From: Gammaproteobacteria bacterium
GTDB taxonomy: Bacteria > Pseudomonadota > Gammaproteobacteria > Pseudomonadales > Litorivicinaceae
Reading direction: 5' to 3'
Assembly (NCBI GenBank): GCA_024640985.1
Contig: JAHEDY010000011.1
Coordinates: 1-64,000 of the forward strand
Length of the DNA stretch: 64,000 nucleotides
Positions 1-64,000 of the stretch are shown here, one piece after another. The translations under genes and the position numbers were made by a program. The notes beneath the pieces were generated by a model. It saw nothing but the letters and a program-made list of their open reading frames with translations, was not told where the DNA came from and ran no database searches. Every line of letters begins with the position of its first letter. Position 1 is the first letter of the stretch.

Positions 1-235
1 TGAGAAGGTGTGATGCAGGGACATCTAAGTCTTTGATGCGTAGCTTCAACCAGTAGTCTTCTAGCTTGGCTAAGACAGCTTTGGAAGCCTGTTGAGCCTG
101 ACTAGGTGACTTGGTTCTAAGGCAGAGAATGATGCGTTGCTTTGAGTAATAAGAACGTACGTCATTAGGTACTTGTTTAGAGAAATAGAACACACCATCT
201 TTGCGATAAGTGTACTTAGGATTTGTATACTGCAT
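1..235 (-). CDS. Site-specific integrase / tyrosine recombinase, N-terminal fragment (runs off the left edge)
   Basis: Manual minus-strand translation from ATG at 235: MQYTNPKYTYRKDGVFYFSKQVPNDVRSYYSKQRIILCLRTKSPSQAQQASKAVLAKLEDYWLKLRIKDLDVPASHLL. The pattern (Y-x-R-x-G-x-F-Y-F-x-x-x-V-P-x-D...) is typical of phage-type integrase N-termini. It is open to the window edge, so absent from the ORF track. It lies next to a tRNA 3' end. Confidence 0.7.
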   Translation of the reverse strand, partial: MQYTNPKYTYRKDGVFYFSKQVPNDVRSYYSKQRIILCLRTKSPSQAQQASKAVLAKLEDYWLKLRIKDLDVPASHLL

Positions 236-310
236 TGTCTACCACCATCAGAGTCTGAGTAGGTTTGTGTAGACATATGAATGACTTAGGTGTGCCTAAG
301 GGTGGGGCAA

Positions 311-387
311 TGGTGTCCCGAACAGGAATCGAACCTGTGACCTGCCGCTTAGGAGGCGGCCGCTCTATCCTACTGAGCTACCGGGAC
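311..387 (-). tRNA. tRNA-Arg (anticodon CCT)
   Basis: Reverse complement GTCCCGGTAGCTCAGTAGGATAGAGCGGCCGCCTCCTAAGCGGCAGGTCACAGGTTCGATTCCTGTTCGGGACACCA gives a full cloverleaf. Anticodon loop CTCCTAA; CCA is encoded. Confidence 0.95.
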
Positions 388-473
388 GTGAGTTGTGCTT
401 AACGAACAGGCGGCTAGGAGACTAACACGAGTCAACCCCTAGTCCCATACTCAGTTTCCGGTAAACTCTCGAC

Positions 474-1082
474 ATGATTTTCGAACCCGTATCGTTGAAT
501 ATTTCACAAGTCAGTTGTGAGCGTGATGATCGCTTGCTATTCCAAAATTTGTCGTTTGCATTGAGCTCTGGTGACATTTTGCGTGTGGCGGGACCCAACG
601 GTGCTGGAAAGACAACGCTTCTCAGGATGATTGCCGGCCTTTTTGAGGTTCAGGATGGTGTGATTACGATTGACCAAGAACCACTGAGCGACCGGCGTCA
701 TCAAGTGCTCTACATTGGACACAAACCTCAAGTCTCGCGGGACTTGACGGTCATCGACAATCTCAAGTTTCTAACTGGATTTGATGAGCCGATAGTGAAA
801 CAAGCATTAATCGATGTGGGACTACGTGGTTATCACGACTCACTGGTTAAAGAGTTGTCGCAAGGTCAGGGACGCCGATGTGCACTTGCGAGACTCTGGT
901 GCTCAGAGGCTCCCATTTGGATCCTCGACGAACCATATACGGCCTTGGATATAACAATGGTTGACACTTTGGATCTGAAAATTAATGCGCATGTCGCGCA
1001 AGGCGGCCTCTGCCTTTTCACCACACACCAACCACCTCAATCACTTAACTTTGAGACTTTGGAGCTTGGCTGTGTCGATTGA
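474..1082 (+). CDS. ccmA: Heme exporter ATP-binding protein CcmA
   Basis: Walker A GPNGAGKTT, ABC signature LSQGQGRR, Walker B IWILDEPYTALD; first gene of the ccm cluster. Confidence 0.93.
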   Translation: MIFEPVSLNISQVSCERDDRLLFQNLSFALSSGDILRVAGPNGAGKTTLLRMIAGLFEVQDGVITIDQEPLSDRRHQVLYIGHKPQVSRDLTVIDNLKFLTGFDEPIVKQALIDVGLRGYHDSLVKELSQGQGRRCALARLWCSEAPIWILDEPYTALDITMVDTLDLKINAHVAQGGLCLFTTHQPPQSLNFETLELGCVD

Positions 1083-1746
1083 AAAACGCATGCTTGCGCG
1101 GGAATTGAAGCTGGCTGCTGCGCGTCCAGGCGACATTTTCAAACCCATGTGGTTTTTGATGCTGGTGATTTCGATGGTGCCTTTGGCACTCTCGCCAGAT
1201 TCCGCGCTACTCGCTGACATTGGTTCTGCCATGATCTGGGTTGCGACCCTTTTGGCGCTTTTACTGAACACCGAGCATTTGTTTCAGTCGGATTTCTCCG
1301 ACGGTGTTCTCGAGCAGTGGTTATTTTTGGACCGGCCCTTGGCTTGGCTCGTGGGTTTAAAATTAATTGTGCATTGGTTGTTTCATGTGGTTCCGCTGAT
1401 CTGTATCACACCCATTGCTGGATTGATGTTGTCAGTACCAACGGATGTCTTAATTGCGTTATTGATGACGCTCGTGGTCGCCACGCCAGCCTTGACTTGT
1501 TTTTCTGGATTGGGCGCAGCCCTTACCCTTGGATCATCACGATCTGGTATCCTTGGCGTGTTGGTCATGATGCCATTGTTTGTACCGGTGGTGATCTTGG
1601 CTGCTGGTGTGTTAATCCGGGCCACGGATGGTTCTGAAATCCTGCCTTTAATTGCATTGCTGGGAGCATTCAGTCTCGTTGCGGCGACACTGGTGCCGAT
1701 CGCGGTGTCTGCGGCAATTCGGTTGAATATAGGAGGTTCTAACTAA
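1072..1746 (+). CDS. ccmB: Heme exporter membrane protein CcmB
   Basis: Multi-TM protein between ccmA and ccmC. Likely GTG start at 1072 (VSIEKRMLAREL); the track start at 985 lies deep in ccmA. Confidence 0.9.
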   Translation: MSIEKRMLARELKLAAARPGDIFKPMWFLMLVISMVPLALSPDSALLADIGSAMIWVATLLALLLNTEHLFQSDFSDGVLEQWLFLDRPLAWLVGLKLIVHWLFHVVPLICITPIAGLMLSVPTDVLIALLMTLVVATPALTCFSGLGAALTLGSSRSGILGVLVMMPLFVPVVILAAGVLIRATDGSEILPLIALLGAFSLVAATLVPIAVSAAIRLNIGGSN

Positions 1747-2486
1747 TGAGTTGGCGTTGGTTTCATCAGTGGGGTTCCCCGCGATGGTTCTATGAGCGCG
1801 CCGGTCGTTGGCAACTGGTTTGCGGTTGGCTCGCGCTGATTCTCTTAGTGGTTGGTTCCCTTTGGGGTCTCGGTTTTGCGCCTGTTGATTACCAGCAAGG
1901 CAACAGTTACCGCATCATTTATCTCCATGTTCCAGTCGCGTTCTTGGCTCAGGCGATGTATGCAGCCATGGCTGTCTGCGCGGTGGTTTTATTTGTGTGG
2001 AAAATGAAGTTGGCTGATGTTGCCATGCAGGCAATCGCTGTGACGGGATTGGCCTTTACGGTTCTATCCTTGGTGAGCGGTGCGGTTTGGGGTAAGCCGA
2101 CCTGGGGTACCTACTGGGTTTGGGATGCGCGCCTGACATCGATGCTCATTCTTAGTTTTCTCTATCTTGGATTGATTGGATTGCGAGCAGCGATTCAAGA
2201 CCCCGATCAAGCAGGTAAAGCCTGTGGCATCTTGGTGTTGGTCGGTGTGGTGAATCTCCCAATCATCAAATACTCGGTGGAGTGGTGGAATACGTTGCAC
2301 CAACCAGCAAGCTTAAAGTTGACTGAAAAACCGACGATGCCAGCCTCAATGTGGGTGCCATTATTAGTGAATATTTTAGGCTATTACATTGCTGCGGCTT
2401 ATCTGGTCTTGGGATCAATGCGTGCGATCGTCATTGGGCGCGAACGTCGTGCCTCCTGGGTCAAGGAGTTAGTCGGTCGTGCTTGA
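1746..2486 (+). CDS. ccmC: Heme exporter protein CcmC
   Basis: Tryptophan-rich WGTYWVWDARLTS motif; position in the ccm operon. Confidence 0.95.
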   Translation: MSWRWFHQWGSPRWFYERAGRWQLVCGWLALILLVVGSLWGLGFAPVDYQQGNSYRIIYLHVPVAFLAQAMYAAMAVCAVVLFVWKMKLADVAMQAIAVTGLAFTVLSLVSGAVWGKPTWGTYWVWDARLTSMLILSFLYLGLIGLRAAIQDPDQAGKACGILVLVGVVNLPIIKYSVEWWNTLHQPASLKLTEKPTMPASMWVPLLVNILGYYIAAAYLVLGSMRAIVIGRERRASWVKELVGRA

Positions 2487-2670
2487 GTTCCAGTTCGAAT
2501 CTTTGATGGCTTTTTTAGCAATGGCACCCCACGGTGCCTATGTCTGGCCTGTTTATGTTCTAGGCCTGTTGATTCTTGGTGGTTTGACTTGGATGAATCT
2601 GCGACAGCATCGGCAAGCAATTCGCTTGGTCAAGCGACAACTCGAACGTGAGGAAACACATGAATCCTAA
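2479..2670 (+). CDS. ccmD: Heme exporter protein CcmD
   Basis: 63-aa small membrane protein between ccmC and ccmE, overlapping both. Confidence 0.85.
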
Positions 2671-3115
2671 ACGCAAGCAACGGATGTTGATTATTTTGGG
2701 CTTGGTGTCTGGCTTGGGCGTGGCCGTCGGCTTGGTGATGTATGCACTGAGCCAGAACATTAACCTGTTTTTTACACCCAGTCAGATTGCGACTGGTCAA
2801 GCGCCTTCAGCGCAACTGATTCGGGTCGGAGGGATGGTGGCTGATGGAACTGTTGACCGTGATCCGCAAAGTTTGAAAGTCGCTTTTGATGTCACGGACT
2901 TTGACCATCAGGTGCGTGTGACCTATGAAGGAATCCTTCCTGACCTCTTTCGGGAGGGGCAAGGGGTTGTGGTGCAGGGCCGGATCAATCAAGGCCAGTT
3001 TGTCGCCAGTGAAGTACTGGCAAAGCATGATGAGAACTACATGCCACCGGAGGTCACTGAAGCGCTCCGTCAATCGGGAAAACTTGATCAGATAAAAGGA
3101 GGGCAGCAGCAATGA
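2660..3115 (+). CDS. ccmE: Cytochrome c maturation protein CcmE (heme chaperone)
   Basis: [44 protein letters not shown]...; heme-binding [12 protein letters not shown] motif. ATG at 2660 preferred over the track start at 2648. Confidence 0.95.
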
Positions 3116-5088
3116 TTCCAGAAATCGGGCATTTTGCCCTTGTGCTCGCGTTCGCGATTGCGATCTGCCTCGCGGTCTTCCCTTTGTATGGCTATCTGAG
3201 TAATCAGCAAGGTTTTTGCGCAACCGCCAAACCCTTGGCCCTCCTTCAAGGACTGGCATTAGCGGTGTCCTTTGGGGTGTTGATGTATGGCTTTTTAGCG
3301 CACGATTTCAGTGTCAAATATGTCGCTGATAACTCAAATTTGGACTTACCTTGGTATTTTCGAATGAGTGCAGTCTGGGGTGCGCATGAGGGATCTTTAC
3401 TTCTTTGGGCCCTGATTCTTGCATTCTGGGGCGTCACGGTGGCCTTATTCAGTCGTGGAATTCCCGATCATATGTCGGCGCTTGTCCTATCAGTCATGGG
3501 GATGATCAGTGTTGGTTTTCTGGCCTTTATGCTGTTTACGAGTAACCCATTTGTTCGCATTTTGCCGTTTTCACCGGCCAATGGAGCGGATTTAAATCCT
3601 TTGCTCCAGGATCCGGGCCTGATCTTCCATCCACCGATGCTATACATGGGCTACGTGGGATTGTCAGTGGCCTTTGCGTTTGCCATGGCGTCACTGATTT
3701 CCGGAAAGCTCGATGCGACTTGGGCACGATGGTCGAGGCCCTGGACGACCATTGCTTGGGCCTTCCTCACGCTTGGGATCGCACTTGGTAGTTGGTGGGC
3801 CTACTACGAACTTGGCTGGGGCGGCTGGTGGTTCTGGGATCCCGTTGAAAATGCATCGTTAATTCCTTGGTTAGTGGCGACAGCCCTCATGCACTCATTG
3901 GCAGTGACTGAGAAGCGAGGACTATTCAGAAGTTGGACGTTACTGTTGGCCATTGCTGCATTCTCGTTATCGTTGTTGGGAACCTTCCTGGTGCGTTCAG
4001 GTGTGCTCACGTCGGTTCACGCGTTTGCTAATGATCCTGAACGCGGTGTATTCATCCTGGGATTTTTGATTGTTGTGATCGGTGGGTCTTTGACTCTCTA
4101 CGCCATTCGAGCGTCGAAGGTCTCTGAGCCAGGTGAATTTGCTTGGATTTCGCGCGAATCATTCCTGTTGTTCAACAACCTCATTCTCACAGTCATGGCA
4201 GTCAGCGTTTTGTTGGGAACGCTCTACCCGTTGCTGGTTGATGCCGTCGGTGGTGGAAAAGTCTCAGTGGGACCTCCGTTCTTTAATGCTGTCTTTGTCC
4301 CGTTGACCGCCATCTTAGTCAGTGGGATGGCCTTTGGCCCGCTGGCAAAATGGCGCCAATCAGAGGATCCAAGACTCTTTCGACCGCTGATCGTGACCTT
4401 GATCGTCAGCGTTGTGGTTGGCCTCGCATGGCCCAGTATATTGGGCGGTCAATATTCCATTGGGACTGCGATCGGGGTTGCTCTCGCCTTGTGGGTTGCG
4501 ATTGCTACGGCCGTCGATTTTGTCAAAAAAGTTGGCCTCTATGGGGGAGTAGGTACGACTCTCGCGCGCGTCGAACGAGGCATGATTGGGATGTGGCTCG
4601 CACACTTTGGGCTGGCATTGACCATTTTTGGTGTGGTGATGGTGGAAAATCACACAGAGCACCGTGATCTTCGGATGGGTGTTGGTGATTCTCAGAACCT
4701 GGGTCCCTACGATGTTCTGATGACAGATTTGACCGTGATCAATGGTCCGAATTATGTCGCTGATCAAGCGACATTTGAGATCTACCAGGGTGATGCTCTG
4801 TACAAGACGGTGACTCCTCAGAAACGACGCTACAACGCTTCAGGAATGGTGATGACTGAAGCAGCCATTGATTCTGGCGTCACCAGAGATCTGTATATTG
4901 CGATGGGCGAACCATTGGATGGTGGCGATTGGGCTGTGCGATTGTCTGTGAAACCATTCGTCGACTGGATTTGGGCTGGTGCTTTCTTCATGGGCTTGGG
5001 GGGTTTCGTCTCCATCACCGATAAGCGTTATCGCCAACGTGTTCGAGAAGAGAAGGAAGCGGGCGCTGCTGAAGGGGCTACAGCATGA
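3112..5088 (+). CDS. ccmF: Heme lyase CcmF
   Basis: 658 aa; [25 protein letters not shown] motif; ccm operon. Confidence 0.97.
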
Positions 5089-5603
5089 ATCGAATCATGG
5101 TGTGGCTGCCTTTGGCTGTGTTTGCGATTTTGGTCGGTTTCTTTTTTAAAGGGCTCACCTTGGATCCTCGCGAGCAACCATCGGCCTTGATTGGTCAGCC
5201 AGTTCCGGAGTTTCAACTGACCGATCTGAATACGGGTCAACCGTTATCGCGAGAACAACTCCCGCAGCAGCCATTTCTGCTGAATGTCTGGGCGAGTTGG
5301 TGCATTACTTGTCAGGTGGAGCACCCTTACCTGACGCAACTTTCTCAACAGATGCCTGTGGTTGGTTTGAATTACAAAGACACCGAAACTGCAGCCAAAA
5401 ATTGGCTGCAAAAGCTCGGCGATCCTTACGCCGTGCAGATCTTTGATCCAACGGGTCGTTTGGGACTCGATTTGGGCGTCGCAGGAGCTCCTGAGACCTT
5501 TCTTGTTGACGGCAGTGGTGTGATCCACGCGCGAATCCAAGGTGAAGTCAACCAGCGTGTTTTCGAGCGCCAGATTCAACCGCTACTTGAGACTTTTCAA
5601 TGA
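5085..5603 (+). CDS. ccmG: Thiol:disulfide interchange protein CcmG/DsbE
   Basis: Thioredoxin-like with WASWCITCQVEHP active site; ccm operon. Confidence 0.93.
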   Translation: MNRIMVWLPLAVFAILVGFFFKGLTLDPREQPSALIGQPVPEFQLTDLNTGQPLSREQLPQQPFLLNVWASWCITCQVEHPYLTQLSQQMPVVGLNYKDTETAAKNWLQKLGDPYAVQIFDPTGRLGLDLGVAGAPETFLVDGSGVIHARIQGEVNQRVFERQIQPLLETFQ

Positions 5604-6028
5604 TCAAATCCATGTTGACGGCCGGGCTCATGGCTTGGCTGATGAGTGTTGCGATGGTGACCCATGGGGCCATCGAAACCTATCAATTCGATTCACCTGA
5701 GCAAGAAGAACGTTTCCGTCAATTGGGCTTTGAACTCCGTTGTCCTAAATGCCAAAACCAAGCCATTGGGGACTCAGATGCGGAAATCTCTGGTGATCTG
5801 CGAGCTGAGGTCTATCGCTTGATCATCGAAGGCGCGACCGATGAAGAAATCAAGGAATTTATGGTGGCTCGGTACGGTCGATATGTGCTCTATAGCCCGC
5901 CCTTGGATCGGCAAACGTTCATTTTATGGTTTGGCCCGGCTGGTCTTTTGGTGATTGGTGGGATCGTGGTTGCGCTTCGTATTCGGCGGTCAAAACACGC
6001 ATTGGAGCAGGGAGAATCTAACGCATGA
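5600..6028 (+). CDS. ccmH: Cytochrome c maturation protein CcmH
   Basis: LRCPKCQNQAIGDSDAEISGDLR motif with C-terminal TM. Confidence 0.95.
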   Translation: MIKSMLTAGLMAWLMSVAMVTHGAIETYQFDSPEQEERFRQLGFELRCPKCQNQAIGDSDAEISGDLRAEVYRLIIEGATDEEIKEFMVARYGRYVLYSPPLDRQTFILWFGPAGLLVIGGIVVALRIRRSKHALEQGESNA

Positions 6029-6858
6029 TTTGGATGGGATTGCTCGCAGCAACCGTCTTGGCAGGATTGCTCTGGGCTTTGCGTGGTTTTGGTCGACAAG
6101 GTCTTCTGATCGCACTTCTGCTAACGCTGATGACAGCTGGCGGGTCTGCCTATATGTACTGGTATTTAGGCGCTTATGAAATGTCCTTGTCGACAGAGGC
6201 ACTGAATGCTCTTCCGGAAGAAGAGCGTGCCTATGTCATCGCCCAAGCCGCTCAAGATGAATTCTTAGCCAGAAATCGGGTGGCTGACCAAGACATTGTG
6301 AATTTGTTTCAGCTGGCGCTTGAACTCGACCCAAACCAAGTTACCGCGCTTGGATCTCTTGGCATCATTGCATTTGAAGCCTCAGATTATCAGCAGTCGG
6401 TCAATTATTGGACACGGATGCTTGGCCAACTACCGCCTGGTTCTGAGCAAGCGAAAGCTATTGAAGTGGGCATTGCTCGCGCGACTGAGCGTGCGAACCA
6501 ACAGTTATCTGAAAAAGCGCAACTCGGTGATGCGACAATTGATTTGTCGGTTGCATTGAATCAGGCAATTCCCGAGAGTTTGAAAGATGCAACCGTTTTC
6601 GTATTTGCTCGCGAAGTTAACGGTTCACCAAGACCCCTTGTCGCGCGTCGTTTGTCGGTGACGGACTTGCCGATGACTGTGCGCTTATCGAATGAAGACG
6701 CTTTGATGGGTGGACGATTGCACCAAGGACTCGCGGTAGAAATTGCTGCTCGACTCACCGTGGGAGACGCCAACGGCAGTGATGGAGACTGGATGGGCGG
6801 TCCTGTCCTCTTGACCTTGAAAGCCGAAAATACTGCTGAGATTCGATTAAAACCCTAG
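6025..6858 (+). CDS. ccmI: c-type cytochrome biogenesis protein CcmI (TPR)
   Basis: Two N-terminal TM segments, TPR-like region and C-terminal domain; last gene of the ccm operon. Confidence 0.85.
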   Translation: MIWMGLLAATVLAGLLWALRGFGRQGLLIALLLTLMTAGGSAYMYWYLGAYEMSLSTEALNALPEEERAYVIAQAAQDEFLARNRVADQDIVNLFQLALELDPNQVTALGSLGIIAFEASDYQQSVNYWTRMLGQLPPGSEQAKAIEVGIARATERANQQLSEKAQLGDATIDLSVALNQAIPESLKDATVFVFAREVNGSPRPLVARRLSVTDLPMTVRLSNEDALMGGRLHQGLAVEIAARLTVGDANGSDGDWMGGPVLLTLKAENTAEIRLKP

Positions 6859-6938
6859 CCGATTGAGAAGTGTTGCGTTTTCTAACGAGGGGTTCATACT
6901 AGAGCTCGTACTGAAGGATCAGTGTCGAGTAAATAGTC

Positions 6939-7601
6939 ATGGCAGACGGATTAAGTTATGTGCCGTTCAAACCAGCGCTAGGGTTGGTTGAACACATTGC
7001 ACTTCATATTGAGCACCAGATTGTGGCCGGCGTCTTGCGGTCTGGGGATCGGATTCAAGAATCTCGAATAGTCAGTCAACTGGATGTCTCCAGAGGCTCG
7101 GTGCGTGAGTCGTTTCGGGTCCTTGAGCGACGTCGATTGATTGATGTGATCCCACGAAAAGGCGCAATTGTCACCAGCTTGAGCCCAACACGGGTCCGCG
7201 ATCTTACCTCTGTGCTCCCATCGCTTTTGACTCAAGTGGTTACTGATCTCATTTCGAATTGGTCGGATCAACATTCCCAATCGATCCAGCGTGCAATGGA
7301 AATTTCTGAAGGGAAGTTTGGCTGCGTCAATCCTGTCAGTGTTCTGGAGATGATGTGTCAACTCCACCCCAATCGGGTCTATCTCGAATTAATCGATGAC
7401 CTCATTCCGACGTTTGATCGCGTGTTTTCGAAATTAGTTCGGTCGAATTTGGCGGGCGTCGAATTACTCGATCAACTTCTGAAGTTGAAGGTGATCCCGG
7501 CGCTAGAAGCTGGTGAAAGGGAGCAGGTTGTCGATCACGTCACCGAACTTTGTCGCATGCTTGAACGTAAATATCTTGAAACTCTGGAGCGCACTGGATA
7601 G
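6939..7601 (+). CDS. GntR-family transcriptional regulator
   Basis: N-terminal wHTH (IVAGVLRSGDRIQESRIVSQLDVSRGSVRESFRVLERRRLIDVIPRKGAIV) and an all-helical C-terminal domain. Confidence 0.85.
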   Translation: MADGLSYVPFKPALGLVEHIALHIEHQIVAGVLRSGDRIQESRIVSQLDVSRGSVRESFRVLERRRLIDVIPRKGAIVTSLSPTRVRDLTSVLPSLLTQVVTDLISNWSDQHSQSIQRAMEISEGKFGCVNPVSVLEMMCQLHPNRVYLELIDDLIPTFDRVFSKLVRSNLAGVELLDQLLKLKVIPALEAGEREQVVDHVTELCRMLERKYLETLERTG

Positions 7602-7634
7602 CTTCCTAGTAATCGACAGTGGAAGTTCAAAAAG

Positions 7635-10600
7635 TTGCGCTTAAAAAGTATCAAACTGGCAGGGTTTAAATCCTTTGTTGACCCGACCACCGTTCCTTTT
7701 CAGTCGAATCTGACAGCGATTGTTGGGCCAAACGGCTGCGGGAAATCGAATGTGATTGATGCGGTGCGTTGGGTGATGGGTGAGTCCAGTGCCAAGCACT
7801 TGCGTGGCGAATCCATGACCGATGTCATTTTTAACGGTTCTGTGAGTCGAAAGCCCGTTTCCCGAGCATCGATTGAGTTAGTGTTCGATAACACCGAAGG
7901 GCGTGCTGCCGGTGAGTATGCCAAATTTGCTGAAATCGCCGTCAAGCGGGAAGTCACACGCGACGGGCAATCCAAGTATTTTTTAAACGGTAGTCACTGT
8001 CGTCGACGCGACGTGACGGATTTGTTCTTAGGGACGGGCTTAGGGCCACGGTCCTACGCGATTATCGAGCAAGGCATGATTGCTCGAATTATTGAAGCGA
8101 AGCCTGAAGAATTGAGAACCTACGTTGAGGAGGCAGCTGGGGTCTCAAAGTACAAAGAACGCCGGCGTGAGACTGAGAGCCGCATTTCAAGGACACGAGA
8201 AAACCTCGATCGACTCAATGATCTGTCTGATGAACTGGGTCGTCAGTTAGATCGTCTCAAGCGGCAGGCTGATGCGGCCGAACGCTACAAAACACTGAAG
8301 GCTCAATCGAGAGACCTGGAATCTTTGGTTTTTTGGTATCAGTTACAAGACCACAAAGACAAGCAACAGCAAGAGCGTCAGGCGAAAGAAGACTGCCAAA
8401 AGATCATGGATCAATTAGCGAGTGCGCTGTCGACTAATGAACGAGGACGGATCGATGCACAGGTCGCTCGCGAGGATGCGAATCAGCTCTTGGATGCGGC
8501 GAATACTGCTTACTATACCCATGCGGCAACGCTCTCTCGCTTGGAGGCAAACAAAGAAGCCTACGAACAGCAAGTTAAACAGTTGACGGCCAATCGAGAG
8601 CGAATCCAAAACGACATCGAAACCTTGAAAACGCTGATTGCCAAAGACCGCGACGAAGGCGTCAATGCTTCTCACAAACGCGCACTGCTTGAACCGAAAC
8701 TGCAAACCATTGAGGCCGACTCAACATCCCTCGAAGCCTCGATCGCCACAATGGAAGGGCAATTAAATGCGCAAGATTCGACGCGGAGTCAATTAGCCGG
8801 AGAGCTGGGTCGAGTGAAATCCGAAGTCACTCGTCTAGAGACAGAAAAACAAGGTCTTGAGCGACAACAAAGGCTCGACAGCCAACGTTTGGAAACCATT
8901 GATCAGGCAGTGTTACAACTCTCAGACACTGATCCGCAAGTGATCGCGGAGTTGGAATCTGAATGCATGGCGCTGACTGAAAGGCTTGCTGAACAAACAG
9001 CAGAGTATGAAACGCTGAAGGCATCTTTAGAGCGCAGTCAGGCAACACTCACCGAGCGAGAAGTGTCAGTTCGCGAACATCAGGGTGTGCTGCAGAGTGC
9101 TGAAGCTGAACTTCAAAAAGCGCGTCGAATTATCGAGGCTGAGTCGCGGATCGATGACGGAGAGATCAGTGCTTGGGTTTCTCGGCAGTCTCAAATTCTT
9201 GGCCGTGTCTTGGAATACATTGAATTGCCGAGTGATGATCGGTCCGCATTTGAGGCTGCTTATCCTGAGGTGTTGAGCGCTTTCGTGTGTCAGGATCTCG
9301 AGACCTTGGACGTCGATGGCATGCCAGCAGGAGTTCGTGTGGTTTCCCTCGACTATGTCAACGAACTCCCAAAAACCGTGATAAAGACATCGATCCCTCG
9401 AGCAGCTGATGGAGAGGGTTACACCGATCAGGGCCTCCGATTTGGTCAGGGTTGGGTCGAGCGTGTGGCCGGTCGGGCGACCGGTATTCTCGAGATTCAA
9501 GCGCGTCTTCCCGATCTTGAGCATGCACAAGAACAGGCGAAAAGCCGGTTAGCTGACGTTGAAGCCGAATTCAGTCAGTTGCAAGAGGTGCGCGATCATG
9601 CGGTCATTGGGTTGAAATCGAAGTCCGAATCGTTGGCGGTATTGGAAAAACAATCGGTGCAACTGAGTCATCGGTTGGCTGGCCTTCATGCCAAAAACCA
9701 GGAAGTTGAAGCGAGTCGCTTACGCCTGCAGCGAGAAAAGCAATCGTTAATTGATGCGCAATCAAAGATCGACAAGGAGCGAGCCGACCTTGACCAGCAG
9801 TTAGAAGAGGTCACCCGCTTACGACAGTCGATTCAGGACCAGCTGACTCCAATGCATCAAACGCTTGACGCTGATAAGGCCTCCTTAGGCCGATTGCGCG
9901 ATGAGCGTAATCAACTGATGCATCTTCGCTCGGATTTACGTGTCGAAGTCGAGCGTTTGTCTGGGATTGAGTCACGGTCTCAAACACAGGTGGAACGGAT
10001 TGAAGGACAGCTCGCGAGTTTGGTCAACGAATATGAATCACTGACAAAGCACCACCACACATTGAGCGATCGCCCAGCGGTGAGTGATGCCGATTTGAAA
10101 GCAGCGGTCTCTGAAAGTCAGCGTCTGGAAACCGCGCTTCAGGTTGCTCGGCAGTCACTCGGTGAGCGAGACGAATCGCTTCGACAGTTAGAGACAGAGC
10201 GTGCGGGACTTGAACGCGACCGAGAAGCTCAGCATCAAGTATTGAACGAACGACGTTTAAAAGAGCAAGCCATTGAGATTGAGCTCAGTCGGTTGCAACA
10301 GGAACTCATGAATCGACAAGCCAATGAGGCACATCTGATCGAGATTGAGCAACGATTTGATGGTCGAGAGGCTGCTGAATCAGAATTGAATCGCATTGAC
10401 ACTCGGATCGAACGACTTGGGCCTATTAATCTGGTGGCTTTGGATGAATATCAAAAAGAATTGGAGCGGAAAGCGGAGCTTGATCATCAGCATGCTGAGC
10501 TGACCGAGGCCTTAGAGACGCTTGAGGATGCGATTCGAAAAATCGATCGTGAGACCAGAGCGCTGTTTCGCAATACCTTTGATGCGATTAACCAGTCCTT

Positions 10601-11033
10601 TGGCGATATCTTCCCGCAACTGTTTGGTGGTGGCGAAGCTTGGTTGATGTTGACCGATGAAGACTTGCTTTCCACGGGTGTCACCATCATGGCGCGTCCG
10701 CCGGGGAAGAGAAACTCGAGTATTTATCTGTTGAGTGGCGGCGAAAAAGCATTAACAGCTTTGTCACTGGTGTTTGCCATTTTCCACCTGAATCCAGCAC
10801 CCTTTTGCTTGCTTGATGAAGTTGATGCGCCACTTGATGATGCGAACGTTGGGCGTTATGCCGATGCAGTTGCTAAGATGTCAAACGCGGTACAATTTAT
10901 TTACATCACGCACAACAAAATCGCCATGGAGCGTGCCGAGCAGTTGATGGGTGTGACAATGTCAGAACCTGGCGTCTCGCGTTTGGTTTCTGTGGATATT
11001 GATCGAGCGGTTGAATTAGCCACCACTGAGTAG
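7635..11033 (+). CDS. smc: Chromosome segregation protein SMC
   Basis: 1132 aa; N-terminal [20 protein letters not shown], coiled coils with hinge, C-terminal [19 protein letters not shown] and [17 protein letters not shown]. TTG start. Confidence 0.97.
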   Translation: [1132 protein letters not shown]

Positions 11034-11040
11034 AGGATAC

Positions 11041-14816
<3,776 letters not shown>

Positions 14817-14824
<8 letters not shown>

Positions 14825-16766
14825 CACCACGAATCAGTCGACGTCGAAAAAATCGATCTGGGGCTAAAGCATCGCGAACAGCCTCAGAGACTGGAAGAAC
14901 TTCCCCCAGGATTTGACTGACAACAAGTTCTGCGGTGATTGGCGCGGTCAAGGTGCCACGCGAACCCAAACCAGCGAGAACGTATTGCCCGTCGAGATAA
15001 GGTAGCGCTTCTGTTGGCTGAAAGCTTGCATCGTTTTTGAGTCCATCGAGTCGACTGCCCCAGTCGATCGGGTCTGCAATTTGTCCGACAATGGGCGCAT
15101 AGTCCGGTGTCGCCGTGCGGAGACTGACCCGGTGACCCAAGATATCCTTGGCAGTCCATGCCGGGTGTTGAAGCAAGGAGTTCGCTGCTTCAAGGTTGGT
15201 GAAGTCATCATCCACGCGCGGCTCTAAGTCATCAGAATTCGGTGCGTAGGTCGCACCACAGGTCATGATGCCGTTCGCTGCGGGTGCAATATACGCATCT
15301 CCGCAGATTGGCATCCGTAATGCCGGCACGCTCGAGATTTGAGTGATTTGTCCTCGCACAGGCTTCAGTGGCAGATGCATGGCAATGAATCGTGATGCTT
15401 CAAGGGCATTGGTCCAGATCACCAGATCAAACGTCTGATGCTCCTTCAAATCTTCAGCGGACTGGATGGTCAACAAGGTGCCATCCTTGCTGTGTTCGGC
15501 ATGAAGGATCTGCTGATATGACTTCACGTCAATCAGAATGTTTGTAAGAAGTTCGCTGACGCACCCCTTGGGATTGAGCCAGCCAGCATCAGGTAAAAAT
15601 AACCCACCATGGTTCAACGACAGGCCCGCTAGGTCTGATGCATCTGATCGAGAGACAGATTGCATTTGCAAATAGCCATCCGGTAATGCGGCAAGGAGTT
15701 TGTCTTGATGGGATCGCGCCTGGTCGTCTTGAGCCAGGAGAAGGGCCCCACTTTGTTGCCAGTGATCGGGAGCAAAATGTCGAAACCACTGTCTGAGATG
15801 CGCGAGCGACTGCATCTGGATCAAGCTGTTGGGTGTCGCCTCGATACTGAGTTTAGCGTAAGTGATTCCTTGAAGATTCCCAGAAGCCCCTGATGCAGGG
15901 CGGTCTTTTTCAAAGAGCGTAACGGCGATGCCGCGTTGTGCAAATGCCTGGGCAACCCAGGCGCCGGCTAAGCCTGCACCGACAATGGCGATTCTGTTCG
16001 TTGCGCCGGCATGTTTGGCTGGCACCCAGCGATGTTGCTCTGGATTCTTGGCGAAGACCGCGTGCAATCGGTCACGTTTGCCACCATATCCCGGAACTTT
16101 CTCAACGGAAAACCCAGCTTCAGTCAACCGATCGCGAACCAGACGGGCTGAGGTAAATGTGCTCAGCGTAGTGGTCCGGTGCGAATGCTTGGCGAGATGA
16201 CAGAAAAGCTCGGTGGTCCAGAGTGTTGGATTGCGATCGGGTGAAAAACCATCGAGGCACCAGGCATCGATGGATCCCGACAACTGACTGAAGACCGCTT
16301 CTGCATCATTGAAATGCAAGTCCAGGATGATCCGTCCATCCGCAAAGAAACGGCGGTGACAGGTTGGAACGGGGTCGGGCCAGGCTTCTTTCAGTTGATT
16401 GGCGATCTTGATGAGTGCGTCAGACAGCGGCAATGCATCGAGGGCTCGGTCGAGATCGTGGCGCGATAATGGAAAAGCTTCGGTTGAGACCCATTGAAGA
16501 CGGGTGCTGGGTGGTGCGTAGGTGAGGAAGCTCAACCATCCCAGGAAGAACGTCAGTCCGGTCCCAAAGCCAGTCTCGCCGATCCGGAAGATGGAGTTCG
16601 GTTGCAGTTCGGAAAAGCGCTTGGGGAGTTGATTGCCATCGATGAAAACTGATTGGCGCTCACCGATGGGATCAAGCAGTAGAAAATAATAATCATCAAA
16701 GGCTGTTGATCGATGCGGATGGTTGGCATCAATGTGCGCCCGGTTGATTTTGGGGTATCGCCTCAC
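14817..16766 (-). CDS. mnmC: Bifunctional tRNA mnm5s2U biosynthesis protein MnmC (MnmD methyltransferase + FAD oxidoreductase)
   Basis: N-terminal FRIGETGFGTGLTFFLGW...WCLDGFSPDRNP and FAD motif IAIVGAGLAGAWVAQAFAQRG. Confidence 0.95.
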
Positions 16767-17428
16767 AAACTCGTGTCAACGCGAGACTTTCGAATCCGCG
16801 GCATCAATAGTCCAACAAACCAGCCTGCAGCTAGGGTGAATGCCCCCAGGGCAAACCAGCTTTTGGATGAGTCATCGCCAGCAGCTAGTTTCTCAGCGCG
16901 CAAGGTCTCGTTGTCAGACAGTAAGACTTGTCGTTCTGTTTCAAGGGCCACCAATCGATTTCTTAAGGTGATGGAATCACCAGCAGTAGCGATAAATTCA
17001 TTCAGCTCAGACTCTTTCCGCGTGAGTTGTTCTTTGACGTTTTTCAGCGTTGTGCCTGAGGACTCATTTTGCGTTTGTAGCGCACCGATATCCTGTCTGA
17101 GACGTTTGATGATTTCTTTTTGTTTGGCCACTTCCGCCTCGAGTCGGCCCGCGATGACAAATGAGGGCGCGCGGTTGACCAGGTAACGGCCTAAGACAAA
17201 CCCTTCGCGACCCCGTTCATCTCGAATCTTGGTATAGCCTGAATCAAAGGTTTCGATGATATCCACCTGAGCACCGGCTTGCAGATATCGGATGATTCGG
17301 TAGTCGCGCGAATCACCTGACCGAACTGGAATCTCGAGTTTCTCAGTGATGTATGCTTTTTCAGCAAAAGCAGTCAATGGAAAACTGAGAATCAGGATGA
17401 CGAGAGTCCAGTGCGATTTCTTAAGCAT
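16763..17428 (-). CDS. SH3-domain / coiled-coil membrane protein (TIGR04211-like)
   Basis: Signal peptide, SH3-like domain (EIPVRSGDSRDYRIIRYLQAGAQVDIIETFDSGYTKIRDERGREGFVLGRYL), coiled coil, C-terminal TM. Start at 17428 preferred over the track start. Confidence 0.8.
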   Translation of the reverse strand: MLKKSHWTLVILILSFPLTAFAEKAYITEKLEIPVRSGDSRDYRIIRYLQAGAQVDIIETFDSGYTKIRDERGREGFVLGRYLVNRAPSFVIAGRLEAEVAKQKEIIKRLRQDIGALQTQNESSGTTLKNVKEQLTRKESELNEFIATAGDSITLRNRLVALETERQVLLSDNETLRAEKLAAGDDSSKSWFALGAFTLAAGWFVGLLMPRIRKSRVDTSL

Positions 17429-17984
17429 CTGTTTTTTCCTCAGCATTTGGTGTGACTTCGGACCCGTGTCGACTAATCCAGACTCCTTGAATAATGAGAA
17501 AGACAAAGGTCAGACCCAGGAGTCCGAAGAGCTTAAAGTTGACCCACACGTCTTCTGAAAATTGATAGGCCACTATGAGATTTAAGATTCCGGAAGCGAT
17601 AAAAAACGCGATCCAGGCAAACGAGAGCTTGAGCCAATGCGAGTGAGTGAGAGAAATGGCATGGCTAAGCAGGCGTTCGATGATGGGTCGATTGCCAATG
17701 AAATGGCTGCCAAAAAATGCCGCGGCGAACAACCAATTGACAACGGTGGGTTTCCACATAATGAACCAGCCATCATTCAAGAGAACCGTCAATCCGCCGA
17801 GAACAACGACTAACGCTAGGGTGACTAGCGCCATTTTTTCGACTTTTTTTGTTAACCAGTAGACGACTGCAACCTGAACGATCGTGACCGGAATCAGGAC
17901 AGCTGTCGCGGTAATTAAATCGCCTGTGGTCTTATACACACCAAAGAAAATCAGGATCGGTAAAAAATCGAGTAGTAGTTTCAT
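17421..17984 (-). CDS. yciB: Inner membrane septation protein YciB/IspZ
   Basis: MKLLLDFLPILIFFGVYKTTGDLITATAVLI...NDGWFIMWKPTVVNWLFA; multi-TM family signature. Confidence 0.93.
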   Translation of the reverse strand: MKLLLDFLPILIFFGVYKTTGDLITATAVLIPVTIVQVAVVYWLTKKVEKMALVTLALVVVLGGLTVLLNDGWFIMWKPTVVNWLFAAAFFGSHFIGNRPIIERLLSHAISLTHSHWLKLSFAWIAFFIASGILNLIVAYQFSEDVWVNFKLFGLLGLTFVFLIIQGVWISRHGSEVTPNAEEKTDA

Positions 17985-18044
17985 CGAGCGCTTCCATTAA
18001 TTTCTGGCATCATACCGTTTTTAGAGCAAAGGGTTTGGCTGTCC

Positions 18045-18674
18045 GTGGCACAGTTTTTCGCAATTCATGCAGACAATCCACAGGTGCGTCTCATTCAGCA
18101 GGCCGCTGATGTGATCCGCCAGGGTGGGGTCGTCGTCTTACCAACGGATTCAGGGTATGCCCTTGGCTGTGCATTGGAAAATAAACGTGGTGTGGATGTG
18201 ATCCGACAAATCCGGCGGCTCGACGACAAGCATAACTTCACTCTGTTGTGCCGTGACCTGTCGGAAATTGCTCTGTATGCCCGAGTCGAGAATCAAGAGT
18301 ATCGCTTGCTAAAAGCGCACACCCCTGGAGCCTATACCTTTATCCTTGAGGCGACGCGTGAAGTTCCCCGACGGTTGTTGCATCCCAAGCGAAAACAAAT
18401 TGGTATTCGGGTTCCAGATAATCGAATCGCGCTTGATCTGCTCGAGAATGTCGGCGAACCCCTGATGACCTCGACGTTAATGTTGCCGAGTGAGTCATTA
18501 CCGATGACCGATCCGTATGAGATCAATACTGTGCTTGGTCATCAGCTTGATCTTGTCATCGATGGTGGGTTTTGTGGTTTTGAAGGGACAACGGTTGTTG
18601 ATCTAACCCAAGAGCTGCCAATAGTGACGCGTCAGGGTGCTGGAGATGCATCGGCTTTTTCCGAACTGGCATAA
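18045..18674 (+). CDS. yciO: YrdC/YciO-family L-threonylcarbamoyladenylate synthase-like protein
   Basis: VLPTDSGYALGC, KRKQIGIRVPDN, SLAC-type core of the YrdC fold; upstream of trpS. Confidence 0.85.
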   Translation: MAQFFAIHADNPQVRLIQQAADVIRQGGVVVLPTDSGYALGCALENKRGVDVIRQIRRLDDKHNFTLLCRDLSEIALYARVENQEYRLLKAHTPGAYTFILEATREVPRRLLHPKRKQIGIRVPDNRIALDLLENVGEPLMTSTLMLPSESLPMTDPYEINTVLGHQLDLVIDGGFCGFEGTTVVDLTQELPIVTRQGAGDASAFSELA

Positions 18675-18717
18675 CCTTGGTATCATTCATTTTTAAGAAC
18701 AATCTGAGGAGTGACAT

Positions 18718-19932
18718 TTGAGCGGGGTTGATCCGTCCCATCGCGTGCTGTCAGGCATGCGTCCCACCGGCCGGTTACATTTGGGCCATTACCATGGCGT
18801 GTTAAAAAATTGGGTTCAGCTTCAGCATGAGTATGAATGCTTTTTCTTTGTTGCCGATTGGCATGCACTCACCACTCATTACCAAGACACGCGAGGCATT
18901 GATCAAGCGATCACCGACATGGTCATTGATTGGCTCGCTGCGGGTGTCAATCCGGGATCGGCGACCTTATTCGTGCAGTCTCAGGTGGTGGCTCACGCTG
19001 AGTTACATCTGTTGTTGTCGATGATTACGCCGCTTGGATGGCTTGAGCGTGTTCCGACCTATAAAGATCAGCAGGAAAGGCTCACCGATAAGGATCTGAC
19101 AACTTACGGATTCCTCGGATATCCATTGCTGCAGAGTGCCGATATTTTGCTTTATCGGGCAGGGCAGGTTCCTGTGGGTGCCGATCAAGTGGCCCACGTT
19201 GAGATCACGCGTGAGATCGCGCGCCGATTCAATCACATTTACGGACGCGAGCCAGATTTTGAAGAATTGGCGGAATCGGCTTGCGATAAGATGGGTAAGA
19301 AGGGAGCGAAGCTCTACCGATCACTGCGGAAAGCCTATCTTGAAAATGGTGATCAAGAGGGTCTTCAGCGCGCTCAGGCGTTGGTGAAAGAACAACAAAA
19401 TATCACTTTGGCCGACCGAGAGCGCCTCATCGGATATTTAGAAGGGACCGGGAAGGTCATACTGCCCGAACCTCAAGCGTTATTAACGGAAGCCGCTAAA
19501 ATGCCCGGGCTTGATGGTCAGAAAATGTCAAAGTCATACGGGAATACGATCGGGCTTAGGGAAGATGCTGACTCAGTGACCACGAAGATGAAGCGGATGC
19601 CGACTGATCCTGCTCGTGTGCGGCTTTCTGATCCAGGAACGCCTGATAAATGTCCCGTTTGGCAATTCCATGAGGTCTATTCCGATCAAACCACGAAAGA
19701 TTGGGTCAGACAGGGTTGCACCTCTGCTGGAATTGGCTGTCTGGAATGCAAACAGCCGGTGATCGACGCGGTGATTGCTGAACAAGATCAAATCATTGCT
19801 CGCGCGGCACCTTATGAAGAAAATCCAGACATGGTCCGATCAATTTTGATTGAAGGTGCGGAAAAAGCCGAGGATGACGCGCGTCAAACACTCAACGAGG
19901 TTCGTCAGGCGATGGGACTGAGTTACCGGTGA
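18718..19932 (+). CDS. trpS: Tryptophanyl-tRNA synthetase
   Basis: GMRPTGRLHLGHYHG (HIGH) and GQKMSKSYGNTI (KMSKS). Confidence 0.97.
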   Translation: MSGVDPSHRVLSGMRPTGRLHLGHYHGVLKNWVQLQHEYECFFFVADWHALTTHYQDTRGIDQAITDMVIDWLAAGVNPGSATLFVQSQVVAHAELHLLLSMITPLGWLERVPTYKDQQERLTDKDLTTYGFLGYPLLQSADILLYRAGQVPVGADQVAHVEITREIARRFNHIYGREPDFEELAESACDKMGKKGAKLYRSLRKAYLENGDQEGLQRAQALVKEQQNITLADRERLIGYLEGTGKVILPEPQALLTEAAKMPGLDGQKMSKSYGNTIGLREDADSVTTKMKRMPTDPARVRLSDPGTPDKCPVWQFHEVYSDQTTKDWVRQGCTSAGIGCLECKQPVIDAVIAEQDQIIARAAPYEENPDMVRSILIEGAEKAEDDARQTLNEVRQAMGLSYR

Positions 19933-20729
19933 TCAATCATGTCCAGGGTGAGTTGCCACTCGCTGTTGTTGAGGGCTCGCCCTTAACGCAACTTCCGGAG
20001 GATTTGTACATCCCGCCGGATGCTCTGGAGATTATTTTGGATGCGTTTGAAGGGCCACTGGATCTGTTGCTGTATCTCATCCGTCGTCAAAACCTCGATA
20101 TTATTCAGATTAACGTTGCTGAAATTACCCGTCAGTACATGGGATATATTGCATTGCTTGAAACCATGCGATTTGAACTGGCTGCTGAATATTTGGTGAT
20201 GGCAGCTATGCTGGCTGAAATCAAATCCCGAGCACTCTTGCCACGGCCTGTCGGCGCGGACGAAGACGAAGACCATGATCCAAGGGCTGAGCTGATTCGC
20301 AGACTGTTGGAGTATGAGAAGGTCAAAATGTCGGCCGAGGCCATCGACGAGATGCCGCGGGTGGATCGTGACTTTTATGTGGCTGAGGCTGGTAAGCCGG
20401 AGATCGATGAACGAACGGCTCCACCGCAGGTGGATGTGTCGGAGTTGGTGTTGGCCTTTGCTGAATTGCTTGCACGGGCGAGGCTCTCGTCTGCACATCA
20501 AATTGAGTGGGAGCCTCTGTCGACTCGGCAGCGGATGAGTGAGGTTCTGATGAAGTTAAAAGAAACCGCCGAGCTGACTTTATCGGATCTCTTCGCGCCG
20601 GATGAGGGGCGCGCAGGTGTTGTCGTTTCCTTTTTAGCGATCTTGGAACTTGTGCGCGAAGGCTTGTGTGCACTGATTCAGGCGGCTCCTGGAAGTCAGA
20701 TTTACATCCGGAGACCTCAGGATGTCTGA
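19929..20729 (+). CDS. scpA: Segregation and condensation protein A
   Basis: FEGPLDLLLYLIRRQNLDIIQINVAEITRQYM signature; followed by scpB. Confidence 0.96.
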   Translation: MINHVQGELPLAVVEGSPLTQLPEDLYIPPDALEIILDAFEGPLDLLLYLIRRQNLDIIQINVAEITRQYMGYIALLETMRFELAAEYLVMAAMLAEIKSRALLPRPVGADEDEDHDPRAELIRRLLEYEKVKMSAEAIDEMPRVDRDFYVAEAGKPEIDERTAPPQVDVSELVLAFAELLARARLSSAHQIEWEPLSTRQRMSEVLMKLKETAELTLSDLFAPDEGRAGVVVSFLAILELVREGLCALIQAAPGSQIYIRRPQDV

Positions 20730-21291
20730 GTTTGATTTAAAACGGATCTTAGAAGGCGCGCTCTTTGCGAGTCGCGGGCCGATGACCATTTACCAAATGA
20801 AGAAACTCTTTGGTGATCAAAAAGCTCCGACGGAAGGAATGCTGAGGGAAGTCTTATCCAGTTTGGCGGACGAGTACCAGGATCGCTCGGTCAGTTTGGT
20901 CGAAGTGGCCGGCGGTTTCCGATTCCAGGTCTCTGACGCATTGGCCCCTTATCTGGCCAATTTGACGGATGAAAAACCAGGAAAATATTCACGTGCGACT
21001 CTCGAAACCTTAGCGATGATTGCCTATCGTCAGCCAGTGACCCGAGGTGAAATTGAGGCTGTTCGAGGAGTTGCTGTGAACACGCAAATTATTCGAACAC
21101 TCGAAGAGCGTGGTTGGATTACTGTGGTTGGCCATAAAGAAGTGCCAGGCCGACCTGCGTTACTTGCGACCACAACACAGTTTTTAAATGATTTTGGGTT
21201 GAAGTCATTGGAACAATTACCGAATGCCGAAGATTTGATTGCAACACCAACAACAGATCTTCTCGATCAGATGGAACATAGCAGTGAGTGA
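20722..21291 (+). CDS. scpB: Segregation and condensation protein B
   Basis: [28 protein letters not shown].. [24 protein letters not shown]. Confidence 0.96.
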
Positions 21292-22171
21292 ACGACTTCA
21301 GAAAGCTTTAGCCCGTGCAGGGTACGGATCTCGACGCATGCTAGAGACCGCAATTACCGAAGGTCGAGTGTCTGTAAATGGCGCCATCGCAGTTTTAGGG
21401 ACGAAGGTTGAAAAAGACGACAAGGTCATTTTTGATGGGAAACCGGTGCCGGCTGAAAAATTGTTCGAGCAGGCCCGATTAGTCATTGCTTACCATAAGC
21501 CTGAAGGTGAAGTCTGTACTCGCAGTGATCCCGAAGGTCGGCCGACCATTTTTGATCGTTTGCCGAAAATCGCTCAAGGTCGCTGGATTGCGGTGGGTCG
21601 GCTGGATATCAATACCTCGGGTCTGATTGTATTGACCACTGATGGCGAGTTAGCGAACCGTCTCATGCATCCCTCGAATGAGGTGGATCGTGAGTACTTG
21701 GTTCGGGTTCATGGCGATGTCAGAGAAGAACACATGAAACAATTGGTTGAGGGGGTCATATTGGATGATGGGCCAGCTCGATTCACTGATGTGGTCCGGC
21801 ACCCTGAAGCAGATCTTGATCGTCGTAACCAATGGTTTTATGTCGCTTTGATGGAAGGACGTAATCGCGAAGTTCGACGATTGTGGGAAAGCCAAGGGTT
21901 TCAGGTCAATCGTCTCAAACGGGTCCGCTACGGATGTATTTTTCTGCCGTCATTCCTCAAGCAGGGTCATTTTGTCGAGCTCGGTCAAAAAGAAGTGGAT
22001 GACCTTGTTAAACTGGTGGACTTACCAACCTTGCCAGTGCCAAAAATGACACCTCAGGAACTCAAGGATGTCCGGCGCCGGTTGTCGAAAAAGGCATCTT
22101 CGCGACGTCCTCAAACGTCGGCTAAGAAGCCGGCCACGTCCCGAGGGCGGCCATCAGATCGCGGGCGTTAA
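21284..22171 (+). CDS. rluB: 23S rRNA pseudouridine synthase RluB
   Basis: S4 domain, [27 protein letters not shown] and [25 protein letters not shown] motifs. GTG start at 21284 overlaps the scpB stop. Confidence 0.93.
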
Positions 22172-22919
22172 CTCGTTGTCCATGAAAGGCTCCTGCGTCT
22201 GTTGTCAGGCCATACAAAAAGGCGTCGGCAACGATTTCCGGTGATGGCAATGTGGATGGATTTTCGCCTGGCATCGCTTCTGCTCGCATTTTCGTTCGAG
22301 TTCCACCTGGATTCACGGTGAAGACGCGAGTTTGGGACGTATTTTCGAGCTCCTGGCTCAAGATGCCTGCAAACATTTCAAGACCGGCTTTTGAGACCGC
22401 ATAGGCGCCCCAGTACGCTTCGACACGGATACCGACGCTCGATGTCGCGAAGACAATTCGCCCTGCATTGGACTCATCGAGAAGGGGTAATAATGCTTGG
22501 GTGAGCCGAAAGACCGCAGTCAGATTAATTTGCATGGCGAGGTCCCATTGCATCGGTCGATGCGATTGGATCGGCTCACGTCCCCCTAAGATGCCTGCGA
22601 TGTGTGCGACACCATCGAGTCGCCCAAAGCCCTCGCGGATCTGCTCAGCAAGCTCGATCGCCTGATCGCTGGTGAGGGTTGAGAGATCACAGGGGACGAT
22701 TGCCGGTATTGCACCACCCTGAGCCACAATGGCGTCATACACTTGATCAAGCGCTGCTTCGTTGCGACCCAATAAAACTAACGTGGCGCCACGTTTCCCA
22801 AGCTCAAGCGCCAGCGCGCGCCCGATTCCCGCGGTGGCTCCAGTGACCAGTATGACTCGATCATCAAATCGTGGCTTGGTGTTTAATGTCGCGACCATGG
22901 ATTCGATCAGTGTTGTCAT
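22122..22919 (-). CDS. SDR-family oxidoreductase (YciK-like)
   Basis: [19 protein letters not shown], NxAG (HIAGILG), YAVSK catalytic motif. Confidence 0.88.
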
Positions 22920-23620
22920 GCGCGCTTCCTTGCTGCCAGTTGATAATTGATCTCCAAATCGGTGTTGCTTCGCTTGAACTGCTGATAGAGCGGTTGATAA
23001 ACGACGCCTTCAATGGATTCGAGATCAAGCCCATGAGGACGTAACCCGGCGGCGAGTTCTGATGGCTTCAAAAAGCGAGCGTAATCGTGCGTCCCTTTAG
23101 GCACCCAGTTGAGCAGATACTCCGCGGCTAAGACTGCACCCAGATACGCTTTTGGGGTTCGGTTGATTGTTGACAGAATCAACCATCCCCCTGGCCTCAC
23201 GAGTCCTGAGAGCGCTTTGAGTGTCTCCATGGGCTCAGGAACGTGTTCGATCATCTCGAAACAGGTGACGACATCAAATTGCGAAGCGTGAGTCTCTAAG
23301 AAGGCCTCGGCGTGCGATTCTTGGTATGCGATGGTGACCTCCGACTCCAGCGCGTGAAGTTTGGCTGTCTTTAGCATGTCAGGGGAGGCATCAATCCCGG
23401 TCACGTGGCTTCCTCGTTTGGCCATGGCTTCCGTCGCAAGCCCACCTCCACAGCCGACATCGAGAACATGAGCGTCTTGTAGCGGATAACAGGATTCTGT
23501 GAAGTCAATCCGAAGCGGATTGATTTGATGGATGGCCCGCATTGGACCGTCAGGGTCCCAATAACTGCGGGCGATCTGATTAAATTTCGTGACTTCTTTG
23601 GGGTCAACCAGTGTTGTCAT
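22916..23620 (-). CDS. ubiG: Ubiquinone biosynthesis O-methyltransferase UbiG
   Basis: VLDVGCGGGLATEAMAKRGSHVTGIDAS; F-N-x-I-A-x-x-Y-W-D-P-D-G-P-M-R-A-I-H-Q-I-N-P-L-R. Start at 23620 (MTTLVDPKEV). Confidence 0.93.
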   Translation of the reverse strand: MTTLVDPKEVTKFNQIARSYWDPDGPMRAIHQINPLRIDFTESCYPLQDAHVLDVGCGGGLATEAMAKRGSHVTGIDASPDMLKTAKLHALESEVTIAYQESHAEAFLETHASQFDVVTCFEMIEHVPEPMETLKALSGLVRPGGWLILSTINRTPKAYLGAVLAAEYLLNWVPKGTHDYARFLKPSELAAGLRPHGLDLESIEGVVYQPLYQQFKRSNTDLEINYQLAARKRA

Positions 23621-23772
23621 AGGTGATCCGTGTGTCTGTTCCTGGGGCTTGAGTTTCTGGGTTCCGATCCATGATACAGGGCTCGTCCATATCCGCACAG
23701 AAGAAGACCGTTTTTGGCCGGTTCATGGTATCATCGGACGTTTAAGAACCATCTAGGGATAGCCCACCATCC

Positions 23773-26391
23773 ATGTCAGATTCGGCACGCGAAATTTTAC
23801 CCATCAATATTGAAGACGAACTCAAAAACAGTTACCTCGACTATGCAATGAGTGTCATTGTCGGTCGAGCACTACCTGACGTGCGTGACGGCTTGAAGCC
23901 TGTGCATCGGCGGGTGCTTTTTGCACAGAGTGAATTAAGTAATAATTGGAATGCAGCCTATAAGAAATCGGCTCGCGTTGTCGGCGATGTGATCGGTAAG
24001 TATCACCCACATGGGGACTCGGCGGTTTACGACACGATTGTCCGTCTAGCGCAGCCTTTTTCGATGCGTTACCCCCTGATTGATGGTCAAGGGAACTTCG
24101 GGTCGGTGGATGGCGACCGTGCTGCAGCCATGCGATACACAGAAATTCGGATGGAGCGGATTGCTCACGAGTTGCTGGCTGATTTGGATAAAGACACCGT
24201 TGATTATGTGCCGAACTACGACGGAACCGAAAAAATCCCGGATGTGCTTCCCACGAAGATCCCGAATTTATTGGTGAATGGATCGGCGGGTATCGCCGTT
24301 GGCATGGCGACCAATATTCCGCCGCATAACCTAACCGAAGTGATCAATGGATGTCTGGCGTATCTCGACGACTCGAGTGTGTCGATTGATGATTTGATGG
24401 CTTTTATTCCGGCGCCTGATTTCCCAACCGGAGCCTTGATCAACGGACTCGAAGGGCTTCGTGAGGCGTATTCGACAGGCCGTGGCCGAGTCATTATGCG
24501 CTCGAAATTCCATATCGAAGGCGAGGATAAGAAAACCATCGTCTTTACTGAAATTCCTTATCAGGTCAACAAAGCGCGCGTCATTGAGAAGATCGCTGAG
24601 TTGGTGAAAGAGAAAAAGATCGAGGGCATCACCGAGCTGCGTGATGAGTCCGACAAAGAAGGGATGCGGATTGTGATTGATCTGCGTCGAGGTGAGACGC
24701 CAGAAGTGATCGTCAACAACCTGTTCAGTCAAACGCAGTTGCAATCGAGTTTCGGGATCAACATGGTGGCCTTGGTTGATGGGCAGCCAAAAACCTTGAA
24801 TCTGAAAGACATGTTGTCTTGCTTTATTCGTCACCGCCGTGAAGTGGTGACGCGTAGGACCCTATTTGAACTGAGAAAAGCGCGTGAGCGTGGCCATATT
24901 TTGGAAGGCCAGGCTGTTGCCTTGGCGAATATTGATCCCGTGATTGAGCTGATTAAGTCATCCGCCAATGCGCAGGTCGCAAAAGAGCGGTTGATTGCGA
25001 CATCTTGGGCTCCTGGATCTGTGACAGACATGCTTGAGCGTGCAGGTACTGGTGGAATTCGTCCAGATGATCTCCCCGATGGATTTGGATTGGTGGACGG
25101 TCAATATCACTTAAGTCCTCAGCAAGCCCAGGCCATTTTGGATTTGCGTCTGCATCGACTGACGGGGCTTGAAATTGAGAAGTTACTCGAGGAATACGGC
25201 TCTATCCTCGAGGATATTGCAGAGCGTGAGGCGATCTTGGCAGATTCGACTAAGTTGACTGCTGTGATTCGTGAAGAGTTGGAAGCCGTGCGTAATCAGT
25301 ACGGGGACGCACGTCGCTCTGAAATTATCGAGTCACATCTGTCGTTGTCGACTGAGGATTTGATCCCGCGTGAAGACATGGTGGTCACCTTTTCGAAAAC
25401 GGGTTATGCCAAAACCCAACCCTTGACGTCCTATCAATCTCAGCGTCGAGGCGGCCGGGGTAAGAGCGCCACCAATCTCAAAGATGAAGATGTGGTTGAT
25501 CTGCTGTTGGTTGCCAATTCGCATGACACCTTATTGTTATTCACTGATACCGGCCGTTTGCACTGGTTGAAGGTGTATGAGATTCCGCAGGCGTCACGGA
25601 ATGCTCGAGGTAAGCCAATTGTCAATATGATCGACGCATTGGAAGGCGGTGGTCGTGTCACAGCAGTCTTACCTTTGGGCGAAGACGATCGGGGTGAAGG
25701 TCGTTATGTGTTCATGGCGACAGCCCGCGGTACGGTCAAAAAGGTACCACTGGAGCGCTTTGCGCGCCCACGTGCGTCGGGGATTCGAGCCATTGAATTT
25801 AATGAAGATGATACGTTAATCGGCGCCTCGATTACTGATGGCACGCGAGATATTGTGCTGGTGAATTCCAACGGTAAAGTGACGCGATTTGTTGAGACTG
25901 AAGTTCGTCCCATGGGTCGCGAAGCGCGCGGTGTGCGCGGAATCCGATTGAAGGAAACTGGAGAGTCAGTCGTAGCGATGATCGTTGCTGATGACGAGGC
26001 GACACTCCTTCTGGCCTGCGAAAACGGATATGGCAAACGCACCTTAGTCAGCGAATTTCCGTGTAAGGGTCGTGGTGCGATGGGTGTGATTGGAATTCAG
26101 ACATCTGATCGGAATGGCGCTGTTGTTGGTGCCGCGCAGGTAATTGATGACGATGATCTGTTATTGATTACCAACGGTGGAACCATGGTTCGCACGCCTT
26201 GCCAGGATATTTCAGTGCTTGGCCGAAATACCCAAGGTGTGACTCTGATCCGTTTGACCGATGGTGAGCAATTGGTTCGAGTGGACGCAGTTGCTGAGCC
26301 CCCAGTAGATCCGTTGTCCGAGAGCGACACAGACGATGCTGAGATCATCGATGGGTCTGGCGTGGAGATGGATGATGAGTCGGCCGATTAA
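23773..26391 (+). CDS. gyrA: DNA gyrase subunit A
   Basis: [39 protein letters not shown] GyrA box; acidic C-terminus. Confidence 0.99.
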
Positions 26392-27457
26392 TTTCTGTTC
26401 TGGTCCGGCGGCACTGCCGCTGCCGGTGCTTGAGCGGATTCAGGCAGAACTTCCCGATTTTCAGGGCTCTGGTGTATCGGTGATGGAACATTCGCATCGA
26501 GACCGCTTAATTGTGCGTTTGTTTGAAGAGACTGAAGCACAGTTGAAAACGCTATTGGGTGTGGGTGACACCTACCGTGTGTTGTTTTTGCCTGGCGGTG
26601 CAACACTTCAGTTTTCTCAAGTCCCGATGAATTTGTTAAATCCGGGCGATACGGCCGCCTATGTCACAACCGGGGCTTGGTCGCAGAAGGCCATGAAAGA
26701 GGCTCAAAAGTATGCGTCTCCAGTCGAGGTGGCGAGTGCGATAGACACGAACTTCACCACCATGCCCCATCCTGATTCATGGCAGATTCCAGAAGCGTCA
26801 AAGTATCTGCATATCTGCACCAACGAGACCATTCACGGCGTTGAATGGTTTGGTTCGCTAGCAGGTGTTGAGCTTCCTGTGGTTGCCGATATGTCTTCGC
26901 ATTTGTTATCGCGTTCGATGCCAATTCAAGAGTTCGATCTGATTTATGCGGGTGCTCAGAAGAACTTAGGAACCGCAGGCGTCACCATTGTGTTGGTGAA
27001 GACCGAATTACTGGGAGAATGCCAGAGCACAACTCCGAGTCTGATGGACTATCGTCAACAAATCGCTAGCGACTCGATGGTCAACACACCTCCTGTCTAT
27101 CCGGTGTGGGTTCTATCCTTGGTTCTTCAGTGGCTCAACTCGATCGGTGGTGTGGATGCGGTTGAGGCATTGAATCGGAAAAAGGCCGCCAGCTTGTACC
27201 AGGTCATTGACGACAGTGCCTTCTACCACAACCCGGTCGCATTGGATTGTCGCAGTCTGATGAATATTCCGTTTGTGCTCGCTGATGCCAACCTTGATGG
27301 GCGATTCGTCGAGCAATCGATCAAAGAGGGGTTGTTGAACTTGAAAGGTCACCGCAGTGTGGGTGGCATGCGGGCATCGATCTACAATGCCATTACGCAA
27401 ACGGAAGTTGATACCTTGATTGCTTTTATGCGCGAGTTTGAGAGGACAGCGGCGTGA
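26375..27457 (+). CDS. serC: Phosphoserine aminotransferase SerC
   Basis: [37 protein letters not shown] lysine motif. ATG at 26375 (MSRPIN), overlapping gyrA. Confidence 0.97.
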
Positions 27458-28563
27458 GTGACAATCCGGAACTCTTGAAAATTCGGGAAGAAATTGATGC
27501 GATTGATCAACAAATCCAGACTTTGATTAATGCGCGAGCCGACTGCGCGATGCGAGTGGCTGAAGTGAAGCAAGCGGAAATGGCCAAGACCGGTGAGGCA
27601 CCGGTCTATTACCGTCCTGAGCGTGAAGCACAAGTGCTGGCCCGGGTAATGGAGCGTAATGAAGGCCCTCTGCCGAAAGAGGAAGTGGCTCGAATTTTTC
27701 GCGAAATCATGTCCGGTTGTTTGGCTCTCGAACGGCCTCTGGCTGTGGGATATTTGGGCCCGATTGGGACCTTTACGGAAGCGGCTGCATTAAAACACTT
27801 TGGTCATGCCGTCGATACGCGACCGTTGACGACGATTTCAGAGGTGTTCCGGGATGTGGATGCTGGAAATCTCGATTACGGCGTGGTGCCGATTGAGAAT
27901 TCAACCGAAGGGATGGTCACCCACACCTTGGAATGTTTCTTGGATTCACCGCTGGTGATTTGTGGTGAAGTGGAAATGCGGATCCATCAAGCACTCATGG
28001 TCAAGCCCGGCCTCGATGTCAGTAGCATTCAGACCGTTTACTCCCATCAACAAAGTTTAGCGCAATGTCGTTTGTGGCTCGATGCGAACTTGCCGAGTGC
28101 GGAGCGCAAGACAGTTTCTTCCAATGCTGAGGCGGCTCGCCTGGTATCAGAATCGCAGATCAATGATGGTTTGGCGGCTGTTGCCGGAGAACGAGCGGCA
28201 GAGACCTATGGATTATCGACTGTGGCGGGATCGATTGAAGATCGTCCGGATAACACCACGCGCTTTTTAGTGATCGGTAAGCAATCGACGGAACCTTCTG
28301 GGCGAGATAAGACGTCACTGATTGTTTCAGTCAAAAATGAACCCGGAGCCCTGTATCGGCTTCTTGAGCCGTTCGAGCGTCATGGTATCGATATGACGCG
28401 ATTGGAATCTCGTCCATCGCACTCTGGTATTTGGTCCTATCGGTTTTTTATCGACTTTCAGGGACACGCTGATGATCAGGCGGTACAGATCTTCCTCGAT
28501 GAGATTCGGGCACAATCAGCGGAGCTTAAGATCTTGGGCTCTTACCCAAGAGCGGTTTTATGA
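27454..28563 (+). CDS. pheA: Bifunctional chorismate mutase/prephenate dehydratase (P-protein)
   Basis: N-terminal chorismate mutase helices, GYLGPIGTFTEAAALKHFG, C-terminal ACT (ESRPSHSGIWSYRFFIDFQGH). Confidence 0.97.
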   Translation: MSDNPELLKIREEIDAIDQQIQTLINARADCAMRVAEVKQAEMAKTGEAPVYYRPEREAQVLARVMERNEGPLPKEEVARIFREIMSGCLALERPLAVGYLGPIGTFTEAAALKHFGHAVDTRPLTTISEVFRDVDAGNLDYGVVPIENSTEGMVTHTLECFLDSPLVICGEVEMRIHQALMVKPGLDVSSIQTVYSHQQSLAQCRLWLDANLPSAERKTVSSNAEAARLVSESQINDGLAAVAGERAAETYGLSTVAGSIEDRPDNTTRFLVIGKQSTEPSGRDKTSLIVSVKNEPGALYRLLEPFERHGIDMTRLESRPSHSGIWSYRFFIDFQGHADDQAVQIFLDEIRAQSAELKILGSYPRAVL

Positions 28564-30770
28564 AACGACTGACGGTCATCGGTCTTGGCTTGATCGGTGC
28601 TTCTTGCTGTGCGGCGCTGAAAAAACGTTCGACAGAATGGCTGATTTCAGGCTACTCACGGACTGAAGCAACGCGTCAACAAGCGCTTGCGAAGGGTCTC
28701 ATTGATCAAAGTTTTGATAGGATTAGTGATGCTGTCGCGGACGCTGACTTGGTTCTGATTGCCGTTCCAATGGGACAATTTTTACCCGTCGTCAAAGCGG
28801 TGAGTGAAGCGCGTCCGAGTCACTCTGTGGTGACAGATGCTGGATCGACCAAAGGCAGTGTGATTCGTGATTTAGCAACAGTATACGGAACCACGCCGTC
28901 TTGGTTTGTACCGGGTCATCCAATCGCTGGGAGCGAACAAAGTGGTGTTGATGCCGCCAATCCTGACTTGTATGTTGATCATCAAGTCATCCTGACCCCG
29001 GATGCGCAAACCGCAGTCGATGCCATTGACCTGGTGTCCGCATTTTGGTCGAGCCTCGGTGCCTCGGTCTCAACCATGGATGTCGAGCGGCATGATGAGG
29101 TGCTGGCCTTAACCAGTCATCTCCCGCACGTCTTAGCGTTCAATTTGGTGCATGCCTTGTCTGATGACGATGAGCATCTTGAGATTTTCCGCTACGCGGC
29201 CGGTGGGTTTAGGGACTTCACCCGGGTTGCGGCGAGCGATCCAACCATGTGGCGAGACATCAGCCTCGCCAATCGCGAGGCGATTCTTGGTGGCATTGAT
29301 CGTTTTGCTGAGCGGTTGGGTGAGATGCGTCAAGCCATTGCATCAGGCGATGGAGAGTGGTTGATGCGAAGTTTTGAAAGGGCGCGAACGGCTCGTAAAT
29401 TATTTTCCTCATTAACTGATCAAGGAGTTCATCCGGTGACGGATACCCATCCTTCTGTTTTTACAATCACTGAAGCTCAACAGGGAATTCATGGAACGAT
29501 TCGTGTCCCTGGTGATAAGTCCATTTCACATCGCTCGATTATGCTTGGAGCTCTGGCTGATGGTGTGACCACCGTTGATGGATTTCTGGAAGGAGAGGAT
29601 GCCATCGCCACTGTTCAGGCGTTTAGGGACATGGGTGTGCAGATCGATGGGCCGAATGAAGGACGAGTGACGGTGCATGGTGTTGGTCGGGATGGACTGA
29701 AGGCTCCGGCAGCGCCTCTGTATATGGGTAACTCGGGAACATCGATGCGCCTCTTGTCGGGTATTTTAGCCGGGCAGTCGTTTGACTCTGAACTCACGGG
29801 TGATGCTTCGCTATCTCGGCGTCCAATGCGGCGGGTCAGTGATCCGCTGTCGCGATTGGGTGCGGTGATTCAAACCTCTGAGGATGGGACGCCACCGGTT
29901 CAAATTTCCGGTGGCCATCCCCTCAAGGGCTGTCATAGCGAGATGCAGGTGGCGAGCGCTCAAGTCAAATCGGCGTTGTTACTGGCTGGACTCTACGCTG
30001 ATGGCGAAACCAGTGTGACTGAGCCTGCACCCACCCGGGACCATACGGAACGGATGCTTCAGGGATTTGGATATCCGGTCAAACGAGATGGGGCGACCGC
30101 ATCAGTGGTTGGCGGAGGTCGTCTGACAGCCTGTCATATTGACGTGCCTTCTGATATTTCCTCAGCGGCTTTTTTCTTGGTGGCCGCATCCATTGTTCCA
30201 GGATCAGATTTGACGTTATCGCACGTGGGAATCAATCCCACTCGAGTGGGGATCCTTGAAATTTTGAAATTAATGGGTGCCAAGATCGAGGTGTTGAATG
30301 CTCGCGAAGTTGGTGGTGAGCCAGTAGCGGATTTGCGTGTGCGTTATGCACCACTGCGTGGCATTGACGTTCCTGAGGCGTTGGTTCCTCTTGCGATTGA
30401 TGAATTTCCTGTGTTGTTTGTTGCCGCTTGTTGTGCGAAGGGGCAAACCCGTGTGACGGGCGCTGAAGAACTGCGGGTGAAAGAGTCTGACCGAATTCAA
30501 AGCATGGTCGATGGATTAAGTGCCTTGGGTGTTGTCATTGAGGGAACCCCCGATGGCGCAATGATCCAGGGTGGTGGACCGGATTTCCGGTTTGCAGGGG
30601 GTTCGGTTGAGGCTCACGAGGATCATCGAATTGCAATGGCGTTCAGTGTCGCCGGTCTCATGAGTTGCGAGCCGATTGTCGTCAACGACTGTGCGAACGT
30701 CGCCACAAGTTTTCCAAATTTTGTGGGTCTTGCTCGTGAGACTGGTTTTCCGTTGACTGTATCGCCGTGA
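28560..30770 (+). CDS. tyrA-aroA: Fused prephenate dehydrogenase (TyrA) / 3-phosphoshikimate 1-carboxyvinyltransferase (AroA)
   Basis: One 736-aa ORF: N-terminal NAD-binding GLGLIGASCCAALKK, GHPIAGSEQSG; C-terminal EPSP synthase VPGDKSISHRSIMLGALADG, LYMGNSGTSMRLL, RVKESDRI. Confidence 0.97.
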   Translation: MKRLTVIGLGLIGASCCAALKKRSTEWLISGYSRTEATRQQALAKGLIDQSFDRISDAVADADLVLIAVPMGQFLPVVKAVSEARPSHSVVTDAGSTKGSVIRDLATVYGTTPSWFVPGHPIAGSEQSGVDAANPDLYVDHQVILTPDAQTAVDAIDLVSAFWSSLGASVSTMDVERHDEVLALTSHLPHVLAFNLVHALSDDDEHLEIFRYAAGGFRDFTRVAASDPTMWRDISLANREAILGGIDRFAERLGEMRQAIASGDGEWLMRSFERARTARKLFSSLTDQGVHPVTDTHPSVFTITEAQQGIHGTIRVPGDKSISHRSIMLGALADGVTTVDGFLEGEDAIATVQAFRDMGVQIDGPNEGRVTVHGVGRDGLKAPAAPLYMGNSGTSMRLLSGILAGQSFDSELTGDASLSRRPMRRVSDPLSRLGAVIQTSEDGTPPVQISGGHPLKGCHSEMQVASAQVKSALLLAGLYADGETSVTEPAPTRDHTERMLQGFGYPVKRDGATASVVGGGRLTACHIDVPSDISSAAFFLVAASIVPGSDLTLSHVGINPTRVGILEILKLMGAKIEVLNAREVGGEPVADLRVRYAPLRGIDVPEALVPLAIDEFPVLFVAACCAKGQTRVTGAEELRVKESDRIQSMVDGLSALGVVIEGTPDGAMIQGGGPDFRFAGGSVEAHEDHRIAMAFSVAGLMSCEPIVVNDCANVATSFPNFVGLARETGFPLTVSP

Positions 30771-31444
30771 CTGCGCCTGTCGTCACCATTGATGGCCCGA
30801 GTGGAGCTGGAAAAGGTACGGTTGCACGATGCATCGCGCTGGAACTCGGTTTTCACTTACTGGATTCAGGTGCTATTTATCGCATTCTCGGTCTGGCAGC
30901 GACCGAGAATCGGATTGCATTTGATGACATTCCATCGCTTGTGGAGCTCGCAAATTCACTCGAATTAGGCTTTCCCTACGATAATCATCACACCGATGTC
31001 ATGCTTAATGGTGTGTCGGTGGGCCGGAAATTGAGGACCCAAATGGTTGCTGATGCCGCCAGCCAAGTGGCGATTCATCCACCGGTCCGTAGTGCACTGA
31101 TGGATCTCCAGCGCCGTCAGGCAAGGCCTCCGGGTCTTGTTGGAGATGGCCGAGACCTTGGCACCATTGTTTTTCCAGACGCCGAATTAAAGATTTTTTT
31201 GGATGCCAGTGTCGAGGTTCGCGCAGAGCGTCGATATTTAGAATTAATTGAGTCTGGTCAAATAGTTGAGCGTTCCGTTATACTACGCGACCTCGAAATT
31301 CGGGACGTCCGAGATCGAACGCGTCCAGTCGCACCCCTAGTGCCGGCAGCAGATGCGTACGTGATTGATAGTTCAGAGAAAACTGTAGCCGATGTGGTTG
31401 CAGAAACACGAGACCTGTGTCGCGCCAAAGGCTTGATTCAGTAA
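30767..31444 (+). CDS. cmk: Cytidylate kinase
   Basis: VTIDGPSGAGKGTVAR P-loop; GDGRDLGTIVFPDAELKIFLDAS. Confidence 0.97.
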   Translation: MTAPVVTIDGPSGAGKGTVARCIALELGFHLLDSGAIYRILGLAATENRIAFDDIPSLVELANSLELGFPYDNHHTDVMLNGVSVGRKLRTQMVADAASQVAIHPPVRSALMDLQRRQARPPGLVGDGRDLGTIVFPDAELKIFLDASVEVRAERRYLELIESGQIVERSVILRDLEIRDVRDRTRPVAPLVPAADAYVIDSSEKTVADVVAETRDLCRAKGLIQ

Positions 31445-31451
31445 ATGTCAG

Positions 31452-31537
31452 ATTTCAGTGGTGACATCAGCAAGAAAGCTCACTGAAATGAAAAACCAAC
31501 TCCGTTTGAGCTGATCAGACGGACGGCGTGAAGCCGA
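31452..31537 (+). promoter_or_regulatory. Candidate structured rpsA 5' leader (three successive inverted repeats)
   Basis: ATTTCAGTG(31452-31460)/CACTGAAAT(31481-31489); TCCGT(31501-31505)/ACGGA(31519-31523); CGGC-GTGAA-GCCG (about 31524-31536). Confidence 0.45.
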
Positions 31538-31554
31538 AAAAATAGGATAGATGA

Positions 31555-33240
31555 ATGAGCGAAACTTTCGCAGAACTCTTTGAACAGAGTCTTAACGACA
31601 TCGATATGACTCCTGGCGCCATTGTTGACGCCACCGTTGTCGCCATCGAACCAGACTTCGTGATTGTCAACGCAGGTCTGAAATCTGAGGGAGCGATCCC
31701 GAGATCACAATTCATGAACGAATCCGGGGAATTGGCTATCGCTATTGGCGATTCAGTCAAGGTTGCCTTGGATGCGGTTGAAGACGGTTTTGGTGCCACA
31801 CGCCTGTCTCGCGAAAAAGCGAAGCGTGCAGAAGCGTGGATCGATCTTGAGAAAGCGCATGAAGAGACTGCGGTCGTCATGGGAATCATCAACGGCAAGG
31901 TCAAGGGTGGTTTCACTGTCGATCTCGCCGGAATCCGAGCGTTCCTGCCGGGATCCTTGGTTGATGTCCGTCCCGTGCGTGATGTCGCTCATTTAGAAGG
32001 CAAAGAACTCGAATTTAAGGTGATCAAGCTGGATCAGCGCCGGAACAACGTCGTTGTCTCGCGTCGTGCTGTCCTTGAGCAAGAGAACTCAGAAGAGCGG
32101 GAAGCATTGCTTGAGAATCTGGTTGAAGGCCAGGCTGTGAAGGGTATCGTGAAGAACCTCACAGATTATGGTGCATTTGTGGACTTAGGTGGTGTCGATG
32201 GCTTGCTGCACATCACTGATATGTCATGGAAGCGCATTAAACATCCATCAGAAGTCGTCGCTGTTGGTGATGAAGTGGATGTGAAGGTATTGAAGTTTGA
32301 CCGTGAGCGTAACCGTGTTTCGCTCGGCTTGAAGCAGCTTGGTGAAGATCCATGGATCGAAATCAAGAATCGTTACCCAGTCAATACACGCGTTAATGCG
32401 CGGATCACAAACCTTACAGATTACGGTTGTTTTGCCGAAATTGAAGAAGGTGTCGAAGGTCTTGTGCACGTGTCTGAAATGGATTGGACCAATAAGAACG
32501 TTCATCCTTCGAAGATTGTGTCTTTGGGTGATGAAGTTGAAGTCATGGTTCTTGATATTGATGAAGAGCGTCGTCGCATTTCACTTGGTATCAAGCAATG
32601 TAAAGTCAATCCATGGGAAGCATTCTCTGCGACACATGCGAAAGGTGGAAAAGTTTCCGGTCCGATTAAGTCGATCACTGATTTCGGCGTTTTCATTGGG
32701 CTTGACGGTGGCATCGATGGCTTGATCCATTTGTCGGATCTTTCGTGGTCAGAGCCAGGTGAAGTTGCGGTTCGTAACTTCAAGAAGGGCGAAGATCTCG
32801 AAGCGGTCATTTTGGCTGTGGATCCAGAGCGTGAGCGCATCTCACTGGGTGTGAAGCAGTTGGAAGAAGACCCAATGGGTGGATTCTTGTCTGGTACCGA
32901 GAAAGGCGCAGTGGTTAAAGGAACTGTGACCGAAGTTGAGCCAAAGCAAGCGATGGTTGATCTTGGTGACGGAGTCGTTGCGATTCTGAAAGCATCAGAA
33001 TTGTCTCGTGATCGTGTCGAAGATGCTCGCAACGTTCTGAACGTTGGCGATGAAATCGAAGCGAAGATTTCGAATGTGGATCGTAAGACGCGCCAGATTT
33101 CATTGTCAGTTCGGGCAATGGAAGAAGCCGAAGAGAAGGAAGCCATGCGTAGCCTGAATGAAGCACCCGCTGAAGAAGGTGATGCTGGTCCTACAACGAT
33201 CGGTGAGCTGATCAAAGCTCAGATGGAAGGCCGAGAGTAA
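31555..33240 (+). CDS. rpsA: 30S ribosomal protein S1
   Basis: Six S1 repeats (e.g. [40 protein letters not shown]). Confidence 0.99.
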
Positions 33241-33288
33241 TCCGGCAACTGAGGCCGGGCGCTGCCCGGCCAGACATCGGAAGGTCAT

Positions 33289-33600
33289 ATGTCAGGTATT
33301 ACTAAGTCGATGCTGATTGAACGTATCGCAACACGCTACCCAACATTACCTCCTAAAGATGTGGAATTGGCTGTGAAAGCTATTTTCGATCGCATGAGCC
33401 GACAATTGGTTGAAGGTGGTCGAATTGAGTTACGGGGATTTGGATCCTTCTCCTTACACAAGCGGAAAGCGCGTGTGGGTCGTAATCCAAAGACCGGTGA
33501 GTCAGTGGTTTTGGACTCCAAAGCCGTTCCGCACTTTAAGCCGGGTAAAGAGCTGCGCGAAGCAGTCAACACTGCATTTCTGGAATCCCGGAAAGCATGA
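33289..33600 (+). CDS. ihfB: Integration host factor subunit beta
   Basis: HU/IHF fold: [30 protein letters not shown]; downstream of rpsA. Confidence 0.95.
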
Positions 33601-33836
33601 AATTAGTCAAACGACTGGTCACTCTCTTTGGGGTTGTTACCCTGTTAGTGACCGGTTGTGTTCTCTATCTCTTTAATTCAGATCCTGTTGTCATTAATCT
33701 CGTCTGGTTGCAAATTCCTGCGACGAGTCTGGCTGTGGTGTTGATCGCGACGTTTTTCATCGGAGTGGTCATGGGAGCTATTTTTGTGCTGTTGGCGTCG
33801 ATGATGCCCACTAAGCGGAAATCTCTTGATGGCTGA
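33597..33836 (+). CDS. lapA: LapA-domain (DUF1049) inner membrane protein
   Basis: Two TM segments with N-S-D-P-V-x-I-N-L; conserved location between ihfB and pyrF. Confidence 0.75.
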
Positions 33837-34518
33837 TCAACGCATTGTTGTTGCGCTTGATGTGTCAACGACCTCCGAATTAAAGGACTTGGTCGCACAG
33901 ATTCCCAACACGCATTGTCGAGTCAAAATTGGTAAAGAACTCTTTACATCGGTCGGCCCTCTTGCTGTGGACATTTGCCATGCCGCTGGTTTGGACGTTT
34001 TTTTAGATCTGAAATTCCATGACATTCCCAACACCTGTGCGAAAGCGGTCCTTGCAGCGTCGCGCTTGGGGGTTTGGATGACTAATGTGCATTGCGCCGG
34101 TGGGGCCGACATGATGCAAGCGGCTCGGGAGATTCTTGAAGGCCAAGCGCATCGACCTTTACTGATTGGAGTAACAGTACTCACCAGTATGTCTCAACAG
34201 GATTTACAGGAGACAGGTGTTGAACGAGATCTTGAGATTCAGGTGGACCATTTGGCGCGCTTGGCTCAGCAATCGGGTTTGGATGGTGTCGTCTGTTCCG
34301 CTCAAGAAACCCAACGATTACGTCAATCTCTTGGTGATGATTTCTGTCTAGTGACACCAGGAATTCGGCCGAGTTGGTCGGCTCGAGATGATCAAACTCG
34401 AATTGTGACCCCGCACGAAGCGATCAAGAATGGTTCAGATTATTTGGTGATTGGTCGTCCGATCACAGCCTCAGCTGATCCTCAGCAATCGATTGCAAAA
34501 ATTGTCGCCGAACTCTGA
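33829..34518 (+). CDS. pyrF: Orotidine 5'-phosphate decarboxylase
   Basis: DVFLDLKFHDIPNTCAKAV catalytic motif; GSDYLVIGRPIT. Confidence 0.97.
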   Translation: MADQRIVVALDVSTTSELKDLVAQIPNTHCRVKIGKELFTSVGPLAVDICHAAGLDVFLDLKFHDIPNTCAKAVLAASRLGVWMTNVHCAGGADMMQAAREILEGQAHRPLLIGVTVLTSMSQQDLQETGVERDLEIQVDHLARLAQQSGLDGVVCSAQETQRLRQSLGDDFCLVTPGIRPSWSARDDQTRIVTPHEAIKNGSDYLVIGRPITASADPQQSIAKIVAEL

Positions 34519-34586
34519 CGATTGAGTCATCGGTTTCGTCAGCAGAGCCCATGGGTTTCATTAGGCTCCTCTCAGGGGGGTCTGGC

Positions 34587-34904
34587 ATGAAACCATTATT
34601 GCTTGGATTGATGTTCTCAGCTGTGTCAATGCTCGGAGTTGCCGAGTCTGTTGATTTGAATACAGCAACCGCTGCAGAGATAGCCAAACAACTGCATGGA
34701 ATCGGTTTGGCTAAAGCGCAGAAGATCATTGAATATCGGCAACAGTTTGGTCCAATTGATACGCCGGAGGAGCTCTTGGTGATCAAAGGGATTGGGGAAA
34801 AGACTTTGGAAAAAAATCGTTCTCGAATGATCACGCGATTGATTCAGCCGGCAGGGCCAAGAAATCCTGAGTCAGGTCTTGACGAAGGACCCTCGAATCA
34901 TTAA
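34587..34904 (+). CDS. ComEA-like helix-hairpin-helix DNA-binding protein
   Basis: Signal peptide then VDLNTATAAEIAKQLHGIGLAKAQKIIEYRQQFGPIDTPEELLVIKGIGEKTLEKN; SD AGGGGGG precedes ATG at 34587. Confidence 0.88.
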   Translation: MKPLLLGLMFSAVSMLGVAESVDLNTATAAEIAKQLHGIGLAKAQKIIEYRQQFGPIDTPEELLVIKGIGEKTLEKNRSRMITRLIQPAGPRNPESGLDEGPSNH

Positions 34905-34924
34905 AGTTCGCGGCCATCCTGAGT

Positions 34925-35000
34925 TCCGCGATAGCTCAGTTGGTAGAGCAGAAGACTGTTAATCTTTTGGTCGCAGGTTCGAGTCCTGCTCGCGGAGCCA
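34925..35000 (+). tRNA. tRNA-Asn (anticodon GTT)
   Basis: TCCGCGATAGCTCAGTTGGTAGAGCAGAAGACTGTTAATCTTTTGGTCGCAGGTTCGAGTCCTGCTCGCGGAGCCA; loop CTGTTAA; CCA encoded. Confidence 0.95.
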
Positions 35001-35033
35001 ATTCTTCGATTTCCTCACATTTGATCTGAATCC

Positions 35034-35058
35034 AAAAGCCGCTTGTTTAGCCGCTTTT
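35034..35058 (+). terminator. Candidate intrinsic terminator downstream of tRNA-Asn
   Basis: AAAAGCCGCT-TGTTT-AGCCGCTTTT: nearly perfect hairpin (one mismatch) ending in a short T run. Confidence 0.5.
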
Positions 35059-35151
35059 AGCTCCCATTGAATTGCTGTAGCCTTGCGTTGCGGATGGGCA
35101 CGGATGCTATCTGAACAAATCAATTCCGATCAAATGAAACCGGGGGTCCTT

Positions 35152-35721
35152 ATGAAACATTTGCTTTTAAGCCTTTTTCTCGCTGTACCAAGTTTGGCAT
35201 TTGGACATGCTCCAGAAGGAGCAGGTGGCGGATTTCTCACGGGTTTTTTACATCCTATTTTAGGATTTGATCATCTGATCGCAATGGTTGCCGTCGGTTT
35301 ATGGGGTGCTTTTCTCGGTGATCGTGCCTTATGGATTTTGCCCATCGTTTTTCCATCAATCATGGCTGTCGGTGCCGCGCTCGGAATTATGGGGCTCGGG
35401 ATTCCTTTAGTTGAATTTGTGATTGCTCTGTCGGGTGTTGTACTTGGGGCTTTGATTGCACTTCGATTCAAGGCGCCGCTCGCCATAGCGATGGTATTAG
35501 TTGGGATTTTCGCTTTGTTCCACGGCTATGCGCATGGGACAGAGATGCCAGGTCAAATCAGTGCGTTTACTTATGGTGCTGGATTTGTAATCGGAACTGG
35601 GTTGTTGCACCTCGCAGGCATTGCGATCGGTTTTGCGACGAGACTACCGCGTGGCGAACTCTTCGTTCGGGGCTGTGGTGGCGTGATTTCGGTGATTGGT
35701 TTGACTTACCTTGTTGGTTAA
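35152..35721 (+). CDS. HupE/UreJ-family protein (putative Ni/Co permease)
   Basis: FGHAPEGAGGGFLTGFLHPILGFDHLIAMVAVGLWGA: HupE/UreJ signature. ATG at 35152 after the signal region. Confidence 0.88.
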   Translation: MKHLLLSLFLAVPSLAFGHAPEGAGGGFLTGFLHPILGFDHLIAMVAVGLWGAFLGDRALWILPIVFPSIMAVGAALGIMGLGIPLVEFVIALSGVVLGALIALRFKAPLAIAMVLVGIFALFHGYAHGTEMPGQISAFTYGAGFVIGTGLLHLAGIAIGFATRLPRGELFVRGCGGVISVIGLTYLVG

Positions 35722-36310
35722 GTCACTCCTCGCATTTGCAATCAGCGCCCTGTCTCAGAAGACATGGGCGCACGCGCTCGGTACTGATCCGACGGTGATT
35801 GAGCGTATCGATGCAGGTTTGATGTTGCCATCTGAACTCAGTCTGGCTTGGGTGTTTTGGTTCGTGTTTGGATTGTGGATCGTCCAGAATCTGAAAAGTG
35901 CTCCTCTTTTTTTTATCGGTGCCCTTTCAGGCATCGTTGTTTCATCGCTTTTGAGTCCGATAGTGCTTGATGTCTCGTTACCTGCATTGTTACTTGGCTT
36001 GGCAGTCGCTGCTTGGATCTGTGTCGGCCGAGAAACTGACGCAAGATTGTCGGCGGTAGTGGTTTTTATCTTTAGTGCGCTATCGATGTCGATGGTGTTG
36101 TCAGTGCACGCTGATTTGGCAGATGATGGGTTGATTCGGTCTATCGCTGCGATTTCGATGCTGTTAAGCGCGAGCTTTTTTGGAGGCTTGTTTAAACAGA
36201 TAGCTCAATGGTTTCCAAAGCAAACGCCAATGGGGATTCGGATTTTATCAAGTTGGATGGTGGCATTGATCGCGATTCAACTTGCGATGCACGTGATGAT
36301 GACTCCATGA
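35711..36310 (+). CDS. Multi-TM membrane protein, possible diverged HupE-like partner
   Basis: 199 aa, several TM segments, N-terminal signal followed by AHALG, overlaps the HupE gene. TTG start as given in the track. Confidence 0.5.
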
Positions 36311-38346
36311 CCCACGACCAGTCTCACCCGTTTCAGGTTGTTTCAGACTATGAGCCGGCTGGCGATCAGCCGACAGCAATTCAAACCCTGATCGAGGGGG
36401 TGCAGGCTGGATTAGCGCATCAAACCCTTTTGGGGGTGACGGGTTCCGGGAAAACCTTCACCGTCGCTAAAGTGATCGAGGCGATCAAACGTCCAACCAT
36501 CGTCATGGCCCACAACAAAACCTTGGCAGCTCAGTTATACGGAGAGTTTAAAGAATTCTTTCCAAATAACTCGGTCGAATACTTTGTCTCTTATTACGAC
36601 TACTACCAACCAGAAGCGTATGTTCCATCCAGTGATACCTTTATCGAGAAAGATGCCTCGATTAATGATCACATCGAGCAAATGCGCTTGTCGGCGACGA
36701 AGGCACTACTCGAACGTGATGACGTCATTATTGTGGCAACGGTGTCGTCGATTTATGGTCTAGGGGATCCTGAGGCCTACCATGAAATGGTGCTTCATCT
36801 GACTCGGGGAATGACGATCGATCAACGCCAAATTTTAAGACGTCTCGCAGAACTTCAGTATAAACGGAATGATATGGATTTCGGTCGAGGCAGTTATCGA
36901 GTTCGTGGTGATGTCATTGATATCTTTCCCGCTGAATCGGATCGCGAGGGCGTGCGTGTCGAGCTGTTTGATGATGAAATCGAGCAACTCTCCTATTTTG
37001 ATCCCTTGACCGGCGAGGTGCTTCGCAAGGTTCCTCGTTTGACGATCTATCCCAAGACTCATTACGTCACCAGTAAAGACCGATTGGTGAATACCCTTGA
37101 CGACATTAAAGACGAACTGAAAATGCGATTGGCGCAATTCCGAGAGCAAGGAAAGTTACTTGAGGCACAACGCCTAGAGCAACGCACGAAATTCGATTTA
37201 GAGATGATTGCTGAGCTTGGATATTGTCAGGGGATTGAGAATTACTCACGGTATTTATCAGGTCGTCCGTCCGGAGAAGCTCCACCGACCCTGTTTGATT
37301 ATCTTCCGCCTGATGCTTTGTTGGTGATCGATGAATCTCATGTCACGGTTCCCCAAATTGGTGGCATGTATCGTGGTGATCGGTCGCGAAAAGAAACCTT
37401 GGTGGAATATGGCTTTCGTTTGCCGTCGGCGTTAGATAACCGGCCACTGAAGTTTGAAGAATGGGAATCACTGGCTCCACAGATGGTCTTCGTCTCAGCC
37501 ACCCCTGGCGTGTACGAAAAAGAGCATCAGGCACAAGTTGCTGAGCAGCTTGTTCGACCGACCGGTTTGGTTGATCCAACCATAGAGATTCGACCTGCAG
37601 GTTCTCAGGTCGATGATTGTTTAAGCGAAATCCATGCTGTAGTCGCTAAAAATGAACGTGTTCTCATTACCGTATTGACGAAGCGGATGGCTGAGGATCT
37701 CACCGATTATTTGATGGATCACGGAGTGCGTGTGCGTTATCTGCACTCCGATATTGATACTGTTGAGCGAGTGGAGATCATTCGTGATCTCAGGAAAGGT
37801 GAATTCGATGTGTTGGTTGGAATCAACCTGTTACGCGAAGGCTTGGATATGCCTGAGGTGTCCTTAGTGGCTATTATGGATGCCGATAAAGAGGGGTTCC
37901 TTCGGTCGGATCGATCGCTGATCCAGACCATCGGTCGTGCGGCGCGGAATGTGAATGGTCGAGCGATTTTGTACGCCGATCGAATCACCGATTCGATGCG
38001 ACGCGCAATGGATGAAACAGACCGCCGGCGGAACAAGCAAATTGCCTTCAATGAAGACAATGGGATTACGCCAACCACGATTAAAAAACGCATCGATGAT
38101 GTGATGGAAGGTGCGCATCGAGAAACACCAGGATCGCGCGGGAGAAAAGCTAAAGACAAGGCTGCCAAATCCACTTCAGAGACCTTGATGCCAAAGAATC
38201 CACAGACACTCACACCGCAGCAGTTAGCGAAAGAAATCACACGACTTGAAGATGAAATGTTTCAGGCGGCAAAATCACTCGAGTTTGAGCGCGCAGCTGC
38301 CATTCGTGATGCTGTGGCAGAGCTACAGTCATTAGCGTTTAAATAA
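36307..38346 (+). CDS. uvrB: Excinuclease ABC subunit UvrB
   Basis: [43 protein letters not shown]-terminal UVR domain. ATG at 36307 ([22 protein letters not shown]). Confidence 0.98.
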
Positions 38347-38358
38347 TTAAGGAACATC

Positions 38359-39267
38359 ATGCCAATTCGGTTTGCACCAGCGATTATGAGTTTATTTGGG
38401 CTTGCGCTGGCGTGGCGCGCGCTGTCTGATCTCGGTGGATGGGAGAGCGGTATTGGTCGGATGATCTCGATCGCCATGCTTTTGCTGGGCCTTGTGACTT
38501 TTGGCTCCATTGTTCTGCATCAGCTTCATAAAGGGGCGCTGAAAGAGACCATCGAAAATCCGCAATTGCGCGTGTTACCTGCCTGTTTAACGGTCGGGTT
38601 GATGCTTTTGAGCGCGCTGTTAAATCCACATATGCCCGAGGTCGCTGGCGTCTTGATTTGGGTAGCTGCGGTGTCGCATTTTGCTTACCTGGCTTGGTTG
38701 ATCAACGGTTGGTTTCGGGGTGGGATCGCCCTTGAGATGATCTCTCCGGTTTGGTTCATTCCTGTTGTGGGAAATATCGTCGTTCCAGTTGGCGCGATGG
38801 CGACCGGTCAGGTGATGTTGGCCTGGTTCGGATTCTCGATTGGTATTGTCATGTGGTTGATGCTTCTACCCATTGTATTTTTCCGTTTGATTCATGGAAA
38901 GCCCATGCCAGAAGAGCTTGAGAGCACGCAAATGGTTTTGGTTGCACCGCCGGCGATTGGCTCAGTGTCATGGTCGTTGTTGGCGGGTGATCAAAGCGTG
39001 GTTCCTGGTGCAGTGATGTTATCCGTTGCTTTCTTTTTACTGTTGACACTCATGCCGATGCTGCTGAGAGTCATCTCGAGGCCCTTTGTTCCTGCAAATT
39101 GGGCCTTTGGGTTTCCGATGGCCGCATTGAGTACAGGACTTGCGACCTACAGTATCTTGCTCGAACGCGATATTCTGATGGGTGCAGGGTTGGTGATTTT
39201 GTTGTTGGTTTCAGCATTGATCGTTTGGGCGCTGATTGGGTCAGCTCGAGTTTTATTGAAGAGTTAA
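38359..39267 (+). CDS. SLAC1/TehA-type anion channel/tellurite-resistance family membrane protein
   Basis: About 10 TM segments; RFAPAIMSLFGLALAWRAL...SPVWFIPVVGNIVVPVGA typical of the TDT/SLAC1 family. Confidence 0.8.
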   Translation: MPIRFAPAIMSLFGLALAWRALSDLGGWESGIGRMISIAMLLLGLVTFGSIVLHQLHKGALKETIENPQLRVLPACLTVGLMLLSALLNPHMPEVAGVLIWVAAVSHFAYLAWLINGWFRGGIALEMISPVWFIPVVGNIVVPVGAMATGQVMLAWFGFSIGIVMWLMLLPIVFFRLIHGKPMPEELESTQMVLVAPPAIGSVSWSLLAGDQSVVPGAVMLSVAFFLLLTLMPMLLRVISRPFVPANWAFGFPMAALSTGLATYSILLERDILMGAGLVILLLVSALIVWALIGSARVLLKS

Positions 39268-39270
39268 TGT

Positions 39271-40278
39271 ATGCGTGTGTTAGTGACCGGCTCGGCCGGA
39301 TTTATCGGCTCGACAGTCAGTCATCGTCTTCTTGACCGAGGCGATGAAGTCGTCGGATTGGATAATTACAACGACTATTACGATGTCTCATTGAAAGAAG
39401 CGCGCGGGCAAAGGCTCTTAGAGCGTGATGGGTACACCGAGGTTCGCGCGAGCGTTGAGGACCGGGAAGCGCTGGAGGCGCTCTTTAAGACGCATCAAAT
39501 CGATCGAGTGGTGCATTTGGCGGCACAAGCTGGTGTGCGTTATTCCCTCGAGAATCCGCACGCCTATGTCGATGCGAATCTTGTGGGCTTCATGAACATT
39601 CTCGAGTGCTGTCGGCATCATCAGGTGGATCATTTGGTTTATGCGTCTTCGAGCTCAGTGTATGGGGCCAATGAGTCGCTGCCATTTCGCGTTGAGGACT
39701 CGGTCGACCATCCGGTGAGTTTGTATGCAGCGAGTAAGAAAGCAAACGAGTTGATGGCCCATACTTACAGTCACTTGTTTGGCCTACCGACCACGGGCTT
39801 ACGTTTCTTTACGGTCTATGGGCCATGGGGCCGGCCTGATATGGCCCTGTTTAAATTTACGCGTGCGATTTTGACTGGTGGGACGGTGCAGTTATTCAAC
39901 GGGGGGCATCACAAGCGGGATTTCACGTTCATTTCAGATATTGTGGATGGTGTGATCGGAACGCTTGACCAAATCGCGACCCCAGATCCTACTTATGATC
40001 CATTGACGCCCAATCCAGGAACATCGAATGTTCCTTGGCGGGTCTATAACATCGGATCTGATCGCCCGATTGATTTGGTTCGATATTTGGAGCTGATTGA
40101 GCAGGCCTGTGGTCAAAAAGCCCATGTGGAATCGCTACCGATGCAACCTGGTGATGTGATTGCAACCCATGCTGATGTGTCGGCATTGAAGGCCGCGATT
40201 GGGTATGCGCCGCGAGTTAGAGTAGAGGAGGGAATCCCTCAGTTTGTTGAGTGGTTCCGTCATTACTACAAGCTCTAG
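39271..40278 (+). CDS. NAD-dependent epimerase (UDP-glucuronate 4-epimerase-like)
   Basis: VTGSAGFIGSTVSHRLLDRGDEVVGLDNYNDYYDVSLKEAR; YAASKKANE catalytic motif. Confidence 0.88.
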   Translation: MRVLVTGSAGFIGSTVSHRLLDRGDEVVGLDNYNDYYDVSLKEARGQRLLERDGYTEVRASVEDREALEALFKTHQIDRVVHLAAQAGVRYSLENPHAYVDANLVGFMNILECCRHHQVDHLVYASSSSVYGANESLPFRVEDSVDHPVSLYAASKKANELMAHTYSHLFGLPTTGLRFFTVYGPWGRPDMALFKFTRAILTGGTVQLFNGGHHKRDFTFISDIVDGVIGTLDQIATPDPTYDPLTPNPGTSNVPWRVYNIGSDRPIDLVRYLELIEQACGQKAHVESLPMQPGDVIATHADVSALKAAIGYAPRVRVEEGIPQFVEWFRHYYKL

Positions 40279-40326
40279 GTCACCACTTTACTTCGACAAT
40301 GAAGGCTGTATACTTCGCCGCTCTTC

Positions 40327-40403
40327 AGGCGCGTAGCTCAGTTGGTTAGAGCGCCACCTTGACATGGTGGAGGTCGTTGGTTCGATTCCAATCGCGCCTA
40401 CCA
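40327..40403 (+). tRNA. tRNA-Val (anticodon GAC)
   Basis: AGGCGCGTAGCTCAGTTGGTTAGAGCGCCACCTTGACATGGTGGAGGTCGTTGGTTCGATTCCAATCGCGCCTACCA; loop TTGACAT; CCA encoded. Upstream -10-like TATACT. Confidence 0.95.
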
Positions 40404-40421
40404 AATACAACCATATTGGAA

Positions 40422-40438
40422 GGCCCTTGGTACGGGTC
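40422..40438 (+). promoter_or_regulatory. Candidate thrS translational operator: tRNA-Thr(GGU) anticodon-arm mimic
   Basis: GGCCC-TTGGTAC-GGGTC: 5-bp stem (one G-U) with a 7-nt loop carrying U at loop position 2 (U33-like), GGU at positions 3-5 and A at position 6. Ends 18 nt before the thrS ATG. Confidence 0.6.
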
Positions 40439-40456
40439 GCCAGATTGGAGTTGGAA

Positions 40457-42397
40457 ATGCCGGTAATTACCCTTCCTGATGGATCCAAGCGCGAGTTTGA
40501 CGGTCCTGTTTCTTTAATGGATGTTGCGCAATCGATTGGGCCTGGATTGGCCAAGGCGACAATCTGTGGGCGAGTCGATGGTGAGCTTAAAGACGCCTCT
40601 GACATCATCAATCGCGATGCGAATATCTCCCTCATCACCGCGAAAGACCCTGAAGGTTTGGAAGTGATTCGTCACTCCTTTGCACACTTAGTCGGTCACG
40701 CAGGTAAGCAGCTGTTCCCTGGGATTAAAATGGCCATTGGGCCCGTGATTGAGCATGGTTTCTATTACGATGTCGATTACGAGCGTCAGCTGACACCTGA
40801 AGATCTCGAGGCGCTCGAGAAACGGATTCAGGAGCTGGTGAAAACAGACTACCCAGTGGTCAAGCAGTGGGCTTCTCGTGATGAGGCCATCGCCGAATTC
40901 ACCGCGCGTGATGAACCTTACAAACTTGAGATTATTCATCACGACATTCCTGATGATGGGCACCCTGTTGGGCTTTATCACCACGAAGAGTACATGGATA
41001 TGTGTCGTGGTCCGCACGTCCCGAATACGCGTTTCCTGAGACACTTTAAACTGACGAACGTGACGGGCGCTTATTGGCGGGGTAACGTCAAGAACAAGCA
41101 ACTTCAGCGTATTTACGGGATCGCATTTACATCAAAGCAAGATCTTGAAGCGCATATGAGGTTTTTGGAAGAAGCGGCCAAACGCGACCATCGAAATCTC
41201 GCGAAGACGCTTGATTTGTTCCATTTGCAAGAAGAAGCACCAGGCATGGTCTTCTGGCACCCCAATGGGTGGACAATCTATCGCGTGTTGGAAGACTACA
41301 TCCGCGATCGACTTGAGCATTCTGGGTATCAAGAAATTCGAACTCCGCAACTGGTCGATCAGCGTTTGTGGGAAGCCTCAGGGCATTGGGACAAATATCA
41401 GGAAAATATGTTCGTGACCTCGAGCGAGCATCGCGATTATGCGGTCAAGCCGATGAATTGCCCGTGTCACGTGCAGATCTACAACAAAAAAATCACCTCC
41501 TATCGAGAGTTGCCGATTCGACTTGCTGAATTTGGTTCTTGTCATCGCAATGAACCGTCGGGTTCGTTACATGGATTGATGCGAGTCCGTAACTTTGTTC
41601 AAGATGACGCGCATATTTTCTGTACTGAAGAACAAATCACCCAAGAAGTGAAGACCTTTAATCAGTTGTTAACTGAGGTCTATTACGATATGGGTTTTGA
41701 TGACATGATCGTTCGCATCTCAACCCGCCCAGACAAGCGTGTGGGTGACGATGCCACCTGGGATAAGGCGGAAAGCGCATTATCCAATGCCTTGGATGAA
41801 CTCGGCGTTGCCTGGGAAGAGCTGCCTGGTGAGGGAGCATTTTACGGTCCGAAAATTGAATATTCTCTGAAAGATTGCTTGGGTCGGGTTTGGCAATGTG
41901 GCACGATGCAGGTCGATTTTTCGATGCCAGGCCGTCTAGGCGCTGAATATGTCGCAGAAGATGGGTCGAAACACATTCCCGTCATGTTACATCGGGCAAT
42001 TCTTGGAAGTTTGGAGCGTTTTGTTGGCATCTTGCTCGAAAATACCGCAGGTTTGTTGCCGCCATGGCTGTCTCCAACGCAAGCAGTCGTGATGACAATC
42101 ACTGATTCGCAGCATGAATATGCGAAAAAAGTGGAAAAAATGCTTGTCGCTCAAGGTCTTCGTGTGAAATCCGATTTGCGCAATGAGAAGATCGGCTATA
42201 AAATCCGCCACCACACTTTACAACGGGTCCCGTATTTGCTCGTGATCGGTGATAAAGAAGTGGAAAACCAGCAGGTGGCTGTGCGGACCCGTTCCGGAGA
42301 AGATTTAGGTGCAATGAGCGTAGAAGCCTTTGCTGACAAGCTTCATCAGGATATTGGGTTGCGTGGCCGTTTCGGTATTGAGTCGGAGACAGAGTAA
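40457..42397 (+). CDS. thrS: Threonyl-tRNA synthetase
   Basis: [28 protein letters not shown] (TGS), [20 protein letters not shown] class II motifs. The track start at 40364 lies inside tRNA-Val; ATG at 40457 preferred. Confidence 0.98.
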
Positions 42398-42939
42398 TCA
42401 GAAGAGCACAACCCAAAGGTGCGCCGGGTGAAAAGCGCACACTGATCAATGAAGAAATTCGAGCGCCGCAGGTGCGTTTGATCGGACCAACAGGTGAACA
42501 AATCGGTGTTGTTAACACGAATGATGCACTGGTTGCCGCTCGTGAGAATGATCTTGATCTTGTGTTGATTGCGGAGTCCTCGGATCCTCCAGTTGCGAAA
42601 ATCATGGATTTTGGCAAACGGTTGTACGAAGAGAAGAAAGCAAAGGCGGCTGCGAAGAAAAAGCAGCACCAACTGCAGGTTAAAGAAATTAAGTTTCGTC
42701 CGGGTACGGACATTGGAGACTACCAGGTCAAACTGCGCAACCTGGTGCGTTTCCTAGAGGACGGCGATAAGGCCAAGGTAACCATTCGGTTCCGCGGTCG
42801 CGAAATGGCCCACCAAGAACTTGGCATGCAAATGCTCGAGCGCTTGGAAAAGGACCTCGAAGAGCATGGAGTTGTTGAAGCGCGCCCTAAATTAGAGGGC
42901 CGTCAAATGATCATGGTCATCGCGCCGAAGAAAAAGTGA
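42397..42939 (+). CDS. infC: Translation initiation factor IF-3 (apparent ATC start)
   Basis: In-frame extension upstream of the track start: (ATC)[38 protein letters not shown]... matches the IF-3 N-terminus; no ATG/GTG/TTG between the thrS stop and the conserved [13 protein letters not shown]. Confidence 0.9.
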
Positions 42940-42973
42940 GAGCAATAGCTCTAATGCGGAGTGAAAAGGAAAT

Positions 42974-43171
42974 ATGCCAAAACTCAAAACTAACTCAGGC
43001 GCTTTAAAGCGCTTTAAGCGGACTGCCAAGGGCTTTAAGCACAAACAGTCTTTCCGTAGCCACATTTTGACCAAGAAAAGCACCAAGCGTAAGCGTCATT
43101 TACGCGGGACGTTGATGGTAGCAGCTTCAGATATCAAGCTGATTCATCGCATGCTTCCTGGTTCACGGTAA
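42974..43171 (+). CDS. rpmI: 50S ribosomal protein L35
   Basis: [45 protein letters not shown]. Confidence 0.98.
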
Positions 43172-43183
43172 AAGGAGAGACCC

Positions 43184-43552
43184 ATGCCAAGAGTCAAACG
43201 CGGTGTAACCGCACGTGCTAGTCACAAAAAAATTCTGAAGCAAGCGAAAGGATACTACGGTGCCCGCTCTCGTGTGTTTCGTGTTGCTAAACAGGCTGTT
43301 ATCAAAGCAGGCCAGTATGCGTATCGTGACCGTCGCCAAAGAAAGCGTCAGTTCCGTGCACTCTGGATCGCTCGTATCAATGCTGGTGCGCGCGAGTGTG
43401 GTTTGAGCTACAGTCGGTTCATTGATGGTCTGAAAAAGGCCAATATTGAAATGGATCGCCGTGTACTCGCAGATCTTGCGATGAACGAGAAGATTGCCTT
43501 TGCTGCACTCGCAGAGCAAGCAAAGCAAGCGCTCGGGCAGGCGAACGCTTAA
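43184..43552 (+). CDS. rplT: 50S ribosomal protein L20
   Basis: [58 protein letters not shown]. Confidence 0.99.
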
Positions 43553-43558
43553 TTTCAA

Positions 43559-44651
<1,093 letters not shown>

Positions 44652-44653
44652 TC

Positions 44654-47023
44654 ATGAAAGCAAGTATCTCTTGGCTGAAAAGCCTATGCCCAACCGACTT
44701 ATCAATCGATGACATTGTTCGTCGTTTGACCATGGCCGGTCTTGAAGTGGATGGTGTCGAACCTGCTGCCAAGCCGTGGACCCATGTGGTGGTTGGTGAA
44801 GTGTTATCAGTAACACAGCATCCTGATGCCGACAAATTAAACGTCTGTGAGGTCACAGACGGTGAGTCGACCTATCAGGTGGTGTGCGGCGCGGCGAATG
44901 TCCGTGTTGGTCTGAAAGTTCCTTTTGCACGAGTCGGCGCGGTGATCGGAGACGACTTCAGGATTCAACAAGCGAAATTACGTGGTGTTGATTCGCATGG
45001 CATGCTTTGTGGAGCCGATGAACTTGGGCTGTCTGATGAGCGGGATGGTCTGATGGAATTGCCTGATCATTTTGTGGCCGGATCGGATTTTGCTGACCTA
45101 CTGTCGCTTCCCGATCATGTGGTCGAGGTGGATTTGACCCCGAACCGTGGAGATTGTTTATCCATCACAGGCCTCGCGCGGGAACTTGGTGTGTTGAGTC
45201 AGACGGCTGTTCGATACGTGGATTGTGAGGCGATAGATCCTGAATCGGATGAGACCCATGACGTGCATTTATCGGCTCCTGAAGGTTGTCCCTGTTATGT
45301 CGGTCGTGTCATTGAACATGTCGATGTGACCAAGCCCACCCCGATGTGGATGGTCGAGCGGCTCCGTCGCAGTGGTATTCGATCGATCGATGCCATTGTC
45401 GATATTACGAATTATGTGATGCTCGAGCTGGGTCAACCGATGCATGCGTTTGATCGCGATCAACTGGTGGGTGAAATCGACGTACGGATGGCGCATCCAG
45501 GCGAACAGTTAGTGTTGCTGGATGGTAAGACGCTGACACTAAGTGAAGACGTCTTGGTGATTGCCGATCAGGAAAAAGCATTGGCACTCGCTGGGATTAT
45601 GGGCGGAGAACATTCCGGTATTTCTGAACGAACCACCACGGTCTTTTTAGAAAGCGCATATTTCGATCCCATTACGATCGCGGGTAAAGCTCGTCGTTAT
45701 GGCTTGCATACGGATGCGTCGGCGCGCTTTGAGCGCGGGGTGGATTGGCAGTTGGCTGAGCGCGCCTGTCAACGCGCAACGGCTTTGATGCTCGACATCT
45801 GCGGTGGGGTGCCAGGCCCTGTGATGATTACGGATAACGAACGAGCATTACCGCAATTGCAGGTCGTGACACTGACCCATGCACGGATCAAACAACAATT
45901 GAAGATCGAGTTGGCGTCGGAGACGATTCAGCAGATGTTGCAAGCACTCGGCTTTGACGTTGATGTGATCAGCGACGGATTTCAATGTGTAGCGCCGAGC
46001 TGGCGGTTTGATATCGCCATTGAGCAAGATCTGATTGAAGAGATCGCGCGAATCTATGGCTACAACAATCTACCAACTTCATTACCGGCACAAGCATTGA
46101 CCATGGCTGCTGTACCCGAGGCAGAGACACCGCTCATGCGCCTGAAGCACTATTTAGTTGATCAGGATGTTCAGGAGGCGGTGACCTACTCATTTGTCGA
46201 TCCGGAAATGCAGGCACTCTTGGGTGATGGTGTGCAGGGTGTGCGGTTGGCTAACCCGATTGCGTCGAATCTCGCAGAGATGCGTCGTTCGCTCATGCCA
46301 GGGCTCGTTGAAGCGGTTCGACACAATGTCAATCGACAGGCAGCGCGTGTCCGGATCTTCGAAACAGGACAATGTTTTGTGTCCTCAGGTGATCGACTGG
46401 ATCAATCAGAACGGCTCGGGATCGCCCTTTACGGTCAGCAAGCACCATTGCATTTCAGTGGTGATCGCTTAGTCGATTTTTTTGACTTGAAAGGCGTGAT
46501 TGACGGCCTGGGGATGATTAATGGCGGCGGTAGACTGAGTTGGTCGTCGGGTGAACATCCTGCCCTTGCTCCGGGCCAGACGGCATGCGTGAGCCTTAAT
46601 GGTCAGAGTATTGGTATGGTCGGTCGGCTGCATCCGAGGCTTGCTCGAGAACTGGATTTACCCAAGCCGTTATTTTTAGCTGATTTGAGTCTATCCCCAC
46701 TCCTTAGCGGACAAGTTACTGCTTTTAAAGCAATTTCGCGTTATCCTAGAGTGCTTCGTGATTTGGCTGTTTTGGTTAACGACAGTGTCGCGTGGCAACA
46801 GATCGTTGATGCAGTTGAGAGTCTTGGTGATTCGCGCATTCAATCTGTTGAGTTATTTGATGTGTATCGCGGAACTGGTGTTCCAGAGGGATGTCAGAGC
46901 TTAGCGCTCTCGCTCAGTTTGCAGGATCCAGAAAAGACGCTGGATGATGTCGCGATTCAAGAGTTGGTTGATCAGGTCGTTCGCACACTTGGCGAGCAGA
47001 CTGGCGCAGAGTTACGAGGATAA
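44654..47023 (+). CDS. pheT: Phenylalanyl-tRNA synthetase beta subunit
   Basis: [57 protein letters not shown]. Confidence 0.98.
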
Positions 47024-47028
47024 ACACA

Positions 47029-47334
47029 GTGGCAGCCTTAACAAAAGCGGATTTGTCTGAGCATTTGAATGATGTGGTTGGGCTGAATAAGCGCGAAGCC
47101 AAAGAGATGGTCGAAATCCTGTTTGATGAATTGAGTGACTCGCTGATTGCTGGGGATCCTGTGCGTTTGTCTGGCTTTGGAAATTTTGAACTTCGCGACA
47201 AGAATGAACGTCCTGGCCGAAATCCAAAGACCGGAGAAGAAGTTCCAGTGAGTGCGCGCCGTGTCGTCACCTTCCGTGCTGGTCAGAAGCTTCGTGCTCA
47301 AGTCGAGATCTATCATCCATTGGATGACGAGTGA
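47029..47334 (+). CDS. ihfA: Integration host factor subunit alpha
   Basis: [26 protein letters not shown]...[42 protein letters not shown]; downstream of pheT. GTG start. Confidence 0.97.
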
Positions 47335-47702
47335 GTATTGTGGATCTCTTCGACGATGATCTCCCCCAGATCCCGGATCGGGTGTATTTCACGATCGGAG
47401 AAGCCAGTCGATTGTGCGGAGTCAAACCGCACGTTTTAAGATATTGGGAACAGGAGTTTGAGCAGCTCAAACCCGATAAGCGCCGAGGCAATCGACGCTA
47501 CTATCGTTATCAAGATCTCATCATGATTCGTCGTATCCGTGCGCTGGTGCATCAGCAAGGGTTTACCTTGTCAGGGGCTAAGCATCGCATTGCTGAAGAA
47601 GATGAGGCTCGCGTCGAAGCCACTCAAGATGACTCGAAAGGGATGGCTCTTCGTGAAGTGATCCGCGAGCTGGAACAGGTTCGCCGGTTGCTGTCTGACT
47701 GA
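47331..47702 (+). CDS. MerR-family transcriptional regulator
   Basis: [61 protein letters not shown]. Confidence 0.93.
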
Positions 47703-47725
47703 GACGCTGTATACTCTGCCGCTCT

Positions 47726-47802
47726 CGGGGCGTGGCGCAGCCTGGTAGCGCACTTGCATGGGGTGCAAGGGGTCGCAGGTTCAAATCCTGCCGTCCCGAC
47801 CA
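47726..47802 (+). tRNA. tRNA-Pro (anticodon GGG)
   Basis: CGGGGCGTGGCGCAGCCTGGTAGCGCACTTGCATGGGGTGCAAGGGGTCGCAGGTTCAAATCCTGCCGTCCCGACCA; loop ATGGGGT. Confidence 0.95.
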
Positions 47803-47813
47803 AGTCGGAACCG

Positions 47814-48284
47814 ATGATGTCAGAACGCCTGTTTTCCCGTCTTGAATTGAAAATCCCGCCACCGGTTGTGGTTGTCTTTGCAGGGCTATTGAATCGTCTT
47901 GGACAAGACTGGATACAAGTTACCTTTGATCCCCCTTGGATCCTGATTGTTTCACTCATTGTGGTGTCTGGCGTGTTGGGTGTCGGCGGTTTGATCGGGT
48001 GCTTTCGTTGCCAAACGACCGTGCATCCGTGGAGCCCAAGTGACACAACGACCCTCGTCACTCATGGTGTGTATCGCGTTTCCAGGAATCCGATGTATTT
48101 CGGATTGGTGTTACTGCTGGCTGCTTATTACCTGTATGACCCAACGCTTTTGAGTCCTGTTGGTCTGATCTTCGTGATTTGGTTTTTGACGCGTTTCCAG
48201 ATCATTCCGGAAGAACGCATCCTCCATCACAAGTTCGGAGAGCAATACGCGCAATATGCGCTTTTGGTCCGTCGTTGGCTGTGA
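47814..48284 (+). CDS. Isoprenylcysteine carboxyl methyltransferase (ICMT)-family membrane protein
   Basis: [26 protein letters not shown]...[25 protein letters not shown] signature. ATG at 47814; the track start lies inside tRNA-Pro. Confidence 0.88.
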
Positions 48285-48459
48285 TTGACCCATGATGATC
48301 ATCAGATTGTCATCGATTCGTCATTGACATTACCTGAGAACCTGCGACGCTATAGTGGCTCGTGTGCTTAGCATGTGTCCGCCTTACCGCAACACTGACT
48401 GGCATTTTAAGTGAAACGCACGGACTTTCGGGCATCTGTGCAGTTGCGAAGGAAAACGC

Positions 48460-48669
48460 ATGCAAACTGGTAAAGTAAAATGGTTTAACGAGACCAAAGG
48501 GTTTGGCTTCATTGTTCCTGACGCGGGTGGTGATGATGCTTTTGTTCACATCACAGCCGTGAAAGAGAGTGGAGTCGATCGTTTGGAAGATAACCAACGT
48601 GTCGAATTTGATTTGGCAGAAGGCCGTAATGGCAAAGTGTCAGTCAAAACACTGAAGTTGATCGACTAA
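48460..48669 (+). CDS. Cold-shock domain protein
   Basis: MQTGKVKWFNETKGFGFIVPDAGGDDAFVHITAVKESG...: CSD with RNP1/RNP2. Confidence 0.95.
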   Translation: MQTGKVKWFNETKGFGFIVPDAGGDDAFVHITAVKESGVDRLEDNQRVEFDLAEGRNGKVSVKTLKLID

Positions 48670-48687
48670 TCTCGTCAATCGAAGCAC

Positions 48688-48705
48688 CGGGCACTTAGGT
48701 GCCCG
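48688..48705. terminator. Candidate convergent terminator hairpin between the cold-shock gene and the MBL-fold gene
   Basis: CGGGCAC-TTAG-GTGCCCG, 7-bp stem and tetraloop; weak T tract. Confidence 0.4.
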
Positions 48706-49762
48706 TTGCTCTGAGTTCACACTCGATTTCAACAACATCCAGAGCGATCGTCTCACCAATGGATGGTAGCCAGATATCGTCAGTAGCGTAGCCCTCTCTG
48801 GCCGCGGCATCAGTAAAACGACGTGCCGGCTCAAAGGCTTCCTCTTCTGACAATTCGATGGTACCCCAGTGCATACCAAGGATTGCTTTCGCGCCAATGG
48901 CTTTAGCCATTTCCACAGCTTCTTCTGGCGACGCGTGTACTGAACGTAACAGTTTGCGTGGTGAATAGGCACCGATTCCGATCAATGCGAGATCGATCGG
49001 GCCATACTTGTGTCCGGTTTGGCGGAAGACAGGGCCCATGGCGGAATCTCCGCCGAAGTACAATTTAAATCCCTGATATTCGAAGAGAAATGCAGCCCAT
49101 AGAGAGGTATTGGCATCGAATAGACCGCGTCTTGAGTGATGAATCGCTGGTAATGCAGTGACTTGAACCTCTCCGGTATGGGTTGAATGATGCCAGCCGA
49201 GCTCTTTGACGCAGGTAAATCCCCGTTTTTGAAACCACGGCATCAAACCTGTCGGGCAGATCACCTCAATGGTTTGACGATTCGGCAGCTGTTTTAGCGT
49301 GTGCCAACACAAATGATCGTAGTGGTTGTGTGAGATCACTAACGTATCAATCGGACCGAGCTCTTGGATTCCCAGAGGTGAAGGAATGAATCGGCGAGGA
49401 CCGGCAAAGCTCAACGGGCTTGCGCGATTGGCAAGAAAGGGATCGATCACAATGCGTCTTCCGCCGAGATTTAACACAAAGGCTGCATGCCCTAGCCAAG
49501 TAATGGAATGAACACCACAGGATTCCAGTTGCTGCTTCGCGACTTCAGGAGGAACTGCATGGTGCTGTGGCCACTCTGTTGGCAGGCGTCTGAAGGCCTG
49601 ACGAAAGACGTATCCCCAAAAGTCCCTGTAATTACCTGTGGCTTGCGGGCTACCTGGTGGGTTGTGGAATCGCCGACGCTTGTGAAATGCGTCGGAGGTA
49701 AGCGTTGAGTGAGTTTCTGGTGCTAGTTCTGGATGGATAACAACTGGATCTGACACTCGCAA
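48695..49762 (-). CDS. MBL-fold metallohydrolase (NAPE-PLD-like)
   Basis: VISHNHYDHL metal motif; WLGHAAFVLNLGGRRIVIDPF; LYFGGDSAMG. Confidence 0.9.
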   Translation of the reverse strand: MRVSDPVVIHPELAPETHSTLTSDAFHKRRRFHNPPGSPQATGNYRDFWGYVFRQAFRRLPTEWPQHHAVPPEVAKQQLESCGVHSITWLGHAAFVLNLGGRRIVIDPFLANRASPLSFAGPRRFIPSPLGIQELGPIDTLVISHNHYDHLCWHTLKQLPNRQTIEVICPTGLMPWFQKRGFTCVKELGWHHSTHTGEVQVTALPAIHHSRRGLFDANTSLWAAFLFEYQGFKLYFGGDSAMGPVFRQTGHKYGPIDLALIGIGAYSPRKLLRSVHASPEEAVEMAKAIGAKAILGMHWGTIELSEEEAFEPARRFTDAAAREGYATDDIWLPSIGETIALDVVEIECELRATGT

Positions 49763-49845
49763 AGTCTCCCGGTTTTTTCCGAGTGTATGTGCGAAATATG
49801 ACCAAATTATTGGTGATCTTTTTTCATCAAAATGTCACCGAATTG

Positions 49846-50775
49846 TCATGATCTATCCACCCAAACTAGATGCTCTTGACGGGCTTCAGTCTCGCCTCGG
49901 AATTGATAGGCGCAGAGCACCCCATCATCAAGTGCGATACTGTAATCGAGACAAATGGCTTGAGGGTGATGGATCCGGGGTGTTCCCCGCATCCAGTAGT
50001 GACCAAAAAAGCATAGCGGGCCATGGTATGCCGGAGCGTCTTCGGGCATCGGCAGGTCGGGGATGATTCCCCGTTGCGAGTCGTCGATTACAGCGGCCTC
50101 GCGAAAAGTGGTTTGTTCTGGCTCCCACCAATTCACTCGAATCCGGCGTCGTCGAATCCCGTAATAATCCTCAAAGGACACATCATCAGGTAAACGCGCT
50201 TCTAAGCCATTGAGAAGCGTTTCACGAGCCTCCCAAGGCCTCGAGCCAGAAATCCCTGTCTGTTCGTAAAAAGCACTGCCTTGCGGGCTGTGATCGGCAT
50301 TGAGCAGTGACGATAGGTCACGCTGCGCGGATGGATCCCAGCACGCATGCACTGCTCGCGCCGGTCCGTGATCAAACCACAGCGGTAGCGTGGAAAACCA
50401 AGCTAGAGTCTCTCGATACCCCTGCGCATCATTGCCATAGGCATCAAGGAACCCTTGATGTTGGCGGATGTGATTATTGGTATGACTGCGAACGTATTGT
50501 CCCGGTTCATCGACCCGTTCTGTCACAAAGCCCACAGCATTGAACTCATGATTACCGGTTAAACAGATTGCGTGCCCAAGCTCACAGAGTTCTCTGACGA
50601 TATCCACGGTTTCTTTTTGTTGAGGTCCACGATCAATCAGGTCACCAAGAAAAACCAACTGGCCATCACCAACCGACCACCCAGTCGTTGACGATTTTCG
50701 GTAGCCGAGAACGGACAACAAGCTTTTGAGTTCCGTTGCATAGCCGTGAATGTCACCGATGAAATTGATTAACAT
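49846..50775 (-). CDS. Metallophosphoesterase (Ser/Thr phosphatase-like)
   Basis: FIGDIHGYATELKSLL, FLGDLIDRGPQ, LTGNHEFNAVGF motifs. Confidence 0.92.
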   Translation of the reverse strand: MLINFIGDIHGYATELKSLLSVLGYRKSSTTGWSVGDGQLVFLGDLIDRGPQQKETVDIVRELCELGHAICLTGNHEFNAVGFVTERVDEPGQYVRSHTNNHIRQHQGFLDAYGNDAQGYRETLAWFSTLPLWFDHGPARAVHACWDPSAQRDLSSLLNADHSPQGSAFYEQTGISGSRPWEARETLLNGLEARLPDDVSFEDYYGIRRRRIRVNWWEPEQTTFREAAVIDDSQRGIIPDLPMPEDAPAYHGPLCFFGHYWMRGTPRIHHPQAICLDYSIALDDGVLCAYQFRGETEARQEHLVWVDRS

Positions 50776-50799
50776 AGGTTTGCTCGATGGATTCGTTGG

Positions 50800-50994
50800 T
50801 TAGGGTTGTGGGCTACCGTAATACTGGCCAACGGCCACCATCACAAAGCCGAGCAAAAATAGAGAGCCCAGGACTTTAAACACGTCTGCTCGGCTTTTTT
50901 GTTTGATAAAAATGGGATTGATTAAGCCAATCGGCAACCCACAGACCGCGAGAACACAAAGAATATTACCAAGACCAAAAATGAGATCGAACAT
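50800..50994 (-). CDS. Small (64 aa) membrane protein
   Basis: MFDLIFGLGNILCVLAVCGLPIGLINPIFIKQKSRADVFKVLGSLFLLGFVMVAVGQYYGSPQP: two predicted TM segments; fits tightly between same-strand genes. Confidence 0.6.
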   Translation of the reverse strand: MFDLIFGLGNILCVLAVCGLPIGLINPIFIKQKSRADVFKVLGSLFLLGFVMVAVGQYYGSPQP

Positions 50995-50997
50995 GAA

Positions 50998-52512
50998 TTA
51001 TTCCGGCAATCGATGTTTCGGGCGAAGGACTAATCCAATCACCAATGCAACCACGGCAATCGCTCCAAGAGCGCTCACAATTAATTGCCATAAAGGCCAG
51101 TTAGGTGTGTCTTCAGGTCTCTGGTTTGTCACCGGTTCTGGTAACAGAGCCTGTATCGATTCAGGTAATAATTTGGTGATTGATTCCGGAAGAAGGTGAC
51201 TCGTCCTCGCTTTTGAATCTTCCGATGCAGAACGAGTCGATGACTCTCCCTGGATCGTGGACGATACCTGCCCGACACCTTGGGCGGTATTTGTTGCGAT
51301 TTCTAGGGCAGGTTGTGCAACGAGGACCTCAAATGCACGCTGCACCTGGCGCTCATGCAGCTGGTCTAAGCTCTGAATGGTCAGGATGGAACGGCCCATG
51401 GGGGGGCTATCGATTTGTAACGACAGTTGATCGCCTACTGATCGGATGGGATCGGTCCGCTCCCCGAATGCAATGCGATATTCGCGACTTGGATCAGCCA
51501 AGACTCCATCGGGATTCTGGAGTGACGCACTGAGGCCAAGCGTTTGATCCGCGCTGATCGTCGGTGGGAGCTCAGCGAGTTCAAGGCGCACATGCGAATC
51601 AATTAAAACGCGGTCAGAAGCACCGAATTCCGGTGATAGACTGTAGCGTCCAGCAATTGGGTTTGACCAAATCAAGGTCTGATAACCGGTACCACTGTAA
51701 TACGTGATCCCTGGCAACTGACTGTCAGCATCCACCACGGTCGAGTCTGATCGCAATTCAATGGCTGATCCGCTATCGAGTCGAATCAGACGAACTTGTC
51801 GGATATCCGAGTCGATGTTGATCTGTTGGTCTGAGATGGGTAATTGTTGTGAGCGGAGCGCGAGCTCGAGCGCATCAAGCATCACTGGGATTAAATCACC
51901 AGGTTGTTTAAGTAGCGTAAAGAGACCATTGGTTTCAATGGCCATCTGTCGGAGTAAAGGGAGGTCTGCCTTGTCGGAGAGCGCAATCGTATGAATGCGA
52001 CAGGCTTTGTCGACTGCATCCGGAAGAACCGTTTTTAAAATTCGATCGCGTGACGCACTTGAGGCGTCTTTGCCACCTTGGACATCGACAATGCCGTCCG
52101 TGATCAAAATGACATGGCAGGCACCTGCTGAGATTTGTCCACCGGCTGTGATTCCGGTTCTCAACGCGCTTTCCATATGCGTGAACCGATCGGTTGAGCC
52201 AATGGATGCTTCAATCGGCTGACCCAAGGCATCCCAGCGTGCATCAACAGGCCCGTAAGGAACCAGCTCGCGAACATCAGAACCAAATAACCAAATACCG
52301 CCTTGTGACTGATCTGGGAGGAGTGCTGCCAACAACGCTGTCGCTGGCCCACGAACTGCTTTGGGGTCGGCTTTTTTCATCGACCCCGAGACGTCGACTA
52401 GGACGCGAACATCGGCCGGATTCGCTATGCTTGTGTTCGCGAACCCGAGCGTCAACACAACAATAACGCTAAAGGCGAACGTCTGGGTGATCTTTGAAAT
52501 AGTCCAACGCAT
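50998..52512 (-). CDS. von Willebrand factor A domain protein with signal peptide and C-terminal TM
   Basis: VRVLVDVSGSMKKADP MIDAS motif; C-terminal LWQLIVSALGAIAVVALVIGLVL. Confidence 0.88.
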   Translation of the reverse strand: MRWTISKITQTFAFSVIVVLTLGFANTSIANPADVRVLVDVSGSMKKADPKAVRGPATALLAALLPDQSQGGIWLFGSDVRELVPYGPVDARWDALGQPIEASIGSTDRFTHMESALRTGITAGGQISAGACHVILITDGIVDVQGGKDASSASRDRILKTVLPDAVDKACRIHTIALSDKADLPLLRQMAIETNGLFTLLKQPGDLIPVMLDALELALRSQQLPISDQQINIDSDIRQVRLIRLDSGSAIELRSDSTVVDADSQLPGITYYSGTGYQTLIWSNPIAGRYSLSPEFGASDRVLIDSHVRLELAELPPTISADQTLGLSASLQNPDGVLADPSREYRIAFGERTDPIRSVGDQLSLQIDSPPMGRSILTIQSLDQLHERQVQRAFEVLVAQPALEIATNTAQGVGQVSSTIQGESSTRSASEDSKARTSHLLPESITKLLPESIQALLPEPVTNQRPEDTPNWPLWQLIVSALGAIAVVALVIGLVLRPKHRLPE

Positions 52513-54427
52513 CTGGATTCGCTAATGCCTCGATGTTCTTAACCGGTTCGCCATGCACCACATTTCGCACAGCCAGTTCCACAATCTTACCACTTACCGT
52601 TCGCGGGAGGTCAGGAACCTGCACAATCACCTCTGGAACGTGGCGTGGCGTGGTGTTGTCCTTAATCTGGATCTTGATGGCTTTGCGAAGATCATCCGTT
52701 AGCGCCAGTGTGTCGCGGAGCACAACAAATAAAACCACCCGAACATCCTCGCCAACCTGTTGACCGATTGCGAGGGATTCAAGGACCTCAGGGATGGCTT
52801 CGACCTGCCGGTAAATCTCGGCAGTCCCAATACGAACACCGCCTGGATTGAGTGTTGCATCCGCCCGCCCGTAGATAATAAATCCGTCACGCTCGGTATG
52901 TTCGGCAAAATCACCATGTGCCCACATGCCTTGAAAATGTTCGAAGTAAGCAGCTCGGTATTTGACACCATCGGTATCGCCAAAAAAGCGCAGCGGCATC
53001 ACGGGAAACGGCTGACGGCAGACCAACTCACCTTTCTCACCGATCACTGACTGGCCATTTTCGTTCACTACATCGACGGCAAGTCCAAGCCCCGCGCACT
53101 GCAGTTCGCCACGGTAGATGGGTCGAATTGGGCAAGACAGACAGAAACAGGACATGATATCAGTCCCTCCGGAAATGGAGCCGAGGAGGACATCGTCTTT
53201 AATGTCTCGATAGACGTAATCAAAGGATTCGTGCGCTAAAGGTGAGCCGGTCGATAAGATCGCCTTGAGGGACGTCAGGGTGTGCTGTTGAGCCGGTTGA
53301 TAGCGATGTTTATCAAGTGCTGCGATGTATTTTGCGCTGGTTCCAAAGACATGCCAGTCATCTTGCTCACACAGGGTCCACAGTGTTTTCGCGCCCCGCA
53401 CAAAGGGTGATCCATCATAGGTCACGATGGTGGCTTGTGATGCTAGAGATCCAAGCAGCCAGTTCCACATCATCCAGCCACAGGTGGTGTAGTAAAACAC
53501 CCGATCAAATGGTTTGATATCGACGTGGTATCTGTGTTCTTTGACCAACTGAATCAGTGCACCGCCTTGACTATGTACGATGCATTTTGGAACGCCAGTG
53601 GTACCTGAGCTGTAGAGGATAAATCCTGGATGGTTAAAGGCCGTGGGATCAAACGTCAGGGCGTGCTCACCTAAGACTGCGTCATCGAAATGAAGAACCT
53701 CACAACCGGGCCGTTGAATCGGACTCGACATCACATCAGGGCAGGCACCTGGGAAAATAATAGCGGCCATGACCGAAGGAAGTTCGACCAACAGTCCGTT
53801 GACGCGTTCAGTGAGGTCAATCGCTTTTTTGTTGTAGCAGGTGGTGTGTGCAGCAATTAGTACCTTAGGTTTGGTTTGTCCAAACCGGTCAAGAACTCCT
53901 TGAATACCGAAATCTGGAGAGCAACTGGTCCAAATGGCTCCGAGTGACAAGGTTGCAAGCGACGCGATGATCGCTTCAGCGCCGTTACTGACAAAGCCTG
54001 CGACGACGTCTTCAGATCGCACACCGAGTGATTGTAATCGGTGTCTGAAATTGGCCACTTGCTGTCTCAGATCACCCCAAGTGAGCTCAGAGCGCTCGCC
54101 TTTTTCGGTGTAAGAAATCACCGCAATCACATCGTCTGGCGCATCATGGGCGAGACAATTCTGTGCAAAATTTAAGGTTGATTCTGGATAGAACTGAGCT
54201 CCTGGCATGGCATGACGATCGGTGAGCGATGGGCCCTTTCGCTCTCCAATGAAGCTTGCATGCTCCCAGACGCCATCCCAAAAGGATTCCGGTTCATGCA
54301 CGCTAAATTTGTGCAGTCCTGAATAATCATGTATCGAGCGACCGAGCTTTGCATTGAAATGCGCCATCAAATCTGTGATCCCCGCTTGCGCGATACGATC
54401 TGTGGTCGGAGTCCAAAGGGCGGTCAT
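52469..54427 (-). CDS. Acetoacetate-CoA ligase
   Basis: LYSSGTTGVPKCIVHSQGG AMP-binding motif; ...SGGTDIMSCF; 652 aa length typical of acetoacetyl-CoA synthetase. Confidence 0.93.
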   Translation of the reverse strand: MTALWTPTTDRIAQAGITDLMAHFNAKLGRSIHDYSGLHKFSVHEPESFWDGVWEHASFIGERKGPSLTDRHAMPGAQFYPESTLNFAQNCLAHDAPDDVIAVISYTEKGERSELTWGDLRQQVANFRHRLQSLGVRSEDVVAGFVSNGAEAIIASLATLSLGAIWTSCSPDFGIQGVLDRFGQTKPKVLIAAHTTCYNKKAIDLTERVNGLLVELPSVMAAIIFPGACPDVMSSPIQRPGCEVLHFDDAVLGEHALTFDPTAFNHPGFILYSSGTTGVPKCIVHSQGGALIQLVKEHRYHVDIKPFDRVFYYTTCGWMMWNWLLGSLASQATIVTYDGSPFVRGAKTLWTLCEQDDWHVFGTSAKYIAALDKHRYQPAQQHTLTSLKAILSTGSPLAHESFDYVYRDIKDDVLLGSISGGTDIMSCFCLSCPIRPIYRGELQCAGLGLAVDVVNENGQSVIGEKGELVCRQPFPVMPLRFFGDTDGVKYRAAYFEHFQGMWAHGDFAEHTERDGFIIYGRADATLNPGGVRIGTAEIYRQVEAIPEVLESLAIGQQVGEDVRVVLFVVLRDTLALTDDLRKAIKIQIKDNTTPRHVPEVIVQVPDLPRTVSGKIVELAVRNVVHGEPVKNIEALANPDALDYFKDHPDVRL

Positions 54428-54533
54428 GGTCTAATGATCCTGTTGCCAAAGAGCTCCCAAATGCTATCAGATGCCCTGAAGTTTGTGGGACTTCATCTAC
54501 GACTAATCACCACTGAACAAAGCTTGATTTTTT

Positions 54534-54570
54534 GTGCACTGCAACGTACCGTCCGCATATTGCAATGCAC
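54534..54570. promoter_or_regulatory. Inverted-repeat operator candidate upstream of the phasin gene
   Basis: GTGCACTGCAA (54534-54544) and TTGCAATGCAC (54560-54570): 11-bp inverted repeat with one mismatch, 15-bp spacer. Confidence 0.5.
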
Positions 54571-54591
54571 CAATAGATAGAGGACCTAGAC

Positions 54592-54975
54592 GTGTTTGAT
54601 CAACTCTTAAAACAGAACGAAGCCATGATGAAGTCAATGCAGTCGATGATGACGCTTGACGCGTTTGAACAAGCGATGAAGCCAATGACGCATTTGCTGG
54701 AACTTCAGCGCTCAATGCTTGAGTCACTGGCCGAAGAACAGACCCAGCTATCAACCGAACTGATGACTGATGCGCTCGAAGAAGCTCGGGCTGTATGTAA
54801 CTGTGAATCCATGCCTGAATTAATGGAAGTTCACAAAAATTTCCTTCAGAAGTATCAGGAGAAAATGGCAGAGCTTGCTAAGAAGCAGGCGTCGTCATGG
54901 ACTCAAGTCAGCGAAGAAGCGCTGAGTGTGATGAAAAAGAATGCTGAAGAAATGGCCAAGTCATTTCAGAAGTAA
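54592..54975 (+). CDS. Phasin-family-like PHA granule protein
   Basis: 127-aa helical, Met/Gln/Glu-rich protein (MFDQLLKQNEAMMKSMQSMMTLDAFEQAMKP...), adjacent to phaC/phaB. Confidence 0.65.
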   Translation: MFDQLLKQNEAMMKSMQSMMTLDAFEQAMKPMTHLLELQRSMLESLAEEQTQLSTELMTDALEEARAVCNCESMPELMEVHKNFLQKYQEKMAELAKKQASSWTQVSEEALSVMKKNAEEMAKSFQK

Positions 54976-54986
54976 CTGACGCTCAC

Positions 54987-55026
54987 AAAAAACCCCCGGC
55001 TGAGTAATCAGCCGGGGGTTTTTTTT
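54987..55026. terminator. Bidirectional intrinsic terminator between phasin (+) and phaC (-)
   Basis: AAAAAACCCCCGGCTGAGTAATCAGCCGGGGGTTTTTTTT: long GC stem flanked by A and T tracts. Confidence 0.93.
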
Positions 55027-55036
55027 CGGGTTTCGA

Positions 55037-56757
55037 TCAGATGCGAACACGGACATAGTCGCCCGGAGCAGGAACGATTTCTTGAAATTCCGAATGGCTG
55101 CCGATCTCACGTGCTGGAACCTGCTTGGAATCTTGTTGATCCAACCATTCATGCCAGTGCGACCACCATGAACCTGGGTGATCAGTTGCCGTTTCCAGCC
55201 AATGGTCGGCCCCTTGTCCGAGTTCACCATCGCTCCAGAAGTTTCGCTTATTTTTCGCAGGGGGATTGATGACACCCGCAATGTGTCCAGAACCACCCAG
55301 CACAAATTCCACTGGACCACCCATGAGTTCAGTGCCAAGGAAGGTTGTTTTCCAGGGTGCGATGTGATCTTCGATGGCTGATAGGAAGTATGACGGGGTC
55401 TTGATCTTCTCTAATTCAACCGATTTCCCACAACAGGTGAAGCCACCGGATTTTGCGAGGTTGTTGTTGACATACATCTCACGAATGTAGGTGTTGTACA
55501 TGGCGGCCGGTAAGTTGGTGGGATCAGAGTTCCAGTACAGTAAATCAAATGGAGGAGGAGTCTTTCCTTTGAGATAGTTATTCACGACGTAGGACCAAAT
55601 TAAGTCGTTGGACCGAAGCATGTTGAAACCAAGAGCAAGACTTTTCCCGGACATCACGCCATCTTTAGAGACTTGCGCTGCACGCATATCCACATCTTCT
55701 TGATCAAGAAATACACCAAGGTCCCCTGGATCTGAGAAGTCGAGCAAGGTCGTCAGGAAGGTGGCTGAGCCGATACTGGCATCGCGCTTCTTTTGCATGA
55801 CGCCGAGCGCAGAACCGAGAATTGTGCCGCCAATACACCAGGCCACAGCATTCATCTTCTTTTCACCGGTGATGTCTTTGACCACGCGTGTTGCTTCGAA
55901 AATGCCATCTTGAACGTAATCGTCCCAACCGATCTGACTGTATTCTGGTGTGGTGTTCGCCCAAGAAATCAAAAACACCGTATTGCCCTGATCGACGCAC
56001 CATTTGACATAGGAGTTCTGGGGTTGCAGATCAAGAATATAAAATTTGTTGATGCAAGGTGGGACAATCAACAGCGGGCGCTGATGAACCGTTTCGGTTG
56101 TCGGCTTATATTGGATGAGTTCAAACAAATGGTTTCTAAAGACCACAGAGCCTTCGGATACACCGATGTTTTCGCCTAAAATGAACGCCGATTCGTCGGT
56201 CATGGTAATTCGACCTTTCTCAAGGTCAGCCATTAAATTCTGAAGACCGTCAACCAGACTTTGGCCTTTGGTATCCATTGCTTCTTTGAGCACCTCAGGA
56301 TTGAGTGTGACGAAGTTGGATGGGCTCATCGCATCGATAAAATACTGGGTATAAAACTTCAGCTTATCTTTTTCTTTTCCTTCAACAGGAATGGCGTCAG
56401 TCGATTTGTTAAGAACATCGGCTGTGAGCAGATAGGACTGCTTAATAAAATCAAAAATCGGAAGATTGGACCACTCATCGGAGTCAAACCGGCGATCTTT
56501 CTGCGGCTCAAAATTCATGGTTCCACTCATGAAATCGGTCCATAAATTGAAATGGTCTTGCTGATACTTGGTGACCATCTCCAGCCAGCCTTGTGGATTG
56601 GTCCAGGGTTGCATCACGATTTGAGTCCAGACATCAGTCAGGTTCTTCATGATATCGGCCGTGTCTTCAGCACGCATCAACCCCTGCAGCAGACGTTTAC
56701 TTTCTGCGTTCATGGATTCAAATAGTTTTTCGGGTGCTTGCTGATTTTCAGTGCTCA
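55037..56757 (-). CDS. phaC: Class I poly(3-hydroxyalkanoate) synthase
   Basis: PhaC N-terminal domain, ...NAVAWCIGGTILGSALG..., SGGFTCCGKSVELEKIKTPSYFLSAIEDHIAPWKTT, VLGGSGHIAGVINPP. GTG start at 56757 (STENQQAPEKLFESM) likelier than the track start at 56824. Confidence 0.95.
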
Positions 56758-56850
56758 CGTCCGTGTCCTCTTTAATTCGAAGGCGATAGTCTATTGTGCG
56801 TCGCAACAAAAGGGAAGGCGGCAAGGAGAATTCCTTGCCGAACAGGGTAT

Positions 56851-57609
56851 TTAGAACATGTGTTGGCCGCCGTTAATCGCCAGGTTGGAACCGGTGACGA
56901 AGGCTGCCCTTTCGGAGGCAAGGAATGCAACTGCATAGGCAATTTCATCGGGATTACCTAGGCGGCCGACTGGAATGGTCGATGCGATTTTCTCTAAAAT
57001 TTCATCACCGATGGCTGCAACCATCGCGGTCATAATGTATCCCGGACTGACGGTGTTGACGGTCACGCCTTTCGATGCAACCTCTTGAGCGAGCGATTTG
57101 GTAAAACCATGCATGCCGGCTTTTGCCGCGGCATAGTTCGATTGTCCGAACTGACCTTTTTGGCCGTTAACGGAACTGATATTAATCACGCGGCCCCATT
57201 TTTCTTCCAACATCCCATTAATCACGAGGCGCGTCATATTAAAAACTGAGCGGAGGTTGGCATGCATGACCTGGTCCCACTGTTCCAGTGTCATTTTACG
57301 GAATGTCGAATCACGAGTAATCCCCGCGTTATTGACCAAGCAGTGGACGTTGCCATGATTTTCCATAACTCCTTCGATGCACTGTCTCGCAGATTCCGAA
57401 TCGGACACATCTCCGTAGGCAATATCAAATTCATAACCAGCGGCACGCTGATCGTCTTGCCAGGCTTTGGCCTTGTCATGATTGCCACCAGAATTGTATC
57501 CGGCAACGACTGTGAAACCTTGAGTAAACAGTTCTTGGCAGATTGAGGTTCCGATACCACCGGTACCACCGGTCACGAGTGCGATACGCTTAGACATGCT
57601 GAGCTCCAT
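56851..57609 (-). CDS. phaB: Acetoacetyl-CoA reductase
   Basis: SDR: ALVTGGTGGIGTSICQELFTQG, NNAGITRD, SSVNGQKGQFGQSNYAAAKAG. Confidence 0.95.
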   Translation of the reverse strand: MELSMSKRIALVTGGTGGIGTSICQELFTQGFTVVAGYNSGGNHDKAKAWQDDQRAAGYEFDIAYGDVSDSESARQCIEGVMENHGNVHCLVNNAGITRDSTFRKMTLEQWDQVMHANLRSVFNMTRLVINGMLEEKWGRVINISSVNGQKGQFGQSNYAAAKAGMHGFTKSLAQEVASKGVTVNTVSPGYIMTAMVAAIGDEILEKIASTIPVGRLGNPDEIAYAVAFLASERAAFVTGSNLAINGGQHMF

Positions 57610-57666
57610 GCAGTTCTTATTGAAAAAGCCTTATCATTAGTCACTGGATTCCATCGAGATGCAAGT

Positions 57667-57936
57667 ATGTCTGACCCAAAGTCGCCCACTCCATTAGTCG
57701 CAGATACCGTTGACGCAACCGGTTTAAAATGTCCCGAGCCCGTAATGATGCTGCGGAATGCGTTACGCAACGTGGATGCGGGGGTTTGTATTAAATTAGT
57801 GGCGACGGATCCCTCGACCTTGCGCGACATTCCAACGATGTGTCGGTTTATGCACCATCAGTTGGTGTCTGAAGCAACACAGGATGGGTGTTATGAATTC
57901 ATTGTCTCCGCTCGAGGCGCTAAATCACAGTCCTGA
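57667..57936 (+). CDS. tusA: Sulfurtransferase TusA
   Basis: VDATGLKCPEPVMMLRNALRNVDAGVCIKLVATDPSTLRDIPTMCRFMHHQLV. Confidence 0.93.
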   Translation: MSDPKSPTPLVADTVDATGLKCPEPVMMLRNALRNVDAGVCIKLVATDPSTLRDIPTMCRFMHHQLVSEATQDGCYEFIVSARGAKSQS

Positions 57937-58907
57937 AGAATCGTTTGCCACTGTTTGATGTGTGTCGACAACAACATCCGGAGTTGATGCCGTGTCCCGC
58001 TGGGCAGTTCCAGTAATCCATCAATCAGCGCATCGTTGGTGATGAGCGTCAATGGGAGTTGCTTCCATTGATGTTCTAATCCATCCAGTGAGCGGATGAC
58101 CGCAGACCACTTTGGCTGTAAGTGAATTCTGAAGTAATTCGTTAAGAAGGTTTCAATCATCTGACCCTTATTGGTTGGTGTGCCCATTGGGCATAATCGA
58201 TTGGCTTTGATGGCTTGGTTTTGAATGCGATTCGCTACCGTCAGCCAAGCGAGGGTCTCAGTGATGGCCTGATGGAGGGTTCCATGGTGCTGGGTTTGAC
58301 TCCACTGGTGTAAGGCGTTCTCAAACTCGGTGACGGCTAGGGAACTGGGTGCAGAAGCTCCGGTTAATGCATGATTCAGTGTCCTGAAGATCGGTTGGCT
58401 GCGCTGCGCATAGGCTTGTGAACTTTCATTCAAACCCGCAAATGGTCGGGAGAGTTTTGATTGGAGTCGTTGGGCTTCTTCGCTTTGCATGAGAAGTGCA
58501 ATCACCGAGGCTTCCACGTCCTGCGTTTTGGACTGCACAGCCTCTTGATACCATTGGTATTCTTGGAGGCTCTGACAGGCGTTTAGACCGGCTCGTACTT
58601 TCCATTCATAGACAAGGCGGGTCGACTCTTGTTTTTGACGACCCAAACTCGAATTCCGCTCGGCGATCAGCGGCAGAAGTCCACATTCACCGAGTTCGAG
58701 TGCATCACCGAAGCGAATGCGCGTCTCGCTTAATTCCACAACCGGCCGGCTCGGTGCGTTAGCTATAATCTTTCCGAGTTGTTCTGGTGGCTGATTGAGA
58801 ATTGCAGCAATTCGATCGAGATCGTCTTGGTCTGGACTAAGGGGTTGAGTGGATCCCTGACATCCGATCAATAAGACTGCAAGCAGTGGGATGAGTCGAA
58901 ATAAAAT
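57891..58907 (-). CDS. DUF3080-like lipoprotein (apparent ATT start at 58907)
   Basis: The track ORF begins at a TTG inside the lipobox. Extension to ATT gives (M)LFRLIPLLAVLLIGC|QGSTQP, a complete lipoprotein signal, with GGAGG 9 nt upstream. Confidence 0.65.
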   Translation of the reverse strand: MLFRLIPLLAVLLIGCQGSTQPLSPDQDDLDRIAAILNQPPEQLGKIIANAPSRPVVELSETRIRFGDALELGECGLLPLIAERNSSLGRQKQESTRLVYEWKVRAGLNACQSLQEYQWYQEAVQSKTQDVEASVIALLMQSEEAQRLQSKLSRPFAGLNESSQAYAQRSQPIFRTLNHALTGASAPSSLAVTEFENALHQWSQTQHHGTLHQAITETLAWLTVANRIQNQAIKANRLCPMGTPTNKGQMIETFLTNYFRIHLQPKWSAVIRSLDGLEHQWKQLPLTLITNDALIDGLLELPSGTRHQLRMLLSTHIKQWQTILQDCDLAPRAETMNS

Positions 58908-59397
58908 GGCGCATGCCCTCCAACACCAACCGAGGTGTTTCTGGTGGATTGTTAACCATTTCTATGTATCCGTTTTGTAAATTCTCAATAAATGCGTCAG
59001 ACGGTGGCCTTCCTGAAAAATCATCCAGGCTCGGCGAAAATGGAATGTTCCAGATTTCGCACAACAGTTTTTCTAATCCCTGAGGTCGAGCTTCTACGTG
59101 TTCAAACGCGTGTTGTTGGTCGACGCTTCGCCCGCAGGGAGAATACCAGTAACCGAAATCGTCGAGTTGTCGCCGGGCAGGCCCGGCCAGACAGTAGTGC
59201 GAGAGTTCATGGAAGAGGCTTCTGACAAAATCTTCTCTGAAAAAAAGGATTGCAGGCTCGCTTGCTTTTGGTGCTTGATAAAAAGGCTCCGGCGCTCCCC
59301 CCTCAATGCGAAGCTCAGGCAGGATCTGCTCGCAGGCCTCGAGAATGAGAGGAATCATAAATTGGTCTAACGTCAAGGAATTGTTCGGTAATGGCAT
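58837..59397 (-). CDS. epmC: Elongation factor P hydroxylase (EpmC/YfcM-like)
   Basis: FVRSLFHELSHYCLAGPARRQLDDFGYWYSPCGRSVDQQHAFEHVEARPQGLEKLL. ATG at 59397 (MPLPNNSLTLDQF). Confidence 0.9.
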   Translation of the reverse strand: MPLPNNSLTLDQFMIPLILEACEQILPELRIEGGAPEPFYQAPKASEPAILFFREDFVRSLFHELSHYCLAGPARRQLDDFGYWYSPCGRSVDQQHAFEHVEARPQGLEKLLCEIWNIPFSPSLDDFSGRPPSDAFIENLQNGYIEMVNNPPETPRLVLEGMRHFISTHPTACSLIDRMSGIHSTP

Positions 59398-59858
59398 GGT
59401 TATGGATTGTACTTGGATTGCTGGCGATCGTGGGATCGATGACATGGATTCTTCCCTCACCCATGGAGCGTCGACAAGGCGAGCGACGAATGAAGGCCCT
59501 GCAATTGGGAATGAAAGTTCGAATGTTGTCGCTTGATGACTGGGCGAAAGAACGTCTCGATCGTGTTCAGTTGGCGCAATATCTTGTGTGGACCGATCGA
59601 AAACCGCGGTCGGCGACATTGTGGCGGATTCCAGACCGAGATGAGCCGTGGGCGTCTCCACCTGATGCCCGGAGTTGGGATTTACTGTCTGGGGACTTTT
59701 CGGTGTTTCTTGATTCGCTCCCTCAAGACATTGTCGGCGTGGGGGCGGATCAAGGTAGTGTTTGGGTGGCGCTCGATGATGCGAAGGCAGCCGTGGAACC
59801 TGAGGCGATCAAGCCATACCTCGATCAACTGTTACTCCTTCTCACGCGCCGTGCATAA
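59391..59858 (+). CDS. Single-TM membrane protein of unknown function
   Basis: 155 aa, N-terminal TM (MAWLWIVLGLLAIVGSMTWIL), plausible codon usage. Confidence 0.65.
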   Translation: MAWLWIVLGLLAIVGSMTWILPSPMERRQGERRMKALQLGMKVRMLSLDDWAKERLDRVQLAQYLVWTDRKPRSATLWRIPDRDEPWASPPDARSWDLLSGDFSVFLDSLPQDIVGVGADQGSVWVALDDAKAAVEPEAIKPYLDQLLLLLTRRA

Positions 59859-59999
59859 TTTTTATTCGCAACAGGGCTTGAGTCTGTTGAGGTTCTCCCG
59901 TATTGCTAAAAAAGAAAGAGATGCTTGCATCTAACTGTGTTTTGAATTTTCAATGCACCCCTTAAACCACATCACTGATTGAGAGTGTTCAAAGAATCC

Positions 60000-62564
60000 A
60001 TGGGAAAATCGCTGGTCATTGTAGAGTCTCCGGCTAAAGCCAAGACGATTAATAAGTATCTCGGTTCTGACTTTGTTGTGAAGTCGAGCGTCGGTCATAT
60101 CCGCGATTTACCAACCTCAGGTTCGGCTCCGGCTGAAAAAACAACGAAGTCATCGACCCTCTCGAAAGAAGACAAAGCCAAGCAGCAGTTGATCCGGCGC
60201 ATGGGAGTTGACCCCGACCACGGTTGGCGAGCGCAATATCAAATCCTTCCAGGGAAAGAAAAAGTGGTCGCTGAACTGAAAAAGCTTGCGACCAATGCAG
60301 ATCATATCTATCTCGCGACCGATTTGGATCGTGAGGGAGAAGCGATTGCCTGGCACTTACAGGAAACCATTGGCGGTGATCCGTCGAAGTACCAGCGTGT
60401 GACGTTTTCGGAAATCACCAAGTCGGCAATCGAGGCAGCTTTTAGTCGGCCATCAACGGTGAATGTTGATCGAGTCAACGCTCAACAAGCACGTCGTTTC
60501 CTTGATCGAGTGGTTGGATACATGGTGTCGCCATTGCTTTGGTCGAAAATTGCACGTGGTCTTTCTGCTGGACGTGTGCAGTCGGTTGCTGTTCGATTAG
60601 TTGTCGAGCGTGAACGGGCCATCCGAGCTTTTGTCCCTGAAGAGTATTGGGAGATCTTTACGGATCTGTCGCATCAAAACCGTGAATCACGTTTTCAGGT
60701 GAGTGAATATCAAGGTAAAGCCTTTAAACCGGTGAATGCCGATCAGGCCAAGACGGCGACTGATGCGCTTGAAGGTGCGACCTATCAGGTTGTTGAGCGC
60801 GAGAGTAAGCCTGGAAAAACGCGTCCTTCTGCACCCTTTATTACCTCTACCTTGCAGCAGGCGGCAAGCCAGCGCTTAGGGTTTGGTGTGAAAAAGACCA
60901 TGATGCTTGCGCAACGCTTGTACGAGGCAGGTCTCATCACCTATATGCGAACCGATTCGACTTACGTGTCGAATGACGCCATTTTTGCAGCACGCTCGCT
61001 CATCGAATCGGAGTTTGACGCCAAATATTTGCCTGAGAAACCGAATTATTACGCCAATCGCGACAATGCGCAGGAAGCACATGAAGCGATTCGTCCTTCC
61101 GATATTCGGAAAAAGAGCACCGATCTGTCATCCGTGGAACGGGATGCGCAGCGCCTGTACGAACTGATTTGGCGTCAATTCTTGGCCTGCCAAATGACGC
61201 CAGCTGAATATTTAACGACCACCATTAAAGTTGAAGCCAACGGTTATGGACTGAAGGCTCGAGGTAAGGTAACGACCTTTCCCGGTTATCAGGCCGTGCT
61301 TCCGGTCGGTGGTAAGGGCGACGATGCTGCAGAGTTACCCGATGTCCAAGTGGGTGACCAACTGACGCTGGTCGCGATAGATCCACAACAAAAATTCACA
61401 TCACCACCTGCCCGTTACAACGAAGCATCTCTGGTACGCGAATTGGAAAAGCAGGGCATTGGTCGCCCATCGACCTACGCAGCCATTATTTCGACAATTC
61501 AGGATCGTGGGTACGTTGAAATGGATAGTCGCCGGTTGTTTGCGACCAAGATGGGTGAGATTGTGACCGACCGACTGGTCGAGAACTTCAGCGACTTACT
61601 GAACTATGATTTCACCGCCAGTATGGAAGACTCGTTGGATGACGTCGCCGAGGGTCGGAAAGATTGGCTTGGGCTTCTTGATGAGTTTTATGGTCAGTTT
61701 AAAGAGACTCTCGATCGAGCGGCGAGCCCGGAGGGAATGCGTCCCAATACACCAACCGACACTGAGATTGCCTGTCCAACGTGCCAGCGTCCAATGATGA
61801 TTCGGACAGCAACGACCGGTGTATTCCTCGGGTGCTCGGGATATCAGTTACCTCCGAAGGAGCGATGCAAAACGACCATCAATTTGACGCCGGGTGATGA
61901 AGCTATCCCTGAAGGGGAAGAGGCGGAAACACTTGCGTTAATGGAGAAGCGACGTTGTCCAATCTGCCAGACCGCGATGAACTCCTATTTGATCGATGAA
62001 ACTCGGAAACTTCACGTCTGTGGGAATAATCCGGACTGTTCGGGACATGTGATTGAGAGCGGACAGTTCAAAATTAAAGGGTATGAAGGCCCATCAATTG
62101 AATGCGACAAATGTTCGCATGAGATGCAGTTAAAAACAGGTCGGTTTGGGAAGTTTTTTGGCTGCACGAATGCGGACTGTAAAAACACCCGAAAGCTGCT
62201 GAAAAACGGGCAGGCGGCACCGCCGAAAATGGACCCAATTCCAATGCCTTGGTTGAAGTGTCTGAAAGTCGACGACACCTACGTCTTGCGCGACGGGGCC
62301 AGCGGTTTGTTTTTGGCGGCTAGTGGGTTTCCAAAAAATCGTGAAACCCGAGCACCGTTAGTTTCAGAGCTTTTAAAAGTCAAAGATCAGCTAGATCCGA
62401 AATATCATTTCCTGTTATCAGCACCTGTTGTTGATCCAGAGGGGCATCCAGCACAAGTCCGTTTCTCGCGCAAAGCCAACGCGCAATATGTGATGAGCGA
62501 AGTGGATGGAAAAGCAACGAAGTGGAAAGCGACCTACGGCAATGGGCGCTGGTCTGACGGCTGA
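60000..62564 (+). CDS. topA: DNA topoisomerase I
   Basis: [32 protein letters not shown], multiple C-terminal Cys4 zinc ribbons. ATG at 60000. Confidence 0.98.
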
Positions 62565-63046
62565 TGCGTCCGGTAAGAACACGCCGACGTGTGCTTGAAT
62601 CGCTCGCGAAAACCAAGGCACTTCTCGACGTTCGGGCGGACAGTCGGCTACAACACCATGCGCTGAGCGAAGCGGTGCTTCATCAGATTCATGCAACCTT
62701 TGTCGCGTTAGTCCGTCAGGTGGGCGACGCGCACGGATTCAAGCCTGAAAGCATTCGGGGTCTCGAGGACTTGGTTGATCAGCTTCGGAGTCGACAGTTG
62801 GTCTCTTTGGAAGCTCAAAAGCTTGAGCGATTGGCGAATGACCCGATGTCATGGTGGAATGCCTACCAAGCTCATGCTTCGAAGATATCGTGTCCGGCTG
62901 AGGTCATTGATTCCGTGGATGTGAACCGCATTCCACTGACTGACACCAGTGGTTTGGATCAATTGAAGACTGAACGATATGCGACTTGGGTTGGTGAGTT
63001 GTCGACGTTGGTTGCCGACCTTCAGGTCCAGTTTGACGAATCTTAG
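62564..63046 (+). CDS. Conserved hypothetical protein (DUF6586-like)
   Basis: 160 aa, start overlaps the topA stop (TGATG), lies between topA and lexA as in pseudomonads. Confidence 0.65.
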   Translation: MRPVRTRRRVLESLAKTKALLDVRADSRLQHHALSEAVLHQIHATFVALVRQVGDAHGFKPESIRGLEDLVDQLRSRQLVSLEAQKLERLANDPMSWWNAYQAHASKISCPAEVIDSVDVNRIPLTDTSGLDQLKTERYATWVGELSTLVADLQVQFDES

Positions 63047-63666
63047 AGTGCTGTTCGAATCACCCCGACTGCGTGGCCCTCAATAAAAAATTCAGCATCT
63101 GGTGTGATGACAATCGGATCAAAATCGATATTCTCAGCAAGCAACCGCAAGGTCTTTTGACTACGGTCCAAGCGCTTGACGGTTACTTCTCCGTTGAGCC
63201 GAGCAACCACGATATCGCCGTGCTTGGCATGGTCAGACTTCCGTACAGCCAGTAAATCGCCATCAAAAATACCGATATCGATCATGGATTCGCCTTGGAC
63301 GCGAAGCAAATAATCAGGGGATGGTGAAAACAGGTCTGAGCGAACGGGTACCATTTTTTCGATGTGTGCGACTGAATCAATCGGCACGCCGGCTGCAACT
63401 TTGCCGATTACAGGAAGCCCAGGTTCGTCGTGGTTGTCATCGTCGAATGGAACTAAGCATTGGATTCCACGGCTGGCGCCACCTTGCAGTCGGATTGCAC
63501 CTCGGCGTTCCAATGCCCTTAAGTGGGATTCGGCCGCGTTAATCGATCGGAACCCTAGCGTATCAGCAATCTCCGCGCGCGTTGGAGGTCGCCCTTCATC
63601 ACGGATCGATTGCTGGATGACATCCAATACGCGCGTTTGGGCTTTGGTTAACTTCACTTCACTCAT
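63043..63666 (-). CDS. lexA: SOS repressor LexA
   Basis: LTKAQTRVLDVIQQSIRDEGRPPTRAEIADTLGFRSINAAESHLRALERRGAI; VIGKVAAGVPI cleavage region; GESMIDIGIFDGDLLAV. Confidence 0.98.
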   Translation of the reverse strand: MSEVKLTKAQTRVLDVIQQSIRDEGRPPTRAEIADTLGFRSINAAESHLRALERRGAIRLQGGASRGIQCLVPFDDDNHDEPGLPVIGKVAAGVPIDSVAHIEKMVPVRSDLFSPSPDYLLRVQGESMIDIGIFDGDLLAVRKSDHAKHGDIVVARLNGEVTVKRLDRSQKTLRLLAENIDFDPIVITPDAEFFIEGHAVGVIRTAL

Positions 63667-63667
63667 A

Positions 63668-63683
63668 CTGAATAAATTATCAG
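63668..63683. promoter_or_regulatory. LexA (SOS) box
   Basis: CTG-AATAAATTAT-CAG (CTG-N10-CAG), immediately upstream of lexA. Confidence 0.85.
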
Positions 63684-63702
63684 TAATCGTGGAAAAAGGG
63701 AA

Positions 63703-64000
63703 TCACCCCTGAATGAGGTGCTCAAGCAGTGCTTTTTGCGCGTGAAGACGATTGCCGGCTTGTGCCCAAACGCTCTTGGTTCGCGGGTCATCAAAAAGGT
63801 GTTCAGAAATTTCCTCGCCCTGATGTGCTGGCAGACAATGTAAAAAACACGCGTCTGTGCGGGCGCGATCTAACAGTGCGGGGGTGATCTGATAACCCTT
63901 GAAGGCTTCAAGGCGCGCATCAGTTTCGTCTTCCTGCCCCATGCTGGCCCAAACGTCAGTGGTGACTACCTGTGCGTCGCGGACAGCCTCTTCGGGAGAG
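63703..64000 (-). CDS. argF: Ornithine carbamoyltransferase, C-terminal part (runs off the right edge)
   Basis: ...[78 protein letters not shown]-type motif. Confidence 0.95.

Follow-up and report, generated by a model that had tools for sequence, protein, structure and literature searches.

A cut integrase gene beside tRNA-Arg(CCT) leads to a family of integrative elements with a second, mirrored attachment site

The window (the whole 64,000-nucleotide stretch of DNA that was analysed, bases 1-64000 of contig C12) opens with part of an integrase-like gene beside a tRNA gene, which raises the question of what kind of element, if any, lies at this chromosomal site. Because the window starts at base 1 of its contig, its left edge is the true contig end, and only 310 bp of any such element are visible (Table 1). 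A sequence-only reading had described an integrase-like frame that starts at position 235 on the minus strand, 75 bp from the CCA end of a tRNA-Arg on the same strand, and runs off the left edge; ARAGORN, the open frame and a Pfam match to DUF6538 bear this description out. The frame begins with ATG and continues for 78 codons with no stop up to the window edge, and its 78 amino acids match DUF6538 (PF20172) over residues 8-66 with an E value of 5.8e-17. They are also 99% identical to the intact 377-amino-acid integrase of HIMB30, so the frame is the start of a real gene and no chance open reading frame. The genome of the window (1.63 Mb in 44 contigs) groups with HIMB30 and uncultured Litoricola; the remainder of the integrase gene and the middle of the element are absent from its 44 contigs. 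Searching IMG/VR with the 78 amino acids gave no matches, and searching it with an integrase profile gave three contigs, one of them with a 100% inverted repeat. Another contig of the same genome (G000:C22:1-239, L089) also starts inside a DUF6538-type integrase gene, adjoining tRNA-Phe, and is probably the start of a second element belonging to a related tRNA-Leu-type branch.

Table 1. Features at the left edge of the window
Feature	Positions	Strand	Basis
tRNA-Arg(CCT), target gene, with the attachment site at its 3' end	311..387	minus	ARAGORN prediction; relatives with and without an insert there
att core CCTGTTCGGGACACCA, 3' end of the tRNA	311..326	minus	Direct repeat (16/16) closing G002:C100 by the distal flank; identical 16 bp in the inverted internal site of G019
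Left arm (L), the integrase leader, 75 bp from core to start codon	236..310	minus	Can be aligned among relatives at other tRNAs; final bases ...GGTGGTAGACAATG
Arm-type site GTAGACA, paired with the inverted copy at 236-242	269..275	plus	Motif location
Arm-type site GTAGACA directly adjoining the integrase start codon	236..242	minus	Motif location
Integrase, codons 1-78 with the N-terminal DUF6538 domain, interrupted by the contig end	2..235	minus	Open frame, Pfam match, identity to HIMB30

The proposal that a genomic island starts here and extends to the left is supported by empty sites in five relatives and by a distal copy of the core in a sister genome. In G001, HIMB30, G003, G010 and G020, host genes follow the tRNA-Arg directly with no insert. 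The empty site had been expected between the tRNA-Arg and ccmA, which is the wrong interval: ccmA is on the 5' side of the tRNA, and the element is on the 3' side, where relatives carry small lipoprotein, hemN-like and RNase J-like genes, and where the five relatives are indeed empty. The predicted direct repeat of the tRNA 3' end has only chance-level matches in the genome of the window itself but is found at 16/16 by the same flank in the sister genome G002 (94% identical). There the tRNA-bearing contig begins exactly at the tRNA 3' end, and the distal-flank contig C100 ends in CCTGTTCGGGACACCA, next to flanking sequence that matches contig C20 of the window's genome. Contig C20 is the expected distal flank, aligning with the flank of G001 from 1.1 kb past the tRNA; its first 100 bp (C20:1-100) resemble the right end of the HIMB30 element (GGTCTATGGA...) without a clear core and are probably the end of the element. 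The element of the window is probably small (that of HIMB30 is 3.6 kb). The integrase gene is absent from this locus in several relatives, and it is not a fixture there. The start of the window thus appears to lie in the attL of a tRNA-inserted element, and the finding as first written was correct, if by itself ordinary.

The gene might instead be a broken fragment left behind at a site that no longer holds a mobile element, as G012 and G019 have decayed integrase copies at the same tRNA-Arg(CCT), and G018 and G004 have them at tRNA-Gly. Those copies contain stops and deletions, whereas all 78 of the 78 visible codons of the window copy are open and nearly identical to the intact HIMB30 gene, and repeats frequently end the contigs of intact family members around this point. 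A mere remnant is accordingly improbable.

The full-length relatives of the integrase, that of HIMB30 included, combine the N-terminal DUF6538 domain with a Phage_integrase domain (PF00589). Absence of the recombinase catalytic residues had been named as a refutation of the island reading; R230, K262, H325, R328 and Y360 are invariant in these relatives, with Trp351 in place of the third histidine, and the window itself covers only the N-terminal 78 amino acids. Close relatives adjoin tRNA-Phe, tRNA-Gly(TCC), tRNA-Arg(CCT), tRNA-Arg(CCG) and tRNA-Leu genes, usually about 60-100 bp behind the CCA and with a related leader: the family switches tRNA targets. The element of HIMB30 has ten copies of GTAGACA, all of them in its left (L) and right (R) arms, and nearly all aligned R arms have two GTAGACC-type sites about 12 bp apart. 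Two integrases of the family (L071 and L036) are about 94% identical as far as YGDGY, just past the catalytic tyrosine, and unrelated thereafter, a break that is the junction of exchanged modules.

What departs from an ordinary island is a second attachment site. Intact elements have the order tRNA-core-L-[A]-L'-core'-R'-[B]-R-core-host DNA, in which primes denote inverted copies, half A (the integrase gene, sometimes with cargo) lies between mirrored left arms, and half B lies between mirrored right arms. Two complete R-core-L sites result, one formed at the junction of the circle and the other internal and inverted. In HIMB30, the inverted repeat of core plus L is 102 bp long (97%) and its second copy is located before a glutathione-transferase-like gene; the inverted repeat of R is 248 bp long (100%), with its second copy preceding the direct core (+3624) at the right end. 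Two elements in the good assembly of G220 have the same order, with inverted repeats of 80-82 bp (100%) and 247-262 bp (96-99%), as has the single-contig genome G799. On the closed megaplasmid of Ruegeria TM1040, the element at tRNA-Phe has inverted repeats of 85 bp and 1148 bp, both at 100%, and R and R' of G947 are identical over 3183 bp. Inverted core plus L was found in about 31 of the elements surveyed, although in a few (G005 and G755 among them) the repeat comprises the leader portion alone; R and R' are also resolved in seven of them (HIMB30, TM1040, two in G220, G947, G799b and G799c). The hosts are Litoricola-type bacteria, another family of the same order, one other proteobacterial family and Ruegeria TM1040.

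No matching inverted copy was seen in G021, G018, G012, L040, G1074 and G840C1; most such elements are truncated at contig ends, decayed or hybrid, but L040, G1074 and G840C1 are not accounted for in this way. The element of G021 at tRNA-Leu(TAA) (L081) is a hybrid in which the left-end core is that of tRNA-Leu, while the internal inverted core is tRNA-Phe-like and is accompanied by a second integrase start. No inverted core copy was found in ten ordinary tRNA or tmRNA islands, four of them from E. coli K-12. One of these controls, KplE1/CPS-53 at argW (tRNA-Arg(CCU)), resembles the DUF6538 elements, as do other tyrosine-integrase islands and prophages at tRNA genes, in having the integrase gene by attL at the tRNA 3' end and a direct core at the far end; unlike them, CPS-53 and the other nine controls have no internal inverted site. 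Tycheposons are a candidate affiliation suggested by the literature. In the full-text literature, inverted or paired att sites were found only in engineered constructs and in CTXphi; within this partial coverage, which is no proof of novelty, no earlier description of a second, mirrored insertion site in such elements was found.

The copy in the window might nevertheless be an ordinary tRNA island, bounded by a single attL/attR pair and lacking the mirrored site. Only attL is visible there (the assembly contains no second site, half B or distal att of this element), the direct repeat in G002 is plain, and some relatives have no matching inverted copy. This is quite unlikely, given that both the nearest intact element as judged by the integrase (HIMB30) and the element of G019 at the same tRNA have inverted core plus L (93% in G019), as do about 31 members of the family. 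The window itself has two features of the class, a DUF6538 integrase and GTAGACA arm sites in the leader. On the strength of the integrase identity to HIMB30, these arm sites and the decayed mirrored element of G019, the window is best explained, with a probability of roughly 0.7, as the attL of a small DUF6538-integrase element at tRNA-Arg(CCT) that belongs to the mirrored-site class, in which the integrase recombines the inverted sites; the mostly unassembled remainder of this copy would then have the same mirrored layout. In the decayed element of G019 (L041:7690-9400), host flanking sequence directly follows the inverted core, with no right arm or half B, a shape that was perhaps produced by deletion at a palindrome.

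With a mirror-image copy of the insertion site, portions of the element in relatives can flip, and comparison of sequences among and within elements provides several signs that this happens. In about 20 of 24 elements (at tRNA-Phe, -Leu, -Arg, -Thr and -Ser), the internal core is the same as the final 14-22 bp of the tRNA at which the element sits. In most pairs, L and L' have 0-1 differences within an element and 8-31 between related elements, the pair HIMB30/G015 being an exception with 3-4 differences within and 5-9 between. G799b and G799c are sister elements at two tRNA-Ser genes of one closed genome. Their B halves run in opposite directions (5,090 bp, 89.6%), while half A and the flank keep the same direction (89.8%); in each, R matches R' perfectly over more than 320 bp outward from the core, and all differences lie beyond. 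The frequent breaks of draft contigs shortly behind the integrase gene are a further sign. What these alignments show is the presence of two inverted sites with their arms, the agreement of internal core and tRNA, the concerted change of the copies and the inversion of half B between sisters. In one element of G220 (G220a), the distal core in attR (TTCTGGGCACCA, L152:11600-11640) is unlike the occupied tRNA-Arg(TCG), and the internal core matches that tRNA, which looks like a target switch in which the internal site was converted later.

The inverted arms could also be repeats whose similarity is maintained by RecA-dependent recombination and gene conversion, with flips that are passive and play no role in the life of the element. 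At 729-3183 bp, R and R' have the length that homologous recombination needs, and since exchange confined to the core would not make the arms alike, this process probably contributes and may even suffice. Passive repeats are nonetheless a somewhat unlikely account of the whole pattern: L and L', mostly 77-127 bp long, stay identical as well, sequence agreement peaks next to the core, the internal core changes with the target tRNA, and distant hosts share the layout, even where half A consists of the integrase gene only. The integrase, rather than homologous recombination, would be the likelier agent of flipping.

The model preferred here is that a DUF6538-type tyrosine integrase inserts the element at the 3' end of tRNA-Arg(CCT), uses the core for excision and integration of the circle, and also recombines the inverted sites, which would flip half B (and half A) and would hand on the occupied tRNA's core to the internal copy. 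The excised circle would have the topology of the yeast 2-micron plasmid, a circle with a tyrosine recombinase (Flp) and two inverted sites (FRT) inside inverted repeats that exists as two isomers (PMC3147054), and site-specific flipping during replication could amplify it. The DUF6538 elements differ from the 2-micron plasmid in that they are bacterial, integrate into tRNA genes and encode an integrase with an extra N-terminal DUF6538 domain; amplification is a role that flipping may serve here by analogy. That the family as a whole forms a class with two complete inverted attachment sites, whose own integrase converts the circle between isomers in the manner of Flp, thereby amplifying it and shuffling its halves, and whose internal site records the occupied tRNA, is put forward tentatively, as a possibility with the odds somewhat against it.

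The orientation of half A bears on how free this flipping is. The integrase gene is on the tRNA side of half A in 25 of the 26 elements with an identified tRNA, which counts against free inversion of half A, as free inversion would give half; the sole exception, L036, is on a short contig of a metagenome-assembled genome and could be a misassembly. An outward sigma-70 promoter in the R arm, which would make the integrase-first order self-stabilising, was considered as its cause and found no support (combined p 0.59).

A fixed order would follow if a single fixed strand were used, as in CTXphi of Vibrio cholerae, a circular element in which two inversely oriented attachment sequences, attP1 and attP2, are used by tyrosine recombinases and pair in single-stranded DNA (PMC4246890). 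A single-stranded circle of the DUF6538 elements would fold into a duplex R-core-L site with halves A and B as loops, and the integrase would join it to the tRNA gene by a single strand exchange. This precedent, the self-complementarity of R-core-L around the circle, its preservation in each element and the integrase-first order all agree with such a folded site. It remains unlikely, because each double-stranded copy looks complete (core plus arm sites), unlike the sites of CTXphi, which are 90 bp apart, non-functional as double strands and used by the host XerC/XerD; because no gene for single-strand replication or transfer is common to the family; and because half B flips relative to half A, so that a signal choosing the strand would have to be in half A. 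The DUF6538 elements, by comparison, have their own integrase and sites separated by whole gene modules, and recombination of double-stranded inverted sites by that integrase is still the favoured explanation.

The family reached from the window is a new variety of integrative element. Searches for such elements, and the placing of their boundaries, assume a single direct attL/attR pair; this family departs from that assumption, and mirrored sites change how excision, inversion and target switching are to be read. The second, inverted site also breaks short-read assemblies, such that draft contigs often end within a few hundred bp behind the integrase gene. If the integrase drives the isomers, the family would be a bacterial counterpart of the 2-micron principle of amplification.

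Across the several proteobacterial families in which these elements occur, their cargo is diverse. Half A contains the integrase gene alone or with one to three genes, such as a glutathione-transferase-like gene (HIMB30), LysE (G015), or von-Willebrand-A, PP2C and kinase genes (G590). About 20 codons of an integrase start are in frame with a cargo protein in L082 (G017, 2512-1229) and L083 (G005, 2548-1241), counted from the tRNA end; in G017, the fusion partner is an alginate lyase. The genes of half B serve replication, defence or other purposes: it encodes a type I restriction-modification system in TM1040, a 1,075-amino-acid protein without a Pfam match and a TPR protein in G799b and G799c (L211, L212), and RTX-repeat, collagen-like or restriction genes in others.

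Half B of four elements encodes a protein with the motifs E-x-D-F..L-R and L-P-x-H-D, for which a fold search placed family-A polymerases at the top, weakly (E value 5e-3). It was rejected as a core gene of the class, being carried by only these four, and it is not tied to the mirrored layout, as it is also present in islands with ordinary sites. Two such islands (L166 and L167) resemble the DUF6538 elements in their position at a tRNA 3' end, their tyrosine integrase (more distant) and their homologous polymerase-like gene (phrog_4756), and differ from them in having direct repeats only and no inverted site. Small family-A-polymerase-like proteins of this kind (phrog_4756), all previously unannotated, are encoded at L152:8424-9668, L083:15311-16552, L036:135-1712 and L167:7955-9178.
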